Source: a virus. Taken from it: a stretch of DNA of 48,559 bases. Position numbers and translations under genes: made by a program. This document shows positions 1 to 48,559 of the stretch, one piece after another; position 1 is the stretch's first letter, and each line of letters begins with the position of its first letter. The stretch covers positions 1 to 48,559 of the IMG/VR virus record IMGVR_UViG_3300021142_000047. One strand, 5' to 3'. The notes under the pieces are model-generated. The model did not search any database and was not told the DNA's origin. It worked only from the letters and a program-made list of their open reading frames with translations.

Positions 1-2
1 TG

Positions 3-683
3 TGTTCTGATTTGGACAACTGTTCTCAAGTAAAATATCAAATGTTTTTCCAAGGTGTTTCTCAACTTGAACTTGATGGAGTTGGAGGCGCAATGATTGA
101 ATCTTTATGGAATGCTGGAGTTCGTTCTGCAATTGATATTCTTAATCCTGCAAAAGTTAATCGTGAAACATTAATCGCAAAAGGCGTTAAAGATACTCGT
201 AATCTTGAAAAAATGTTTGATGAAATCAAACTTATTACTGAACTTAAACCTGCTGATGTATTAAGAATGCTAGGAATTGACGGAATGGGTAATACAATCT
301 CACATCAAATTGGCAATTACTTATCTGGCGCAAAATATTCGTTTCATGGTTTAACAAAATCAGTAATCGCAGGATTTGATGAAGGCGGACCAAAACGTGC
401 TCTGTATGAATCTGCAATTGCTGAATTATCACAATTTGTTGAAATCACAATGCCCGAAATCATCTCAGATAATTCAATCGGATTTGAACTAACAGGAAGT
501 CCAAAATCTTTTGGATATAAAACAAAAGAAGAATTTATTGCATACGCAAAATCAAAAGGATATCATCACACTGGATTAAAGGATGCTAAAATTTTATTTA
601 CTGACAGTTTAACATCTACAAGTTCAAAAATTAAAACTGCAAAAACAAAAGGTGTTTCTATCATGCTGTATTCTGAGATCTAA
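3..683 (+). CDS. ligA: NAD-dependent DNA ligase, C-terminal part (cut by window edge)
   Basis: The frame is open from the left edge, so only the C-terminal portion is present. The first residues carry paired cysteines followed by a phenylalanine-rich stretch, as in the zinc finger of bacterial LigA. Next come helix-hairpin-helix repeats (LELDGVGGAMIESLWNAG and LRMLGIDGMGNTISHQIGNYL) and a BRCT-like C-terminus (IGFELTGSPKSFGYKTKEEF). LigA seals nicks using NAD+; this order of domains is typical of its C-terminal half. An internal TTG at 12 gives a 223-aa reading but is probably not the real start. T4 itself uses an ATP ligase, so an NAD ligase is a difference from T4. The catalytic adenylation domain lies outside the window and cannot be checked. 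Confidence 0.8.
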   Translation, partial: CSDLDNCSQVKYQMFFQGVSQLELDGVGGAMIESLWNAGVRSAIDILNPAKVNRETLIAKGVKDTRNLEKMFDEIKLITELKPADVLRMLGIDGMGNTISHQIGNYLSGAKYSFHGLTKSVIAGFDEGGPKRALYESAIAELSQFVEITMPEIISDNSIGFELTGSPKSFGYKTKEEFIAYAKSKGYHHTGLKDAKILFTDSLTSTSSKIKTAKTKGVSIMLYSEI

Positions 684-786
684 TTCATATTTATTGCATC
701 TACAGAACTTTTTACATCTTGATTATATAATCTATAAAAAAATAATAAAGTTCATCTAAAAGAATCTAAATGGCACAAAGTAAAGT

Positions 787-885
787 ATGGCAAAAGAAGC
801 AGTTGCTGAAAAGGCAAATAAAGACATCGTAGCTCTATCTGATTATATTTTTGCCAAAGTTATCATACACCCAAAATTCAAATAA
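787..885 (+). pseudogene. Truncated copy of the gp39 topoisomerase N-terminus
   Basis: A 32-codon ORF starts MAKEAVAEKANKDIVALSD and then runs into sequence that belongs to the opposite-strand endonuclease remnant. Its NKDIVALSD matches NKEVIALSD in the intact topoisomerase gene starting at 1158. I read it as the original or duplicated first ~19 codons of the topoisomerase gene, left behind when a homing endonuclease gene inserted just after the ALSD codons. It has no function I can propose. Confidence 0.65.
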
Positions 886-1116
886 AAAACCTTTAGTAAG
901 AACAGAATCTCGTTTTAATAAATTCTTAACTTTTTGAACTTCATAAGTTCTTATGGATTTTACTTCAATTATTTTATTTTCTGATGGAATATAAATGTCA
1001 GGATAATATCTATGAAGTTTTTTATTTTGATTATATTCAAAACTACCACATACATTAAATATGTCTTTATTTGAAATAATTATTTCATCTTCATTATATT
1101 TTTTAAAACTAAAAAA
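835..1116 (-). pseudogene. Homing endonuclease remnant, PD-(D/E)XK C-terminal domain
   Basis: Read on the minus strand this stretch is open for about 90 codons and ends at a TAG (complement of 835-837). It contains YYPDIYIPS followed by KIIEVKS, which matches YYPDFYI and TIIEVKS in the free-standing endonuclease at 5337-6224; both keep the PD...ExK catalytic pattern. There is no start codon: an in-frame stop lies just upstream (complement of 1117-1119) and the N-terminal zinc-ribbon and repeat region is missing. It fills most of the 474-base gap between the ligase and topoisomerase genes. It is a decayed mobile gene rather than a working one. Confidence 0.7.
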
Positions 1117-1137
1117 CTAACACATGAATATAATAAC

Positions 1138-1145
1138 TATATAAA
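1138..1145 (+). promoter_or_regulatory. TATATAAA element before gp39
   Basis: TATATAAA lies 12 bases before the gp39 ATG. The same element precedes most transcription units here and resembles the T4 late promoter core TATAAATA recognised by gp55. Promoter activity is inferred. Confidence 0.4.
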
Positions 1146-1157
1146 TTTTATAACGTT

Positions 1158-2996
1158 ATGACTAAAGATCCTAAAGAACTTGAAAAGGAAAAAAATAAAA
1201 CTTATAATAACAAAGAAGTTATTGCATTAAGTGATTTTGAACATTGTTTGTTAAGACCTACTATGTACATAGGCAGCGTTGAAAAATCTGAAGAAAAAGT
1301 TCAGATTGTAGAAGACGGGAAACTTGTTGAAAAAACAAAAATCATTTCTGTAGGTTTCTACAAAATGTTAAATGAAATCGTTGATAATGCTTTTGATGAA
1401 GCAAAACGAATGAAAGGCGAGATGCCAAAAATTACTGTTAAGATTGACTCAAAAACAAATGCCGTAAAAGTTACTGATACTGGAGGCGGATTTGTTAATG
1501 CTGAAAAAGTAAACCCTAAAACAGGACAGTCAAATGTTGAAACTGCAATGTCAATGTTACGAGCAGGTTCAAACTTTTATAATGAATCATCTGAAGAATC
1601 CCTTATTGGAACTAACGGTGTAGGCGCCGCTCTTGTAAATATGTTATCTGATGAGTTTAGTGTTCTTACAATTAACAGTGATATCTCATTTGGTGTAGAA
1701 TGGAAACGATTTGAAAAAACTGATGAACTTATTGAAAAACGAAATAAGAAATTAGCAACAGGAACAACTGTTACTTATATTCCTCGTAAGGATATCTTTA
1801 AAGGCTGTACTTGGGATAAAGAATATTTGCATACAATGTTTATCTTCCGCGAGTTCTTGAAAAAACAAGATCCTGTAATTTCAAACTTGGAGATTGAGTT
1901 TTACTTTGATGATGTTAAACTTGACTTATCATTACCGTTCATTCCTGAAGACGCAGTTGTCATTCAATCAAAAATTGGAATGGTTGCCGTTTGGAAACGT
2001 TTTGATGATGCAACTAGCGTATCATTTATTAACGGTGCACAATGTTCAGGAATTCATCAAAAAGTTTTTGTAGATTGGATAAATGATATCTTTAATTACC
2101 AATATGCGCATCACTTTTACGAATCATTAATTATTTTAAATGTTCCACCAAAGCTTGTTCGTTTCGGTGACCAAAATAAAACAAAATATGCAGCTGGCCG
2201 TTGGGAAATCCAGCCTCTTCTTGAAAAAGAATTCTTTAAGAAACTTAAACCTGCAATTGTTCGTTCACAATTCTATGATGATGTAAGAAAAGCAATTGAG
2301 GAAAGAAACCAAAAACAAGACTTGAATGAAATCAAGAATAAGAAAAAGAAAGCTGCAAAAGTAATTAGTGATAAGTATTTCCCGCCTTCACAAAGTAAAG
2401 GATCCCTCTTTATCGTTGAGGGTAATTCTGCTCGTGGTTCCATTTTACAAAAACGCGATCCGAGAATTGATGGTGTCTATACGTTAAAAGGTAAAATCAA
2501 AAACGCAAAAACATTAAGTGATTTAAGTTCAAATACTGAGATCATTGATTTAATGAATATCTTAAATCTTGAACCTAGAGATGGCAGTAAATGTGCATTC
2601 TCAAATATTGTCATATCAACTGACTGGGACCCTGATGGCATTGGTCACATTGCATCTCTAGTGATTAATCTATTTTATAAATGGTTTCCACAGGTTATTG
2701 AACAAGGCCGTTTACATATCCTTATTATTCCTTTAGTGTCCGCTGAAGTAGGTGGCAAAAGAACATATTATTATTCTCTTGAAGAATGGGCGGAATTTCA
2801 AGGAAAGGGAACTGCTTATAAAAATGTTCGTTACTTAAAAGGATTAGGATCTTTAAGTATTGAAGATTGGGAAGTTGTTATGAAAGAACGTAAAATGTTT
2901 AAAGTAAGAGTTGACCGTTCAGCTGCAAAATACATTGACATTGCATTTGGTAAATCTGCTGATCGTCGCAAGAGATGGTTAGAGGGTAAAATTTAA
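1158..2996 (+). CDS. 39: Type II DNA topoisomerase large subunit (T4 gp39, fused with gp60 part)
   Basis: 612 aa. The ATPase subunit of the phage type II topoisomerase, which uses ATP to pass duplex DNA and supports replication. The GHKL ATPase features are present: LNEIVDNAFDEA (around residues 71-81), DTGGG (107-111) and GTNGVGA (151-157). The TOPRIM domain follows, with VEGNSARGS near residue 420, the metal-binding STDWDPDG near 489-495 and KGLGSLS near 570. In T4 this protein is divided into gp39 and gp60; here both parts are one continuous ORF. Its partner gp52 begins at 6303. Immediately upstream is a scar with a second copy of its N-terminal codons, so the present N-terminus (rich in Lys and Glu up to residue 20) may be secondary. 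Confidence 0.92.
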   Translation: MTKDPKELEKEKNKTYNNKEVIALSDFEHCLLRPTMYIGSVEKSEEKVQIVEDGKLVEKTKIISVGFYKMLNEIVDNAFDEAKRMKGEMPKITVKIDSKTNAVKVTDTGGGFVNAEKVNPKTGQSNVETAMSMLRAGSNFYNESSEESLIGTNGVGAALVNMLSDEFSVLTINSDISFGVEWKRFEKTDELIEKRNKKLATGTTVTYIPRKDIFKGCTWDKEYLHTMFIFREFLKKQDPVISNLEIEFYFDDVKLDLSLPFIPEDAVVIQSKIGMVAVWKRFDDATSVSFINGAQCSGIHQKVFVDWINDIFNYQYAHHFYESLIILNVPPKLVRFGDQNKTKYAAGRWEIQPLLEKEFFKKLKPAIVRSQFYDDVRKAIEERNQKQDLNEIKNKKKKAAKVISDKYFPPSQSKGSLFIVEGNSARGSILQKRDPRIDGVYTLKGKIKNAKTLSDLSSNTEIIDLMNILNLEPRDGSKCAFSNIVISTDWDPDGIGHIASLVINLFYKWFPQVIEQGRLHILIIPLVSAEVGGKRTYYYSLEEWAEFQGKGTAYKNVRYLKGLGSLSIEDWEVVMKERKMFKVRVDRSAAKYIDIAFGKSADRRKRWLEGKI

Positions 2997-3001
2997 AATG
3001 A

Positions 3002-3009
3002 TATATAAA
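3002..3009 (+). promoter_or_regulatory. TATATAAA element before the 3031 gene group
   Basis: TATATAAA 21 bases before the ATG at 3031, right after the gp39 stop. It would drive the 3031-5270 gene run, which ends at the terminator at 5293. Confidence 0.4.
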
Positions 3010-3030
3010 TTTTAAAATTCCCTCATATCA

Positions 3031-3420
3031 ATGATAAAACTTTACGAGCGATGGCTTGCTGAAGGAGGCAGAGATTTAACATCTCCAATTCCTTTTGAAT
3101 ATGAAGAAGGCAAAGCTAAAATATTTGCTGACCCTGAAGGTGAAAATTGGATGTGCGAAATAACAAGATCAGATGTATATGCTGATCTTCTTGATGAATT
3201 ACGTGATGCAGTTAATGCTAAAAATGATAATAAAATTAGAAGCTTATTAAAAGATGCTCGAGAACTTCCAATATTTGGACTTGATGCGTCAAATGCTTGG
3301 AGACAGTCAATTATTGATTCTCCTGAAAGATCTTCTGATATTGTTGAATATCGTAAACATCTTGCAATTTACGCAATAAGAAAAATTGAAATCTTTCTAG
3401 ACTGGGTAGAAAAAAATTGA
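3031..3420 (+). CDS. Hypothetical protein, 129 aa
   Basis: I do not recognise a family. The protein is acidic and mostly helical, without membrane segments or cysteine clusters, and ends in an amphipathic stretch (AIYAIRKIEIFLDWVEKN). It is the first gene of a tight group: 15 bases separate it from the next ORF, and a TATATAAA element precedes it. Position beside the topoisomerase gene suggests a role in DNA metabolism or host takeover, but the sequence does not show one. Confidence 0.75.
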   Translation: MIKLYERWLAEGGRDLTSPIPFEYEEGKAKIFADPEGENWMCEITRSDVYADLLDELRDAVNAKNDNKIRSLLKDARELPIFGLDASNAWRQSIIDSPERSSDIVEYRKHLAIYAIRKIEIFLDWVEKN

Positions 3421-3435
3421 AATAAAACATAAAAC

Positions 3436-3795
3436 ATGGAAAAAGAATTGTTAGGAAACATCATCCAAATACAAGGACAACTAAAAATCCTTCACTGGCA
3501 AACCGAATCATTTGCTGAACACATGGCATTTGATACAATCTTAGATGACTTATATGATAGATTCGACCGTCTTGTTGAGGTTTATAGCGGTAAATACCAA
3601 AGACTTAAATTTGGTGGAGTTAAACAAATTTCATATGCAGATTATGATAATCTTAAAATTGATGCTTTTATTGAAGGCATGGACGATTTTATGACATCCG
3701 CATTTATGGCTGAACAAGATAGCGAATTAGCAAATATTCGTGATGAAATTAGAGCTGATTTGATGAAGCTTAAATATTTATTGACATTAAAGTAA
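3436..3795 (+). CDS. Ferritin-like helical phage protein (DUF5856 type)
   Basis: 119 aa. The stretch IQGQLKILHWQTESFAEHMA resembles the first helix of Dps/ferritin-like proteins and of a small phage family annotated as DUF5856, in which a His-Trp pair starts the helical bundle. LDDLYDRFDRLVEVYSGKYQRL would be the second helix. Metal binding or oxidase activity is not shown by the sequence. The stop codon overlaps the ATG of the ATP-grasp gene by one base, which suggests co-translation. Confidence 0.6.
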   Translation: MEKELLGNIIQIQGQLKILHWQTESFAEHMAFDTILDDLYDRFDRLVEVYSGKYQRLKFGGVKQISYADYDNLKIDAFIEGMDDFMTSAFMAEQDSELANIRDEIRADLMKLKYLLTLK

Positions 3796-4850
3796 TGATG
3801 TCTATTCAAGATTCATACGATAAATTTATTAAAGCAAGTATAAACGGATCACCATATTTACAAAAGGTGGTCCTTTTTTCAACTATGCCTATGGAGGAAA
3901 AGCAGGAAGTTCAATCAGAGATAAGTAAATTATTTTTGTATTGTGATGATCCTGATGCTTTTCTAGCTGACCATTTATTACAAACTAACCCAATTCTATT
4001 ATGGGATAGATCATCCCTATTAGAAAAGTACGGCGTAAGTGAAGCTATTTCTAAAATACAATTAAACACTTCAGTTTATAATTCACCACATGGCATAATT
4101 GTAAGTAAAATTGATACTTTAAAGATATTAAAAAAGATTGGGTTTTCTTATATACCAGAAACATATTTTACAAAAGAAGAAGCTTATAAAAAATTAAAGT
4201 TTCCTGTTATTGCTAAAGCATCAAATACATTTCAATCTAGAGGTGTTGAAAAAGTAAAGAATAAGAAAACACTTAAATCATTAGGTGATGGCTTTACAAT
4301 CTTTCAAGAACAAATTGAAATTGATGAAGAATATCGTATAGTTTTCTTTTGTGGGAGAGAAGGCTTAACAATGCTAGCCGTTTTTCGCAGAGACCCTGAA
4401 AATGATAAAGCAAAAGAATTAAGAATGAATGAGGCTGAAGGCGATGGCATGAAATTTAAAACATTAAAGAATCGCGAGAAATCTGATTTTTCATGGACTC
4501 AAATAGACCCTAGAAATAATGATAAACTTAACATTCAAGAATGTTATAACATTGCTAACACAATCTTTGCAATAAATCCTACATTAAAAGTTTCGGGATT
4601 AGATATAGCAGTTGATAAAAACGGTAAACATTGGTTTATTGAATCTAACTCAACGCCTGGTCTATTTTCTAATATGCTTCCTTTAATCTATAAATTTATT
4701 TATGAAGATTCTATAGCTAATTTATCACCATACGGAATTAAAAAAATACAGGAGCTTTCTTTTTATTTTGCATCTTTAACTATGAAAGATGAACCTAATT
4801 TTAAAATTGAAGATCCTAACATTTTATACAATCTTACAGGATATATATAA
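3795..4850 (+). CDS. ATP-grasp family protein
   Basis: 351 aa. The middle of the protein carries an ATP-grasp pattern: FPVIAKAS (lysine contacting ATP), then SRGVEKV, FQEQIEIDEEYRIVFF, and near the C-terminus SGLDIAVDKNGKHWFIESN, where D and the final E/N would bind magnesium. Such enzymes (RimK-like, D-Ala-D-Ala ligase-like) join a carboxylate to an amine or thiol through an acyl phosphate. The substrate is unknown. ATG codons at 3795 and 3798 are both possible starts; the first overlaps the upstream stop. The gene sits in a four-gene run with no obvious partner peptide. Confidence 0.7.
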   Translation: MMSIQDSYDKFIKASINGSPYLQKVVLFSTMPMEEKQEVQSEISKLFLYCDDPDAFLADHLLQTNPILLWDRSSLLEKYGVSEAISKIQLNTSVYNSPHGIIVSKIDTLKILKKIGFSYIPETYFTKEEAYKKLKFPVIAKASNTFQSRGVEKVKNKKTLKSLGDGFTIFQEQIEIDEEYRIVFFCGREGLTMLAVFRRDPENDKAKELRMNEAEGDGMKFKTLKNREKSDFSWTQIDPRNNDKLNIQECYNIANTIFAINPTLKVSGLDIAVDKNGKHWFIESNSTPGLFSNMLPLIYKFIYEDSIANLSPYGIKKIQELSFYFASLTMKDEPNFKIEDPNILYNLTGYI

Positions 4851-4868
4851 TAAAAATAATAAAAAAAA

Positions 4869-5270
4869 ATGGAAAAATACGTAAAAACTTTTGAGAGCTT
4901 TGTTTCCTATTTAAATGAAGCTAAAAACTTTGGTGACATTACTGCTGCAATAGGTGGTGGAAATGACAGAGTTTTTAAAGAATTCTTTAAAAACGCAAAA
5001 AAAGGTGATACTTTTGAGTATGCTCCTAATGGTGTAGAGCTTGATTTTATCGCAAATAAATCTCAAGTTTCTCAAGGCGAAATTGATCTTGAAGTTAAAC
5101 AAACATCTCGTGATGCTAAACCTGTTAAATGTACAGTAGTTGGTAAAAGAGAAGGTGTTGTTTTAAACGGAGGTGGAATGGAATATGAAGCTGAAGAAAC
5201 TGACGCAGTTTACTTTATCATGGGTACTGATAAAAACACTATTTATGTTTTAACAGATACTTTCGAATAA
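4869..5270 (+). CDS. Hypothetical protein with T4-like capsid-targeting N-terminus
   Basis: 133 aa. The N-terminus (KYVKTFESFVSYLNEAK) resembles the capsid-targeting peptide of T4 internal proteins (MKTYQEFIAE type), which directs proteins into the prohead core and is removed by the gp21 protease. The remainder is mixed charged residues and beta-rich sequence without a family I know. It could be a protein packaged in the head; this is inference from a short motif. The gene is last in its group and is followed by a strong terminator. Confidence 0.65.
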   Translation: MEKYVKTFESFVSYLNEAKNFGDITAAIGGGNDRVFKEFFKNAKKGDTFEYAPNGVELDFIANKSQVSQGEIDLEVKQTSRDAKPVKCTVVGKREGVVLNGGGMEYEAEETDAVYFIMGTDKNTIYVLTDTFE

Positions 5271-5292
5271 AACATAAAACTTATTTTTATGA

Positions 5293-5317
5293 GGGTTGCT
5301 TAGGCAACCCTTTTTTT
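5293..5317 (+). terminator. Rho-independent terminator
   Basis: GGGTTGC, loop TTAG, GCAACCC, followed by seven T. It closes the 3031-5270 gene group and also separates it from the opposing endonuclease gene. Confidence 0.9.
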
Positions 5318-5336
5318 GTTAATAACAATCAAGAAT

Positions 5337-6224
5337 TTATAACACTATGAATAAAAAATTTAAACCCGCAGACTTACACGCAGCTTCTTTTAAAAGATTT
5401 TTTTCTTTGTGTTTTTCAAATGTGTATTTGCTTTTAACTTCAATTATAGTGTTTGTACTTTTTATGTAAAAATCAGGATAATAAGATCGTTTTACATTAT
5501 TATGTAAGTAATGTATTTTGCCTATACAATTATGAATATCTTTAACTGAAATTACAATATCGTTTTCATCATATGTTTTTAAAAGATCAGCTAACACAAT
5601 AGGCTCGTATCCTTGCAATTTAACAATTTTTCCACTAGGCAAAATAAATTCTTTATAAGCATAGGAATTTTTTAACTGATCATTTGCATATTCAATATCT
5701 GACCATTTTATAATCATTGAATTTCTACGTTTTTCTGTTGTAGTTTTTCTATTCTGTGATACTTTTTGTTTAGCGCTAGCTTGTTTTTTATATTCAGTAT
5801 CTTCCCATATCTTAAGCATAGCTTCTTTTTTTGCCGTTCTCACATAACTTCTATTTGCAATATCTTTATTTATTTTTTTCTGATTTTCTTTAAACTTATC
5901 ATCACTATATTTTTCTTTTATTTTCTTTGAAACTTTATCTTTGTAATTGATATCCGACCATCTTTTAATTAAATCACTGGAATGTTTTTCTTTAATCTCT
6001 TTTCTGTTTTGGTATTCTTTATGAAAAGCAGAAATTTTATCGTTACGTTCTTTTGATTTTGCTGCATTTTGAATACTTAATTTAACTTTTTCTTTATATG
6101 ATGGATCGCTCCATTTATATTTAGATGTGCAACTTCTTGAACACGTTTTAGTATTTTTATGTTTTGTATTAAATGGTTTATTACAACAAACACATTCTTT
6201 TTCATATATCATATAAGTCTTCAT
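5337..6224 (-). CDS. Free-standing homing endonuclease, PD-(D/E)XK type
   Basis: 295 aa, the only clear complete minus-strand gene in the window. The N-terminus has a zinc ribbon (C11-x2-C14 and C28-x3-C32). The centre has repeated KWSD/RWSD..YK.K units like the DNA-binding repeats associated with homing endonucleases. The C-terminus carries the nuclease pattern: YYPDFYI (P250, D251) then TIIEVKSKYTF (E262, K264), that is PD-x10-ExK. Such enzymes cut phage genomes that lack the gene and spread it by repair. It lies between the gp39 group and gp52, comparable to mob/seg genes in T4. A decayed relative sits at 835-1116, so the family has moved in this genome more than once. Confidence 0.8.
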   Translation of the reverse strand: MKTYMIYEKECVCCNKPFNTKHKNTKTCSRSCTSKYKWSDPSYKEKVKLSIQNAAKSKERNDKISAFHKEYQNRKEIKEKHSSDLIKRWSDINYKDKVSKKIKEKYSDDKFKENQKKINKDIANRSYVRTAKKEAMLKIWEDTEYKKQASAKQKVSQNRKTTTEKRRNSMIIKWSDIEYANDQLKNSYAYKEFILPSGKIVKLQGYEPIVLADLLKTYDENDIVISVKDIHNCIGKIHYLHNNVKRSYYPDFYIKSTNTIIEVKSKYTFEKHKEKNLLKEAACKSAGLNFLFIVL

Positions 6225-6262
6225 TTTTATAAACTGTTATATAAAACTATTTATCATGTATG

Positions 6263-6270
6263 TATATAAA
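6263..6270 (+). promoter_or_regulatory. TATATAAA element before gp52
   Basis: TATATAAA 32 bases upstream of the gp52 start, between the divergent endonuclease gene and gp52. Confidence 0.4.
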
Positions 6271-6302
6271 TTATAAAGGTTAAACTTATAAAAACTAAAA
6301 AT

Positions 6303-7715
6303 TTGAAACATAAAACATATCCTTTAAACATTTCTCGACAAATTGATACTAACTTCAGAAACTACGCTTTATATGTTTTGGAGAATCGTGGGATACCGAA
6401 TTTTTATGATGCGTTAACAAATGTTCAACGTTTTATTATGATAAATGCTCCAGCTAATTATAATAAAACAATGTCACTTGTTGGTTCTTGTATGAGCGAC
6501 GGTTATCACCACGGTGATGCTTCTTTATCAAAAGCAATTAATCGACTTGCTCGACCTTTTGGTAACAGTGAACAGCTTTTAAATGGTGATGGATTTTTTG
6601 GATCACCGGTAACACAAGAAGCTGCTGCTCCTCGTTACACTTCTATTCGGATTAATCCTACAATTGCGGATATGATTCGTAAAAACAATTTTTTAAATAC
6701 ACGTGATGAAGAAGGATCTTATGATCCGTTATGGGTTGATTTACCTATAGGATTAACAAACACAATCGTTGGTATTGCTGTAGGATATAAATCAACTGTA
6801 TTACCCAGAAATTTGTCTGATGTACAAAAGTTCCTAAATGGCGAAATAACTGAACTTATACCTTACTTTAAAGGTTCTAAATGCAAGGTTTCCCGATATA
6901 AAGGAATGAATAAATCTTGGCTTATTGAAGGTAGACTTGAAATTAATCAAAAAACAAAAACTATAAGAATAGTTGAACTTCCACCATTAATGAAATATGG
7001 GTCCTTCTTGAAAAAACTGGACAGCATTATATCAGGATATAATGTTCGTTTAGTTAATAATTCATTGAATGAAATTGACTTGACTGTTACTTTAACAGGT
7101 TCAAAGGAGGACTGGGAATCTTTTGTAATTGAAATCGACCGAGCAACAAAAATGTTGGTGACAGAAACACCAATTTTTGTTAAAGATGGTTTGGTTATTG
7201 AATATGAAAGAATTGAAGATTACATTAATGACTTCCGTTATCGTTTAGGTGATTTGAGAGTTCGTAAGTTAACATACTATATGAATGTAACTGATGAAGA
7301 ACTCTTATTCCAAAAATTTAAAGAAAAGTATTTGCTTTTTATGCTTGAAACAAAAGGCAAGAAAATGAGAACTGATGAAGAAATTAATTCTTTCTTAACA
7401 GAATTAACAGTTGGCTACCCTAATGTTCGTCGTCGTCTTGATGCAATTTATTTAAAGTCTCTATCTGATGATGAATTACAGAGAACACGTGAAAAGATTA
7501 AAAAATTAACAGTTGAATTAGCAGCTCAGAAAAAAGAATTAGCTGTCGCTGTTAAATCTTTTGAAAAAATGACAGATACATCTTTAACAAGAGCAACAAC
7601 AAATCGTGCTAATTCAACAACCAACTTATTTGCTGAAGAAGAAGAGATTGACGGTATTGAAGTGTTTGGCTCTTCTGTTTTTGAAGAAGACGATGATGAA
7701 GAAGATGAAAACTAA
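6303..7715 (+). CDS. 52: Type II DNA topoisomerase medium subunit (T4 gp52)
   Basis: 470 aa. The DNA-cleaving subunit of the phage topoisomerase, homologous to GyrA/ParC and partner of gp39. Landmarks are RNYALYVLENRGIPNFYDAL near residue 20, VQRFIM, DGYHHGDASL near 66-75 and the active-site region AAAPRYTSIR with the catalytic tyrosine at about residue 112. A coiled coil precedes a very acidic tail (EEDDDEEDEN). The start appears to be TTG at 6303, because no ATG lies in frame closer to the conserved N-terminus; the leader just before it is A-rich. It is separated from gp39 by about 3.3 kb of small genes and a homing endonuclease. Confidence 0.92.
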   Translation: MKHKTYPLNISRQIDTNFRNYALYVLENRGIPNFYDALTNVQRFIMINAPANYNKTMSLVGSCMSDGYHHGDASLSKAINRLARPFGNSEQLLNGDGFFGSPVTQEAAAPRYTSIRINPTIADMIRKNNFLNTRDEEGSYDPLWVDLPIGLTNTIVGIAVGYKSTVLPRNLSDVQKFLNGEITELIPYFKGSKCKVSRYKGMNKSWLIEGRLEINQKTKTIRIVELPPLMKYGSFLKKLDSIISGYNVRLVNNSLNEIDLTVTLTGSKEDWESFVIEIDRATKMLVTETPIFVKDGLVIEYERIEDYINDFRYRLGDLRVRKLTYYMNVTDEELLFQKFKEKYLLFMLETKGKKMRTDEEINSFLTELTVGYPNVRRRLDAIYLKSLSDDELQRTREKIKKLTVELAAQKKELAVAVKSFEKMTDTSLTRATTNRANSTTNLFAEEEEIDGIEVFGSSVFEEDDDEEDEN

Positions 7716-7727
7716 TTTAAAAATAAG

Positions 7728-7736
7728 TATATAAAA
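7728..7736 (+). promoter_or_regulatory. TATATAAAA element before gp45
   Basis: TATATAAAATAAAA leads into the A-rich leader of the clamp gene, 24 bases before its ATG. Confidence 0.4.
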
Positions 7737-7760
7737 TAAAATCAAAAAATAAAATAAACT

Positions 7761-8522
7761 ATGGAAACATTAGAACGTAAAGGTACTAAAACTTTAAAGT
7801 TGCAGTTAACAGATGCAACAGAATTTACTAACTTCTTAAAAAGATTCTCACCAATTTCTGGAAGCTTACTTATTGAACTTGAAGACGGATACTTAAAGGC
7901 AAAAACTCACACACCTGAAAGAAGTGTTGTTAAAGCTTCAAAAATTGAATTAAGTAGAGTATTTAATATTGAAACTGTTGATGAACCAATTATTTTTGGT
8001 GTTTATTCAGTTGACAAGTTAATTAATTCATTCTCTCATTTTAATGAAAATGACCTAAACTTTACAATTCAATTAGAAAAAACTCCAGAAGGAATTGTTG
8101 GAACTGATCTTGTTTTACAAGGATTTAACTTAAAGATTGTTTTTCAATGTGCTACTTTAAGATTATTCACGCACATTACTGATGAAATGATGGATCGTAT
8201 TGCTGATACATCTTCTGCTGAAGTTAACTTTGTTTTAACAAAAGAAGTTCAAGCTCGTGTTAATTCATTAACAAAAATTGACTCAGATCAAAAATTATTA
8301 ACTATTTCTGTTAATGGCGGAAACGTGAATGCAAGTGGTAAATCTTTTGAATTAAACTTATTATCAATTGATAATGCTGATGCAAATCTTGAGCTATCAG
8401 TTTATAAATCACAATTCGTATTTGTTGATAAAGAAGATACAATGGTTTATATGAATGAAGACCGTTTAATCTTTCATTCTCTTGAGACTGATACAAAAAT
8501 GATAATAGGCAAAGCGGATTAG
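7761..8522 (+). CDS. 45: DNA polymerase sliding clamp (T4 gp45-like)
   Basis: 253 aa. A beta-rich protein with the length and two-domain rhythm of T4 gp45 (228 aa), the trimeric ring that tethers gp43 to DNA and, in T4, activates late transcription through gp55 and gp33. Recognition rests on overall pattern (TEFTNFLKRFSPISGSLLIE at the first strand-helix unit, and VFQCATLRLFT in the middle) and on position directly before polymerase sequence and in a genome that also has gp44. No single catalytic motif is available, so the assignment is probable rather than certain. Confidence 0.75.
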   Translation: METLERKGTKTLKLQLTDATEFTNFLKRFSPISGSLLIELEDGYLKAKTHTPERSVVKASKIELSRVFNIETVDEPIIFGVYSVDKLINSFSHFNENDLNFTIQLEKTPEGIVGTDLVLQGFNLKIVFQCATLRLFTHITDEMMDRIADTSSAEVNFVLTKEVQARVNSLTKIDSDQKLLTISVNGGNVNASGKSFELNLLSIDNADANLELSVYKSQFVFVDKEDTMVYMNEDRLIFHSLETDTKMIIGKAD

Positions 8523-8534
8523 TCCAAAATGTAC

Positions 8535-8578
8535 CTTGGTGTTTGATTTATAAAATAAAACATACATCAAACGCCAAG
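8535..8578 (+). promoter_or_regulatory. Hairpin with promoter-like loop before GIY-YIG remnant
   Basis: CTTGGTGTTTGAT (8535-8547) pairs with ATCAAACGCCAAG (8566-8578) over 13 pairs with one G-U. The 18-base loop carries TATAAAATAAAA. The first ATG of the remnant lies 8 bases beyond the stem. A transcript starting from the loop promoter would lack the left arm, while read-through from gp45 would form the hairpin. The same design appears at 12818-12864. Confidence 0.65.
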
Positions 8579-8586
8579 AAAACAAC

Positions 8587-8828
8587 ATGATTATCATTAC
8601 ATATATAAAACTACGCGTAACATAACAAATATGTATTACATCGGTTTGTATTCAACGTCAAATTTAGATGATGGCTATATGGGTTCAGGAAAACGTATAA
8701 GATATTCTTTAAATAAGTATGGGATAGATAATCCTGAAGAAAAAATTAATAAAACAAAATCTACATTAAAAGGCTGGGAAACGCCAAGACAAAAAAAATT
8801 GGAAATGGATAAAAAAAATGATATATGA
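8587..8828 (+). pseudogene. GIY-YIG homing endonuclease remnant
   Basis: Reading in the frame of 8631 from 8595 gives HYIYKTTRNITNMYYIGLYS, a good GIY-YIG signature (I-Y then YIG), continuing STSNLDDGYMGSGKRIRYSL as in SegB-like phage nucleases. The natural ATG at 8587 (MIIITYIK) is one base out of frame with it, so the N-terminus is either frameshifted or starts at ATG 8631, losing the first motif strand. The ORF stops after about 75 residues, well short of a full enzyme. Its TGA overlaps the ATG of the polymerase half as ATGA. The nuclease is very likely dead; the stub may remain because it couples translation to the polymerase ORF. Confidence 0.7.
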
Positions 8829-10003
8829 AACACTGCAAGATAAACCCCGAAACCGCAAGTAAGGAAGAAATCACTGCAGAAATTAATCGCTTAACTCTTT
8901 TAATGAATCTTAAGAAAAACGAAGAACAAGCAATTAAGATTTTCATTAACTCTGTTTATGGTGCAACTGCATCGCCTTACTTTGTTGGCTATAATGTTCG
9001 TGTTGCTGAAGCAATTACATTACAAGGCCAAGAAATGATTAAGTTCACCCAAAAAATCATTAACCGTTACTTCATGGAATTTTGGCATCGAGATAAAGAA
9101 GTTCATCAAAAACTTGGACTCTCTCGAGTTGACCGTATAGGCCGTGAAGTAACAGTTTACGGAGATACGGATTCATGTTATATGACATTCCAAGATATTG
9201 TAAATGGTTGTGATTGGGCAGGTGATCCAAGAGAATTAATCTTAGGTATTTACCGTTTAAGATTAAAAGAATATTTATCTAAAAACTTTGAAACATTTGC
9301 TGCTAATGGTGGTACTGAAAATATCCAAGATTTAGAAATGGAAACAATTTCATGGTCAGGTATCTTTTTAAAGAAAAAGAAATATGTACTTGATATGTGT
9401 TGGAAAAGTGGAAAAGGTAACGGATATTATTATGAACCGCAAACTAAACTTAAAGCAACCGGTGTTGAAATTGCACAATCTTCTACTCCAGCATTTGCTC
9501 GTAAAAAACTTCTTGACTTCTTAAAAATATTATTTAAGGAAAAGAAAACTTTAAACATGAGATCGTTTGCTGATTTGCTGAAAAAAGAAAAAGCTGCATT
9601 TAATCTTGATCATATTGAAAACATTTCAATGTCATCTGGTATTAGTGATTATGAAAAAGGAATTGCTGAAGATCGTAAAAAATTAATACTTAATGACCAC
9701 TGTCCAATGCATGTTCGTGCTGCTGGGTATCATAACTATTTAATGAATAATAGTAAGTGGAAAGAAAAGTATCAGTTAATTAAAAGTGGTGATAAAGTTC
9801 GTTATTATTATGCAAAAGTTGAAGGAGAAGGTGAAAATGTATTTGCATATCTCCCAGGTAACTATCCTATTGAACTTGCACCAGCTGTTGACTATGATAT
9901 GCAATTTGCGAAATGTATGATTGACCCACTGAACCGATTCATTGTTGCGACAGGTCTATCTCCAATATCACCAGAATTAATTGTAAGAACACAACTATTT
10001 TAA
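8825..10003 (+). CDS. 43: Family B DNA polymerase, C-terminal half (gp43B)
   Basis: 392 aa. Only the second half of a T4-type replicative polymerase: motif B (KIFINSVYGA, residues 38-47) and motif C (YGDTDSCYM, 112-120) are present, followed by the thumb region. The exonuclease domain and motif A are absent and are not found elsewhere in this window; directly upstream is a GIY-YIG remnant and then the clamp gene. Gene 43 is known to be split by homing endonucleases in some T4 relatives. No intein C-terminal motif (HN before Ser/Thr/Cys) occurs near its N-terminus, so the two halves would have to associate non-covalently. The C-terminal end (RTQLF) may bind the clamp, by analogy to T4. Confidence 0.88.
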   Translation: MKHCKINPETASKEEITAEINRLTLLMNLKKNEEQAIKIFINSVYGATASPYFVGYNVRVAEAITLQGQEMIKFTQKIINRYFMEFWHRDKEVHQKLGLSRVDRIGREVTVYGDTDSCYMTFQDIVNGCDWAGDPRELILGIYRLRLKEYLSKNFETFAANGGTENIQDLEMETISWSGIFLKKKKYVLDMCWKSGKGNGYYYEPQTKLKATGVEIAQSSTPAFARKKLLDFLKILFKEKKTLNMRSFADLLKKEKAAFNLDHIENISMSSGISDYEKGIAEDRKKLILNDHCPMHVRAAGYHNYLMNNSKWKEKYQLIKSGDKVRYYYAKVEGEGENVFAYLPGNYPIELAPAVDYDMQFAKCMIDPLNRFIVATGLSPISPELIVRTQLF

Positions 10004-10004
10004 C

Positions 10005-10172
10005 ATGGCAAAAACAATCAAAGAAGTATCAAAACTTACATTGCTTGATGAAAAATTAAACGAATCCTTACAACTTGCTAAGGATTCGTATTCTGAAAAA
10101 GCAACTAACGAATTGTATTCGATTATCACAGATATTCAACTTACAATCAAAGAACTACAAAAAATAAAATAA
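10005..10172 (+). CDS. Small hypothetical protein, 55 aa
   Basis: A short ORF starting ATG one base after the polymerase stop codon and ending 6 bases before uvsX. It encodes a helical, charged peptide (MAKTIKEVSKLTLLDEKLNE at the start, TIKELQKIK at the end) with heptad-like leucines, consistent with a small coiled coil. No family recognised. Its packing between two replication genes and its codon use support a real gene. Confidence 0.6.
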   Translation: MAKTIKEVSKLTLLDEKLNESLQLAKDSYSEKATNELYSIITDIQLTIKELQKIK

Positions 10173-10178
10173 AACACA

Positions 10179-10469
10179 ATGGCAAAACAATTTTCATTTA
10201 ATGAACTTGATGCGCAATTATCCAAAGTAAATCCGAAAGGCTCAATTATCACACAGAACGCATTTTCTAAAATTGACGAGTATATTGATACAGGTAATTA
10301 CTTGTTAAATGCTCAACTTACAGGATCTCTATTTGGCGGAATTCCGAACTCTCGTTCAGTATGTCTTGCCGGAGAATCAGGTTGTTTACAAAAAAACGAG
10401 AAAGTTAATGTATACATATTTAAAACAAAAACTTTCGATGTCAGAAAAACAATTACACAAGACAAATAG
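10179..10469 (+). CDS. uvsX: UvsX recombinase part 1: N-extein plus split intein 1 N-half
   Basis: 96 aa. Residues 1-68 are the N-terminus of UvsX, the RecA-like strand-exchange protein of T4-type phages, ending within the Walker A motif at LAGESG. From Cys69 the sequence changes to CLQKNEKVNVYIFKTKTF, an intein block A (nucleophilic Cys at position 1), and stops after only 28 intein residues. The missing TGKT of Walker A opens the extein of the next uvsX ORF. Protein splicing in trans is therefore needed to make an ATP-binding site. The 28-residue N-half is far shorter than the ~100 residues of canonical split inteins and resembles atypical ones such as AceL-TerL. Confidence 0.9.
   Translation: MAKQFSFNELDAQLSKVNPKGSIITQNAFSKIDEYIDTGNYLLNAQLTGSLFGGIPNSRSVCLAGESGCLQKNEKVNVYIFKTKTFDVRKTITQDK
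10383..10466 (+). other. UvsX split intein 1, N-half (28 aa)
   Basis: Begins at Cys codon 10383-10385 immediately after the GESG codons of Walker A. Contains block A only; block B is in the partner half at 11585-12085. Confidence 0.85.
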
Positions 10470-10481
10470 CCTAAGTATTTT

Positions 10482-10540
10482 TAGGGATAATATGTTATCA
10501 ATAGAAGAATTTATTAAAGCTTCTATTGATAACGTCCCTA
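10482..10540 (+). promoter_or_regulatory. Hairpin over the start of the intein-1 homing endonuclease
   Basis: A perfect 14-bp inverted repeat, GTTATCAATAGAAG (10494-10507) with CTTCTATTGATAAC (10520-10533), is extended by TAGGGA (10482-10487) with TCCCTA (10535-10540). The ATG at 10492-10494 lies in the internal loop and stem. A smaller alternative stem, CCTAA (10470-10474) with TTAGG (10481-10485), competes for the outer pairing. It is likely to limit translation of the nuclease. Confidence 0.7.
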
Positions 10541-11622
10541 ATTTTAATCCAGATGTAAATTTATATGATATTAAAAAAATGTATCATAAATATTTAACGA
10601 ATTACGATTCTTTACAAATTTTATCAAATAGGAATTTGAAATTATCAAGTATTGGTTTTTTTTCTAAAACAAATCTTAATATTGAATATTGGTTAGATAG
10701 AGGTTGGTGTATTAATGAAGCAATAAATAAGATTAAAAAAAGACAATCTACTTGTAATAAAGATATTGCTAAAAAAATACAAAATACGCTAAAAAATAAA
10801 TCTAACGATGAAATATTAGAAATAAATAAGAAAAAAGCTAGATCATCTGATCCTTTATTTATATCAAAAAAATATGGCTTAACTTTAGACGAAGCAAAAA
10901 AAAAGTTATTTGATAGAGCATCTAAAGGCGGTAAAACAAAATCAGAACTATATAAAAAATTAAATAAGCCCTTTGGTAACAGGGAACTTTCGTATTATTT
11001 AGAAAAAGGACTTTCTTTAGAAGAAGCAAAAGAATCATTAAGTAATAGACAAAATACATGTTCACTAGAGAGTTTTATTAAAAGATATGGTCCAGATAAA
11101 GGTTTACTTAAATATAATAATAGAATTAAAAAATTTAAAGATAACTGGAATAATAAAACAACAAAAGAACGTAACGATATAACAAAAAAACGTTTATCTA
11201 AGAAGTTTTTTTATTCTAATGAATCATATATATTTTTTAATAAACTTATAACAGAATTAAATTTAGAATTAGATTATAAATTTGGTCCTTCTGAATATTA
11301 CATATATGATAACGCAACAAAACGTATATATTTTTATGATTTTTGCATACCATCACTGAAAATAATTATTGAATATAATGGCAGCTACTGGCACGCAAAT
11401 GAATTAAAATCATCGGATAGTTGGCCTAATAAATTATACACATATAGTGATTCATTAGCAAAAGATAATTTGAAGAAAGACATAGCAGAACGTAATAATT
11501 TTACATATATTGTAATATGGGATTATGAATCAAACCTTGATAAAACAAAAAAAGAATTAGTGTATATAATTAAAAACAAAATAAATGATAGAATTACAAA
11601 CACAAACACCAGCAATGGTTAG
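10492..11622 (+). CDS. Vsr-like homing endonuclease inside the uvsX intein-1 break
   Basis: 376 aa from ATG 10492; the frame is open further upstream, but that would overlap uvsX part 1. The middle has repeated modules (YGLTLDEAKKKL, KGLSLEEAKESLSNRQNTCS, FIKRYGPDKG) typical of phage homing endonucleases. The C-terminus has the Vsr-like (EDxHD) nuclease pattern: FYDFCIPSLK, IIIEYNGSYWH, then DNLKKDIAERNNF and YIVIWDYE. Nucleases of this family were described in fractured genes lying between halves of split inteins, and this one occupies exactly that place. It would cut uninterrupted uvsX alleles. Its end overlaps the next uvsX ORF (start 11585 or 11615). Confidence 0.85.
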   Translation: MLSIEEFIKASIDNVPNFNPDVNLYDIKKMYHKYLTNYDSLQILSNRNLKLSSIGFFSKTNLNIEYWLDRGWCINEAINKIKKRQSTCNKDIAKKIQNTLKNKSNDEILEINKKKARSSDPLFISKKYGLTLDEAKKKLFDRASKGGKTKSELYKKLNKPFGNRELSYYLEKGLSLEEAKESLSNRQNTCSLESFIKRYGPDKGLLKYNNRIKKFKDNWNNKTTKERNDITKKRLSKKFFYSNESYIFFNKLITELNLELDYKFGPSEYYIYDNATKRIYFYDFCIPSLKIIIEYNGSYWHANELKSSDSWPNKLYTYSDSLAKDNLKKDIAERNNFTYIVIWDYESNLDKTKKELVYIIKNKINDRITNTNTSNG

Positions 11623-12085
11623 TTTAGATGATATTGTTAATGAATTAACATTTTATTATCCTAACGAAAATATTTCATCCCTATGTGACGAAGAAATATT
11701 ATTAAAATTTAATAATCATGTATTAAATAATCTAATTCAAATAGAAGCTGGTGATCTTGTTAAGTTAGAAAACTCACACATTTTAATAAGTTCACCTGAT
11801 GGGTTTCAATCCATTGGTGATTTTTATATTAAATCACCTAGAGACATTTTTCATATATCATTATCAAACGGTATGCAATGCAAATCATCAGCGGATCATT
11901 TATATGAAACTGAAAATGGTTGGGTTCTAGCAAAAGATATAACAAAAAAACATAACATCTTAACAATTAATGGTTTTTTTAAAGTATCTAACATTGATAA
12001 ATTAAATCCTGAAGAAGTATATGATTGGGAAGTTTTACATGAAAACCACAGATATTGGGCAGGTGATGGTTTTTCATCGCACAAC
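11585..12085 (+). other. UvsX split intein 1, C-half
   Basis: 167 aa (157 if the start is 11615). Contains block B and the C-terminal blocks, ending His-Asn before a Thr +1 residue (codon 12086-12088). Confidence 0.85.
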
Positions 12086-12808
12086 ACTGGTAAAACATTC
12101 CTTACATTAAACATTTGTCGCGAAGCACAAAAGATGGGTTATCAAATAATCTATTGTGATTCTGAGGCTGCGGTTGATGAAGAGATCATGAGAAACTTCG
12201 GACTTGACCCTGATCTTGTTCGTTACCAACCTGTAAGTACTTCACTTGAAGTTCGACACTTTGTATCAAACTTAACTGACATCTTACGTAAGCAAAAAGA
12301 AAAAGGAGTTGAACTTCCAAAATTAATGTTGGTTCTTGACTCACTTGGTAACTTGGCTACAACAAAAGAAAGAGCAGATGCTGCTAGTGGTTCTGAGAAA
12401 AAGGATATGACAAAGCAACAAGATTTAAGATCATTATTCCGTGTAATTACTACGGATCTTGCTGAGTTTAAAATTCCTTTTATCTTTACGAACCATACTT
12501 ATGCTTGTGCTTTAGGTGATACACCAGTTTTAATGGGAGATGGTACTTTTAAGGATTTACAGCAAATTAAAATTAATGATGTTGTAATGACATTAGAAGG
12601 TGAACAACCTGTAACAGATACTTTTAAGTATGATAAGACTAGAACAATTAAATTAACATTTGAAGATGGTGTTGTAATTGAATGTTCACCCTTACACAAA
12701 TTTTTAATTGATGAAGATTATACATTAGAATCATCATGGATAACTGCTGATGAGTTGCAAGAAGGATCTGAAGTAATAACACATAGTGAAATACCCGTCT
12801 TGCAGTAA
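11585..12808 (+). CDS. uvsX: UvsX recombinase part 2: intein 1 C-half, middle extein, intein 2 N-half
   Basis: 407 aa from ATG 11585 (preceded by an A-rich leader; ATG 11615 is an alternative). Residues 1-167 are the C-half of intein 1: block B lies at CKSSADHLYETENGWV and the splice end is GFSSHN. Extein residues 168-307 begin TGKTF, completing Walker A, and include the Walker B-like KLMLVLDSLGNL and end FTNHTYA. Cys308 starts intein 2 (CALGDTPVLMGDGTF, block B IECSPLHKFL), which stops after 100 residues. The ORF is thus the middle of a three-piece recombinase and must splice at both ends. Confidence 0.92.
   Translation: MIELQTQTPAMVSLDDIVNELTFYYPNENISSLCDEEILLKFNNHVLNNLIQIEAGDLVKLENSHILISSPDGFQSIGDFYIKSPRDIFHISLSNGMQCKSSADHLYETENGWVLAKDITKKHNILTINGFFKVSNIDKLNPEEVYDWEVLHENHRYWAGDGFSSHNTGKTFLTLNICREAQKMGYQIIYCDSEAAVDEEIMRNFGLDPDLVRYQPVSTSLEVRHFVSNLTDILRKQKEKGVELPKLMLVLDSLGNLATTKERADAASGSEKKDMTKQQDLRSLFRVITTDLAEFKIPFIFTNHTYACALGDTPVLMGDGTFKDLQQIKINDVVMTLEGEQPVTDTFKYDKTRTIKLTFEDGVVIECSPLHKFLIDEDYTLESSWITADELQEGSEVITHSEIPVLQ
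12506..12805 (+). other. UvsX split intein 2, N-half (100 aa)
   Basis: From the Cys codon at 12506 to the stop. Block A (CALGDTPV) and block B (CSPLHKFL) are both present, as in canonical split inteins. Confidence 0.9.
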
Positions 12809-12817
12809 TGTATGATT

Positions 12818-12864
12818 TGTGAAGTTTCATGGAGATATAAAATAAAACAACATGAAACTTCACA
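12818..12864 (+). promoter_or_regulatory. Hairpin with promoter-like loop that hides a start codon
   Basis: TGTGAAGTTTCATG (12818-12831) is perfectly complementary to CATGAAACTTCACA (12851-12864). The 19-base loop contains TATAAAATAAAAC, the promoter-like element of this phage. The ATG of the 12852 ORF lies inside the right arm. A transcript reading through from uvsX would bury the ATG; one started from the loop would free it. Confidence 0.75.
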
Positions 12865-13145
12865 TAACAGAATCTAATTGGAAAATTATTGTTATAAACA
12901 ATATTGGCACATGTAATATGGGAAACGTTTATAAGGAATTGTATAAAAGAAGTGATTTGCATAAATTTATAATTGATGATACTTCCTTCTGCATACAAGA
13001 CACTAATATTAAAACCAGGTTAATTTATATAGTCAACGGCATAACAGAAATGAACATATGTAACGAATGTAACGAACTAATAAATGATGGCGCTAAAGAT
13101 ACATTAACAATTAAAGAATTAAAAAAACAAAATAAACGAATATGA
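12852..13145 (+). CDS. Homing endonuclease stub in the uvsX intein-2 break
   Basis: 97 aa. The stretch RLIYIVNGITEMNICNECNE resembles the N-terminal zinc-ribbon region that opens many phage Vsr-like homing endonucleases (an IY...NI...C..C pattern). No nuclease domain follows. It occupies the same place as the complete nuclease in the intein-1 break, so I read it as a truncated endonuclease. Its TGA overlaps the ATG of uvsX part 3 as ATGA, so ribosomes finishing the stub could restart on the C-intein ORF. The family link rests on a short motif and is moderate. Confidence 0.6.
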   Translation: MKLHITESNWKIIVINNIGTCNMGNVYKELYKRSDLHKFIIDDTSFCIQDTNIKTRLIYIVNGITEMNICNECNELINDGAKDTLTIKELKKQNKRI

Positions 13146-13255
13146 AAAAACTCAAATTACTTAAAAAAGAACAAGGCGAATTAAATACCGTCTATGACAT
13201 TGAAGTAAAAGATGCACATCATTACATATCTAAGGACGGTGTAATCATGCACAAC
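13142..13255 (+). other. UvsX split intein 2, C-half (38 aa)
   Basis: Starts at its own ATG, ends His-Asn, followed by Ser codon 13256-13258 as the +1 extein residue. Confidence 0.9.
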
Positions 13256-13882
13256 TCTATTGGATCATTCATACCAGGGCAAACTATATCTGGTGGAGGT
13301 GGAGCAATCTACAATGCTTCTGTTATCTTACAATTATCAAAAGCTGGGTTAAAAGAAGGTGAAACAGGATCTAACGGATTCGCAATGAAAACAGGAATCA
13401 TTGTTACATCTAAACCTGCAAAGAATCGTTTTGCTCGTCCGCTTCCTATTAAATTCCACATCAGTTTCTACCGCGGTATGAACCGTTACGTAGGTCTTGA
13501 GGAATTCATTAATTGGGAATCTTGTGGAATTCAAAGAGGTAAAATCCTAACAGAAAAAGAATTCTTAAAAGCCTACAAAGAAGGAACAGAAGGTTACGAA
13601 AAAGGAATCAAAACAAGATTCACAACTGTTGATGATAACGGTGTTGAACAAGTTTTATACTTTGAAGATAAACCAACTGCAAGATCTATTGCAGTTCGTC
13701 ATTTAGGCGCTAACGTTCCGCCTTCTGAATTGTTTACTAAGAAAGTTATTACTCAAGAAGTTTTAACTTATCTTGATGAAAACGTAATTAAACCAATGTT
13801 TATGTTACCTAACATCGGGTCACTTGATGATCTTAGTGAGATCGCAGATGGATTAGAATTAGAAATTGAAAATGAGGATTAA
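13142..13882 (+). CDS. uvsX: UvsX recombinase part 3: intein 2 C-half plus C-extein
   Basis: 246 aa. Residues 1-38 are a compact intein C-half (TVYDIEVKDAHHYISKDG, ending VIMHN), the same length class as gp41-1 and DnaE C-inteins. Ser39 is the +1 residue. Residues 39-246 are the C-terminal part of UvsX, beginning SIGSFIPGQTISGGGG, which joins NHTYA of part 2 at the DNA-binding loop region of RecA-fold proteins, and ending in an acidic tail. The three exteins (68, 140 and 208 aa) add up to 416 aa, near the 391 aa of T4 UvsX, so nothing seems lost. Confidence 0.92.
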   Translation: MKKLKLLKKEQGELNTVYDIEVKDAHHYISKDGVIMHNSIGSFIPGQTISGGGGAIYNASVILQLSKAGLKEGETGSNGFAMKTGIIVTSKPAKNRFARPLPIKFHISFYRGMNRYVGLEEFINWESCGIQRGKILTEKEFLKAYKEGTEGYEKGIKTRFTTVDDNGVEQVLYFEDKPTARSIAVRHLGANVPPSELFTKKVITQEVLTYLDENVIKPMFMLPNIGSLDDLSEIADGLELEIENED

Positions 13883-14174
13883 TAGAAAAAAATTACCGGT
13901 GAAATATGCTCTTGAGATTTATCAAGAGCTTCCCGGTTATCCTAGTCAACAAGATCTCGAATACATTTTAATAACAACTCTTGACGATAAAGAATTACTT
14001 GAAAAAGATTTTACAGCTGAAAGAGTTTGGCCTACTATGAAACATCATTTAGGCATTATACAAGATGCTCGAGATTTTTTAGACGAATTGGCATACGATG
14101 CTGATTCACGAGATGTTAAGATTACCAAAACAAGTGGTAATTCATACAGAGTAACATCACATTCTTGGATGTAA
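13872..14174 (+). CDS. Hypothetical protein, 100 aa
   Basis: The ATG at 13872 overlaps the end of uvsX part 3 by 11 bases; a TTG six bases earlier is less likely. The protein is small and acidic, with no family I recognise (PGYPSQQDLEYILITTLDD near the start). Its coupling to uvsX and position before the gp41 helicase suggest a recombination or replication accessory, but it does not look like UvsY. Confidence 0.7.
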   Translation: MRINRKKLPVKYALEIYQELPGYPSQQDLEYILITTLDDKELLEKDFTAERVWPTMKHHLGIIQDARDFLDELAYDADSRDVKITKTSGNSYRVTSHSWM

Positions 14175-14192
14175 ACTATTTACAGATTAATG

Positions 14193-14204
14193 TATAAAAT
14201 AAAA
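14193..14204 (+). promoter_or_regulatory. TATAAAATAAAA element before gp41
   Basis: TATAAAATAAAA ends 6 bases before the gp41 ATG and matches the loop element of the hairpins at 8535 and 12818. Confidence 0.35.
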
Positions 14205-14210
14205 TAAAAT

Positions 14211-15512
14211 ATGATAGCGTCACATTTAGAAAAAATATTCTATCACTACTTGATGGAACAACGTGAGCTGACAAATATTGTTAAGCCACGTTTTTTTGAG
14301 TCTGAGGATTTGAAAAAAGTATATGAACTCTCAACCGAATTTATTAGTAGATACGGTTCTTCACCAACAAAACAACAACTTGTTGAAAATGCAAAGGCAA
14401 AAGGCTGGGCCGATGAACTCTCATCTGATAAGTTAGATTTGATTTTTGAAACTAACTTAAAAAGTTATGAGCCTGAATGGTTAAGAGAATCTGCGTATGC
14501 TTGGATTGAATATAAGAACCTTGACCTATCTGTGTATGATCTGATATCATATTTAAAGACTACAAAAATTGACCAAGAAAATATCAGCAATGTAGTACAA
14601 ACTGCAAAAGCTATTATCAATGATCGCAATAATATTCAATTTGGATTTGATGAAGGACTTGACTTCTTTAATCCTGAATCTCACTTACAACCAACAACTG
14701 ATACATTCAGTTCAGGCTATGAATATATTGACTTGGTATTAGGCGGTGGGTTTTACTCAAAAGCATTGTTTTGTTTTATTGGTGAAATGAAAATCGGTAA
14801 GTCAATCTGGCTTGCTAACCTTGCTGCTAATAGCGTAAAGATGGGATATAACACAGCAGTTATATCATTGGAGATGAGGGACCGAAAAGTAATTAAACGT
14901 CTAGGAGCAAATCTTTTAGGCGTAACAATGAAAGAATATGGCGCTGTTGCTGATGACCAAATTGGTTTAAAGAAAAGATTAAGCAATCTTGGTTATGATA
15001 GTTTACAAGTTCCTGGTAAAATTTATGTAAAAGAATTCCCGACATCCGCCGCAGGTGTTCCTGATATTGAAATGTGGTTAAAGAAAATGGAAGAACTTAA
15101 AGGTATGAAATTTAAGGTAATTGTTCTTGACTACATCAACATTTTGAAAAACTGGAGAAATCCTAATTCCGAAAATACATACATGAAAATTAAACAAATT
15201 GCTGAAGACTTACGAGCAATGGCAATGAGAAATGAATGGTGTATTGTAACTGCAACGCAAGTTAACCGAAGTGGATTTGGAAGTACAGATTTGAATGCAA
15301 CTAACATTTCGGAATCTGCAGCATTAGGGCATACTGTTGATGCTATGTTTGGTATTATACAAGATGAGATGATGCACGCAAATCGAGAATATATGTTAAA
15401 ATTAATTGCTAACCGTGATGACGGTTATAAAAATTCAAGAAAGAAATTCTTGATTAATTATGATTTAATGAGAATCGTTGAAGATCCTGATTCACAAATA
15501 ATAAACGACTAA
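14211..15512 (+). CDS. 41: Replicative DNA helicase (T4 gp41)
   Basis: 433 aa. A DnaB-family hexameric helicase that unwinds the fork and works with the primase and gp43. The N-terminal helical domain is followed by a RecA-like ATPase: Walker A GEMKIGKS at residues 191-198, ISLEM near 218, Walker B KVIVLDYINI near 301-310, and ATQVNRSG near 345. In many phages gp41 is an intein target, but here it is uninterrupted. The stop codon overlaps the ATG of the next gene by one base. Confidence 0.92.
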   Translation: MIASHLEKIFYHYLMEQRELTNIVKPRFFESEDLKKVYELSTEFISRYGSSPTKQQLVENAKAKGWADELSSDKLDLIFETNLKSYEPEWLRESAYAWIEYKNLDLSVYDLISYLKTTKIDQENISNVVQTAKAIINDRNNIQFGFDEGLDFFNPESHLQPTTDTFSSGYEYIDLVLGGGFYSKALFCFIGEMKIGKSIWLANLAANSVKMGYNTAVISLEMRDRKVIKRLGANLLGVTMKEYGAVADDQIGLKKRLSNLGYDSLQVPGKIYVKEFPTSAAGVPDIEMWLKKMEELKGMKFKVIVLDYINILKNWRNPNSENTYMKIKQIAEDLRAMAMRNEWCIVTATQVNRSGFGSTDLNATNISESAALGHTVDAMFGIIQDEMMHANREYMLKLIANRDDGYKNSRKKFLINYDLMRIVEDPDSQIIND

Positions 15513-15940
15513 TGAAAGAAGATAAAATATTTAATAACAAGTTTAATTCAGGTGAAGTTGAGTATGAAGCATTCGGTAAAATGAATATTGTTTCTGACTT
15601 AACATCAACAGATGATGTATTTGAAGAATATAATGAAAGACAATTACAAGAAGACATTTATAAAATTTTTGTAGAATCAAAATATTATGAAGAATACTTA
15701 AAAAATAAAAAAGTTCCGAAAAGCGAAATAGCTAATCTTTATTATTATTTTGACGAACGAATTCCTGAAACATCTGAAGTTACAATTGTTGAAAAGTTTA
15801 TTAATGTAGCAGAATTTATGAATATTTCATATGATGATTTATACAGAGAATTAGGCCCTGTTTATAAAGAAAAGATTTTAAGAGAGATGGATAATAAATA
15901 CGGCATCTTTAAAAAACGAAAAATTAAAAGACTATTTTAA
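15512..15940 (+). CDS. Hypothetical protein, 142 aa
   Basis: Co-translated with gp41 (one-base overlap) and followed after one base by gp47. Highly charged and helical, with many Tyr/Glu residues and a basic C-terminus (KKRKIKRLF). No family recognised. Its fixed place between helicase and recombination nuclease genes suggests a helper of either complex. Confidence 0.7.
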   Translation: MKEDKIFNNKFNSGEVEYEAFGKMNIVSDLTSTDDVFEEYNERQLQEDIYKIFVESKYYEEYLKNKKVPKSEIANLYYYFDERIPETSEVTIVEKFINVAEFMNISYDDLYRELGPVYKEKILREMDNKYGIFKKRKIKRLF

Positions 15941-15941
15941 T

Positions 15942-17057
15942 ATGATTATAAACCAACATGTAAAAAGAATTTGGATGATAACCGATACACATTTTGGTGT
16001 TAGGAGCAATTCACGAGAGTGGATGGATATCATTGAAAATTTCTTTAAAACTCAACTATTCCCATTAATTAGATCGGAATATCGTCCTGGAGACATTTTG
16101 GTACATTGTGGTGATACATTTGACTCAAGACAGTCAATTAATCTTTATGTAATGAATAAAGGTTTAGAACTGATGGAAGAACTATCAGAGATCTTACCTG
16201 TATATTCAATTATTGGCAATCATGACATTTTCATGAAGTACTCAAACGAGATTAACTCAATGAAACTGTTTAAACATTTGCCAAACTTACATGTGTTTGA
16301 AAGTCCACAAATGATGCAGTCAATTGAAACAGGTAAGAAACTATTCTTTTTACCTTGGGTTGAAGAACATGATGAATTCCGAAACATAATTCAAGATCCT
16401 GCTAATTCAGCTGATGTAATGTTTTGTCATAGCGATGTTAAAGGTGTTGCTTTTAACCGTTATGTAAAAATTGAAGAAGGTACAGAAGTTGAATGTTTTA
16501 GTGGGTTTCATCGAGTTTATTCAGGACATATACATTTTGCACAAAAGTATAAAAATGTTAGAATGTTAGGCACTCCTTATGAGTTAACACGATCTGATAG
16601 TGGAAATACTAAAGCAATCTGGTTGCTTGATTTAGAAACTGATGAAGAACAATGTTGGGAAAATACAGTATCACCAAAATTTTTAAGATACCGATTAGAA
16701 TGGATTCTTGAACGTAGTCTTGATGAACTACAAGAATTATTCAATAATAACTTTGTTGATGTCTTGATAACGCCACAATGGTCATTAAAATTTCCGTTTG
16801 GGCAATTCATTGAAAATTTTACAGGATATCGTAGAATTAATCACGTTATTATATCAGAAGACGCAACTGATGATGGCGAAGAACAATATGATAGTTCAAT
16901 TGGGGAAGAAATTAGTTTAATTAAAATGATTGAAAACTATGTTGATAAATTAGCATACACTGACCAAATTAAATCAAAACTAAAAGAGGTTAGTGTTCGT
17001 ATGTATCACGAAGCTTCAAAAGAAATGGAAGAAAAACGATCTTATGAAAATACGTAG
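15942..17057 (+). CDS. 47: Recombination nuclease subunit (T4 gp47, Mre11/SbcD family)
   Basis: 371 aa. A metallophosphatase that forms the gp46/gp47 complex and resects DNA ends for UvsX loading. All metal-binding motifs are visible: TDTHFG near residues 14-19, HCGDTFDSR near 56-64, GNHD near 91-94, FCHSDVKG near 163-170 and GHIHFA near 193. The C-terminal third is less conserved, as in T4. The end overlaps the gp46 start by 14 bases, consistent with equimolar production. Confidence 0.93.
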   Translation: MIINQHVKRIWMITDTHFGVRSNSREWMDIIENFFKTQLFPLIRSEYRPGDILVHCGDTFDSRQSINLYVMNKGLELMEELSEILPVYSIIGNHDIFMKYSNEINSMKLFKHLPNLHVFESPQMMQSIETGKKLFFLPWVEEHDEFRNIIQDPANSADVMFCHSDVKGVAFNRYVKIEEGTEVECFSGFHRVYSGHIHFAQKYKNVRMLGTPYELTRSDSGNTKAIWLLDLETDEEQCWENTVSPKFLRYRLEWILERSLDELQELFNNNFVDVLITPQWSLKFPFGQFIENFTGYRRINHVIISEDATDDGEEQYDSSIGEEISLIKMIENYVDKLAYTDQIKSKLKEVSVRMYHEASKEMEEKRSYENT

Positions 17058-18726
17058 TGTTGAATTTAGAAATATGGGATCATACGGAAACAACTTGCAA
17101 AAGATTGTATTTGATGACCAACAAGGAAACTTTTATCTTGTTGTAGGATCAAATGGAGCAGGTAAAAGTACGGTATCCGATGTTATCAAGTTTGGACTGT
17201 ATGGTAAACTTGATAACAAACCGCTAAGAGATATTCCTAATAGGTTTAATAAAGCTGCTTATGTTAAAATAGTTCTTGAAAAAAATCCTACAACAATTGT
17301 TACAATTGAAAGAGGAATTGCTCCAGGTATTTTTAACCTTTTTGTTAATGGTGTTCCTTATGACCAGGCAGGAAAGAAAAACATGCAAGAATTTCTTGAA
17401 GATGAAATTTTAGGAATTCCTTATTATGTTTTTAATAATATGATAAGTCTATCAATTAATGATTTTAAAAGTTTTTTAAGTATGAAAGTACATGATAAAC
17501 GAATGATCATTGATAGACTTTTTGGATTAGAAATAATTGGAGCAATTAAATGGAAAGTTAAGTATCAGATAAAAATACTTAAAGAACAATCAGATAATCT
17601 GTTAACTGAAATTTCAGTTCTTGAAAAATCAATTGAGAAATCAAATGAAGAACTTGATTCTTTAAATGAAAAACTAAAAATTGCTGGTGAAGAAAGAAAA
17701 CAAGTACTTGCTGAAAAACTTAAAAAGCTTAATGGCTTCATGGATAAAGCAAAAGAAAATTTAAAAAAGATACAAGATAGGGATAAAGATCTTAGTGATT
17801 CACTTGATTCCTGGAATAAAACTTTTTCAAATATTCAACTTGAATGTCGTCACCGTAACGAAAAAATTAATCTATTTGAGAAAGGTAAATGTCCTACATG
17901 TGAATCTGACTTAACAACTGATTATCATAAACATTTATTAGACGAATATTTAAAAAGTAATGAATCAGCTAAATCAGAAATTGAAAACATTAAAGAGCAA
18001 CAAACAATTATTAAAGATAAACGAGCTGAACTGAAAAAATTATTTGATGATTTAAACACTAAAACATATACTGCAACAGCTCAGCTTAAAATGGTTAATG
18101 AAGAACTTATAAGTCTTGATAACATTGATAACACAGATAGTGATATGCAAACTCAAAGTTTACAAAATATCATCACTGACTCGATTGATAAAAAGAAAGC
18201 TGCTTCACAAAAGAAAGATAATGAAGATAAGAAAGCAAATTTTTATCGAATAGTTGAAGAGATCTTTGGTGATAAAGGTATTAAATTAGAAGCAATTCGT
18301 AAAATATTACCTATATTAAATGCAGAGATTAAAAAAGTTTTACATGATCTTAACATGGAATATCGTGTAACATTTAATGAAGAATTTGAAGCTGAAATAC
18401 AAACATTAGGTTTTTTAGTAACAGCTGAACAATTAAGTACAGGAGAGAGAAAGAAAGTTGATTTTGCTGTTCTTATTGCTTTAATTCGTTTAATGAAAAT
18501 GAAATTTCCAGGTGTTAACCTTATATTTCTTGATGAAATTTTTTCTTCAATTGACAGCGATGGAATTTATCATATTTTAAAAGTTCTATCAAACTCTTGT
18601 AGGGAACTAAATGTAAATATCTTTGTAATTAACCATAGTCAATTACCTACTGAAATATTTGATTATCGAGTTGAAATTGGTAAAAATAACGGTTTTTCCA
18701 ATCTTCGTATAGATAAAATTGAATGA
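17044..18726 (+). CDS. 46: Recombination nuclease ATPase subunit (T4 gp46, Rad50/SbcC family)
   Basis: 560 aa from ATG 17044; the frame opens earlier but MKIRSVEFRNMGSYG is the natural N-terminus. Walker A GSNGAGKS is at residues 35-42, two coiled coils flank the zinc hook CPTC (283-286), the ABC signature LSTGERKK is near 463 and Walker B LIFLDEIFSSID near 493. It supplies ATP-dependent control of gp47 nuclease and is essential in T4 for recombination-dependent replication. Length matches T4 gp46 (560 aa). Confidence 0.94.
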   Translation: MKIRSVEFRNMGSYGNNLQKIVFDDQQGNFYLVVGSNGAGKSTVSDVIKFGLYGKLDNKPLRDIPNRFNKAAYVKIVLEKNPTTIVTIERGIAPGIFNLFVNGVPYDQAGKKNMQEFLEDEILGIPYYVFNNMISLSINDFKSFLSMKVHDKRMIIDRLFGLEIIGAIKWKVKYQIKILKEQSDNLLTEISVLEKSIEKSNEELDSLNEKLKIAGEERKQVLAEKLKKLNGFMDKAKENLKKIQDRDKDLSDSLDSWNKTFSNIQLECRHRNEKINLFEKGKCPTCESDLTTDYHKHLLDEYLKSNESAKSEIENIKEQQTIIKDKRAELKKLFDDLNTKTYTATAQLKMVNEELISLDNIDNTDSDMQTQSLQNIITDSIDKKKAASQKKDNEDKKANFYRIVEEIFGDKGIKLEAIRKILPILNAEIKKVLHDLNMEYRVTFNEEFEAEIQTLGFLVTAEQLSTGERKKVDFAVLIALIRLMKMKFPGVNLIFLDEIFSSIDSDGIYHILKVLSNSCRELNVNIFVINHSQLPTEIFDYRVEIGKNNGFSNLRIDKIE

Positions 18727-18734
18727 TATATAAT
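18727..18734 (+). promoter_or_regulatory. TATATAAT element touching the gp15 start
   Basis: TATATAAT ends only two bases before the gp15 ATG. If it acts as a -10 box, transcription would start inside the gene; this case is a warning that the motif may not always be a promoter. Confidence 0.25.
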
Positions 18735-18736
18735 TC

Positions 18737-20275
18737 ATGGGAGAATTTTTACATAAATACAATACTGACAATGTTCATTCAAGAGCTGTAATTGTTGGAA
18801 TGATAAATTTGCTTAACGGCAAAATAATGTTTGAGAATGTATTATCAGATTCATCAATCAACATTGTGTATGTCCCATTTTTTTACAACCAAGGAGGTGA
18901 TGAAAGATTCATGCAAGATTATTTTCTTGAATGGAATGATTGTATAAACCCTAAGCATGCAGACGGTAACTATGATGTTATTCCTAGAGGTGTTGTAACA
19001 TTAAAAAGTAAAGTAATTGACACAAGTAAGTTAACACATCGTTTTGTTCGTGGTACTTATGTTAAAGAAGTTAATGGACAGCTTCAACAATTTAATTCAT
19101 ACATAAATTCATTACCTATCACAATGACTTTTAGTGTTGAAATTGAAGCTGATACTAACCTAGATGCTTTCAAGATTGAACAAGCAATCATGGAAACATT
19201 TTATAAAACTCAAGTGTTTTCAGTTAACTTTAGAGGTTTTAGAGTGCCATGCCAAGTAGGATTTGCTGAAGATTATGGTCTTGAACGCACATTTGAATAT
19301 ACATATCAGTCAAATACAAAGATAATGTTAAACTTTGATCTTGAATTGGAAACATATTATCCTGTAACTGATCCTACAACTGAAAGAAGTAATTCTAACC
19401 GAATGAACTTAGGTAATAATGCAGCATCATTACAAGAAACCTGGTCTGAGGCTTATGCAACTCCTCGTTTTAAATTTATAACTCCTACATCAGGAGAAAA
19501 GTATTTTTGTGGTGGAATTATTCCTATAACTTGGTCCAACACTGGTCCTATTCTTAGGGTAAATTTATATTATAGAATTAAAGGTTCAGAGAATTGGATT
19601 CCTATTGCTATGAACATGACAAATGCAGGGTATTTTAATTGGGAAGTTCCTTTTTTTGATGTTGATGGTAATGAAATAACGTCAGAACCTCAAAAAGCGT
19701 ATGCCGTATCTGAAAGCGGTAGAGGTTCTAAACTTAGAGCTGTTATAAATTCTTTAGGTGAAGTTGACCAAATTATCATATTTAATTCAGGCTTAGTTTA
19801 TAAAAATTCTGATATGGTTTCTGTTGAACTTTACCCAAAACCAACAACATTACCTGCAGATTATACAGAACCTGTTATACAAATACAAACTGTAAATTCA
19901 GGTGAGATCGCAAATGTAAATATAGTATCACCAGGTAGCGGATTTGTACCTTCACTTATTAATGAAATTGAATTTAAAATCCAAGATAGCAATTCTGAAA
20001 GTACATATCAAGTATTTGATGATGAAATAACATTTACAGGTGATACGAATGGAACAACAACTATAACTAATATTAATCCTACTGTTAATGAATTAGTTAA
20101 TCGTGGATTACTAACAGGATTAAGTATAAATGGCGGCGGAATTGTAATAAATTCTGAAATTGTTTCAATTAATTTAGCAACGAATTCAATTGAGATAAAT
20201 ATACCGTCTAATTTACAAATAACAGGAGGCAAAATATTCGTATCAAAAACTGTAGGAAAAATCATTATACAGTGA
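18737..20275 (+). CDS. 15: Tail completion/sheath stabiliser (T4 gp15-like) with C-terminal extension
   Basis: 512 aa. Residues 1 to about 215 follow the T4 gp15 plan: a short N-terminal loop region, VYVPFFYNQGGDERFMQDYF, a PRGVVTLKSKVIDTSKL strand, LPITMTFSVEIEADTNLDAF and a closing strand pair MLNFDLELETYYPV. gp15 caps the top of the tail tube and contacts the neck. T4 gp15 is 272 aa; the extra ~290 residues here start with an Ig-like stretch (TPTSGEKYFCGGIIPITWS, VNLYYRIKGSENW) and continue as beta-rich, Asn/Ser/Thr-rich sequence, which could be surface decoration at the neck. Confidence 0.75.
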   Translation: MGEFLHKYNTDNVHSRAVIVGMINLLNGKIMFENVLSDSSINIVYVPFFYNQGGDERFMQDYFLEWNDCINPKHADGNYDVIPRGVVTLKSKVIDTSKLTHRFVRGTYVKEVNGQLQQFNSYINSLPITMTFSVEIEADTNLDAFKIEQAIMETFYKTQVFSVNFRGFRVPCQVGFAEDYGLERTFEYTYQSNTKIMLNFDLELETYYPVTDPTTERSNSNRMNLGNNAASLQETWSEAYATPRFKFITPTSGEKYFCGGIIPITWSNTGPILRVNLYYRIKGSENWIPIAMNMTNAGYFNWEVPFFDVDGNEITSEPQKAYAVSESGRGSKLRAVINSLGEVDQIIIFNSGLVYKNSDMVSVELYPKPTTLPADYTEPVIQIQTVNSGEIANVNIVSPGSGFVPSLINEIEFKIQDSNSESTYQVFDDEITFTGDTNGTTTITNINPTVNELVNRGLLTGLSINGGGIVINSEIVSINLATNSIEINIPSNLQITGGKIFVSKTVGKIIIQ

Positions 20276-20299
20276 TAAAAATCCTAAAAAAGAATAAGA

Positions 20300-20307
20300 T
20301 ATATAAA
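20300..20307 (+). promoter_or_regulatory. TATATAAA element before the 20330 gene
   Basis: TATATAAAATA 22 bases before the ATG at 20330, in the gap after gp15. Confidence 0.4.
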
Positions 20308-20329
20308 ATAAGAAAAAAATTTCCAAAAG

Positions 20330-21910
20330 ATGTCAAACTTGAAACAAAGAATTGAAGGACTAGTTTCTTCAACAACTTCACTTGAGGCTAAAGATGCATG
20401 TAATGAAGCATTAAAGCAATACAGTGAATATGCTAACTTTAACTTAACAGCTGTTGCAGCTGAACAAGTTGATTCCGCAATTGCAGAATCTATCATTTCA
20501 AAGTTGGAAAATATTGATGATAACAGTGTTTCTAATTTCTTAACTATAGAAAAGAGATTGCAAGGAATGAATAACTTAGGTGTTAAAAATATCTTGAATG
20601 CTGTAAAAGAATCTGATTTAGTTAAACACCCAACTTTTTTATACATTGTAGAAAAACTTAATGTATTTAACAACGCTCCAGAATGGGCTGTAGTTGAAAA
20701 AGTTATTGATGTACTTAAACCATATACATGGGATCCAACTGTTAATGAAAATCTTACTGTGTTAGAAACAAACTTTAAAAAGTTTGAAGAAGACATTAAA
20801 ATCTATAAAGCAGTTGATGAAGCTAAAAATTCAAGATCAAACTTCTTATATGTAGGTATTGAGAAAGTTCTTGAAAATTACTTAAATTATAGAACTTCTG
20901 AAAATCGTGCTTCACTTTTAGAAACATTAAACAAATTTACATATGATGTAAACATTAAAAAATTGTATAATGTTGTTCTTGAGTCTGAAAGATCTTTTCA
21001 ATTAAAAGCTGGTAGCAATGATGCAATTGTTGGTAAAATATTTTCACCAATAATCGTTCAAGAGAATTCAGAAATATTTGCTGTTCATGGTAAAGCTTAT
21101 ATTAAAAGCGGATCAAACATGAGACCTTTAAATGCTGAAGAAGTTAAATCTTTACCTGAAGCATTTACTTTTGTTTCTTCTTATTTAACTCAACCAAATG
21201 TTGAGATCTCTGAAAATAAAATGAAAATCTACAGTAGAGATAAAAAAGTTGAATTGGTTGAAGAAGCTGATGGATTAAACATTTATGTTAACAACAAAAA
21301 AGTTACTATTAATGAATTCCATTCTGTTTACTTAAACTCAGGTATTTTCCGTTTTGAAGAAAAAGATGTTATTACAGCAGTTAATAAAATCATTGAAAGC
21401 TGGGATGTTATATTTGAATTAGATTTTGCTAAATCTCTTTACCCAAAAGGTATTCCATCACGTAGAGCTGATATCTTTAAATTAAATGAAAAGACTTATA
21501 TTAATACTGTTGATACAATTATGAATGAAGAAAAATTCTATTCTGATTGTAATGCAACACAAAGTCGTAACATGGTGTTAGAATTTGCTAAATATGATTT
21601 AGGAGAAACGTTTGTTGACTATTTAAAAGTTGAGGAAAAAGAACTTAAAGAATTAGAAAATAAAAAATCTGAAATTTTAGAAGCAATTAATTACCTTGAA
21701 GAAAAAAGAAATCAATTAACTTCTATATCAGATGAAGCAATTCGTGAATCTGAAGAAGTTAAATCTTTAGTTGAAGCAATTGATGAAGAAATTGCTAATG
21801 TTAAAAATGAATATTACGATGTTAAAAACAAAATTAATTCATTAACACATATTACTGAAGGCGCTTCTGTAGGTGATGAAGTGGAACACGAAAAAAAAAA
21901 GCTACAGTAA
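20330..21910 (+). CDS. Large phage protein of unknown function, zero-frame product
   Basis: 526 aa. No family recognised. The N-terminal half is helical, the middle contains beta segments (KIFSPIIVQENSEIFAVHGK) and the C-terminal 90 residues are a coiled coil (KELENKKSEILEAINYLEEK). Position between gp15 and gp55/gp4/gp20 and strong acidic composition suggest a structural or head-core protein. The zero frame stops soon after a run of ten A; the -1 frame is then open for 167 more codons, so a longer product is likely (see the slippery site and extension entries). Confidence 0.8.
   Translation: MSNLKQRIEGLVSSTTSLEAKDACNEALKQYSEYANFNLTAVAAEQVDSAIAESIISKLENIDDNSVSNFLTIEKRLQGMNNLGVKNILNAVKESDLVKHPTFLYIVEKLNVFNNAPEWAVVEKVIDVLKPYTWDPTVNENLTVLETNFKKFEEDIKIYKAVDEAKNSRSNFLYVGIEKVLENYLNYRTSENRASLLETLNKFTYDVNIKKLYNVVLESERSFQLKAGSNDAIVGKIFSPIIVQENSEIFAVHGKAYIKSGSNMRPLNAEEVKSLPEAFTFVSSYLTQPNVEISENKMKIYSRDKKVELVEEADGLNIYVNNKKVTINEFHSVYLNSGIFRFEEKDVITAVNKIIESWDVIFELDFAKSLYPKGIPSRRADIFKLNEKTYINTVDTIMNEEKFYSDCNATQSRNMVLEFAKYDLGETFVDYLKVEEKELKELENKKSEILEAINYLEEKRNQLTSISDEAIRESEEVKSLVEAIDEEIANVKNEYYDVKNKINSLTHITEGASVGDEVEHEKKKLQ
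21895..21901 (+). promoter_or_regulatory. Slippery heptamer A AAA AAG
   Basis: In the zero frame the codons read GAA AAA AAA AAG CTA CAG TAA, so the heptamer A AAA AAG is correctly phased for -1 slippage, as in E. coli dnaX. The surrounding A10 run could also cause transcriptional slippage. A small stem AGGG-ACTAA-CCCT follows about ten bases downstream. Confidence 0.6.
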
Positions 21911-22401
21911 TAGGGACTAACCCTTCTGATAAATCAATTGTTATTAAACACGAAGACGGAACAACTGAAACTGTTTACCCTCGTGATATAAAAGTTATTA
22001 AAAAAGCCTCCGAGGCTCAACCGGGCAATGATCTTGAAATACACACTCAAGGTGATGGTGCTACTGTTGGGCTGAAGGAGGCTAATTTTAGTTTAGATAG
22101 CGAGAAAAAAAAAGCTAATAGCTCAGAACTAAATGAAATTGGTGTATATAAATCTGAAAAGGATACTGAAAATAATCCTAAGACTGGTGAAAACAAACCA
22201 GATGAATTAACGGGCATAGTAGAAAAACTAAAAGATACTGTAAATCAAGTTATTACAGCTCTTGGCGAAATAAAATCTACAGTAGAGGAAAACTCCAATA
22301 TTTCAACAGATCCTATTGGTATTTGTGTTGATGAATTAAAAGCTTACGTTAATAGCCTCCAGTCTGAACAAGATAAAACAAGTGGTGTAAACACAAATTA
22401 A
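21901..22401 (+). CDS. -1 frame extension of the 20330 protein
   Basis: After the slippery site the -1 frame is open for 166 codons, from ATVIGTNPSDKSIVIKHEDG to LQSEQDKTSGVNTN, ending TAA 4 bases before gp55. It has no start codon or leader of its own, its codon use matches neighbours, and it fills the 495-base gap completely. The first part (VIKHEDGTTETVYPRDIKVI) looks like a small beta domain; the rest is acidic and disordered with one helix. It is therefore probably the C-terminus of a 693-aa form of the upstream protein. A sequencing error in the A run is the alternative. Confidence 0.65.
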   Translation, partial: ATVIGTNPSDKSIVIKHEDGTTETVYPRDIKVIKKASEAQPGNDLEIHTQGDGATVGLKEANFSLDSEKKKANSSELNEIGVYKSEKDTENNPKTGENKPDELTGIVEKLKDTVNQVITALGEIKSTVEENSNISTDPIGICVDELKAYVNSLQSEQDKTSGVNTN

Positions 22402-22405
22402 GAAA

Positions 22406-22750
22406 ATGGCAAATTATGTAGACCCGGAAGAATTCCGAAAAGAAATATTACTTTCAAAAGAAAAAGATGAATTGACTCGAAGAGCCATAGAAATGTTTCA
22501 GCTTATGGCTCAAGAGGCATCTAAAAAATTAAAATATAAAGACGAAGAAGATCGTAAAGATTGTATTGCATTTGCGTTGATGGATGTAGTAAAGTATTGG
22601 CGAAGTTTTAATCCTGACAAATCAAAATACCCATTTGCGTATTATACACAAATGATTAAAAACGGCTTTGCTAAAGGCTGGAGAAAATTACATCCTATAA
22701 GTTCGTCTAATAAAGTATCATTAAGTAATGAAAATCTTTATAGTTTTTAA
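22406..22750 (+). CDS. 55: Late-transcription sigma factor (T4 gp55-like)
   Basis: 114 aa. The core ALMDVVKYWRSFNPDKSKYP then FAYYTQMIKNGFAKGW follows the sigma region 2 signature of gp55 proteins (in T4, SNPFAYFTQATYNAFVRR). gp55 directs host RNA polymerase to late promoters with a TATAAATA -10 element and is activated by the clamp gp45. It is shorter than T4 gp55 (185 aa), retaining mainly region 2 and a C-terminal hydrophobic end (ENLYSF) that might contact the clamp. Its presence supports reading the TATATAAA elements here as late promoters. Confidence 0.78.
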   Translation: MANYVDPEEFRKEILLSKEKDELTRRAIEMFQLMAQEASKKLKYKDEEDRKDCIAFALMDVVKYWRSFNPDKSKYPFAYYTQMIKNGFAKGWRKLHPISSSNKVSLSNENLYSF

Positions 22751-22761
22751 ATAAGTTGATA

Positions 22762-23265
22762 ATGAGTGATATTAAGTCAAACAAACCAACATATAAGAGC
22801 GGTTATAAGCAAGGATATTATAAGTTAACTAATCCTGAAAAATATATTGGTGACCAGAAAAAAATAATATACCGCTCGTCATGGGAACATCGTTTTTGTA
22901 GATATTGCGATACATCGTTATCAGTACCAAAATGGTCTTCAGAACCCGTTGGTATTAAATACATAAGTCCAATAGATCATAAAGAACATACTTATTATGT
23001 TGACTTTTACATGAGAATAATGGAAGGTGATAAACCTATTGATTGTTTTGTTGAAGTTAAACCAAAAGCTTCGCTAGAAATGCCTATATTAGAAGGTAAA
23101 AACTTAACAACAAAAAAACTCAAAAGTTACAACTACGCACTTAAAACTTTCATTACTAACAGAGCAAAGTTTGAAGCCGCTAAAGTATTCGCGGAAAGTA
23201 GAGGTTATAAATTTATTGTTGTAACTGAAGACTTTCTATTCAAAGTAGAAAAGAAAAATGATTAG
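22762..23265 (+). CDS. 4: Head completion protein (T4 gp4/50)
   Basis: 167 aa from ATG 22762 (a TTG at 22756 is also in frame). Matches T4 gp4 closely in layout: NPEKYIGDQKKIIYRSSWEH, PKWSSEPVGIKY, YYVDFYMR, CFVEVKPK and FAESRGYKFIVVTED. The D...ExK residues (VDFYMR, FVEVKPK) give it a TnsA/PD-(D/E)XK nuclease-like fold. In T4 it completes filled heads before tail joining. The gene overlaps the next ORF by 8 bases. Confidence 0.85.
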   Translation: MSDIKSNKPTYKSGYKQGYYKLTNPEKYIGDQKKIIYRSSWEHRFCRYCDTSLSVPKWSSEPVGIKYISPIDHKEHTYYVDFYMRIMEGDKPIDCFVEVKPKASLEMPILEGKNLTTKKLKSYNYALKTFITNRAKFEAAKVFAESRGYKFIVVTEDFLFKVEKKND

Positions 23266-23974
23266 TCCTTTAGAAATTTATAAAAAAACTGAACATAAAG
23301 GCGCTTTAAGAAAAGATGCTTATAAATTTTTTAATGAAAAGTATTTTAAAAAGCCATGGCAAGAATATGATTTTCTTGAAACTAATGAAAGACTAAATGT
23401 AAAAAAATTAAAGACTTTTATTCCTGGTCGTATTTATACATGGAAGTATGATCCTTTATACAAGGACTATCTTGATTATTATGATACCCGTCCTATGGTT
23501 CTTGTTCATAGCCAATTTATATCAAAAAGTGGCAATATGATAGTCCAAGGATTAAATCTAAACTTTTTACCTGAATTTGCAAGAGTTCAAACACTTGAAT
23601 ATTTTTATAGAACATATCAACATGATCTTCAAGAAGCTGAAAAGAAAGTTAATAAAGATCAGCCAGGCATATTAAGAAGTGCTTGGAAATATTTAACTGA
23701 TTGGTACTTTACTCTTAAAATATTTAATCAACAAGCAAAAATAGGTTATCAATTTGCATATCGCAATTATATCATAAAACGTATTACACAACCTGTTATA
23801 ATTGAATTAGAGGATTGGGAAATGATTCCGTATTTTGTCCCTAAAGAATTTAAAGGAAAAGGACCAGGACAAATATGGTCAGAATACTTAAAAATTAAAG
23901 GAGAACTGAATAAGGAAAAAGTTGATAAAAAACGAGCAAAAGATGCTCAGAAAAAATACTTAAAACCTAGGTAA
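23258..23974 (+). CDS. Conserved T4-like structural or assembly protein, unknown role
   Basis: 238 aa. The stretch FIPGRIYTWKYDPLYKDYLD then YYDTRPMVLV and QGLNLNFLPEFAR resembles uncharacterised proteins encoded near gp4 and other morphogenesis genes in cyanophage-type T4 relatives. The C-terminus is basic and helical (KVDKKRAKDAQKKYLKPR), consistent with nucleic-acid or protein binding. Position between gp4 and the portal gp20, with an 8-base overlap, indicates a head or neck assembly role. I do not assign a T4 number. Confidence 0.65.
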   Translation: MISPLEIYKKTEHKGALRKDAYKFFNEKYFKKPWQEYDFLETNERLNVKKLKTFIPGRIYTWKYDPLYKDYLDYYDTRPMVLVHSQFISKSGNMIVQGLNLNFLPEFARVQTLEYFYRTYQHDLQEAEKKVNKDQPGILRSAWKYLTDWYFTLKIFNQQAKIGYQFAYRNYIIKRITQPVIIELEDWEMIPYFVPKEFKGKGPGQIWSEYLKIKGELNKEKVDKKRAKDAQKKYLKPR

Positions 23975-23976
23975 AA

Positions 23977-23984
23977 TATATAAA
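23977..23984 (+). promoter_or_regulatory. TATATAAA element before gp20
   Basis: TATATAAA 13 bases before the portal ATG. Confidence 0.4.
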
Positions 23985-23997
23985 ACAAAATTAAATT

Positions 23998-25614
23998 ATG
24001 GCAGGCTTTATTGATAGAATAGGTGTCAATCCCATATTTGGGCAAATATCTAAAAGTTTAAAAAACTTAGCAAGCTTAGGAATGCGATACGAAGATATGG
24101 TTGTAAAACAATCTCGTGCAATTGGTGTTACTGAAGCTGAATTTGGTAACCAAGGATATTTACCTGAAGAATTTTTATACTCATTAGCACTGTCTGATGT
24201 TGGACAGAAAAAATTTATTGCTTTCTTTGATAAAGACTACAAAGCTCGTAGAGATTATTTAAGAAAATTTGCAATGAACCCTGAGATAGAATTTATTATT
24301 GATACTATTGCTGATGAAGCAATTGTGTATGATGATTCAAACTATTTTGCTCAAGTTGATGTTTCTCGAGTTAAAGAAATTCTTTCTCCTGATATGATGG
24401 AGGAAATTGTAACTGACATTAATACACAATACAAAAAAGTATATTCACATTTTCATTTTACAGAAGGACATGATGGGTGGGCATATTTTAGACAATTATT
24501 AATTGATGGCTTTATTGCTTTTGAAATTATTTATGACCCTGATGGTAAAAACATTGTAGGTTTTAAAGAACTTGACCCAATTTCATTAAGACCTGGTGTT
24601 GAAAAAACAGGTGACGGTACTTATAAAAAAATATGGGTACAATATGAAGATATTCCGTCAATGAAAAGAGTTCTTCTTGATACTCAAATTATTTACATAT
24701 CTTATGCAAAAGGTAACTTTACTGGTCGTGTATCATATGTTGAAAGAATGGTTCGTTCATTTAACTTATTAAGAATCATGGAGAACTCCAGAATTATTTG
24801 GAATATCATGAACTCATCATTTCGTTTAAAAATGGTTGTTCCTATTGGTACAAAATCTCCACAAAAGGCAAAAGAATCTCTAGCAGAAATGATTAATATT
24901 TATAAAGAAGATATTAGTCTTGACCAAGATTCAGGTGAGCTAAGTGTTAATGGTGCACCGGCAATGCAATTTTATAAAAACTACTTATTTCCGTCTAAAA
25001 ATGGTGAACAACCTGATATTAGTGTAATGGGTGGTGATGGTTTTGACTTAAGTGATACTGATGCTCTAAAATACTTTAAAGATAAAGTTATGGAGGATTC
25101 AAAAATTCCATATTCAAGATTTGATAAAGGAAGCGGCGGCGGACAATTTCAAGCTCAAGCTGACGGGATAGATCGTGAGGAAATTCGTTTCTTTAAATTT
25201 GTTACCCGTTTAAGATCTATATTTCAAGAAATCTTATTAAAGCCATTATACATTCAAATGGGTCTTTTATATCCTGCTCTTGCAGAAGATGAATTGTTTA
25301 AAGCAACATTATCCTTAACATTTAATAAAGATAACGTATTTGAAGAACTTAAACAAATGGATATCATGCAGAAACGTGTTGATTTTGCTACAGCAATGAT
25401 GGGTATTATGGATAAGAAGAAAGATGCTACAGGAATGGACGTTGATGTTCCTTACTTTGCACCAAAATTTGTTGTTGACAAATATATGAAATTATCACAA
25501 GATGATATTGCTGCAAATGAGAGAATGATGAAAGAGAAAGCTCAACGAGATCTTGAAGATATGAAACTTGCACAACAAATTCAAAATGCTGGAATGGACT
25601 CAGGAGGATTCTAA
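23998..25614 (+). CDS. 20: Portal vertex protein (T4 gp20)
   Basis: 538 aa, close to T4 gp20 (524 aa). The dodecameric portal starts prohead assembly and is the DNA channel and terminase dock. Recognisable portal segments include the N-terminal region with YKARRDYLRKFAMNPEIEFI and DTIADEAIV, the stem/wing part RVSYVERMVRSFNLLRIMEN then SRIIWNIMNSSFRL, and KVMEDSKIPYSRF near the crown. The C-terminus is Met/Gln-rich. It has its own TATATAAA element and is followed by two terminators, so it is the end of a transcription unit. Confidence 0.9.
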   Translation: MAGFIDRIGVNPIFGQISKSLKNLASLGMRYEDMVVKQSRAIGVTEAEFGNQGYLPEEFLYSLALSDVGQKKFIAFFDKDYKARRDYLRKFAMNPEIEFIIDTIADEAIVYDDSNYFAQVDVSRVKEILSPDMMEEIVTDINTQYKKVYSHFHFTEGHDGWAYFRQLLIDGFIAFEIIYDPDGKNIVGFKELDPISLRPGVEKTGDGTYKKIWVQYEDIPSMKRVLLDTQIIYISYAKGNFTGRVSYVERMVRSFNLLRIMENSRIIWNIMNSSFRLKMVVPIGTKSPQKAKESLAEMINIYKEDISLDQDSGELSVNGAPAMQFYKNYLFPSKNGEQPDISVMGGDGFDLSDTDALKYFKDKVMEDSKIPYSRFDKGSGGGQFQAQADGIDREEIRFFKFVTRLRSIFQEILLKPLYIQMGLLYPALAEDELFKATLSLTFNKDNVFEELKQMDIMQKRVDFATAMMGIMDKKKDATGMDVDVPYFAPKFVVDKYMKLSQDDIAANERMMKEKAQRDLEDMKLAQQIQNAGMDSGGF

Positions 25615-25622
25615 AAATATTT

Positions 25623-25654
25623 CTTGATAAAAATTAAAAGTTATCAAGTTTTTT
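25623..25654 (+). terminator. Terminator after portal gene, first of two
   Basis: CTTGATAA pairs with TTATCAAG (25641-25648), followed by six T. It is AT-rich and probably weak; a stronger stem follows at once. Confidence 0.6.
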
Positions 25655-25682
25655 CCCAGGGATTTAGGTTCCTGGGTTTTTT
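25655..25682 (+). terminator. Terminator after portal gene, second of two
   Basis: CCCAGG (25655-25660) pairs with CCTGGG (25671-25676), followed by a run of six T. Confidence 0.85.
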
Positions 25683-25707
25683 GTTGAAAACTATTTAACT
25701 GTTATGT

Positions 25708-25715
25708 ATATAATT
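25708..25715 (+). promoter_or_regulatory. TATATAAT element before the RlpA-like gene
   Basis: TATATAAT stands 3 bases before the ATG chosen for the barrel protein; an upstream ATG at 25704 is part of the element itself. Confidence 0.3.
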
Positions 25716-25718
25716 TAT

Positions 25719-26063
25719 ATGAAAAAGACAATAATCATTATTGCATTAGCACTTGGTATAAGTTCTTTTGCTTACGTGAATAGGAGTACTATTCTAAACA
25801 AATGTACTGCTACATGGTACAACACAAAACCTCACCCTAAAGTACATAGGCCACATTCAACAGCTGCTTATTGTGTAGGGACAAAAGGACAATTCTTTAC
25901 AGTAACCAACTTAAATAATAATCGCATTGATACAGTTGAAGTTACTGACTGTAATGGGACAAATCCAAAATGTATTGACCTAAAACAAGAATCGTTCCAC
26001 AAATTATCTGGTAATCTTAAAATAGGTAGAATACCTGTTAAGATTGAACCGCTAAAAAAATAA
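25719..26063 (+). CDS. Secreted RlpA-like double-psi beta-barrel protein
   Basis: 114 aa from ATG 25719, giving a classical signal peptide (MKKTIIIIALALGISSFAYV). The mature part follows the RlpA barrel pattern: CTATWYN, then STAAYC, GTKGQFFTVTNLNNN, VEVTDCNG, CIDLKQESFHKLSG and GRIPVKIEP. RlpA proteins are lytic transglycosylases or peptidoglycan binders. The catalytic Asp position of the barrel appears kept (VTDCNG) and the usual His is less clear. Four cysteines may form disulfides in the periplasm. It lies alone between two terminators, so expression is independent; a role in lysis or superinfection control is possible. Confidence 0.7.
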   Translation: MKKTIIIIALALGISSFAYVNRSTILNKCTATWYNTKPHPKVHRPHSTAAYCVGTKGQFFTVTNLNNNRIDTVEVTDCNGTNPKCIDLKQESFHKLSGNLKIGRIPVKIEPLKK

Positions 26064-26081
26064 TTGTTAATAACACATCTG

Positions 26082-26110
26082 TCCCAGGGTTTATACTCTG
26101 GGATTTTTTT
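26082..26110 (+). terminator. Rho-independent terminator
   Basis: TCCCAG (26082-26087) pairs with CTGGGA (26098-26103), followed by seven T. It ends the single-gene RlpA unit. Confidence 0.85.
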
Positions 26111-26128
26111 ATTAATTTTAAAATAAAA
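26110..26128 (+). repeat. Repeated A-rich leader, copy 1
   Basis: TATTAATTTTAAAATAAAA directly precedes the ATG at 26129. An identical 19-mer is at 29688-29706 before RNase H, and its core TAATTTTAAAATAAA recurs at 28127-28141 before gp44. Confidence 0.6.
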
Positions 26129-26659
26129 ATGGTAATTGAGACAAAAGGTATATTAAACTTTTTTCCACCAAATGAAACAAAGAAACACAATGTTCAAAGT
26201 GGATGGAAAAAACATGCACTAATTGAAACGGATTGTGATCTTGAAAGATATTATGCATGGTTCCTAGAAAAAAGATTCAATCTTAAACTAAACCAAACAT
26301 TAAGAGGAACACACATTTCATTTATAGCCGACCGTTATTTTGATACAGAAAAATGGGATAGACTTGCAAAAAAATATAACGGTAAAGAAATAACATTCTA
26401 TTATGAAATTGAACCAAGATCAAATGGTGAACACTGGTGGTTAAGAGTTCATTCCCCAGAAGCTAGCAATATTCGTGAAGAATTTGGTTTATCACGAGAT
26501 CCTTTTTATGCACTTCATCTTACATTAGGTTATGCAAATAATAAAAACATTGAGCATAGCTATTACATTTTGGACCAATGTATGAGATTTAATCTTATAA
26601 CGTCTGAGGTTAGAAAGGATTTAAGTGAACATGAAATTTTAACATTTTTTAACAAATAA
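26129..26659 (+). CDS. 2H phosphoesterase-like protein (two HxT/S motifs)
   Basis: 176 aa. Two histidine motifs, RGTHISFIADR near residue 60 and YALHLTLGY near 148, have the HxT/S spacing of the 2H phosphoesterase (LigT/Acb1) fold. Between them are FYYEIEPRSNGEHWWLRVHS and FGLSRDPF. Enzymes of this fold act on 2',3'-cyclic phosphates or cyclic oligonucleotides; T4 Acb1, which destroys CBASS signals, is one. I cannot tell which substrate applies here. The gene follows a terminator and carries its own leader, so it may be an accessory, possibly early, gene. Confidence 0.6.
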   Translation: MVIETKGILNFFPPNETKKHNVQSGWKKHALIETDCDLERYYAWFLEKRFNLKLNQTLRGTHISFIADRYFDTEKWDRLAKKYNGKEITFYYEIEPRSNGEHWWLRVHSPEASNIREEFGLSRDPFYALHLTLGYANNKNIEHSYYILDQCMRFNLITSEVRKDLSEHEILTFFNK

Positions 26660-26661
26660 AA

Positions 26662-26693
26662 TTTGCATATCTCAAATAAAAGTATTATATTTA
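26662..26693 (+). promoter_or_regulatory. Possible Bacteroidota-type host promoter
   Basis: TTTG (26662-26665), a 20-base spacer and TATATTTA (26686-26693) resemble the Bacteroidota consensus TTTG ... TANNTTTG. It would serve the 26716 gene. The last base differs from consensus, so this is tentative. Confidence 0.3.
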
Positions 26694-26715
26694 ACTATAA
26701 TTAAAAATACATAAC

Positions 26716-27144
26716 ATGGATATTTATTTAGATCTTATTAAGACCAAGTATATTAATACCGAATACCTAGGCGCTACTCTTTATGACGCAGTAAATGTTA
26801 ATCCTATAGATGATAACATTATTGTAAACGTTGTTCACGGCGATCATGAGAATGCGTTACTACCAATTAATGATCTTGAAGCAATCATAGACGAAATTAA
26901 AGAATCTGGTGCAACTCATATTGAAATAGGTTTTCATGTAGACCATCAAGAATATGAATTTAACGGATTTGTCATTCGTCGTTTAACACCAGACAAAGAA
27001 GCTGAAGAACGAGAACGAGCTGAATTTGAAAAATTTAAAGCTGAACAACTAAAAGTTCTTAAAGAAGAAATTGTAAGATTGGAAAATAGTACATATGATG
27101 AATTTATTAATCCTAACAATGATGAAGATGATTTACCTTTTTAA
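26716..27144 (+). CDS. Hypothetical protein, 142 aa
   Basis: No family recognised. The first 90 residues are mixed alpha/beta with a regular GATHIEIGFHVDHQEYEF segment; the last 50 are a charged helix (KFKAEQLKVLKEEIVRLE) and an acidic end DEDDLPF. The gene stands 12 bases before the next ORF. Confidence 0.7.
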   Translation: MDIYLDLIKTKYINTEYLGATLYDAVNVNPIDDNIIVNVVHGDHENALLPINDLEAIIDEIKESGATHIEIGFHVDHQEYEFNGFVIRRLTPDKEAEERERAEFEKFKAEQLKVLKEEIVRLENSTYDEFINPNNDEDDLPF

Positions 27145-27156
27145 AATTAAAATATT

Positions 27157-27537
27157 ATGTTAAAAGTTAAAATTGATGCAATGTATGGTTGGGATGATTT
27201 AGCATACAATCCTACATTTATTGAAGATCTTACAAACCGAGTTATTGAATGTAAAACTGATTTTGCATTTGGTGATAAACAATGGAAAGGGCATAGATTT
27301 TGTGATACTGAAAGAGTTGTTAAAACAATATTAGGTGGCATCTTTATGTCCTCTAGATATCATGTAATGAGCACAGAAGGTCTTTCATATGATGATTCAT
27401 GGGAACGGGCAATCAGTATAGCAAAAGATTATGTAATAACAATTACGTATGAAGAAATGACTCATATATGTGATCTTGCTCTAAATTATGCAGCAGGTGC
27501 AGATTATTGGTATAAATTTGAGAAAGAATGGGATTAA
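27157..27537 (+). CDS. Hypothetical protein, 126 aa
   Basis: No family recognised. It is rich in Asp, Trp and Tyr, and conserved-looking blocks are FGDKQWKGHRFCDTERVV and SYDDSWERAISIAKDYVITI. It overlaps the start of the oxygenase gene by 10 bases, which suggests they are expressed together. Confidence 0.7.
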   Translation: MLKVKIDAMYGWDDLAYNPTFIEDLTNRVIECKTDFAFGDKQWKGHRFCDTERVVKTILGGIFMSSRYHVMSTEGLSYDDSWERAISIAKDYVITITYEEMTHICDLALNYAAGADYWYKFEKEWD

Positions 27538-28103
27538 GAATTGGACAATTTCCTGATGAGGAAAATAACTTTTTGGTGTTACCTGTTGTAGCAGAATGTG
27601 CTTTTGATAATGAAGACATAACAAAAGTTATTAAAATTATTGATGCAGATACAGTTCCTAAAAAAAGAATAGGTTCTGAAGATAACGCAAAATTTATTAT
27701 ATCGTTTATACCTTACATTGATGATAATGCATGGGTTTATGGTAAACTATATGATCTTGTAATTGAAGCAAATAAGCAATCATACAATTTTGAACATATT
27801 GAGATGTTTGAACACATCGTTTACATGGAATTAAATCCTGGTGATTTTATCAGTAATCATGTAGATTTAGGTCCGGAGTTTCCACAAAATAGCCGTAAGA
27901 TCACTGCAGTTGTTAATTTATCATCTAGTGATGATTATCGTGGCGGTAATTTTAATGCTTATTCAACAGATGCTATAAAAACATCAAGATCAGCCGGTGA
28001 CTGTACTTTTATGCCTTCTTATTTAAGAAATGAAGTGGAACCTGTTGTAAGTGGAACGAAAAAAATTCTTGTAGCTTGGTTTGGAGGAACAAGTTTCAAA
28101 TAA
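27528..28103 (+). CDS. 2-oxoglutarate/Fe(II) oxygenase-like protein with altered distal ligand
   Basis: 191 aa. The C-terminal part follows the prolyl-4-hydroxylase/PKHD pattern common in T4-like phages: NHVDLG supplies the His and Asp of the HxD motif, RKITAVVNLSSSDDYRGGNF is the core strand pair, FMPSYLRNEVEPV should hold the distal iron His, and SGTKKILVAWFGG the 2-oxoglutarate-binding basic residue. In this protein the distal His position is Asn (codon AAT). It may be inactive, may use another ligand or may bind without catalysis. The substrate is unknown. Confidence 0.75.
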   Translation: MGLRIGQFPDEENNFLVLPVVAECAFDNEDITKVIKIIDADTVPKKRIGSEDNAKFIISFIPYIDDNAWVYGKLYDLVIEANKQSYNFEHIEMFEHIVYMELNPGDFISNHVDLGPEFPQNSRKITAVVNLSSSDDYRGGNFNAYSTDAIKTSRSAGDCTFMPSYLRNEVEPVVSGTKKILVAWFGGTSFK

Positions 28104-28122
28104 AACTATAGTATACTTTATG

Positions 28123-28130
28123 TATATAAT
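28123..28130 (+). promoter_or_regulatory. TATATAAT element before gp44
   Basis: TATATAAT 17 bases before the clamp-loader ATG, merging into the TAATTTTAAAATAAA leader. Confidence 0.4.
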
Positions 28131-28147
28131 TTTAAAATAAATCAAAT

Positions 28148-29101
28148 ATGATTCAAGAACTATTTACAGAAAAGTACAGACCAAAGAATTTGGAACAAAT
28201 GATTCTTCCAGAAAGAATCAGAAAAATTGTAGGTGATGGCGCCTTACATCAAAATTATTTATTTTACGGATCCCCAGGATTAGGTAAAACATCTCTTGCT
28301 AAGGTATTAGCAAGTAATTATCCCGTCTTATACATCAACGTATCTGATGAAAGTTCTGTTGATATTATTCGTGAAAAAATAACAAACTGGTGTTCAACAA
28401 TTTCATTACTTGATGGAGCTGAAGCTTATAAAGTTGTTATTCTTGATGAGATGGACGGTGCCAGTGACCAATTTTATAAAGCATTACGTGGCACAATTGA
28501 AAAGTTTGCTCATAACGCAAGATTCATAGGTACTTGCAATTACATAAATAAAGTCCCTGATAATGTTCAATCTCGTTTTAACTGTATATCCTTTGACTTC
28601 GTATCAAAAGAAGAAGAGAAAGAAGTTATGGTTGAGTTTATTAAAAGATCTTGGGCAATTTTAAAATCCGCAAACATAACAATTGAAAAAGATGCTGTTA
28701 TTGAGTTTGTGAAAAGAAACTTTCCTGACATGCGAACAATTGTTACAAAAGTTCAAAGTTTTATCTTACAAGGAGTAACGGAAATTAAAATTGAAGATAT
28801 CAAGAAACTAAACTATTCTTATAAAGATATCTTTGATATGATTTGTTCTAAATCAGCAAACCCACAAGATAACTATAAATTCTTAATGACAAATTATGGT
28901 ACTAAAGTTGATGATGTACTTGCTTCTTTAGGAACTGAATTGCCTGAATATATTAATGAACATAAACCTACACTCGTTGGAAAGATTCCGCAAATTGTAA
29001 TTAAGGTTGCTCATTACCAATCACAAAGAGTTACAGTTATTGACCCAGCAATTTCAATGTTAGCTGCGGTCTTTGAATGTCAAATGATTATCAATAATTA
29101 A
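28148..29101 (+). CDS. 44: Clamp loader large subunit (T4 gp44)
   Basis: 317 aa (T4 gp44 is 319). An AAA+ ATPase that with gp62 opens gp45 and places it at primer ends. It begins FTEKYRPKNLEQMILPE, has Walker A GSPGLGKTS at residues 41-49, Walker B VVILDEMDG near 98-106, sensor 1 FIGTCNYINK near 128 and the SRF arginine finger (QSRFN) near 143. The small partner is probably the ORF at 32785. Confidence 0.94.
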   Translation: MIQELFTEKYRPKNLEQMILPERIRKIVGDGALHQNYLFYGSPGLGKTSLAKVLASNYPVLYINVSDESSVDIIREKITNWCSTISLLDGAEAYKVVILDEMDGASDQFYKALRGTIEKFAHNARFIGTCNYINKVPDNVQSRFNCISFDFVSKEEEKEVMVEFIKRSWAILKSANITIEKDAVIEFVKRNFPDMRTIVTKVQSFILQGVTEIKIEDIKKLNYSYKDIFDMICSKSANPQDNYKFLMTNYGTKVDDVLASLGTELPEYINEHKPTLVGKIPQIVIKVAHYQSQRVTVIDPAISMLAAVFECQMIINN

Positions 29102-29110
29102 TACACAAAA

Positions 29111-29416
29111 ATGGAAGAACAAATTAAATTAGTCACAACTGAAGGTAGAGAATGGTCTTCATCTTTAATTAAACATACAGAATACAATCCTGATGATGAA
29201 CATTTATTCATCGTATTTCAAAACGAAGCTCAATATGTTTACTTAAACATTGATAGAAAGTTATATGAAGAATTTTGTAATGCTGAATCAGTAGGTTCTT
29301 ATTTTGGTAAAAACATCAGAGGTAAATATTCGTATGCTAAAATTATTGAAGGCGAAGTTACCGAATTTGTAGAAGTAAAAGAAATAAAAGAAGATGACAA
29401 TCAAGAGGACGCCTGA
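29111..29416 (+). CDS. KTSC domain protein
   Basis: 101 aa. The sequence SSSLIKHTEYNPDDEHLFIV, then YVYLNIDRKLYEEFCNAES and VGSYFGKNIRGKY, is the KTSC domain, a small module common in phages and bacteria with no firm biochemical role. The C-terminus is acidic. It overlaps the next ORF by 23 bases. Confidence 0.8.
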   Translation: MEEQIKLVTTEGREWSSSLIKHTEYNPDDEHLFIVFQNEAQYVYLNIDRKLYEEFCNAESVGSYFGKNIRGKYSYAKIIEGEVTEFVEVKEIKEDDNQEDA

Positions 29417-29642
29417 TGTAAAAGATTACATTAAAACTAAATACAATAAGCTAAGTGAAAAAAAGTTTGACGTTGTTAAGATAGGTGTAAGAATTTATAT
29501 TTATGCTGTTGATAAAGAAAATAATTTACAAAGAGCAATTATATTTAGAGGCAACTTACCTATGATTAATGAAGTTCCTGTTTTAATGAAAGTTTTTGAA
29601 AAAGGAATTGAAGACGCAATGAAAAAATGGGGTTATGCATAA
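29394..29642 (+). CDS. Hypothetical protein, 82 aa
   Basis: A small basic protein overlapping the KTSC gene. No family recognised; pattern is helix, three strands (VVKIGVRIYIYAVDKEN) and a C-terminal helix. The overlap and matching codon use support a real gene. Confidence 0.65.
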   Translation: MTIKRTPDVKDYIKTKYNKLSEKKFDVVKIGVRIYIYAVDKENNLQRAIIFRGNLPMINEVPVLMKVFEKGIEDAMKKWGYA

Positions 29643-29687
29643 TGTTAATAACTTATCATTAAAATAGTTGCATAACACAAACAAAAT

Positions 29688-29706
29688 TATTAATTTTAAA
29701 ATAAAA
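29688..29706 (+). repeat. Repeated A-rich leader, copy 2
   Basis: The same 19-mer as at 26110-26128, ending 4 bases before the RNase H ATG. Confidence 0.6.
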
Positions 29707-29710
29707 AAAT

Positions 29711-30826
29711 ATGGCATTAAACTTAATCTTTGACGGAAATTACTTATTTTACAAAACACTTTTTATTTTTGGACAGTATGGTGTAAAAGGAGAAAAAGTA
29801 TTAAGTTCTGAAAAGGACCAATCAATGTTTATTCGCAAAATTGCTACTGATATGGCTCATGCTATTCGTACATTTGGAAATCCTACTCGAGTTGTATTTA
29901 CTATTGACTCGCGTTCTTGGCGTAAAGATGTTGAAATTGAAGAAGGTGGTTATAAATCAAATCGTGAAAAGGACGAATCAGTTATTGACTGGGATATGTT
30001 CTATAAATTAATGAATGAATTTGGCGAAATCATTACAGAAAAAGGTTATATCGTTTCTCGAGAACCACGTGCTGAAGGTGATGATTTAATGTACCTATGG
30101 GCTGATGAATTCTTTAATAATGGTGAAGACACGGTTATCATTACAGGCGATAAAGATATCTATCAAGTTGTTAAATGTAATAATGTAAACTTTATTGCTG
30201 TTTACAATCCTAATTCAAAAACTCGTAAGATTGTTGGTCCTACAGGATTTACAGGATGGATAAAATCTGAAGAATACGATTTATTTGATGCTTCAACATT
30301 TATGAATCGTAGTAAAGATCTTATTCAAGAAGCTCTTAATTCTGTTGTTATTGAAGAAGTAAATCCACATTATCATATATTTGAAAAAATTCTTTGTGGT
30401 GATGGTGGTGACGCAGTTCCTCCAGTATGGACATGGGAATTAAAAGGCAAAACATATAGAGTTACACCAGCAAAAGCTGCTCGTATATATGAAATCATGG
30501 AATACACAAAACCTATTGGTGATATATTTGATCTTCCTAATCGTGCTGTTGAAGTTGCTAATGGAATTAACGCTGCATTTAAACAAAATCCGCCAATTGA
30601 GGCACTTAAATCAAGAATCGTTCGTAACATTACTTTAATGTATCTTGATAAAAAAGTTATTCCACAAGATATACAAGATGCATTTGAAACATCTTTCAAT
30701 AATGTAACTGCAAAAAATGAAATGAATGCTCAAGTTTATGACATGGCTCATATTCTTGAAGGTACACGTTTCTTGGGTACAACACAATCTTTTGAGGCAG
30801 ATATCTTTTCTAAATATAAATTTTAA
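29711..30826 (+). CDS. rnh: RNase H / 5'-3' flap exonuclease (T4 Rnh type)
   Basis: 371 aa. A PIN/FEN-fold nuclease that removes RNA primers from Okazaki fragments. Metal-binding acidic residues are visible at LIFDGNYLFYKT (N-terminus), VVFTIDSRSWRKD near 62, AEGDDLMYLWADEF near 123 and ITGDKDIYQVV near 145; the H3TH region includes KILCGDGGDAVPP. Length is somewhat above T4 RNase H (305 aa). It follows the gp44 group. Confidence 0.88.
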   Translation: MALNLIFDGNYLFYKTLFIFGQYGVKGEKVLSSEKDQSMFIRKIATDMAHAIRTFGNPTRVVFTIDSRSWRKDVEIEEGGYKSNREKDESVIDWDMFYKLMNEFGEIITEKGYIVSREPRAEGDDLMYLWADEFFNNGEDTVIITGDKDIYQVVKCNNVNFIAVYNPNSKTRKIVGPTGFTGWIKSEEYDLFDASTFMNRSKDLIQEALNSVVIEEVNPHYHIFEKILCGDGGDAVPPVWTWELKGKTYRVTPAKAARIYEIMEYTKPIGDIFDLPNRAVEVANGINAAFKQNPPIEALKSRIVRNITLMYLDKKVIPQDIQDAFETSFNNVTAKNEMNAQVYDMAHILEGTRFLGTTQSFEADIFSKYKF

Positions 30827-30827
30827 A

Positions 30828-30923
30828 ATGGAACCATATAGAGCAATCATCCCCACCCCACAAAATTTATACAGCACTCACTCTCTACCGCACCGTACCG
30901 CAAGACGAGAAAAACACGCGTAA
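30828..30923 (+). CDS. Possible 31-aa peptide, atypical composition
   Basis: An ATG two bases after the RNase H stop opens 31 codons (MEPYRAIIPTPQNLYSTHSL, then Arg/His-rich). The stretch is much richer in C and G than its surroundings (for example ACCGCACCGTACCGC). It may be a small basic peptide or the visible edge of foreign DNA. Coding is uncertain. Confidence 0.3.
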   Translation: MEPYRAIIPTPQNLYSTHSLPHRTARREKHA

Positions 30924-30938
30924 CTACGGAGGAGTTAC
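30920..30938 (+). promoter_or_regulatory. Small hairpin with GGAGG in the loop
   Basis: GTAACT pairs with AGTTAC around loop ACGGAGG. A clear Shine-Dalgarno sequence is rare in this genome; no start codon follows closely, so its role is unclear. Confidence 0.4.
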
Positions 30939-30976
30939 TATATTTTTATACTATAAAGCCACTCGCCTTTTTGGTA

Positions 30977-30984
30977 TATATAAT
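30977..30984 (+). promoter_or_regulatory. TATATAAT element before the 31006 group
   Basis: TATATAAT 21 bases before the ATG at 31006. Confidence 0.4.
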
Positions 30985-31005
30985 TTTTTAAAACTTATAA
31001 AAAAT

Positions 31006-31353
31006 ATGAAAAAGTATATAAGAAGATTATTTTATAGACATCCTACTCGCAGAGAAATTAGACTTTTGAGGTACAAAGTTAAAATAAAAAATAACACTAT
31101 AACTATAGATGATTTATTACATTTAAATAACCTTTGTATGTCTACTGGTGTTATATGGCTTAGTGAATTATGGTTTGTTACAGATTATTTATATGAGAAG
31201 AATCCTTCTATGTATGATAAGTATTGTGTTGTTACTCAAAGTAAAAATATATCCATAGAAAATAGTGGAGAAACACATAAAAAATTAAAAAAGAAAAAGA
31301 AGAAGGAAAATAAAATTACTTATTGGTCTCCTATGATATCTTATGACCCGTGA
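31006..31353 (+). CDS. Hypothetical basic protein, 115 aa
   Basis: No family recognised. The N-terminus is very basic (MKKYIRRLFYRHPTRREIRL), the middle helical with aromatic residues and the C-terminus has a lysine cluster (KKLKKKKKKENK). Such charge suggests nucleic-acid or membrane association. It starts a group of small genes (31006-32297) whose codon use, with more AGA and ATA, seems slightly different from the core genes. Confidence 0.6.
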   Translation: MKKYIRRLFYRHPTRREIRLLRYKVKIKNNTITIDDLLHLNNLCMSTGVIWLSELWFVTDYLYEKNPSMYDKYCVVTQSKNISIENSGETHKKLKKKKKKENKITYWSPMISYDP

Positions 31354-31385
31354 AATAAATAATACAACCCCTTAAAAACTATATT

Positions 31386-31550
31386 ATGAAGACACAATTT
31401 TATACCACTACTGCCCTAAGAAAAAATTTTAGACAGGCTGTAAGTAGTGAAAGAAATCATAAAGGTAAACATGTAAGTGTAAGTATTTTAGATAAAAATA
31501 CTTGTATATGTAACCGTAGATTTGTGTGTATATGTATGCATAAAAAGTAA
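31386..31550 (+). CDS. Small cysteine-containing protein, 54 aa
   Basis: An ORF with good A-rich leader (AACTATATT then ATG). It begins [20 protein letters not shown] and ends with two CxC pairs ([17 protein letters not shown]), which could bind a metal. It lies between two genes with 15-35-base gaps. No family recognised. Confidence 0.5.
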
Positions 31551-31566
31551 ATCAAAAATTAAAACT

Positions 31567-31797
31567 ATGAAAGATGAATATTTAAAAATAGCTGTAGAAA
31601 ACATGATAAATGCAACTTCCAGTGAATTAGTAGATATAAAATTAGATGGTGTAGAGAAAGTATATGAGAGTGGAAGTTCCAAAATATCTAGTATAGTAGG
31701 TAAAAGAATGCCTGTGAAAGCTAAAAATCCAGTATATAGAAATGACCTGTGCCCGTGTAACAGTGGTAAGAAATATAAGAAATGTTGTATGTTATGA
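31567..31797 (+). CDS. SEC-C motif zinc-binding protein
   Basis: 76 aa from ATG 31567; the frame is open 15 codons further upstream without a convincing leader. The C-terminus [18 protein letters not shown] is a textbook SEC-C zinc motif (CPC...CC), first seen at the end of SecA, where it binds SecB and ribosomes. In stand-alone proteins it is usually a protein or nucleic-acid contact module. The remaining 55 residues are unlike known families. The TGA overlaps the next ATG (ATGA). Confidence 0.8.
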
Positions 31798-32297
31798 TAG
31801 AATTAATAAGAAATTTAAAAGAGTCTACTTGCCATGTAATATTTACAATATTCATTGTTATAGGTGTATTAATCATGTTATTAATTCCTGGTAAATATAA
31901 CAAAAAACAAAATATTATAAAAGAAGAGTATGTAGAGGATGTGCCATCATCAGATACTGTTATTTATAAATTATGGAGAATTAATACACATATAGAAACT
32001 AATTCTAAATTAAATGGAGATGGTTATGTCAGTGGATTCATAGGTATAGAAGGGAGAGTAAAAATTAGAGGAGAAAGCACTACTGAAAATATTGTTTCTT
32101 TTTACCAGATAGAAGAAAATTTTGTAATGTATAGAAAAGAATATAAGGCCTTAGATGTGGCTTTTAAAATAACAAATGATATAGAACCTACTGTTATGTA
32201 TATAACACATTATGATATTCAGCCTAATACTAGATCTATAATTATTTGCTGTTCTGAAGAAGATTTCCCTAAATATATAAATATTAATAGTCTTTAA
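31794..32297 (+). CDS. Single-pass membrane protein, 167 aa
   Basis: Start ATG 31794 overlaps the SEC-C stop codon. One transmembrane segment ([17 protein letters not shown]) follows a short N-terminus, then a charged linker and a mixed domain of about 120 residues ([19 protein letters not shown]) that would lie outside the cytoplasm or at the inner face. No family recognised. It could be a host-envelope modifier. Confidence 0.6.
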
Positions 32298-32333
32298 CAT
32301 TTAAGAATTAAGTAGCTAACGAAATTAGAAATA

Positions 32334-32795
32334 ATGTATATAGTCCAATACACAGAAGGTAGACATGATGAATATCAGGTTGTAAATATGTTTGTAACAG
32401 AGGATAAAGATCTTGTTGAGCGATATGTAATAAAAGCTAATCGTATATTAGCTGCAGTGCAAACTTTTTTCATAGAATTAGATTCTGATGAAGAAGATTT
32501 ATTAGTTGAATGGGGAAGACATAATGAAGATACAGTTCATCAATATGCAATTAAAGCAGCCGTAGATTTGCATAACACGGGTAAACCTGGTGATTATATA
32601 GTCATTATTGAATTTTTCACATCTAAAGCTGATATTATCCCTTTTGCAGATATATTAGTTGATTATGAAGAGATTGCTGCTGTTTTTGATGATGCTGAAT
32701 CTTATTATGTAAGAGTTGAGAATTATGAAAAAGCTGCCGAGGTAAAAACAATTCGAGATTCTTTGAATATAAAAACAAAACTATATGGCAAATGA
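32334..32795 (+). CDS. Hypothetical acidic protein with UVR-like C-terminal helix pair
   Basis: 153 aa. The N-terminal part (MYIVQYTEGRHDEYQVVNMF) looks like an alpha/beta fold; the C-terminus VENYEKAAEVKTIRDSLN resembles the UvrB/UvrC interaction motif (YEKAA.IRD). No catalytic residues recognised. It overlaps the probable gp62 gene by 11 bases, so it may be linked to replication. Confidence 0.65.
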   Translation: MYIVQYTEGRHDEYQVVNMFVTEDKDLVERYVIKANRILAAVQTFFIELDSDEEDLLVEWGRHNEDTVHQYAIKAAVDLHNTGKPGDYIVIIEFFTSKADIIPFADILVDYEEIAAVFDDAESYYVRVENYEKAAEVKTIRDSLNIKTKLYGK

Positions 32796-33201
32796 TTTAT
32801 TTGGCTTTATTAACGATATGTTAGGTAAGCCTGCTGAATTTAAGAAACTAAAAATGCATGAGCGAGGAAAGTACTTTTTCATGGTCAACAGATTTTGCGC
32901 AATAAACTTCCCGATACAAGCAGCTGCATTTAATCATATTAAAATTAATCCAGGACAAGCTGTAACTTTTTGGCAAGGATTACTTTCTCAAAGATACACA
33001 AAAACTCCAGGTTGGATGTATGTATCAACAGCAAAAGCAAAAGAAAAGAAAAAAGCAACTCAGCCTGTTAGTGATGATACGATTCGTAAATATTGTGAAC
33101 AGTTTCAAATATCAAGAAGAGATGTTGATGATGCAATTGAACTTTTTGGTGATAAGATGTATAAAGAACTTAAAGATTATGAAAAACTAATTTCACAATG
33201 A
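32785..33201 (+). CDS. 62: Probable clamp loader small subunit (gp62-like)
   Basis: 138 aa. The region YFFMVNRFCAINFPIQAAAF then NHIKIN resembles the conserved FMVNR.LS.FPD..F.N.MN block of gp62 in cyanophage-type T4 relatives, and the C-terminus has the short helical repeats (YCEQFQISRRDVDDAIELF) seen there. gp62 joins four gp44 subunits in the clamp loader. Similarity to T4 gp62 itself is weak and it lies 3.7 kb from gp44, so this is a moderate call. Its TGA overlaps the next ATG. Confidence 0.5.
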   Translation: MANDLFGFINDMLGKPAEFKKLKMHERGKYFFMVNRFCAINFPIQAAAFNHIKINPGQAVTFWQGLLSQRYTKTPGWMYVSTAKAKEKKKATQPVSDDTIRKYCEQFQISRRDVDDAIELFGDKMYKELKDYEKLISQ

Positions 33202-33398
33202 CAAGAAAAACTTTTAAACACAATGTACCAGAAGCAATAATTGGAATGACATTTGAACAAGCTAAATTATATTGCTTATCTGAAGGATATCAGTTGTTTC
33301 GTAAATCTGATAATATTCATTTAAATGAAACATACATAATCACAATTCAAAAACTTGATAAAGATAATAAAATTTTAGAAGCCAAGTATGGTTTTTAG
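33198..33398 (+). CDS. Small protein resembling I78-type peptidase inhibitors
   Basis: 66 aa. IIGMTFEQAKLYCLSEGYQL followed by TYIITIQKLDKDNKILEAKY follows the helix-then-two-strand plan of I78 inhibitors, which end in a DRLN.V.D..G.I pattern. The signature residues are not exact, so it could be any small alpha/beta protein. It is translationally coupled to the upstream gene and ends just before a terminator. Confidence 0.45.
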   Translation: MTRKTFKHNVPEAIIGMTFEQAKLYCLSEGYQLFRKSDNIHLNETYIITIQKLDKDNKILEAKYGF

Positions 33399-33406
33399 CT
33401 AATTAG

Positions 33407-33445
33407 AACGGAGGATATATATTAAAAGTATACCTCCGTTTTTTT
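33407..33445 (+). terminator. Rho-independent terminator
   Basis: AACGGAGG (33407-33414) pairs with CCTCCGTT (33433-33440), followed by T-rich sequence to 33445. The next ATG follows with no gap, so the neck gene must use a promoter or initiation region inside the terminator (loop sequence ATATATATT). Confidence 0.8.
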
Positions 33446-35449
33446 ATGTTAGCAACTTTAACTAATATTGGCGACTTTGCCAAAATAACACAAACACAAC
33501 CTTTAGATTATGTTACAAAAATCCTTAATTGGGTTGATGACATACAAGGTCTAGGAACTGTAAAAAAAGAATTCAGATGGGGTGTAACAAATCTTGTTCG
33601 CGCATCTTGGATTGATTTAACAGTTGACAATTTACAAAAGATTGTTCTTGATCCTAATAATGAATTATTTGTAGATTTTCGTTTTACATTAATATCAGGT
33701 GGAGCTGTTACTATTAATGACGCATACATTGAATATGAACAGTCTGACGCGGCCGCGGATAAATTCCTAGGTTATCGACCTCCTATGTATGTTTCTGAAA
33801 ATGGAAACATCAGTAACCTATCAAAAATTACAAACTTTTCTTTTAAGCCGTATCAAGTAAATCCAGCAGTTGTTCTCTATAAAGAACTTGCATACACAAT
33901 TAATAGAATGTTTGGACATGATGTTATGTATGCAAGAGCGGTTCCTATGTCTATAGGAAGGGATGTTGTTTTACATGAATGGACATTATACGATGTTGAT
34001 GAACCATGTTGCGTTAAAGTAATAGTTGATAAAAACGAATTTCCTGATAATAAAATTGATTATAACCCAATGGGTATGGACTTTGAACTTCCATTTGAAG
34101 TCCAAATTGTAAAAGAATACTTTGAAGAAATCTTTGGTATTGGTTCAGCACCACAAAAACGTGACATTGTTTACTTCCCATTAACAAATCGTATTTATGA
34201 AGTTGAGAGTTCATACTTATGGAAAGACATTATGCAACAAAATGTTTATTGGAAAGTATCTCTTATAAAATATGCGCCAAAATCAAATCGTCAAGAACCG
34301 CAAGATTTACGTCAATACCTTGCCGACATATCAACTGACTTTACTGAAGAATTTGAAGAGGAAGTTATTGAACAAGAAATTAAAACAACAAAACCTCAAC
34401 AGTATGACCCTAAGATAGGTTCACATGATTATGACCCTATTCGTTTAAGTATAAACCCAGACTTAAATATAACACAAGTACCATTTAAAAATTATAACAT
34501 AACAATATCTGAAAGTCAGTATGACTTAAGATCTATTTTTGATAACACAAAACCTGTAACAGCTATAACTTATAAATCCGATGCAGTGTTTCCAGCAGAT
34601 GAAGATAGAATGTTATCAGGATGGTTCCAGGAAATAAAACCTAAAGTTATATTACCAAAAGATAATATAAAAGGACAACTTGCTAAAGGTCCTTCTAACA
34701 ATGGAATAACGCCTATTTCATTTATAATTTCACCAAAAAGAAATTATAAAGATGGTGATCTAATAAAAATAAGTAGATTCAATGGATTAACAGTTTACGG
34801 TAATTATATTTCAACAACACCAGTATCTGGTGGTTATGTAATAACCATAGGAGTTAAAGATGAAATCATTTCGTTTATTGATACTTACTATCCAGGATGG
34901 GCAACATCTTCAATTAAAAATGGCTATATAGCAGAACCAACATTTGAGACAATCATGATGAATGGCTGGGATGAAATAAGTGAAACGGGTTGGAAGTTAT
35001 CTCTTTATGCAAATAGATTCTTTATCTTTAAATCTTCAGAAGAAGAATTAATTTTTATATTGCCTAATAACATAATTGAAAATTATTGGTATGGATTTGT
35101 ATTTAATGTTAGCAATTTTTATCAACAGGCTTCACTTGATGTTTGGATTAGAACATGGGATGAAACAAACTTAAATGCTCCACAGACAACAAATTTAGAA
35201 AATATATACTCAAAGACAATAATCATAAAAGCTGCAGACAGAACCGCAAGCACAGGATCAATAAAATATACACTTCCTGCTAGTAACATGGTGTATACAA
35301 ACATTAGATTATTTAAACAAATAGAAACGGATCTTAATAAACAAATATTCATGCTTAATCAAGCAATAGTTCAAGATGCACAATATGCTGTAATTATAGA
35401 CAATGCAGTTCAGAGATTGAACTTACCTTGGTCAGGATTAACTAAATAA
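33446..35449 (+). CDS. 14: Neck protein (T4 gp14-like) with large C-terminal extension
   Basis: 667 aa. The region from about residue 130 to 290 resembles gp14 of cyanophages: NPAVVLYKELAYTINRMFGH, ELPFEVQIVKEYFEEIFGIG, KRDIVYFPLTNRIYEVES and VYWKVSLIKYAP, matching a GD.VYFPL..RLFEV...YVYELKCELFEY pattern. gp14 with gp13 closes the head and accepts the tail. The C-terminal ~350 residues have no counterpart I know and are beta-rich, with an aromatic YPGWATSSIKNGYIAEPTFE segment, possibly a neck decoration. Location directly before terminase genes fits. Confidence 0.55.
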   Translation: MLATLTNIGDFAKITQTQPLDYVTKILNWVDDIQGLGTVKKEFRWGVTNLVRASWIDLTVDNLQKIVLDPNNELFVDFRFTLISGGAVTINDAYIEYEQSDAAADKFLGYRPPMYVSENGNISNLSKITNFSFKPYQVNPAVVLYKELAYTINRMFGHDVMYARAVPMSIGRDVVLHEWTLYDVDEPCCVKVIVDKNEFPDNKIDYNPMGMDFELPFEVQIVKEYFEEIFGIGSAPQKRDIVYFPLTNRIYEVESSYLWKDIMQQNVYWKVSLIKYAPKSNRQEPQDLRQYLADISTDFTEEFEEEVIEQEIKTTKPQQYDPKIGSHDYDPIRLSINPDLNITQVPFKNYNITISESQYDLRSIFDNTKPVTAITYKSDAVFPADEDRMLSGWFQEIKPKVILPKDNIKGQLAKGPSNNGITPISFIISPKRNYKDGDLIKISRFNGLTVYGNYISTTPVSGGYVITIGVKDEIISFIDTYYPGWATSSIKNGYIAEPTFETIMMNGWDEISETGWKLSLYANRFFIFKSSEEELIFILPNNIIENYWYGFVFNVSNFYQQASLDVWIRTWDETNLNAPQTTNLENIYSKTIIIKAADRTASTGSIKYTLPASNMVYTNIRLFKQIETDLNKQIFMLNQAIVQDAQYAVIIDNAVQRLNLPWSGLTK

Positions 35450-35453
35450 TATT

Positions 35454-36122
35454 ATGAGAAAACCAACAGAAGAAAGAAAAAGAGAAATGGAGATGCGTGA
35501 AGAGCTAGAGAGACTTATTAGCCAAGACGCAAGTGAAATTAAAAGTCTCGTTTCTCAAGCAGAAAAGATATTACCTGTTAGACCACAAACAGGATTTTTA
35601 AATTATCATGAAGTAAAAGAAGTATCAGATAATAAAGCAACTGATATAGTTGATGCAATTGCTAACTTTTACTTGACAAGCAAAATTATTACAGAAATAC
35701 CTTATGTTAGAGAAAAAAACGGTGTTGATAAAATTACTGTGTCTAACTTATTATTTCAAATGAAAACTGCTGAGCACGCAATTATCAAATTATTAGAAGA
35801 AATTGATAATGGGAATACACACCCAAGAACATTTGAAGTTTTATCATCTTTACAAAGATCTAAAATGGAAATTGTAAAACACCTTGCTCAGTTTATGGTT
35901 ATTATGGAGCAAAACTATAAAAACTTAAAAGAAGATTATCGTATCAAAACAGCAGAATCATCTGAATCGTTAGAAGAAGGTGATGTTACAATTGAAAATG
36001 CTGAATCACAAACACAGTTCCGTGGCACTAAAGGATTAATGGACGTTATTCGTCAAGCAATTCCTGAAACAAAAGCAACTGCTGCATTAAAAGATAACGA
36101 AGAAGATGGCGAGCAGAGGTAA
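35454..36122 (+). CDS. 16: Terminase small subunit (T4 gp16-like)
   Basis: 222 aa. The helical core AEHAIIKLLEEIDNGNTHPR then TFEVLSSLQRSKMEIVKHLA follows the gp16 pattern in which a HPR..EV motif lies between two long helices of the oligomerisation domain. gp16 recognises DNA for packaging and stimulates the gp17 ATPase. The N-terminus is highly charged and the C-terminus is a flexible acidic tail. It overlaps gp17 by 17 bases, the usual gp16-gp17 order. Confidence 0.7.
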   Translation: MRKPTEERKREMEMREELERLISQDASEIKSLVSQAEKILPVRPQTGFLNYHEVKEVSDNKATDIVDAIANFYLTSKIITEIPYVREKNGVDKITVSNLLFQMKTAEHAIIKLLEEIDNGNTHPRTFEVLSSLQRSKMEIVKHLAQFMVIMEQNYKNLKEDYRIKTAESSESLEEGDVTIENAESQTQFRGTKGLMDVIRQAIPETKATAALKDNEEDGEQR

Positions 36123-36603
36123 GATATGGAACAGCAAAAGAATTGCTGATGAAATAGCTAGAATTGATAACGGTTCACCTAACGCAGATTATTCTCCTTT
36201 TTATGATGGAGATACAACTATGAAAGCTGCTGATATTGTTTTTGAATATTCGCAACTTGAAATTGAGGAACTTGCTAGATGTGCAGCTGACGTAGTTTAT
36301 TTTGGTGAAAAATATTGTTTCTCTATGACCGATGAAGGTATTAGACAAATTAAACTACGTCCGTATCAGAAAAAAATGTTAAAGGATTTTCAAGAAAATC
36401 GTTTTAATGTAATGCTAGCATCTCGTCAGATTGGAAAGTGTGCTTTATATGATACAAAAATTGACATAAAAACTCCTACAGGTGATGTTAAACGTATGTC
36501 AGTAGGATCTTTATATTTTTACATGGTCTCCGAAAATCGTAAATTAACTTTTATAGAAAAATTAAAATATACGTTATGGAAACTTTATGATAAATTAAAT
36601 TAA
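36106..36603 (+). CDS. 17: Terminase large subunit part 1: N-extein plus split intein N-half
   Basis: 165 aa. Residues 1-111 are the start of gp17, the packaging motor ATPase, ending inside Walker A at LASRQIGK. Cys112 begins an intein: CALYDTKIDIKTPTGDVKRM (block A), then GSLYFYM and 25 charged residues before a stop. Block B is absent from this half. The ATPase can only be completed by joining with the ORF at 37142, which supplies the Thr after the Walker lysine. The insertion site and the short intein N-half (54 aa) are like those of the AceL-TerL split intein known from metagenomes. Confidence 0.9.
   Translation: MASRGKIWNSKRIADEIARIDNGSPNADYSPFYDGDTTMKAADIVFEYSQLEIEELARCAADVVYFGEKYCFSMTDEGIRQIKLRPYQKKMLKDFQENRFNVMLASRQIGKCALYDTKIDIKTPTGDVKRMSVGSLYFYMVSENRKLTFIEKLKYTLWKLYDKLN
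36439..36600 (+). other. Terminase split intein, N-half (54 aa)
   Basis: From Cys codon 36439-36441 to the stop. Holds block A only. Confidence 0.85.
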
Positions 36604-36618
36604 AGTTTTTGACGAATT

Positions 36619-36686
36619 GCTAACATCTTAATGAATATATAAAATAAACTATTATGGAATGTTTAATATGTAAAAAAGAAGTTAGC
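36619..36686 (+). promoter_or_regulatory. Promoter element within a weak long-loop hairpin
   Basis: GCTAACATCTT (36619-36629) can pair with AAGAAGTTAGC (36676-36686) with one mismatch. The 46-base loop holds TATATAAAATAAA (36636 onward) and the ATG at 36654. It repeats, in weaker form, the design of the hairpins at 8535 and 12818. Confidence 0.4.
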
Positions 36687-37145
36687 GGATCTGGTGTAAA
36701 GTATTGTTCTAATGAATGCAAACAAGAAGGTCTGATTTTAAAAAATAAAAATAAATTTTTAAAATCAGCAGTATCTTTAACAGGTATTGAAAATATTGAT
36801 TATGTAACTTGTAAATGGTGCAATTGTAAAGTAAAGAGAATTTATGGAACTCATATAAAAAATCATCATCCAGATAAAACGATAAATGATTATAAGAAAG
36901 AATTCCCGGATTCTTTAACTTCTTGTATTTCGGACAAAAAAGCAACATCAGTTAATTCAGGAAAGCATATGCAAACGGATGAAATGCGTAAAAAGATGAG
37001 TGATAAAGTTAAAGGAAACAAAAATCCAAATCATAAATCAAAAACAACTGAAAAGGAGAGGAAAGAAAGATCACCATTTTCAGATGAATTTTATAAATCA
37101 AGAGGTTTAGATATTAATAAAAAAATGCATAAATTTTATAAATGA
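36654..37145 (+). CDS. Truncated homing endonuclease in the terminase break
   Basis: 163 aa. The N-terminus has a zinc ribbon (C3-x2-C6, C18-x3-C22), then a second finger CKWCNCKVKRIYGTHIKNHH, then a NUMOD-like motif KMSDKVKGNKNPNHKSKTTE and RKERSPFSDEFYKSRG. This is the DNA-binding front half of large phage Vsr-like homing endonucleases. The EDxHD nuclease half seen at 10492-11622 is missing, so cutting is unlikely. The TGA overlaps the ATG of terminase part 2 as ATGA, so translation of the second half of the terminase may depend on this stub. Confidence 0.75.
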   Translation: MECLICKKEVSGSGVKYCSNECKQEGLILKNKNKFLKSAVSLTGIENIDYVTCKWCNCKVKRIYGTHIKNHHPDKTINDYKKEFPDSLTSCISDKKATSVNSGKHMQTDEMRKKMSDKVKGNKNPNHKSKTTEKERKERSPFSDEFYKSRGLDINKKMHKFYK

Positions 37146-37579
37146 ATAGTTTTTTAAAAATAATAATAATTCACTTAATACAGCTTATTGAAAAATGGGA
37201 GTATCGTAATGAAGTATTAAACCAAGATGATGTTTCAAAAAAAATAATGGAAACATTTAAATTAGATGGTTATGAAACATTGACTGATAGCGGTTGGCAG
37301 CCTATAAGTCATATACATAAAACACAGCCATTTAAAAAATGGAAAATAAAAACAAATAGTGGCAAATTTTTAGAAGGCGCTGATAATCATATTTTGTTTA
37401 ACGAAAATATGGAAGAAGTTTTTATTAAAGATTTAAAAATAGGCGATAGCATACAAACAAAAGATGGGATTGAAAAAATAAATGAAGTTATTAAAGATAA
37501 AGTTTCAGTTTCAATGTTTGACACAACTATCAATAGTAAAGATCATAGATATTATACAAATGACATATTGAGTCATAAT
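37142..37579 (+). other. Terminase split intein, C-half
   Basis: Ends His-Asn before the Thr codon 37580-37582. Contains block B and the C-terminal blocks. Confidence 0.88.
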
Positions 37580-39100
37580 ACGGTAACATCTTCAATTTTC
37601 ATTGCTTGGTATTTATGTTTCCATTATGAAAGAAATGTAATGGTTGTTGCGAATAAATTAGCAACTACAAATGAGATTGTTGATAAAATTAAGATCATCT
37701 TAAAGAACTTACCTTTCTTTATGAAACCTGGTGTTCTATCAGGAGGTGTTACAGGTATGAGATTTGATAACGGTAACCGTCTGTTCTCACAAGCAACAAC
37801 TAAAACAGCGGCTATCGGGTTTACTATTCACCTTTTATTTGCCGATGAGTTTGCCCACATTCATCCAAACTTCTTATTACCATTTTATCGTTCAATTTAT
37901 CCAACGTTATCATCTTCACAAATATCAAGAATCATTATATGTTCTACACCAAACGGTATGAACTTATTTTATGAAATTTATCAGGCTGCAACAGAAGGTA
38001 AAAATGCTTATAATGCAATTAGGGTTGATTGGTGGCAAGTGCCTGGAAGGGACGAAGAATGGAAAAGGCGAGAAATTGCCAACTTAGGAAGCGAGGAATT
38101 ATTTAATCAAGAATACGGAAATCAATTCTTGGCAAGTTCAAGATTATTACTTTCATCAAAAATGTTGGAGTTCTTAAAAAGAACTACACAAAAATATGTA
38201 ATGAAAGAAATGGACGATTTTCTTGATTACCCTGAATTAATAGAAGCAATTAAGTGGCATCCTAAATATGACCCTAATCGTAGAGAAGTTAAAAATGAAA
38301 AAATTGTCTTTGCTGTTGATATTGGTGATGGCGTAGGACGTGATTATTCAGTAATTAACATATTTAGATTAGAAACAAAATCTCCGGTAATGATTCGTAA
38401 AACTAAAGACTGGAGTGATGAAACAGCGTTCTTTAGATTAAAACAAATTGGCTTATTTAGATCAAATGTATTATCGGTTGAGGAAATGTCAAAAGCTTTA
38501 GAAATTCTTGTGTTTAATGTTTATAACCACGAAAATTGTAAAATTGTCATGGAGATTAACTTTAAAGGCAATCTTGTTTTTGAAAGAATGAGCCGTAATG
38601 CTGAATTTTACCCAGAAATATTTTTATACACTAAACACTCAATTAATAATGATCAATTAAAACTTGGTGTAAAAATACAAAAAGATAATAAAGAATCATA
38701 TTCTCGTGAATTAAGAAACTTAATTAATAATCGTAGAGTTGTTATTAATGAAATGACAACTTTTATGGAATTATCATCTTTTGGTATAAATAGTCAAGGA
38801 CGTTACGAAGCTCAATTAGGTAATGACGATACAGCAATGTCTTGTGTAAACCTAGTTACTTATTTTGAGTCAAATGACTTTTATGAAATGGTTGAAGATT
38901 TATATGACTATTCATCCTCAGAAGTTAAGGCTGCTGTTGAAAAGAGAATGTCAATTGGTGATAAAGGTAATGATGATATGATGGACATGTTTAAACTTAT
39001 TGGAGGTATGGGTAATAATGGAGGGTTTAAACCTACAAATAAACCTGCAACAAATAATACAAGCGGGTATTCAAGCAACAATAATATGTTTAAGATGTAA
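37142..39100 (+). CDS. 17: Terminase large subunit part 2: intein C-half plus ATPase/nuclease C-extein
   Basis: 652 aa. Residues 1-146 are the intein C-half: GYETLTDSGWQPISHIHK, block B FLEGADNHILF, DLKIGDSIQTKDG and the splice end TNDILSHN. A start at Met37 would give about 110 aa, near the 104 aa of AceL-TerL. Thr147 is the +1 residue. The extein has Walker B LLFADEFAHI, coupling motif IICSTPNG and the RNase H-like nuclease with FAVDIGDGVGRDYSVI as its first acidic site. Exteins sum to 617 aa, against 610 for T4 gp17. Confidence 0.93.
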   Translation: MNSFLKIIIIHLIQLIEKWEYRNEVLNQDDVSKKIMETFKLDGYETLTDSGWQPISHIHKTQPFKKWKIKTNSGKFLEGADNHILFNENMEEVFIKDLKIGDSIQTKDGIEKINEVIKDKVSVSMFDTTINSKDHRYYTNDILSHNTVTSSIFIAWYLCFHYERNVMVVANKLATTNEIVDKIKIILKNLPFFMKPGVLSGGVTGMRFDNGNRLFSQATTKTAAIGFTIHLLFADEFAHIHPNFLLPFYRSIYPTLSSSQISRIIICSTPNGMNLFYEIYQAATEGKNAYNAIRVDWWQVPGRDEEWKRREIANLGSEELFNQEYGNQFLASSRLLLSSKMLEFLKRTTQKYVMKEMDDFLDYPELIEAIKWHPKYDPNRREVKNEKIVFAVDIGDGVGRDYSVINIFRLETKSPVMIRKTKDWSDETAFFRLKQIGLFRSNVLSVEEMSKALEILVFNVYNHENCKIVMEINFKGNLVFERMSRNAEFYPEIFLYTKHSINNDQLKLGVKIQKDNKESYSRELRNLINNRRVVINEMTTFMELSSFGINSQGRYEAQLGNDDTAMSCVNLVTYFESNDFYEMVEDLYDYSSSEVKAAVEKRMSIGDKGNDDMMDMFKLIGGMGNNGGFKPTNKPATNNTSGYSSNNNMFKM

Positions 39101-39132
39101 GAACTTGTTAAAAAAAGTATTATCATTACGAA

Positions 39133-39140
39133 TATATAAA
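39133..39140 (+). promoter_or_regulatory. TATATAAA element before tail sheath
   Basis: TATATAAA 45 bases before the sheath ATG; the leader also has AAGGAAG, a weak Shine-Dalgarno-like site, too distant to act on the ATG. Confidence 0.4.
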
Positions 39141-39185
39141 TTCATAAGGAAGTAGAATTTCCAAATAAAATAATAGAACAAAAGA

Positions 39186-42100
39186 ATGGCTACAATCACT
39201 CTTGATCTTAACAGATTTAAAGCATCAGGTATATACACTATAGAATTTGATGCTTCACAACAAATTGTTGTATCAACACAAACTGTTCGTCTTGTTGTCG
39301 GGTTCTCTAGAGTCGGTCCTTTTAATGCACCGGTTTTCTTAACAGACATTCGTCAATCAAGAAAGATTTTTGGTACTATTGATACAAAACTTGAAGCTCG
39401 TGGATCTTATTTCCACAGAGCAATAGAAACATGTTTATCAGCAGGACCAATTTTCGCATTAAACTTATTAGCACTTAACAATGTTCCTGTGACTGAAGGT
39501 GGTGACGCAGTTGATTATCGTTCATTTGCTCTTGCAGCAAACGAAGATAATGGTAATTTATCTAGAGCTTTATATGCTTCTTTTTACAACAAAGAAAGAT
39601 TTTGGTTCCCAGATACATCTTACTTACAAGCAACTGTTGATAGCAAACCAGCAAATGCAGGTCGATTATTTAATATTGTTAACTTAGGACAACAAGTAAA
39701 TAGTGTTATTATTAGAAAATCAGTAAATGCTACACAGTATAACTTACCAGCTGATGAGTATTACGATACTGATACGCTTCCTGAGTATGTTTACGGCAAA
39801 GATTATATGTCTGACTATTTTGTTGATGTATATGTAGTAAAAGGCGACTGGTCTAATTACACAGTATTAGCTAAAGATCCAATTTACAGTAAATATTTTG
39901 ATTTAAGAGGTATTATTGTAAGTCAATTAGAAAATTTCCTTTCTCTTGACGGTGTTACAATGTTAGGCGCATTTACAGGTTGTGTAATACCTAGCTTTAT
40001 TGATAATAATGGTGTCAATCAATCTATTGATGTTATTGTAAATAATAATGTATCAACAACAGGTTTATTTTTAAACCTTAATGAAGATGCATTAATGAAT
40101 TATGATAATTCTAATTATCAAGTTGATATGATTGGTAATACTTTAATATCTACTACAAAAGATACTATTGACTTCTTATCATATAACACACCAATTAAAA
40201 ATGTATTAGACTATACATCATACGATGTATTAAGTGACCAAGAAGTTACACAAAATTTCTTAACAACTGGGTCAAACATATCAACACCGCCTTATGTAAA
40301 ATCATATCCTTATGGAGGTACAAGTGGTAAGTTTGGTAACATTTTAGTATTGCCAATGCCTCGACCTGATGATATTACATTTACAGTTGCTCAATGGACA
40401 AATTTAGCAGATACATTAACAACAAATACTTTAATTAAAACATTTGGATCATTAACAGTATTTAATAGCCAAACACCAAATGATTACTTAAAAGTTGAAA
40501 ATGTAACAAACACAGGTACAGAATTGTTAGTACAATTAAGTTCGCCTTTGCATGTTAATTCTAATTATGAATCTTCTATGGGTAACCCTGAAGATAATTA
40601 TATTGATACATCTGTTGCTGCTTTAGTACCTTCTACTGCTAACACAATTGTTGTTAATAACTTTGCTAACTTAACACCTGTGTCAGGTGATATTATTTTA
40701 GTTGAAGCGCCAGGGTACACTAACTATTTCCAAGTTAATACTGTTTCTGTTGCTACAGTTACAACTATTACAGTAGCAACTACAGGATTGTCTACAGGAT
40801 CTCCTTTCTATGCTGACCAATGGTGTACTACAGGATTTGCTGCTGATGAATTTGCTGCTTTCCAACAGCCAACTGCATTGAAAGTTACATTGTTAAGTAA
40901 AGGGATTGCTTCTGCTAGTCATATCTGGCCTAACTTAAAAGTTGGATCTGTTGACGCTATATCTTATATAAATGCTCCAGCTGTTGCTTTAAACAATGTT
41001 CAAGGATTAGGGCAAACTGCTTTAGCTGCTGTGGAAAATGAAGTTGTAATGTATAACGAAACAACATCATCACCAATCTTAGGTACATTCTATATTGTTG
41101 ACTCACTTGTTCCTGGAGTTGATTTAAACTACGCAGGAGGATCAAATGCAACGTACAACAATGTTCGTGTTATTGATAGTTTTGGTAATAACCCATTTGT
41201 ATCTGAAAGTGTTACAGATGTAATTCGTGTTACTCTTCCAAGCGGTCAAATATTTAGAGGTTTAGTTGCTACAATTACTGTTGGTGCTGTTGGCCCTACA
41301 ACATATACATTAAACCAAACTGATATTGCTCAATATGCTTATGTTGAAGCTTACCCAGGTGCTAAAATTTCACAAAACATTAAAGGTAGCTTATTTATTA
41401 ATGGAGACCGTGTTAAATACGGAATAGGTTCTTCACAATATAATTACATTCATGTTGATGCAAATTGGGGAACAACAGTTGACATGTATTCAAAAGTTGC
41501 ATACGGTTTAGTTGGTTCTCGTTTACGTCAATACACAGATACACAACTATTAACTCCTGCTACTGCATCATTTGCTGGAACAAACAATACTTTTATTGAT
41601 GATGTTGCACAAATTAATACAGCTCCAGGATTAAATGATATTGAAGTATATTCTTCATTAGCTAAAAACATTGAAGACAATGTTGCTATTGAAGGTACTC
41701 TTTATGGTGGAGGTAAAAACTTTAAATTGTCTGCAGCAAATGCAAGTCAAATTGAAGTTGGTGACTTTATTGTAAATAATGATCCAAATAACCCACATCT
41801 TGTAAGAGTTACAACAAAAGTTAAAAAATTAGACCCTGCTTCAGGAGTTGCATTTTATGAATACACAATTCTTGAAACACCTGCTGTAACAACTTTAGAT
41901 GGTATAAATTACGTTACAAGATTTACGCCAATCCAAAAATTTGGTGATAGATTCCAATTCACTGTTCTTTCAGGATTTAAAATAACAGAGTTCCATTTAC
42001 CAGGTTCTCCTGCACAACTTGAAAAAATATTAAGTGTATTAGAAACAACAAATATAGGAACAACTCTTGAAAGTAAAGACATTATACAATATCGCTATAT

Positions 42101-43019
42101 TGTTGATACATTTAATGGTGGTCTTGAGCCTCACATGGGACCAAAACAATATTTGAGTCGTTTAGCTATGAATCGTCAACAATGTATGGCAATTTTAAAT
42201 GCTCCATCTGTTGCTGAATTCTTAGCAAGTACAGATCCAAGATTTACTGATCTTCCTGATGCTGCTGCAGGTAACCCAAAACCTGTATTAAACACTGATT
42301 ATATTGCTACAGGAGGTAACCTAACATTAGGCCCAAGTTTTACTTGGAGTTTACCTGATGAAGAAAACGGTGCTAAGTTTATTGGCGTATTCACACCTAA
42401 TATTATTATTCGTGAAGATGGCAAAAATAAATCTATCCCACCTGCAGCTGATGTATCAAATAACTTTATACGTAAGTTTGTAATTGGGGAACCTTACTCA
42501 ATTGTAGCTGGTCCTCGTCGTGGTGTAATCGCAAATCCAAAGTTTGTGAAAATGGAATATGATTATTTGTTATCTGATCGTGAAAACCTAGAACCATTTG
42601 GGCTTAACCCAATCGTTGTTGTTCGTAACGTTGGTCCAATGATCTTTGCTAACCAAACTGCATATCAAAGAACTATATCAGCATTTAATAACTTACATGT
42701 TCGTGACTTGTTAATTACAATTGAAGAAGGTGTTATTGAAATTTTACAAAATTACTTGTTTGAATTTAATGATGCTTCTACAAGATTGGAAATTCGTACT
42801 ACTGTTGAAACATATCTTGACGTAGTTCGTACAGCTGGCGGTCTAAATGCATACGAAGTTATTATGGATGAAACTAATAACACACCTGATTTAATCGACC
42901 AAAACTTTGGAATCCTAGATATCGGTATTGAACCAACAAGAGGTTTACAAAAATTTGTTAACCGAATTACAGTATTAAAAACAGGAGCTATTGCAGCTGG
43001 TGGATTTAACGTTGCTTAA
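39186..43019 (+). CDS. 18: Tail sheath protein (T4 gp18), unusually long
   Basis: 1277 aa, about twice T4 gp18 (659 aa). The N-terminal part has the sheath start pattern (VRLVVGFSRVGPFNAPVFLT, KIFGTIDTKLEARGSYFHRA) and the C-terminal 350 residues hold the conserved sheath core (DTFNGGLEPHMGPKQYLSRL, FAYQRT-like ANQTAYQRTISAFNNLHVRD, LLITIEEGVIEILQNYLFEF). The long middle is Thr/Ala/Val-rich and repetitive in style, probably extra surface domains. The sheath contracts to drive the tube through the envelope. The tube gene follows. Confidence 0.9.
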   Translation: MATITLDLNRFKASGIYTIEFDASQQIVVSTQTVRLVVGFSRVGPFNAPVFLTDIRQSRKIFGTIDTKLEARGSYFHRAIETCLSAGPIFALNLLALNNVPVTEGGDAVDYRSFALAANEDNGNLSRALYASFYNKERFWFPDTSYLQATVDSKPANAGRLFNIVNLGQQVNSVIIRKSVNATQYNLPADEYYDTDTLPEYVYGKDYMSDYFVDVYVVKGDWSNYTVLAKDPIYSKYFDLRGIIVSQLENFLSLDGVTMLGAFTGCVIPSFIDNNGVNQSIDVIVNNNVSTTGLFLNLNEDALMNYDNSNYQVDMIGNTLISTTKDTIDFLSYNTPIKNVLDYTSYDVLSDQEVTQNFLTTGSNISTPPYVKSYPYGGTSGKFGNILVLPMPRPDDITFTVAQWTNLADTLTTNTLIKTFGSLTVFNSQTPNDYLKVENVTNTGTELLVQLSSPLHVNSNYESSMGNPEDNYIDTSVAALVPSTANTIVVNNFANLTPVSGDIILVEAPGYTNYFQVNTVSVATVTTITVATTGLSTGSPFYADQWCTTGFAADEFAAFQQPTALKVTLLSKGIASASHIWPNLKVGSVDAISYINAPAVALNNVQGLGQTALAAVENEVVMYNETTSSPILGTFYIVDSLVPGVDLNYAGGSNATYNNVRVIDSFGNNPFVSESVTDVIRVTLPSGQIFRGLVATITVGAVGPTTYTLNQTDIAQYAYVEAYPGAKISQNIKGSLFINGDRVKYGIGSSQYNYIHVDANWGTTVDMYSKVAYGLVGSRLRQYTDTQLLTPATASFAGTNNTFIDDVAQINTAPGLNDIEVYSSLAKNIEDNVAIEGTLYGGGKNFKLSAANASQIEVGDFIVNNDPNNPHLVRVTTKVKKLDPASGVAFYEYTILETPAVTTLDGINYVTRFTPIQKFGDRFQFTVLSGFKITEFHLPGSPAQLEKILSVLETTNIGTTLESKDIIQYRYIVDTFNGGLEPHMGPKQYLSRLAMNRQQCMAILNAPSVAEFLASTDPRFTDLPDAAAGNPKPVLNTDYIATGGNLTLGPSFTWSLPDEENGAKFIGVFTPNIIIREDGKNKSIPPAADVSNNFIRKFVIGEPYSIVAGPRRGVIANPKFVKMEYDYLLSDRENLEPFGLNPIVVVRNVGPMIFANQTAYQRTISAFNNLHVRDLLITIEEGVIEILQNYLFEFNDASTRLEIRTTVETYLDVVRTAGGLNAYEVIMDETNNTPDLIDQNFGILDIGIEPTRGLQKFVNRITVLKTGAIAAGGFNVA

Positions 43020-43026
43020 TAGAAGA

Positions 43027-43034
43027 TATATAAA
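43027..43034 (+). promoter_or_regulatory. TATATAAA element before tail tube
   Basis: TATATAAA 23 bases before the tube ATG. Confidence 0.4.
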
Positions 43035-43057
43035 AAAGAAAATAAACTAAAAATACA

Positions 43058-43615
43058 ATGGCAGGATTACCACATTATAGAAATTCAAAGGCTGCAATGG
43101 GACAGTTCGAACCTGTTTTTAATTCACAGTTCGAGATTACTATTCAACCACCAGCTGGTGTAACAGACTGGAGCTTATCAATGGAAAATGTTCTTAAAGT
43201 AGGCGGGGTTGATGTTAATAAATTACCAGCAGTAGTTGAACAAAAATATAAAAACGCTACTCGTTCATTTGCAGGAGGTGCAGCTGAAAGTACAGTTGTA
43301 GATGTTACAGTTGACTTTGAGGTTAACTTAAATGACTCAAACAGTATGTATGTATATAAAGCATTACGTAAGTGGTGTGATTTAATATATGATCCATTAA
43401 CAGGTCGTATGGGATTAAAAAGTTCATACACAGGTGGGCCTATGATAATCAACTATTTTAACAAAAATGGTGATATCTTCAGACAGGTTAAATTTCCTGT
43501 TTGTTTCCCAACAACTCCAATACCAGCAATTGAGTCTGACTTTACAAGTCCTGATATTTACAAAATTGAAGGCTTTACATTCAGATGTGATTACTGGGAA
43601 GAAACTATCTTATAA
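43058..43615 (+). CDS. 19: Tail tube protein (T4 gp19)
   Basis: 185 aa (T4 gp19 is 163). The tube subunit stacks as hexamers inside the sheath. Typical segments are FEPVFNSQFEITIQPP near the N-terminus, YKNATRSFAGGAAEST, VDVTVDFEVNLNDSNSMYVY and the C-terminal YKIEGFTFRCDYWEE. It directly follows the sheath gene as in T4 and ends at a strong terminator. Confidence 0.92.
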   Translation: MAGLPHYRNSKAAMGQFEPVFNSQFEITIQPPAGVTDWSLSMENVLKVGGVDVNKLPAVVEQKYKNATRSFAGGAAESTVVDVTVDFEVNLNDSNSMYVYKALRKWCDLIYDPLTGRMGLKSSYTGGPMIINYFNKNGDIFRQVKFPVCFPTTPIPAIESDFTSPDIYKIEGFTFRCDYWEETIL

Positions 43616-43643
43616 TAAGTATAGTTGGTTATATCAAAATAGA

Positions 43644-43670
43644 AAGGATTGCTTAGGCAATCCTTTTTTT
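43644..43670 (+). terminator. Rho-independent terminator
   Basis: AAGGATTGC, loop TTAG, GCAATCCTT, continuing into T. The same TTAG loop and GC step occur in the terminator at 5293. Confidence 0.9.
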
Positions 43671-43700
43671 AGTAAATAAGCAGTTTAATTCATAGGATGA

Positions 43701-43708
43701 TATATAAC
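43701..43708 (+). promoter_or_regulatory. TATATAAC element before the gp26-like gene
   Basis: TATATAAC 24 bases before the ATG at 43733, just after the tube terminator. Confidence 0.35.
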
Positions 43709-43732
43709 ATATAACCAATAAAAACATATTAT

Positions 43733-44701
43733 ATGCAAGAAGAAAATTCAGAAGACTTCAAAGACAAGTTAGAACAAGAAGCTCGTCTTTATGCTGAGAC
43801 TGAAGAAAATTCAGTAGAAGAAGTAAAACAGCCACAAATCACATCATTAGGAAAAGCTGAAAAATTCCAAACTTACGATGATGAGCCACTTGCTATGGAA
43901 ATTGGGTGGAAAAACGTGCCTGTAGAAAATTTGCCATCGCAAGGTTTATTTTACGAGATTGGCACACAAGTAGCTATTCGTGCTGCAAGTGTTGCAGAAA
44001 TTCGTCATTGGTCAACAATTGATGAAAACGATTTACTTGGAGTAGATGATATGCTAAACTTTATCATTGAAAAATGTTGTCGTATTAAAGTGCCTGGTAA
44101 ACCTGGTACTTATAAAGATCTTAAAGAGATCGATCGTTTTTACTTGATTTTTGCTATTCGTGATTTTACTTTCAAAAATGGTGAAAACAAGATGTACGTT
44201 AACGCTGCTGATGAAGAAGGCGTGGAAGAAAAAGTTGAGGTAACCAAAGATATTATCGATTACTTTAATCCTGATGAGAAACTAATGAATTACTTTGATA
44301 GAGATAAACGTTGTTTTGATATCCGAATGAAAAATGGTGAAAATTTTCAAATATATTTTCCATCACTTGGTATCATGATGTTTATTAAAAACTTTGTTAA
44401 AACAAAACAACAACAAGGACAAAATTTTGATAAAGCTTTTATTAAATATGCACCATTCTTATTTCCAGATTGGAAAGGCTTAAATCAAACGTCGTACGAT
44501 AAAGCTGTACAGGAATCATATACATGGTCTTTGCAAAAAATATCTGTACTTGACAAAATTGTTGAAATGCTATCTGCATCTGTAAATCCTCAAATTAGAT
44601 ACGTAACTTCTGCTGGTGGAGAGGCAGTTGCTCCGCTTAACTTTCGCGGAGGGATCAAGTCCCTTTTCCTTATTTCAGATATCTTTGGAGAGTTGGTTTG
44701 A
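43733..44701 (+). CDS. 26: gp26-like baseplate hub/tail assembly chaperone
   Basis: 322 aa. VENLPSQGLFYEIGTQVAIR followed by a helical stretch and DLKEIDRFYLIFAIRDFTF matches the T4 baseplate-hub family (LPSKG..Y ... DR..LL..IR). Its place between tube and tape measure is where tail chaperones with a recoded long form are found in many phages. The zero frame ends GELV-stop, while the +1 frame continues for 86 codons, so a fusion product is likely. In T4, gp26 helps assemble the hub; whether this one is a chaperone for the tape measure is inference. Confidence 0.7.
   Translation: MQEENSEDFKDKLEQEARLYAETEENSVEEVKQPQITSLGKAEKFQTYDDEPLAMEIGWKNVPVENLPSQGLFYEIGTQVAIRAASVAEIRHWSTIDENDLLGVDDMLNFIIEKCCRIKVPGKPGTYKDLKEIDRFYLIFAIRDFTFKNGENKMYVNAADEEGVEEKVEVTKDIIDYFNPDEKLMNYFDRDKRCFDIRMKNGENFQIYFPSLGIMMFIKNFVKTKQQQGQNFDKAFIKYAPFLFPDWKGLNQTSYDKAVQESYTWSLQKISVLDKIVEMLSASVNPQIRYVTSAGGEAVAPLNFRGGIKSLFLISDIFGELV
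44687..44701 (+). promoter_or_regulatory. Candidate +1 frameshift site like prfB
   Basis: GGA GAG TTG GTT TGA: a Shine-Dalgarno-like GGAGAG, a three-base spacer, a slippery GTT T and a UGA stop. E. coli prfB has AGGGGG, three bases, CTT TGA. A +1 slip puts the ribosome on GAG GTT GAA and into the open 44700-44957 frame. Confidence 0.5.
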
Positions 44702-44957
44702 GGTTGAATTTCTCCTTCTTAAAATACTTAGGCTACAACCTGATATTTTAGATAAGATGGAATTTTATCGAGCTGAAATTCTAATGGAAAACCTGAAAGC
44801 ATGGAACGAAAAAGAACAAGAACATCGTAAGAAAGAAGAGAAAGAACAGAATAGTCAAAGTGGTGGCTTTGATTCTTCTTCAATATCAAGACAAGCTGGC
44901 AGCATGATGAAAAATGCTGGATCTATGGTGCCTAAAATGGGTAGCTTTAAATTATAA
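44700..44957 (+). CDS. +1 frame extension of the tail chaperone
   Basis: 85 codons in the +1 frame of the 43733 gene: EVEFLLLKILRLQPDILDKM, then a helix (FYRAEILMENLKAWNEKEQE) and a Ser/Gly/Met-rich tail ending KMGSFKL. The frame is also open upstream to at least 44616. There is no A-rich leader before its internal ATG at 44757, which would give 66 aa. The conserved-looking helix before that ATG argues for frameshifting or another start. The pattern (chaperone, overlapping second frame, tape measure) mirrors G/GT of lambda. Confidence 0.6.
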   Translation, partial: EVEFLLLKILRLQPDILDKMEFYRAEILMENLKAWNEKEQEHRKKEEKEQNSQSGGFDSSSISRQAGSMMKNAGSMVPKMGSFKL

Positions 44958-44978
44958 TCACATTTCACAAATCGTAAG

Positions 44979-44998
44979 CCCTTTGGATATCCAAAGGG
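44979..44998 (+). repeat. Perfect 20-base palindrome
   Basis: CCCTTTGGATATCCAAAGGG is its own complement and forms an 8-bp stem with loop ATAT. No T-run follows, so it is not a standard terminator; it lies 36 bases before the tape-measure ATG and may be a processing or protein-binding site. Confidence 0.6.
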
Positions 44999-45034
44999 TA
45001 TTATGATATATACCTAAAATATTCCACATTTTAA

Positions 45035-48000
45035 ATGTCACAAGGATCACAACAAGTTGTTTCTAAACTTAATGAATTACTAACTGTCAATAGACTGATG
45101 GAACAGCATCTTGCTAAAGGTGCTAAAGGTGGTAAGAATGAAGAAAAAGGTGAAGGGGCAAAAAAAAGTTCTACAAAAAAAGAAGATATTGATGCTATGG
45201 CATCTCTATCAACTTCTATGGCTACTTTGGTAACTGCACTTAAAGATTCTAAAAAAATAGATCCTAAGAAAGGCGAAGCCCTGGGAGAGTTTGTGTTAAA
45301 CTTTACTAACAAAATAAAGACAGTTATAAAACAACTTGATAAAGATAAACTAAAAGAATTTACTAACATTATTGATGTCATGCAAAAAGGCGTGGCAGGA
45401 TTCATATTTAAAATGGCAGCAGTCGCCATTTTAACACCTGTTGCTATGATTGGAGCTGCTGGATTTGGAGTAATGGTTCTTATACTAATGAATATCTTCT
45501 CTAAAGCTGCAAAAGTTAATAAAGATACTATAAATGGGATTGCTTCAATAGTTAATATGTCAAAAGGAATGGCAATATTAGTTCTTGTTTTAGTATCAAT
45601 GGCTCTTACAGCACCATTAATAGCAAAAGGCTTCTTGGTATTTTCATTAGTTGTTATTGGAATATCTGGTTTATTAAGAATTGTTGATATTATTGCTGCA
45701 GGTGGATTAAACCCTATAAGTAAAGGACCTCTTGGATCTTTAATGAGACTTGCTAAAGGTATGGCATTATTTACATTAACACTTGTAGGAATGGCTCTTG
45801 TAGCGCCTGTAGTCGCAATGGGTTTCTTAGTATTTTCATTAGTTATTTTAGGAATTGCTTTAGTATTAAGGGTCGTTGATTTTATAGCAGGAGGCGGATT
45901 TAATCCTTTAAGTAAAGGACCTCTTGGGTCTTTAGCTAAATTAGGGTTTGGACTTGCCGCGTTTGCTTTAACACTGGTACTTATAACATTTGTTAAAGAA
46001 CAATTTATTGTAGGAGCATTAATGATCATGCTAGCAATTACTGCATTCGGAACAGTAATTTGGGGATTGTCTAAAATCTTAAATAAAGGTGGAATACCGA
46101 GCTTGTCATTAAAAGATAAAGGCCCTCTGCCTGATTTATTGAAAATGACAAAAGCGCTTTTCATATTTGCATTAACTGCTGTAGCTGTTGGCTTCTTTAT
46201 TGATGCATTTTCTAAAGGTGCTCTTGGATTATTATTTGCTCTTGGTGCGTTTGCTCTTGTAATGATACCATATCAAAACCCTCGTATGAGATTTGCTGGT
46301 AAGAACTTAATGTCGCTTTCTTTAGGCATTAGTGTATTTGCTATTGCTATTGGCGCATTTTCTTGGATGGCAGAAAAAACAAATCTAACATGGAATAAAT
46401 TAGCAATGTTAGGTGCAGCTATTACAGGTGCTGCTCTAGTTGGTTATGTTTTAGGAACTGCTAATGCTGCAGTAGCAACAGCAATAGGTTCTAAAAATTT
46501 ATTACTTATATCTTACGCCTTTGGAGTATTTGCTGGTGCATTAGGTGCATATGCATTAATGGCAGAAAAGGCAAATTTAACCTGGGGTAAATTAGCGATG
46601 TTAGGTGCAGCTATAGGTACAGCTGCATTAGTTGGGACACTATTAGGTATTCCAGCTGTTGCTCCTTGGGTAGCAATTGGTGCGCCTCTTTTAATGACAG
46701 TAGGATTTGCTTTTGCGGTGTTTGCTGGAGCAATGGCTGTATTTGCACTTGCTGCTAAGGATTTGTCTTGGAAAACATTAGGTATGTTATCTGCTTCTAT
46801 TGCAACAGTTGCTTTAGTAGGAACTCTTTTAGGTACACCTTGGGCTGCTCCATTTGTATTTACAGGTGCTCTTGCATTAGGTGCTTTGAGCGTAGCTCTT
46901 TTACCATTTGCGCATGCACTTAACATATTCTCTAAAACAAAATGGACTAAAAAGCAATCACAATCTTTATCATATGCTATTGAAAGTATAGCAGGTGCTT
47001 TTGCTAAGTTGGCAAAAGGAGGTAATTGGGGATACACAATGTTAGGTATCTTTGGTATGCGTGATGTTGGAAATACTTTAATCAGTTTAGCTGGTGGTAT
47101 TCAAGCAATGGCAAACATGACATTTACTGAATATGAATGGGATGAAGCAACAAAGAAATTACAGCCAAAGAAAAAAGTTAAACTTACAAGAGAAGACGTT
47201 AAAGCTGCCGCTGATAACGCTGCATATACGATAGGTGCTTTAACTTTGCCATTAGCAACATTCGGCCAAATGTTTTCAGGATTAGCCATTATAGGACATA
47301 ATCCTTATGCTAAAATGGGTCTTACTTCTAACGGAATTAAACAAGGTATCAGTTCTTTATCTTCTTTAGGTACAGGACTTTCTAAATTAGCAGGTGGTGT
47401 TAGTGATTGGGCAAGCATGTCTTATTGGGAATACGGATTAGTTTATAATCCTAAAACTAAAATGAATGAACTTAAACCAATTAAAAAGTCTAAGATAACG
47501 CCTGGAGATATTTCAAATGCAACTACAAATATTTCTAATGTTTTATCTGCAATGATGAAACCTATTGCAGGTTTAGGTGCTTTAATGACAGGAGGGCAAG
47601 CAGCAGGTCTTTTAGTAGGCGGAATTACTAATTTATTCAGCGGTGGAAAAAACCCAGTTCAAGATGGTATTAAATCTTTATCTTCTATAGGCACAGGTAT
47701 TGGCAAATTAGCAAGTGGTGTTAGTGATTGGGCAAAAATGTCATATTGGGAATGGGGTTTAGTTTATAATCCTAAAACTAAACAAAATGAGTTAAAGAAA
47801 ATTGCTCAAAAGAAAATTACTCCTGCTGATATAAAAACTGCATCAGAAAACATTGAACTTGTTTTATTTGCAATGATGAAACCTATTGCAGGTTTAGGCG
47901 CTTTAATGACAGGAGGACAAGCAGCAGGTCTTTTAACAGGTGGGATACTTAACTTTTTTTCAGGTGGAAAAAACCCAGTTCAAGATGGTATTAATGCAAT

Positions 48001-48559
48001 TGGAACTATAGGTAAAGGTATTTCTAATTTAGCAACAGGTATTCATGGTTTTGCTAAAATGGAAATAATTGAACAAATAATTCAAAAAGACCCAAAAACA
48101 GGTCTTAATGTTTTAGTTCCTGGCAAAGTTACAAAGTTGTCTAAAGATATGATTGATACTGCAGCTGAAAACATTGCTCAAATTTTAATTGCTGGTGTTA
48201 AAGGAATTGCAAAATTTGCATATCATATTAAACTTCACGGGGGAGAAGAACAGTTTAATGAATCAATTAAAACTGCAGGAAATCTTTCAAACCAAATGTC
48301 TAATGTTTATAAAAAGATAAGTGAGGCATTTAGCGATACTGGAAAAATAAAAAAGACAACAGATAATTGGAGTTTATTCTTTGAAAAAATATTCAAGCCT
48401 TTTGATGCAGATGCTATTGGAAGATTTACACAGTTTGGCAAATTGTTTGGTAATCATATCTATAAAATTGCTGCTTTAACTAAAAAGTATTATGGAATGG
48501 ACTTTGCTCTTAAGCCACAATTACTTTGGAAATATAAATCATTTACCGAAACTACAGAA
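45035..48559 (+). CDS. Tape measure protein, N-terminal 1175 aa (cut by window edge)
   Basis: Open from ATG 45035 to the end of the window. After a charged coiled-coil start (MSQGSQQVVSKLNELLTVNR) come long hydrophobic Gly/Ala/Leu segments, typical of tape measures that span the tail lumen and may enter the host membrane. Three kinds of internal repeats are seen: NPISKGPLGSL/NPLSKGPLGSL blocks near residues 225 and 290, three AMLGAA/GMLSAS blocks near 460-590, and three tandem 107-aa units (321 bases) starting at about 47345, 47666 and 47987. Its place after tube and chaperone genes supports the call. Long opposite-strand ORFs within it are shadows. Confidence 0.85.
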   Translation, partial: MSQGSQQVVSKLNELLTVNRLMEQHLAKGAKGGKNEEKGEGAKKSSTKKEDIDAMASLSTSMATLVTALKDSKKIDPKKGEALGEFVLNFTNKIKTVIKQLDKDKLKEFTNIIDVMQKGVAGFIFKMAAVAILTPVAMIGAAGFGVMVLILMNIFSKAAKVNKDTINGIASIVNMSKGMAILVLVLVSMALTAPLIAKGFLVFSLVVIGISGLLRIVDIIAAGGLNPISKGPLGSLMRLAKGMALFTLTLVGMALVAPVVAMGFLVFSLVILGIALVLRVVDFIAGGGFNPLSKGPLGSLAKLGFGLAAFALTLVLITFVKEQFIVGALMIMLAITAFGTVIWGLSKILNKGGIPSLSLKDKGPLPDLLKMTKALFIFALTAVAVGFFIDAFSKGALGLLFALGAFALVMIPYQNPRMRFAGKNLMSLSLGISVFAIAIGAFSWMAEKTNLTWNKLAMLGAAITGAALVGYVLGTANAAVATAIGSKNLLLISYAFGVFAGALGAYALMAEKANLTWGKLAMLGAAIGTAALVGTLLGIPAVAPWVAIGAPLLMTVGFAFAVFAGAMAVFALAAKDLSWKTLGMLSASIATVALVGTLLGTPWAAPFVFTGALALGALSVALLPFAHALNIFSKTKWTKKQSQSLSYAIESIAGAFAKLAKGGNWGYTMLGIFGMRDVGNTLISLAGGIQAMANMTFTEYEWDEATKKLQPKKKVKLTREDVKAAADNAAYTIGALTLPLATFGQMFSGLAIIGHNPYAKMGLTSNGIKQGISSLSSLGTGLSKLAGGVSDWASMSYWEYGLVYNPKTKMNELKPIKKSKITPGDISNATTNISNVLSAMMKPIAGLGALMTGGQAAGLLVGGITNLFSGGKNPVQDGIKSLSSIGTGIGKLASGVSDWAKMSYWEWGLVYNPKTKQNELKKIAQKKITPADIKTASENIELVLFAMMKPIAGLGALMTGGQAAGLLTGGILNFFSGGKNPVQDGINAIGTIGKGISNLATGIHGFAKMEIIEQIIQKDPKTGLNVLVPGKVTKLSKDMIDTAAENIAQILIAGVKGIAKFAYHIKLHGGEEQFNESIKTAGNLSNQMSNVYKKISEAFSDTGKIKKTTDNWSLFFEKIFKPFDADAIGRFTQFGKLFGNHIYKIAALTKKYYGMDFALKPQLLWKYKSFTETTE

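What the first reader, a model, noticed from the sequence alone, without database searches (positions are those of the whole stretch)
10179..13882. UvsX recombinase encoded in three ORFs joined by two split inteins
The sequence shows three collinear ORFs whose exteins add up to one RecA-like protein: 68 aa ending in GESG, 140 aa starting TGKT and ending NHTYA, and 208 aa starting SIGSF. Junctions carry intein signatures: Cys after GESG, HN before TGKT, Cys after NHTYA, HN before SIGSF. Split inteins and fractured genes with one break are known from metagenomes. A recombinase rebuilt by two consecutive trans-splicing events, with both breaks in essential motifs (Walker A and the NHxY/L2 region), is to my knowledge unusual and perhaps undescribed. 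The two inteins differ in split position and sequence, which would limit cross-splicing.
Basis: partly seen in the sequence, partly recalled or inferred. Interest (0 to 1): 0.95.

Follow-up and report, generated by a model that had tools for sequence, protein, structure and literature searches.

The report
Phage recombinase rebuilt from three pieces
A virus of bacteria carries its key DNA-recombination enzyme as three separate genes whose protein products are most likely stitched together twice by two different self-splicing elements, a doubled form of an arrangement so far described, as far as I know, with one break per gene.

Summary
Window 10179-13882 encodes UvsX in three ORFs with exteins of 68, 140 and 208 aa (sum 416), broken inside Walker A (GESG|TGKT) and at the start of L2 (NHTYA|SIGSF). 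A sister contig has the same gene unbroken: same 1251-nt length, 94% aa identity. Both breaks recur at the same residues in a second, diverged lineage whose 238-kb contig has no other uvsX. Intein 1 is an atypically split, VidaL-like intein (28-aa IntN + 167-aa IntC); intein 2 is canonically split (100 + 38 aa). Class-1 catalytic positions are present and the intein pieces are under purifying selection. A Vsr/EDxHD-like homing endonuclease lies in break A, a remnant of an HNH-type one in break B: two adjacent 'fractured gene' cassettes of a known kind. Single breaks at site A exist in cultured Pseudomonas PA5oct-like phages, and Salicola phage SCTP-2 has a contiguous intein there. I know of no published gene rebuilt by two consecutive natural trans-splicings. 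Wrong pairings look geometrically barred: IntN1+IntC2 lacks block B, IntN2+IntC1 overlaps. Splicing itself is inferred, not shown.

The parts
10179..10382 (+). UvsX extein 1 (68 aa, ends GESG, first half of Walker A)
   Evidence: PHROG 97 UvsX-like, E 2.7e-7; 98.5% aa identity to unbroken L002
10383..10466 (+). IntN of intein 1 (28 aa, atypical short N-intein, Cys1)
   Evidence: Position, Cys1, 69% identity to L005 with pN/pS 0.22, PA5oct and SCTP-2 counterparts; no profile hit of its own
10438..11622 (+). HEG-A, Vsr/EDxHD-like homing endonuclease ORF (start at 10438 inferred from L005)
   Evidence: phrog_22677 E 3.3e-17 (longer ORF); L005 homologue hits NCBIfam vsr E 1.7e-4; fold match to I-Bth0305I and Vsr, Z 9.8 and 9.5
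11585..12085 (+). IntC of intein 1 (167 aa, ends SSHN, +1 Thr)
   Evidence: PDB VidaL intein E 6.7e-11; 54% to L005, dN/dS 0.30
12086..12505 (+). UvsX extein 2 (140 aa, TGKT...NHTYA)
   Evidence: PHROG 97 E 1.4e-24; 95.7% to L002
12506..12805 (+). IntN of intein 2 (100 aa, canonical split, Cys1, block B SPLH)
   Evidence: Pfam Intein_splicing E 4.4e-8; dN/dS 0.15-0.22
12818..12864 (+). 14-bp perfect hairpin over the start codon of the HEG-B remnant; loop holds TATAAAATAAA (12836-12846)
   Evidence: MFE -19.1 kcal/mol, z -4.9; kept in L005; absent from L007
12852..13145 (+). HEG-B remnant (97 aa), N-terminal part of the 345-aa HNH-type ORF found in L005
   Evidence: tblastn alignment of its first 82 residues to L005 HEG-B; full L005 ORF hits phrog_3339 homing endonuclease E 4.9e-12
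13142..13255 (+). IntC of intein 2 (38 aa, ends MHN, +1 Ser)
   Evidence: Pfam Intein_splicing E 0.002 alone, 5e-10 joined with IntN2; 89.5% to L005
13256..13882 (+). UvsX extein 3 (208 aa and stop, from SIGSF)
   Evidence: 91.8% aa identity to unbroken L002

Best explanation
uvsX was invaded at two positions (Walker A and the start of L2) by intein-plus-endonuclease cassettes, each intein being split where an endonuclease gene sits or sat between its halves. Shown by sequence: the pieces, exact insertion points, catalytic residues, recurrence in a second lineage, purifying selection, and presence/absence alleles with difference clusters at site B. Inferred: three polypeptides are made from one overlapping gene cluster; IntN1 pairs with IntC1 and IntN2 with IntC2; class-1 chemistry (Cys1/Thr+1 at A, Cys1/Ser+1 at B) removes both inteins and ligates 68+140+208 aa into one 416-aa UvsX. 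The endonuclease in break A spreads its cassette by homing, a process that in T4 itself depends on UvsX or RecA.
For: Empty-site allele of identical CDS length. Same double break in L005/L006, no other uvsX on the 238-kb contig. Intein families: VidaL and gp41-1 are the nearest solved relatives. Cys1, block B His, block F Asp/His, terminal HN and Thr/Ser+1 all present. dN/dS or pN/pS of intein pieces 0.06-0.31 in comparisons among window, L005 and L007. Site A relatives contiguous in SCTP-2 and split in PA5oct-like phages. L007/L009: 6 of 16 differences in the 25 nt beside site B, P 2.8e-7. Vsr-like endonuclease in break A.
Against: No protein-level evidence. IntN1 is too short for any profile to recognise. 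The window is a 48.6-kb fragment, so an intact uvsX elsewhere in its genome is not excluded. Synonymous sites are near saturation between the window and L005, so the selection ratios are rough.
Confidence: 0.9

Rival explanations
1. Genes in pieces without splicing: the three polypeptides assemble non-covalently into active UvsX, as the endonuclease-split NrdA of phage Aeh1 is reported to do (Friedrich 2007, title cited in PMC3322345).
For: Precedent in T4-like phages (reference list; details from my own knowledge). The family B polymerase of these genomes is also in two genes, with no intein signature seen at the start of its C-terminal half.
Against: Intein catalytic residues and Hint regions are conserved at both breaks in two lineages; a P-loop cut between GESG and TGKT would hardly form without a covalent bond (inference).
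Confidence: 0.05
2. Decaying gene: the double break inactivates uvsX, and a host or other recombinase does the work.
For: HEG-B is a deletion remnant; nrdA of some Campylobacter phages is thought to degenerate while carrying inteins (PMC3653736).
Against: Exteins are under strong purifying selection (window-L002 dN/dS 0.015-0.12; window-L005 0.05-0.10) and all three are full length.
Confidence: 0.03
3. RNA-level joining (group I introns, ribosome bypass) or recoded stop codons instead of protein splicing.
For: T4-like phages carry group I introns with similar endonucleases (PMC2988022, PMC3943268).
Against: No Rfam match at gathering threshold in the window. Intein motifs abut both junctions. 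TAA, TAG and TGA all end conserved genes nearby.
Confidence: 0.02

Closest known systems
Fractured genes (Dassa et al. 2009, NAR 37:2560; content from my own knowledge, paper not held)
   Same: Phage-type DNA metabolism gene broken by a split intein with a free-standing, often Vsr-like, endonuclease gene between the halves.
   Different: One break per gene in what I recall; here two consecutive breaks in one gene, with different split types.
Fractured UvsX of Pseudomonas phage PA5oct and ten near-identical phage records (gp276/gp275/gp274)
   Same: Same Walker A break (GESG|CLPETAK...), short IntN (17 aa), Vsr-like ORF between, homologous IntC (39% identity).
   Different: Single break; the site B region is unbroken.
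Salicola phage SCTP-2 UvsX (ORF 204)
   Same: Two inteins in uvsX, the first at the same Walker A site.
   Different: Both contiguous, not split; the second sits about 13 residues downstream of site B.
VidaL and AceL-TerL-type atypically split inteins
   Same: IntN of 15-37 aa, large IntC (PMC13014065); IntC1 is homologous to VidaL.
   Different: 28-aa IntN and a 167-aa IntC with an N-terminal extension, in a two-intein gene.
PhoH and nrdA of Campylobacter phage IBB_35 (PMC3322345)
   Same: Phage genes reported as interrupted by two inteins.
   Different: The text does not say that they are two split inteins in one gene; the sequences were not examined here.
Engineered tandem trans-splicing (PMC12707363)
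   Same: A protein assembled from three segments by two orthogonal split inteins.
   Different: Man-made combination.

Membership tests
Fractured gene | Conserved enzyme gene broken by a split intein at the break | tested here: met
   Both breaks
Fractured gene | Free-standing endonuclease gene between the halves | tested here: met
   Break A: HEG-A intact as an ORF; break B: remnant only in the window, full ORF in L005
Class 1 split intein | Cys1, block B His, block F, terminal HN, +1 Cys/Ser/Thr | tested here: met
   Read from sequence: SADH and SPLH; YDWEV..HENH and YDIEV; SSHN|T and MHN|S
Class 1 split intein | Splices in trans | not testable with these tools
   Needs protein work
Atypically split intein | IntN of about 15-37 aa with a correspondingly long IntC | tested here: met
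   28 aa here, 26 in L005, 17 in PA5oct; range from PMC13014065
UvsX/RecA recombinase | RecA core with Walker A over the joined exteins | tested here: met
   UvsX 9gbg E 1.9e-45 over residues 22-291; GESGTGKT after joining
Vsr/EDxHD homing endonuclease | Vsr-like catalytic domain | tested here: met
   L005 homologue hits NCBIfam vsr E 1.7e-4, far below its curated cut-off; fold match Z 9.5-9.8 on a model of low overall confidence
Vsr/EDxHD homing endonuclease | Cuts the empty uvsX site | not testable with these tools
   Needs a cleavage assay
T4-type hairpin/late-promoter control of homing endonucleases | Hairpin hiding the start region, with a late promoter placed so that late transcripts escape it | tested here: inconclusive
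   Hairpin found; TATAAAATAAA in the loop is enriched in the window (5 vs 0.75 expected), promoter function unknown; the GGAGA is in the loop while the ATG is in the stem

The most novel reading that the evidence does not exclude
The two breaks are a control device, not just tolerated parasites: UvsX becomes active only after two trans-splicing events, and the supply of the third piece is timed by the hairpin and late-promoter-like element in break B, so that recombination (and the homing that needs it) is gated during infection.
Probability: 0.08. Interest if true: 0.85.

Novelty: new variant of a known kind. Interest (0 to 1): 0.62.

Why it matters
It would be a natural precedent for three-piece protein assembly by two orthogonal split inteins, which engineers build by hand. 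It suggests a simple rule for orthogonality: one N-proximal split plus one canonical split, so that wrong halves cannot make a complete intein. The alleles found here (unbroken L002 and L009, split without endonuclease L007, remnant in the window, full in L005, single break in cultured PA5oct, contiguous in SCTP-2) lay out possible steps by which genes become fractured and make them testable in culturable phages.

Tried and rejected
Recoded stops: rejected, all three stops end conserved genes. Introns: no Rfam hit. Assembly artefact: judged unlikely, since contigs from two other metagenomes carry a diverged copy of the same arrangement. IntC1 as a lone query in viral contigs found nothing; two-sequence profile searches with IntC1 or HEG-A found only the L005/L006 genomes. 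The AlphaFold model of ORF2 from two sequences was too poor to use (mean pLDDT 54); the endonuclease model (54.8) was used only for its better C-terminal domain. TATAAATA alone is not enriched. The 2009 fractured-gene paper and the PA5oct paper are not held, so 'undescribed' rests on my knowledge and on a full-text search that found no paper with both 'split intein' and 'UvsX'. Plasmid collection: no match for piece 3.

Full report
Observation. The joined product is 416 aa and is a UvsX/RecA recombinase (PHROG 97; UvsX 9gbg E 1.9e-45). The first break cuts Walker A between GESG and TGKT. By the alignment to E. coli RecA, the second lies just after the NHTY stretch, which I place at the start of loop L2.

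Empty-site test. IMG/VR contig L002 carries an unbroken uvsX. The window's three exteins joined give exactly the same CDS length (1251 nt), with 91.3% nt and 94% aa identity, and the flanking DNA is collinear at 87-90%. So two stretches, of 1703 and 750 bp, separate the exteins at codon-exact points. Most distinct relatives in this clade are unbroken.

Recurrence. L005 (238-kb contig) and L006 (49 kb, identical over the locus) have both breaks at the same residues. Extein identities to the window are 82, 89 and 72%, HEG-A 49%, intein pieces 54-90%. No second uvsX lies on the 238-kb contig. L007/L008 have only break B, split with no endonuclease between the halves; L042 has only break B, with a TnpB gene between the halves. 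In the extein tree the window's nearest row is the unbroken L002 (support 100/100), and L007 is identical in the aligned protein to unbroken L009, so the cassettes are gained or lost on short time scales. L007 and L009 are 98% identical over kilobases, yet 6 of their 16 extein differences fall in the 25 nt beside site B (P 2.8e-7). The window/L002 pair also has its densest block of differences there (8 in 30 nt, P 0.003, not corrected for the choice of block). Co-conversion during homing would leave this pattern; homing itself is inferred.

Inteins. Intein 2 is canonical: 100-aa IntN and 38-aa IntC, Pfam Intein_splicing E 5e-10 when joined, nearest solved relative gp41-1. Intein 1 is atypically split: 28-aa IntN and 167-aa IntC, nearest solved relative VidaL (E 6.7e-11). 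No profile recognises the 28-residue piece. Its identity rests on position, Cys1, conservation (69%, pN/pS 0.22) and relatives at the same Walker A site: the contiguous intein of cultured Salicola phage SCTP-2 (CLPEDAIVNVRF...HN|SGKS) and the split one of PA5oct-like phages, where gp276 ends GESG|CLPETAKVKIRLSKKQS, gp275 is a Vsr-like ORF and gp274 starts with a homologous C-intein. A cassette of the same type (short IntN, HEG-A homologue at 37%, VidaL-like IntC) breaks Walker A of a PhoH-like gene in LR756500, so this cassette type is found at P-loops of different genes.

Orthogonality (inference from block mapping). Block B (SADH, SPLH) lies in IntC1 and in IntN2. The skipping pair IntN1+IntC2 therefore has no block B and lacks the middle of the Hint fold. 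The other wrong pair, IntC1 and IntN2, sits in cyclising order on ORF2 but overlaps instead of complementing. Mis-splicing is thus unlikely on geometry alone, apart from sequence divergence (21% identity).

Endonucleases and control. HEG-A's C-terminal domain matches the I-Bth0305I EDxHD catalytic domain and Vsr by fold (Z 9.8 and 9.5), on a model of low overall confidence. In break B only a 97-aa remnant is left of the 345-aa HNH-type ORF of L005. The genes overlap by 32, 38 and 4 nt, with one 43-nt gap, which fits coupled translation (inferred). A 14-bp perfect hairpin covers the remnant's start codon with TATAAAATAAA in its loop; it is kept in L005 and absent from L007. A second hairpin with the same motif in its loop precedes a GIY-YIG fragment (8535-8578). 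T4 endonucleases are held back early and released late by hairpins combined with late promoters (PMC2988022). The resemblance is suggestive; promoter function is untested.

Mechanism. Most likely three proteins are translated, the two inteins assemble independently and splice in trans, and a 416-aa UvsX results. Shown: sequence anatomy, exact sites, constraint, recurrence. Inferred: expression, splicing, recombinase activity, endonuclease activity. Homing in T4 depends on UvsX or RecA (PMC2988022), so these parasites sit in a gene of the kind they need in order to move.

Novelty. Fractured genes, Vsr-like endonucleases, atypical splits and UvsX inteins each have precedents. Two consecutive natural split inteins in one gene I have not found described, within the limits of an open-licence library. 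Hence a new variant of a known kind, interest about 0.6.

Noticed in passing
36106-39100: TerL is a third fractured gene: N-extein ends QIGK (36438), N-intein 36439-36600, an HNH/NUMOD3-like ORF 36654-37145, C-intein 37142-37579 ending SHN, then TVTSS.
   Followed up: partly
L042:6743-7987: A TnpB-like nuclease ORF (Cas12f1-like_TNB E 1.9e-21, OrfB_IS605) lies between the halves of a split intein in uvsX at site B, where a homing endonuclease would be expected. Whether it drives mobility of the cassette is unknown.
   Followed up: partly
L069 and L070 (238-kb contig G001): The double-break relative also has a fractured nrdA (canonical split) and a gp46-like gene broken at Walker A by a short-IntN intein with a Vsr-like ORF between, plus a contiguous intein near 76 kb.
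   Followed up: partly
8535-8578 and 8631-8828: Hairpin (z -5.2) with TATAAAATAAA in its loop upstream of a GIY-YIG endonuclease fragment; the region is an insertion relative to L002.
   Followed up: partly
7730, 8549, 12836, 14193, 36638: TATAAAATAAA occurs 5 times, all on the + strand and just upstream of ORFs (0.75 expected in shuffles). A possible late promoter or A-rich leader of this phage.
   Followed up: partly
8825-10003: Only the C-terminal half of the family B DNA polymerase is here. In the relatives L005 and L007 the N-terminal half is a separate gene about 12-16 kb away.
   Followed up: partly
L073 (Prevotella phage Lak-B1, MK250020) 3782-6915: uvsX of Lak-B1 is split by an intein slightly downstream of site B, with an endonuclease-like ORF between that is open under code 15; the record is unannotated.
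   Followed up: partly
5337-6224 (minus strand): Free-standing DUF7487 ORF (E 3.9e-27), weakly similar to the HNH-type ORF of break B in L005, on the opposite strand between replication genes.
   Followed up: no
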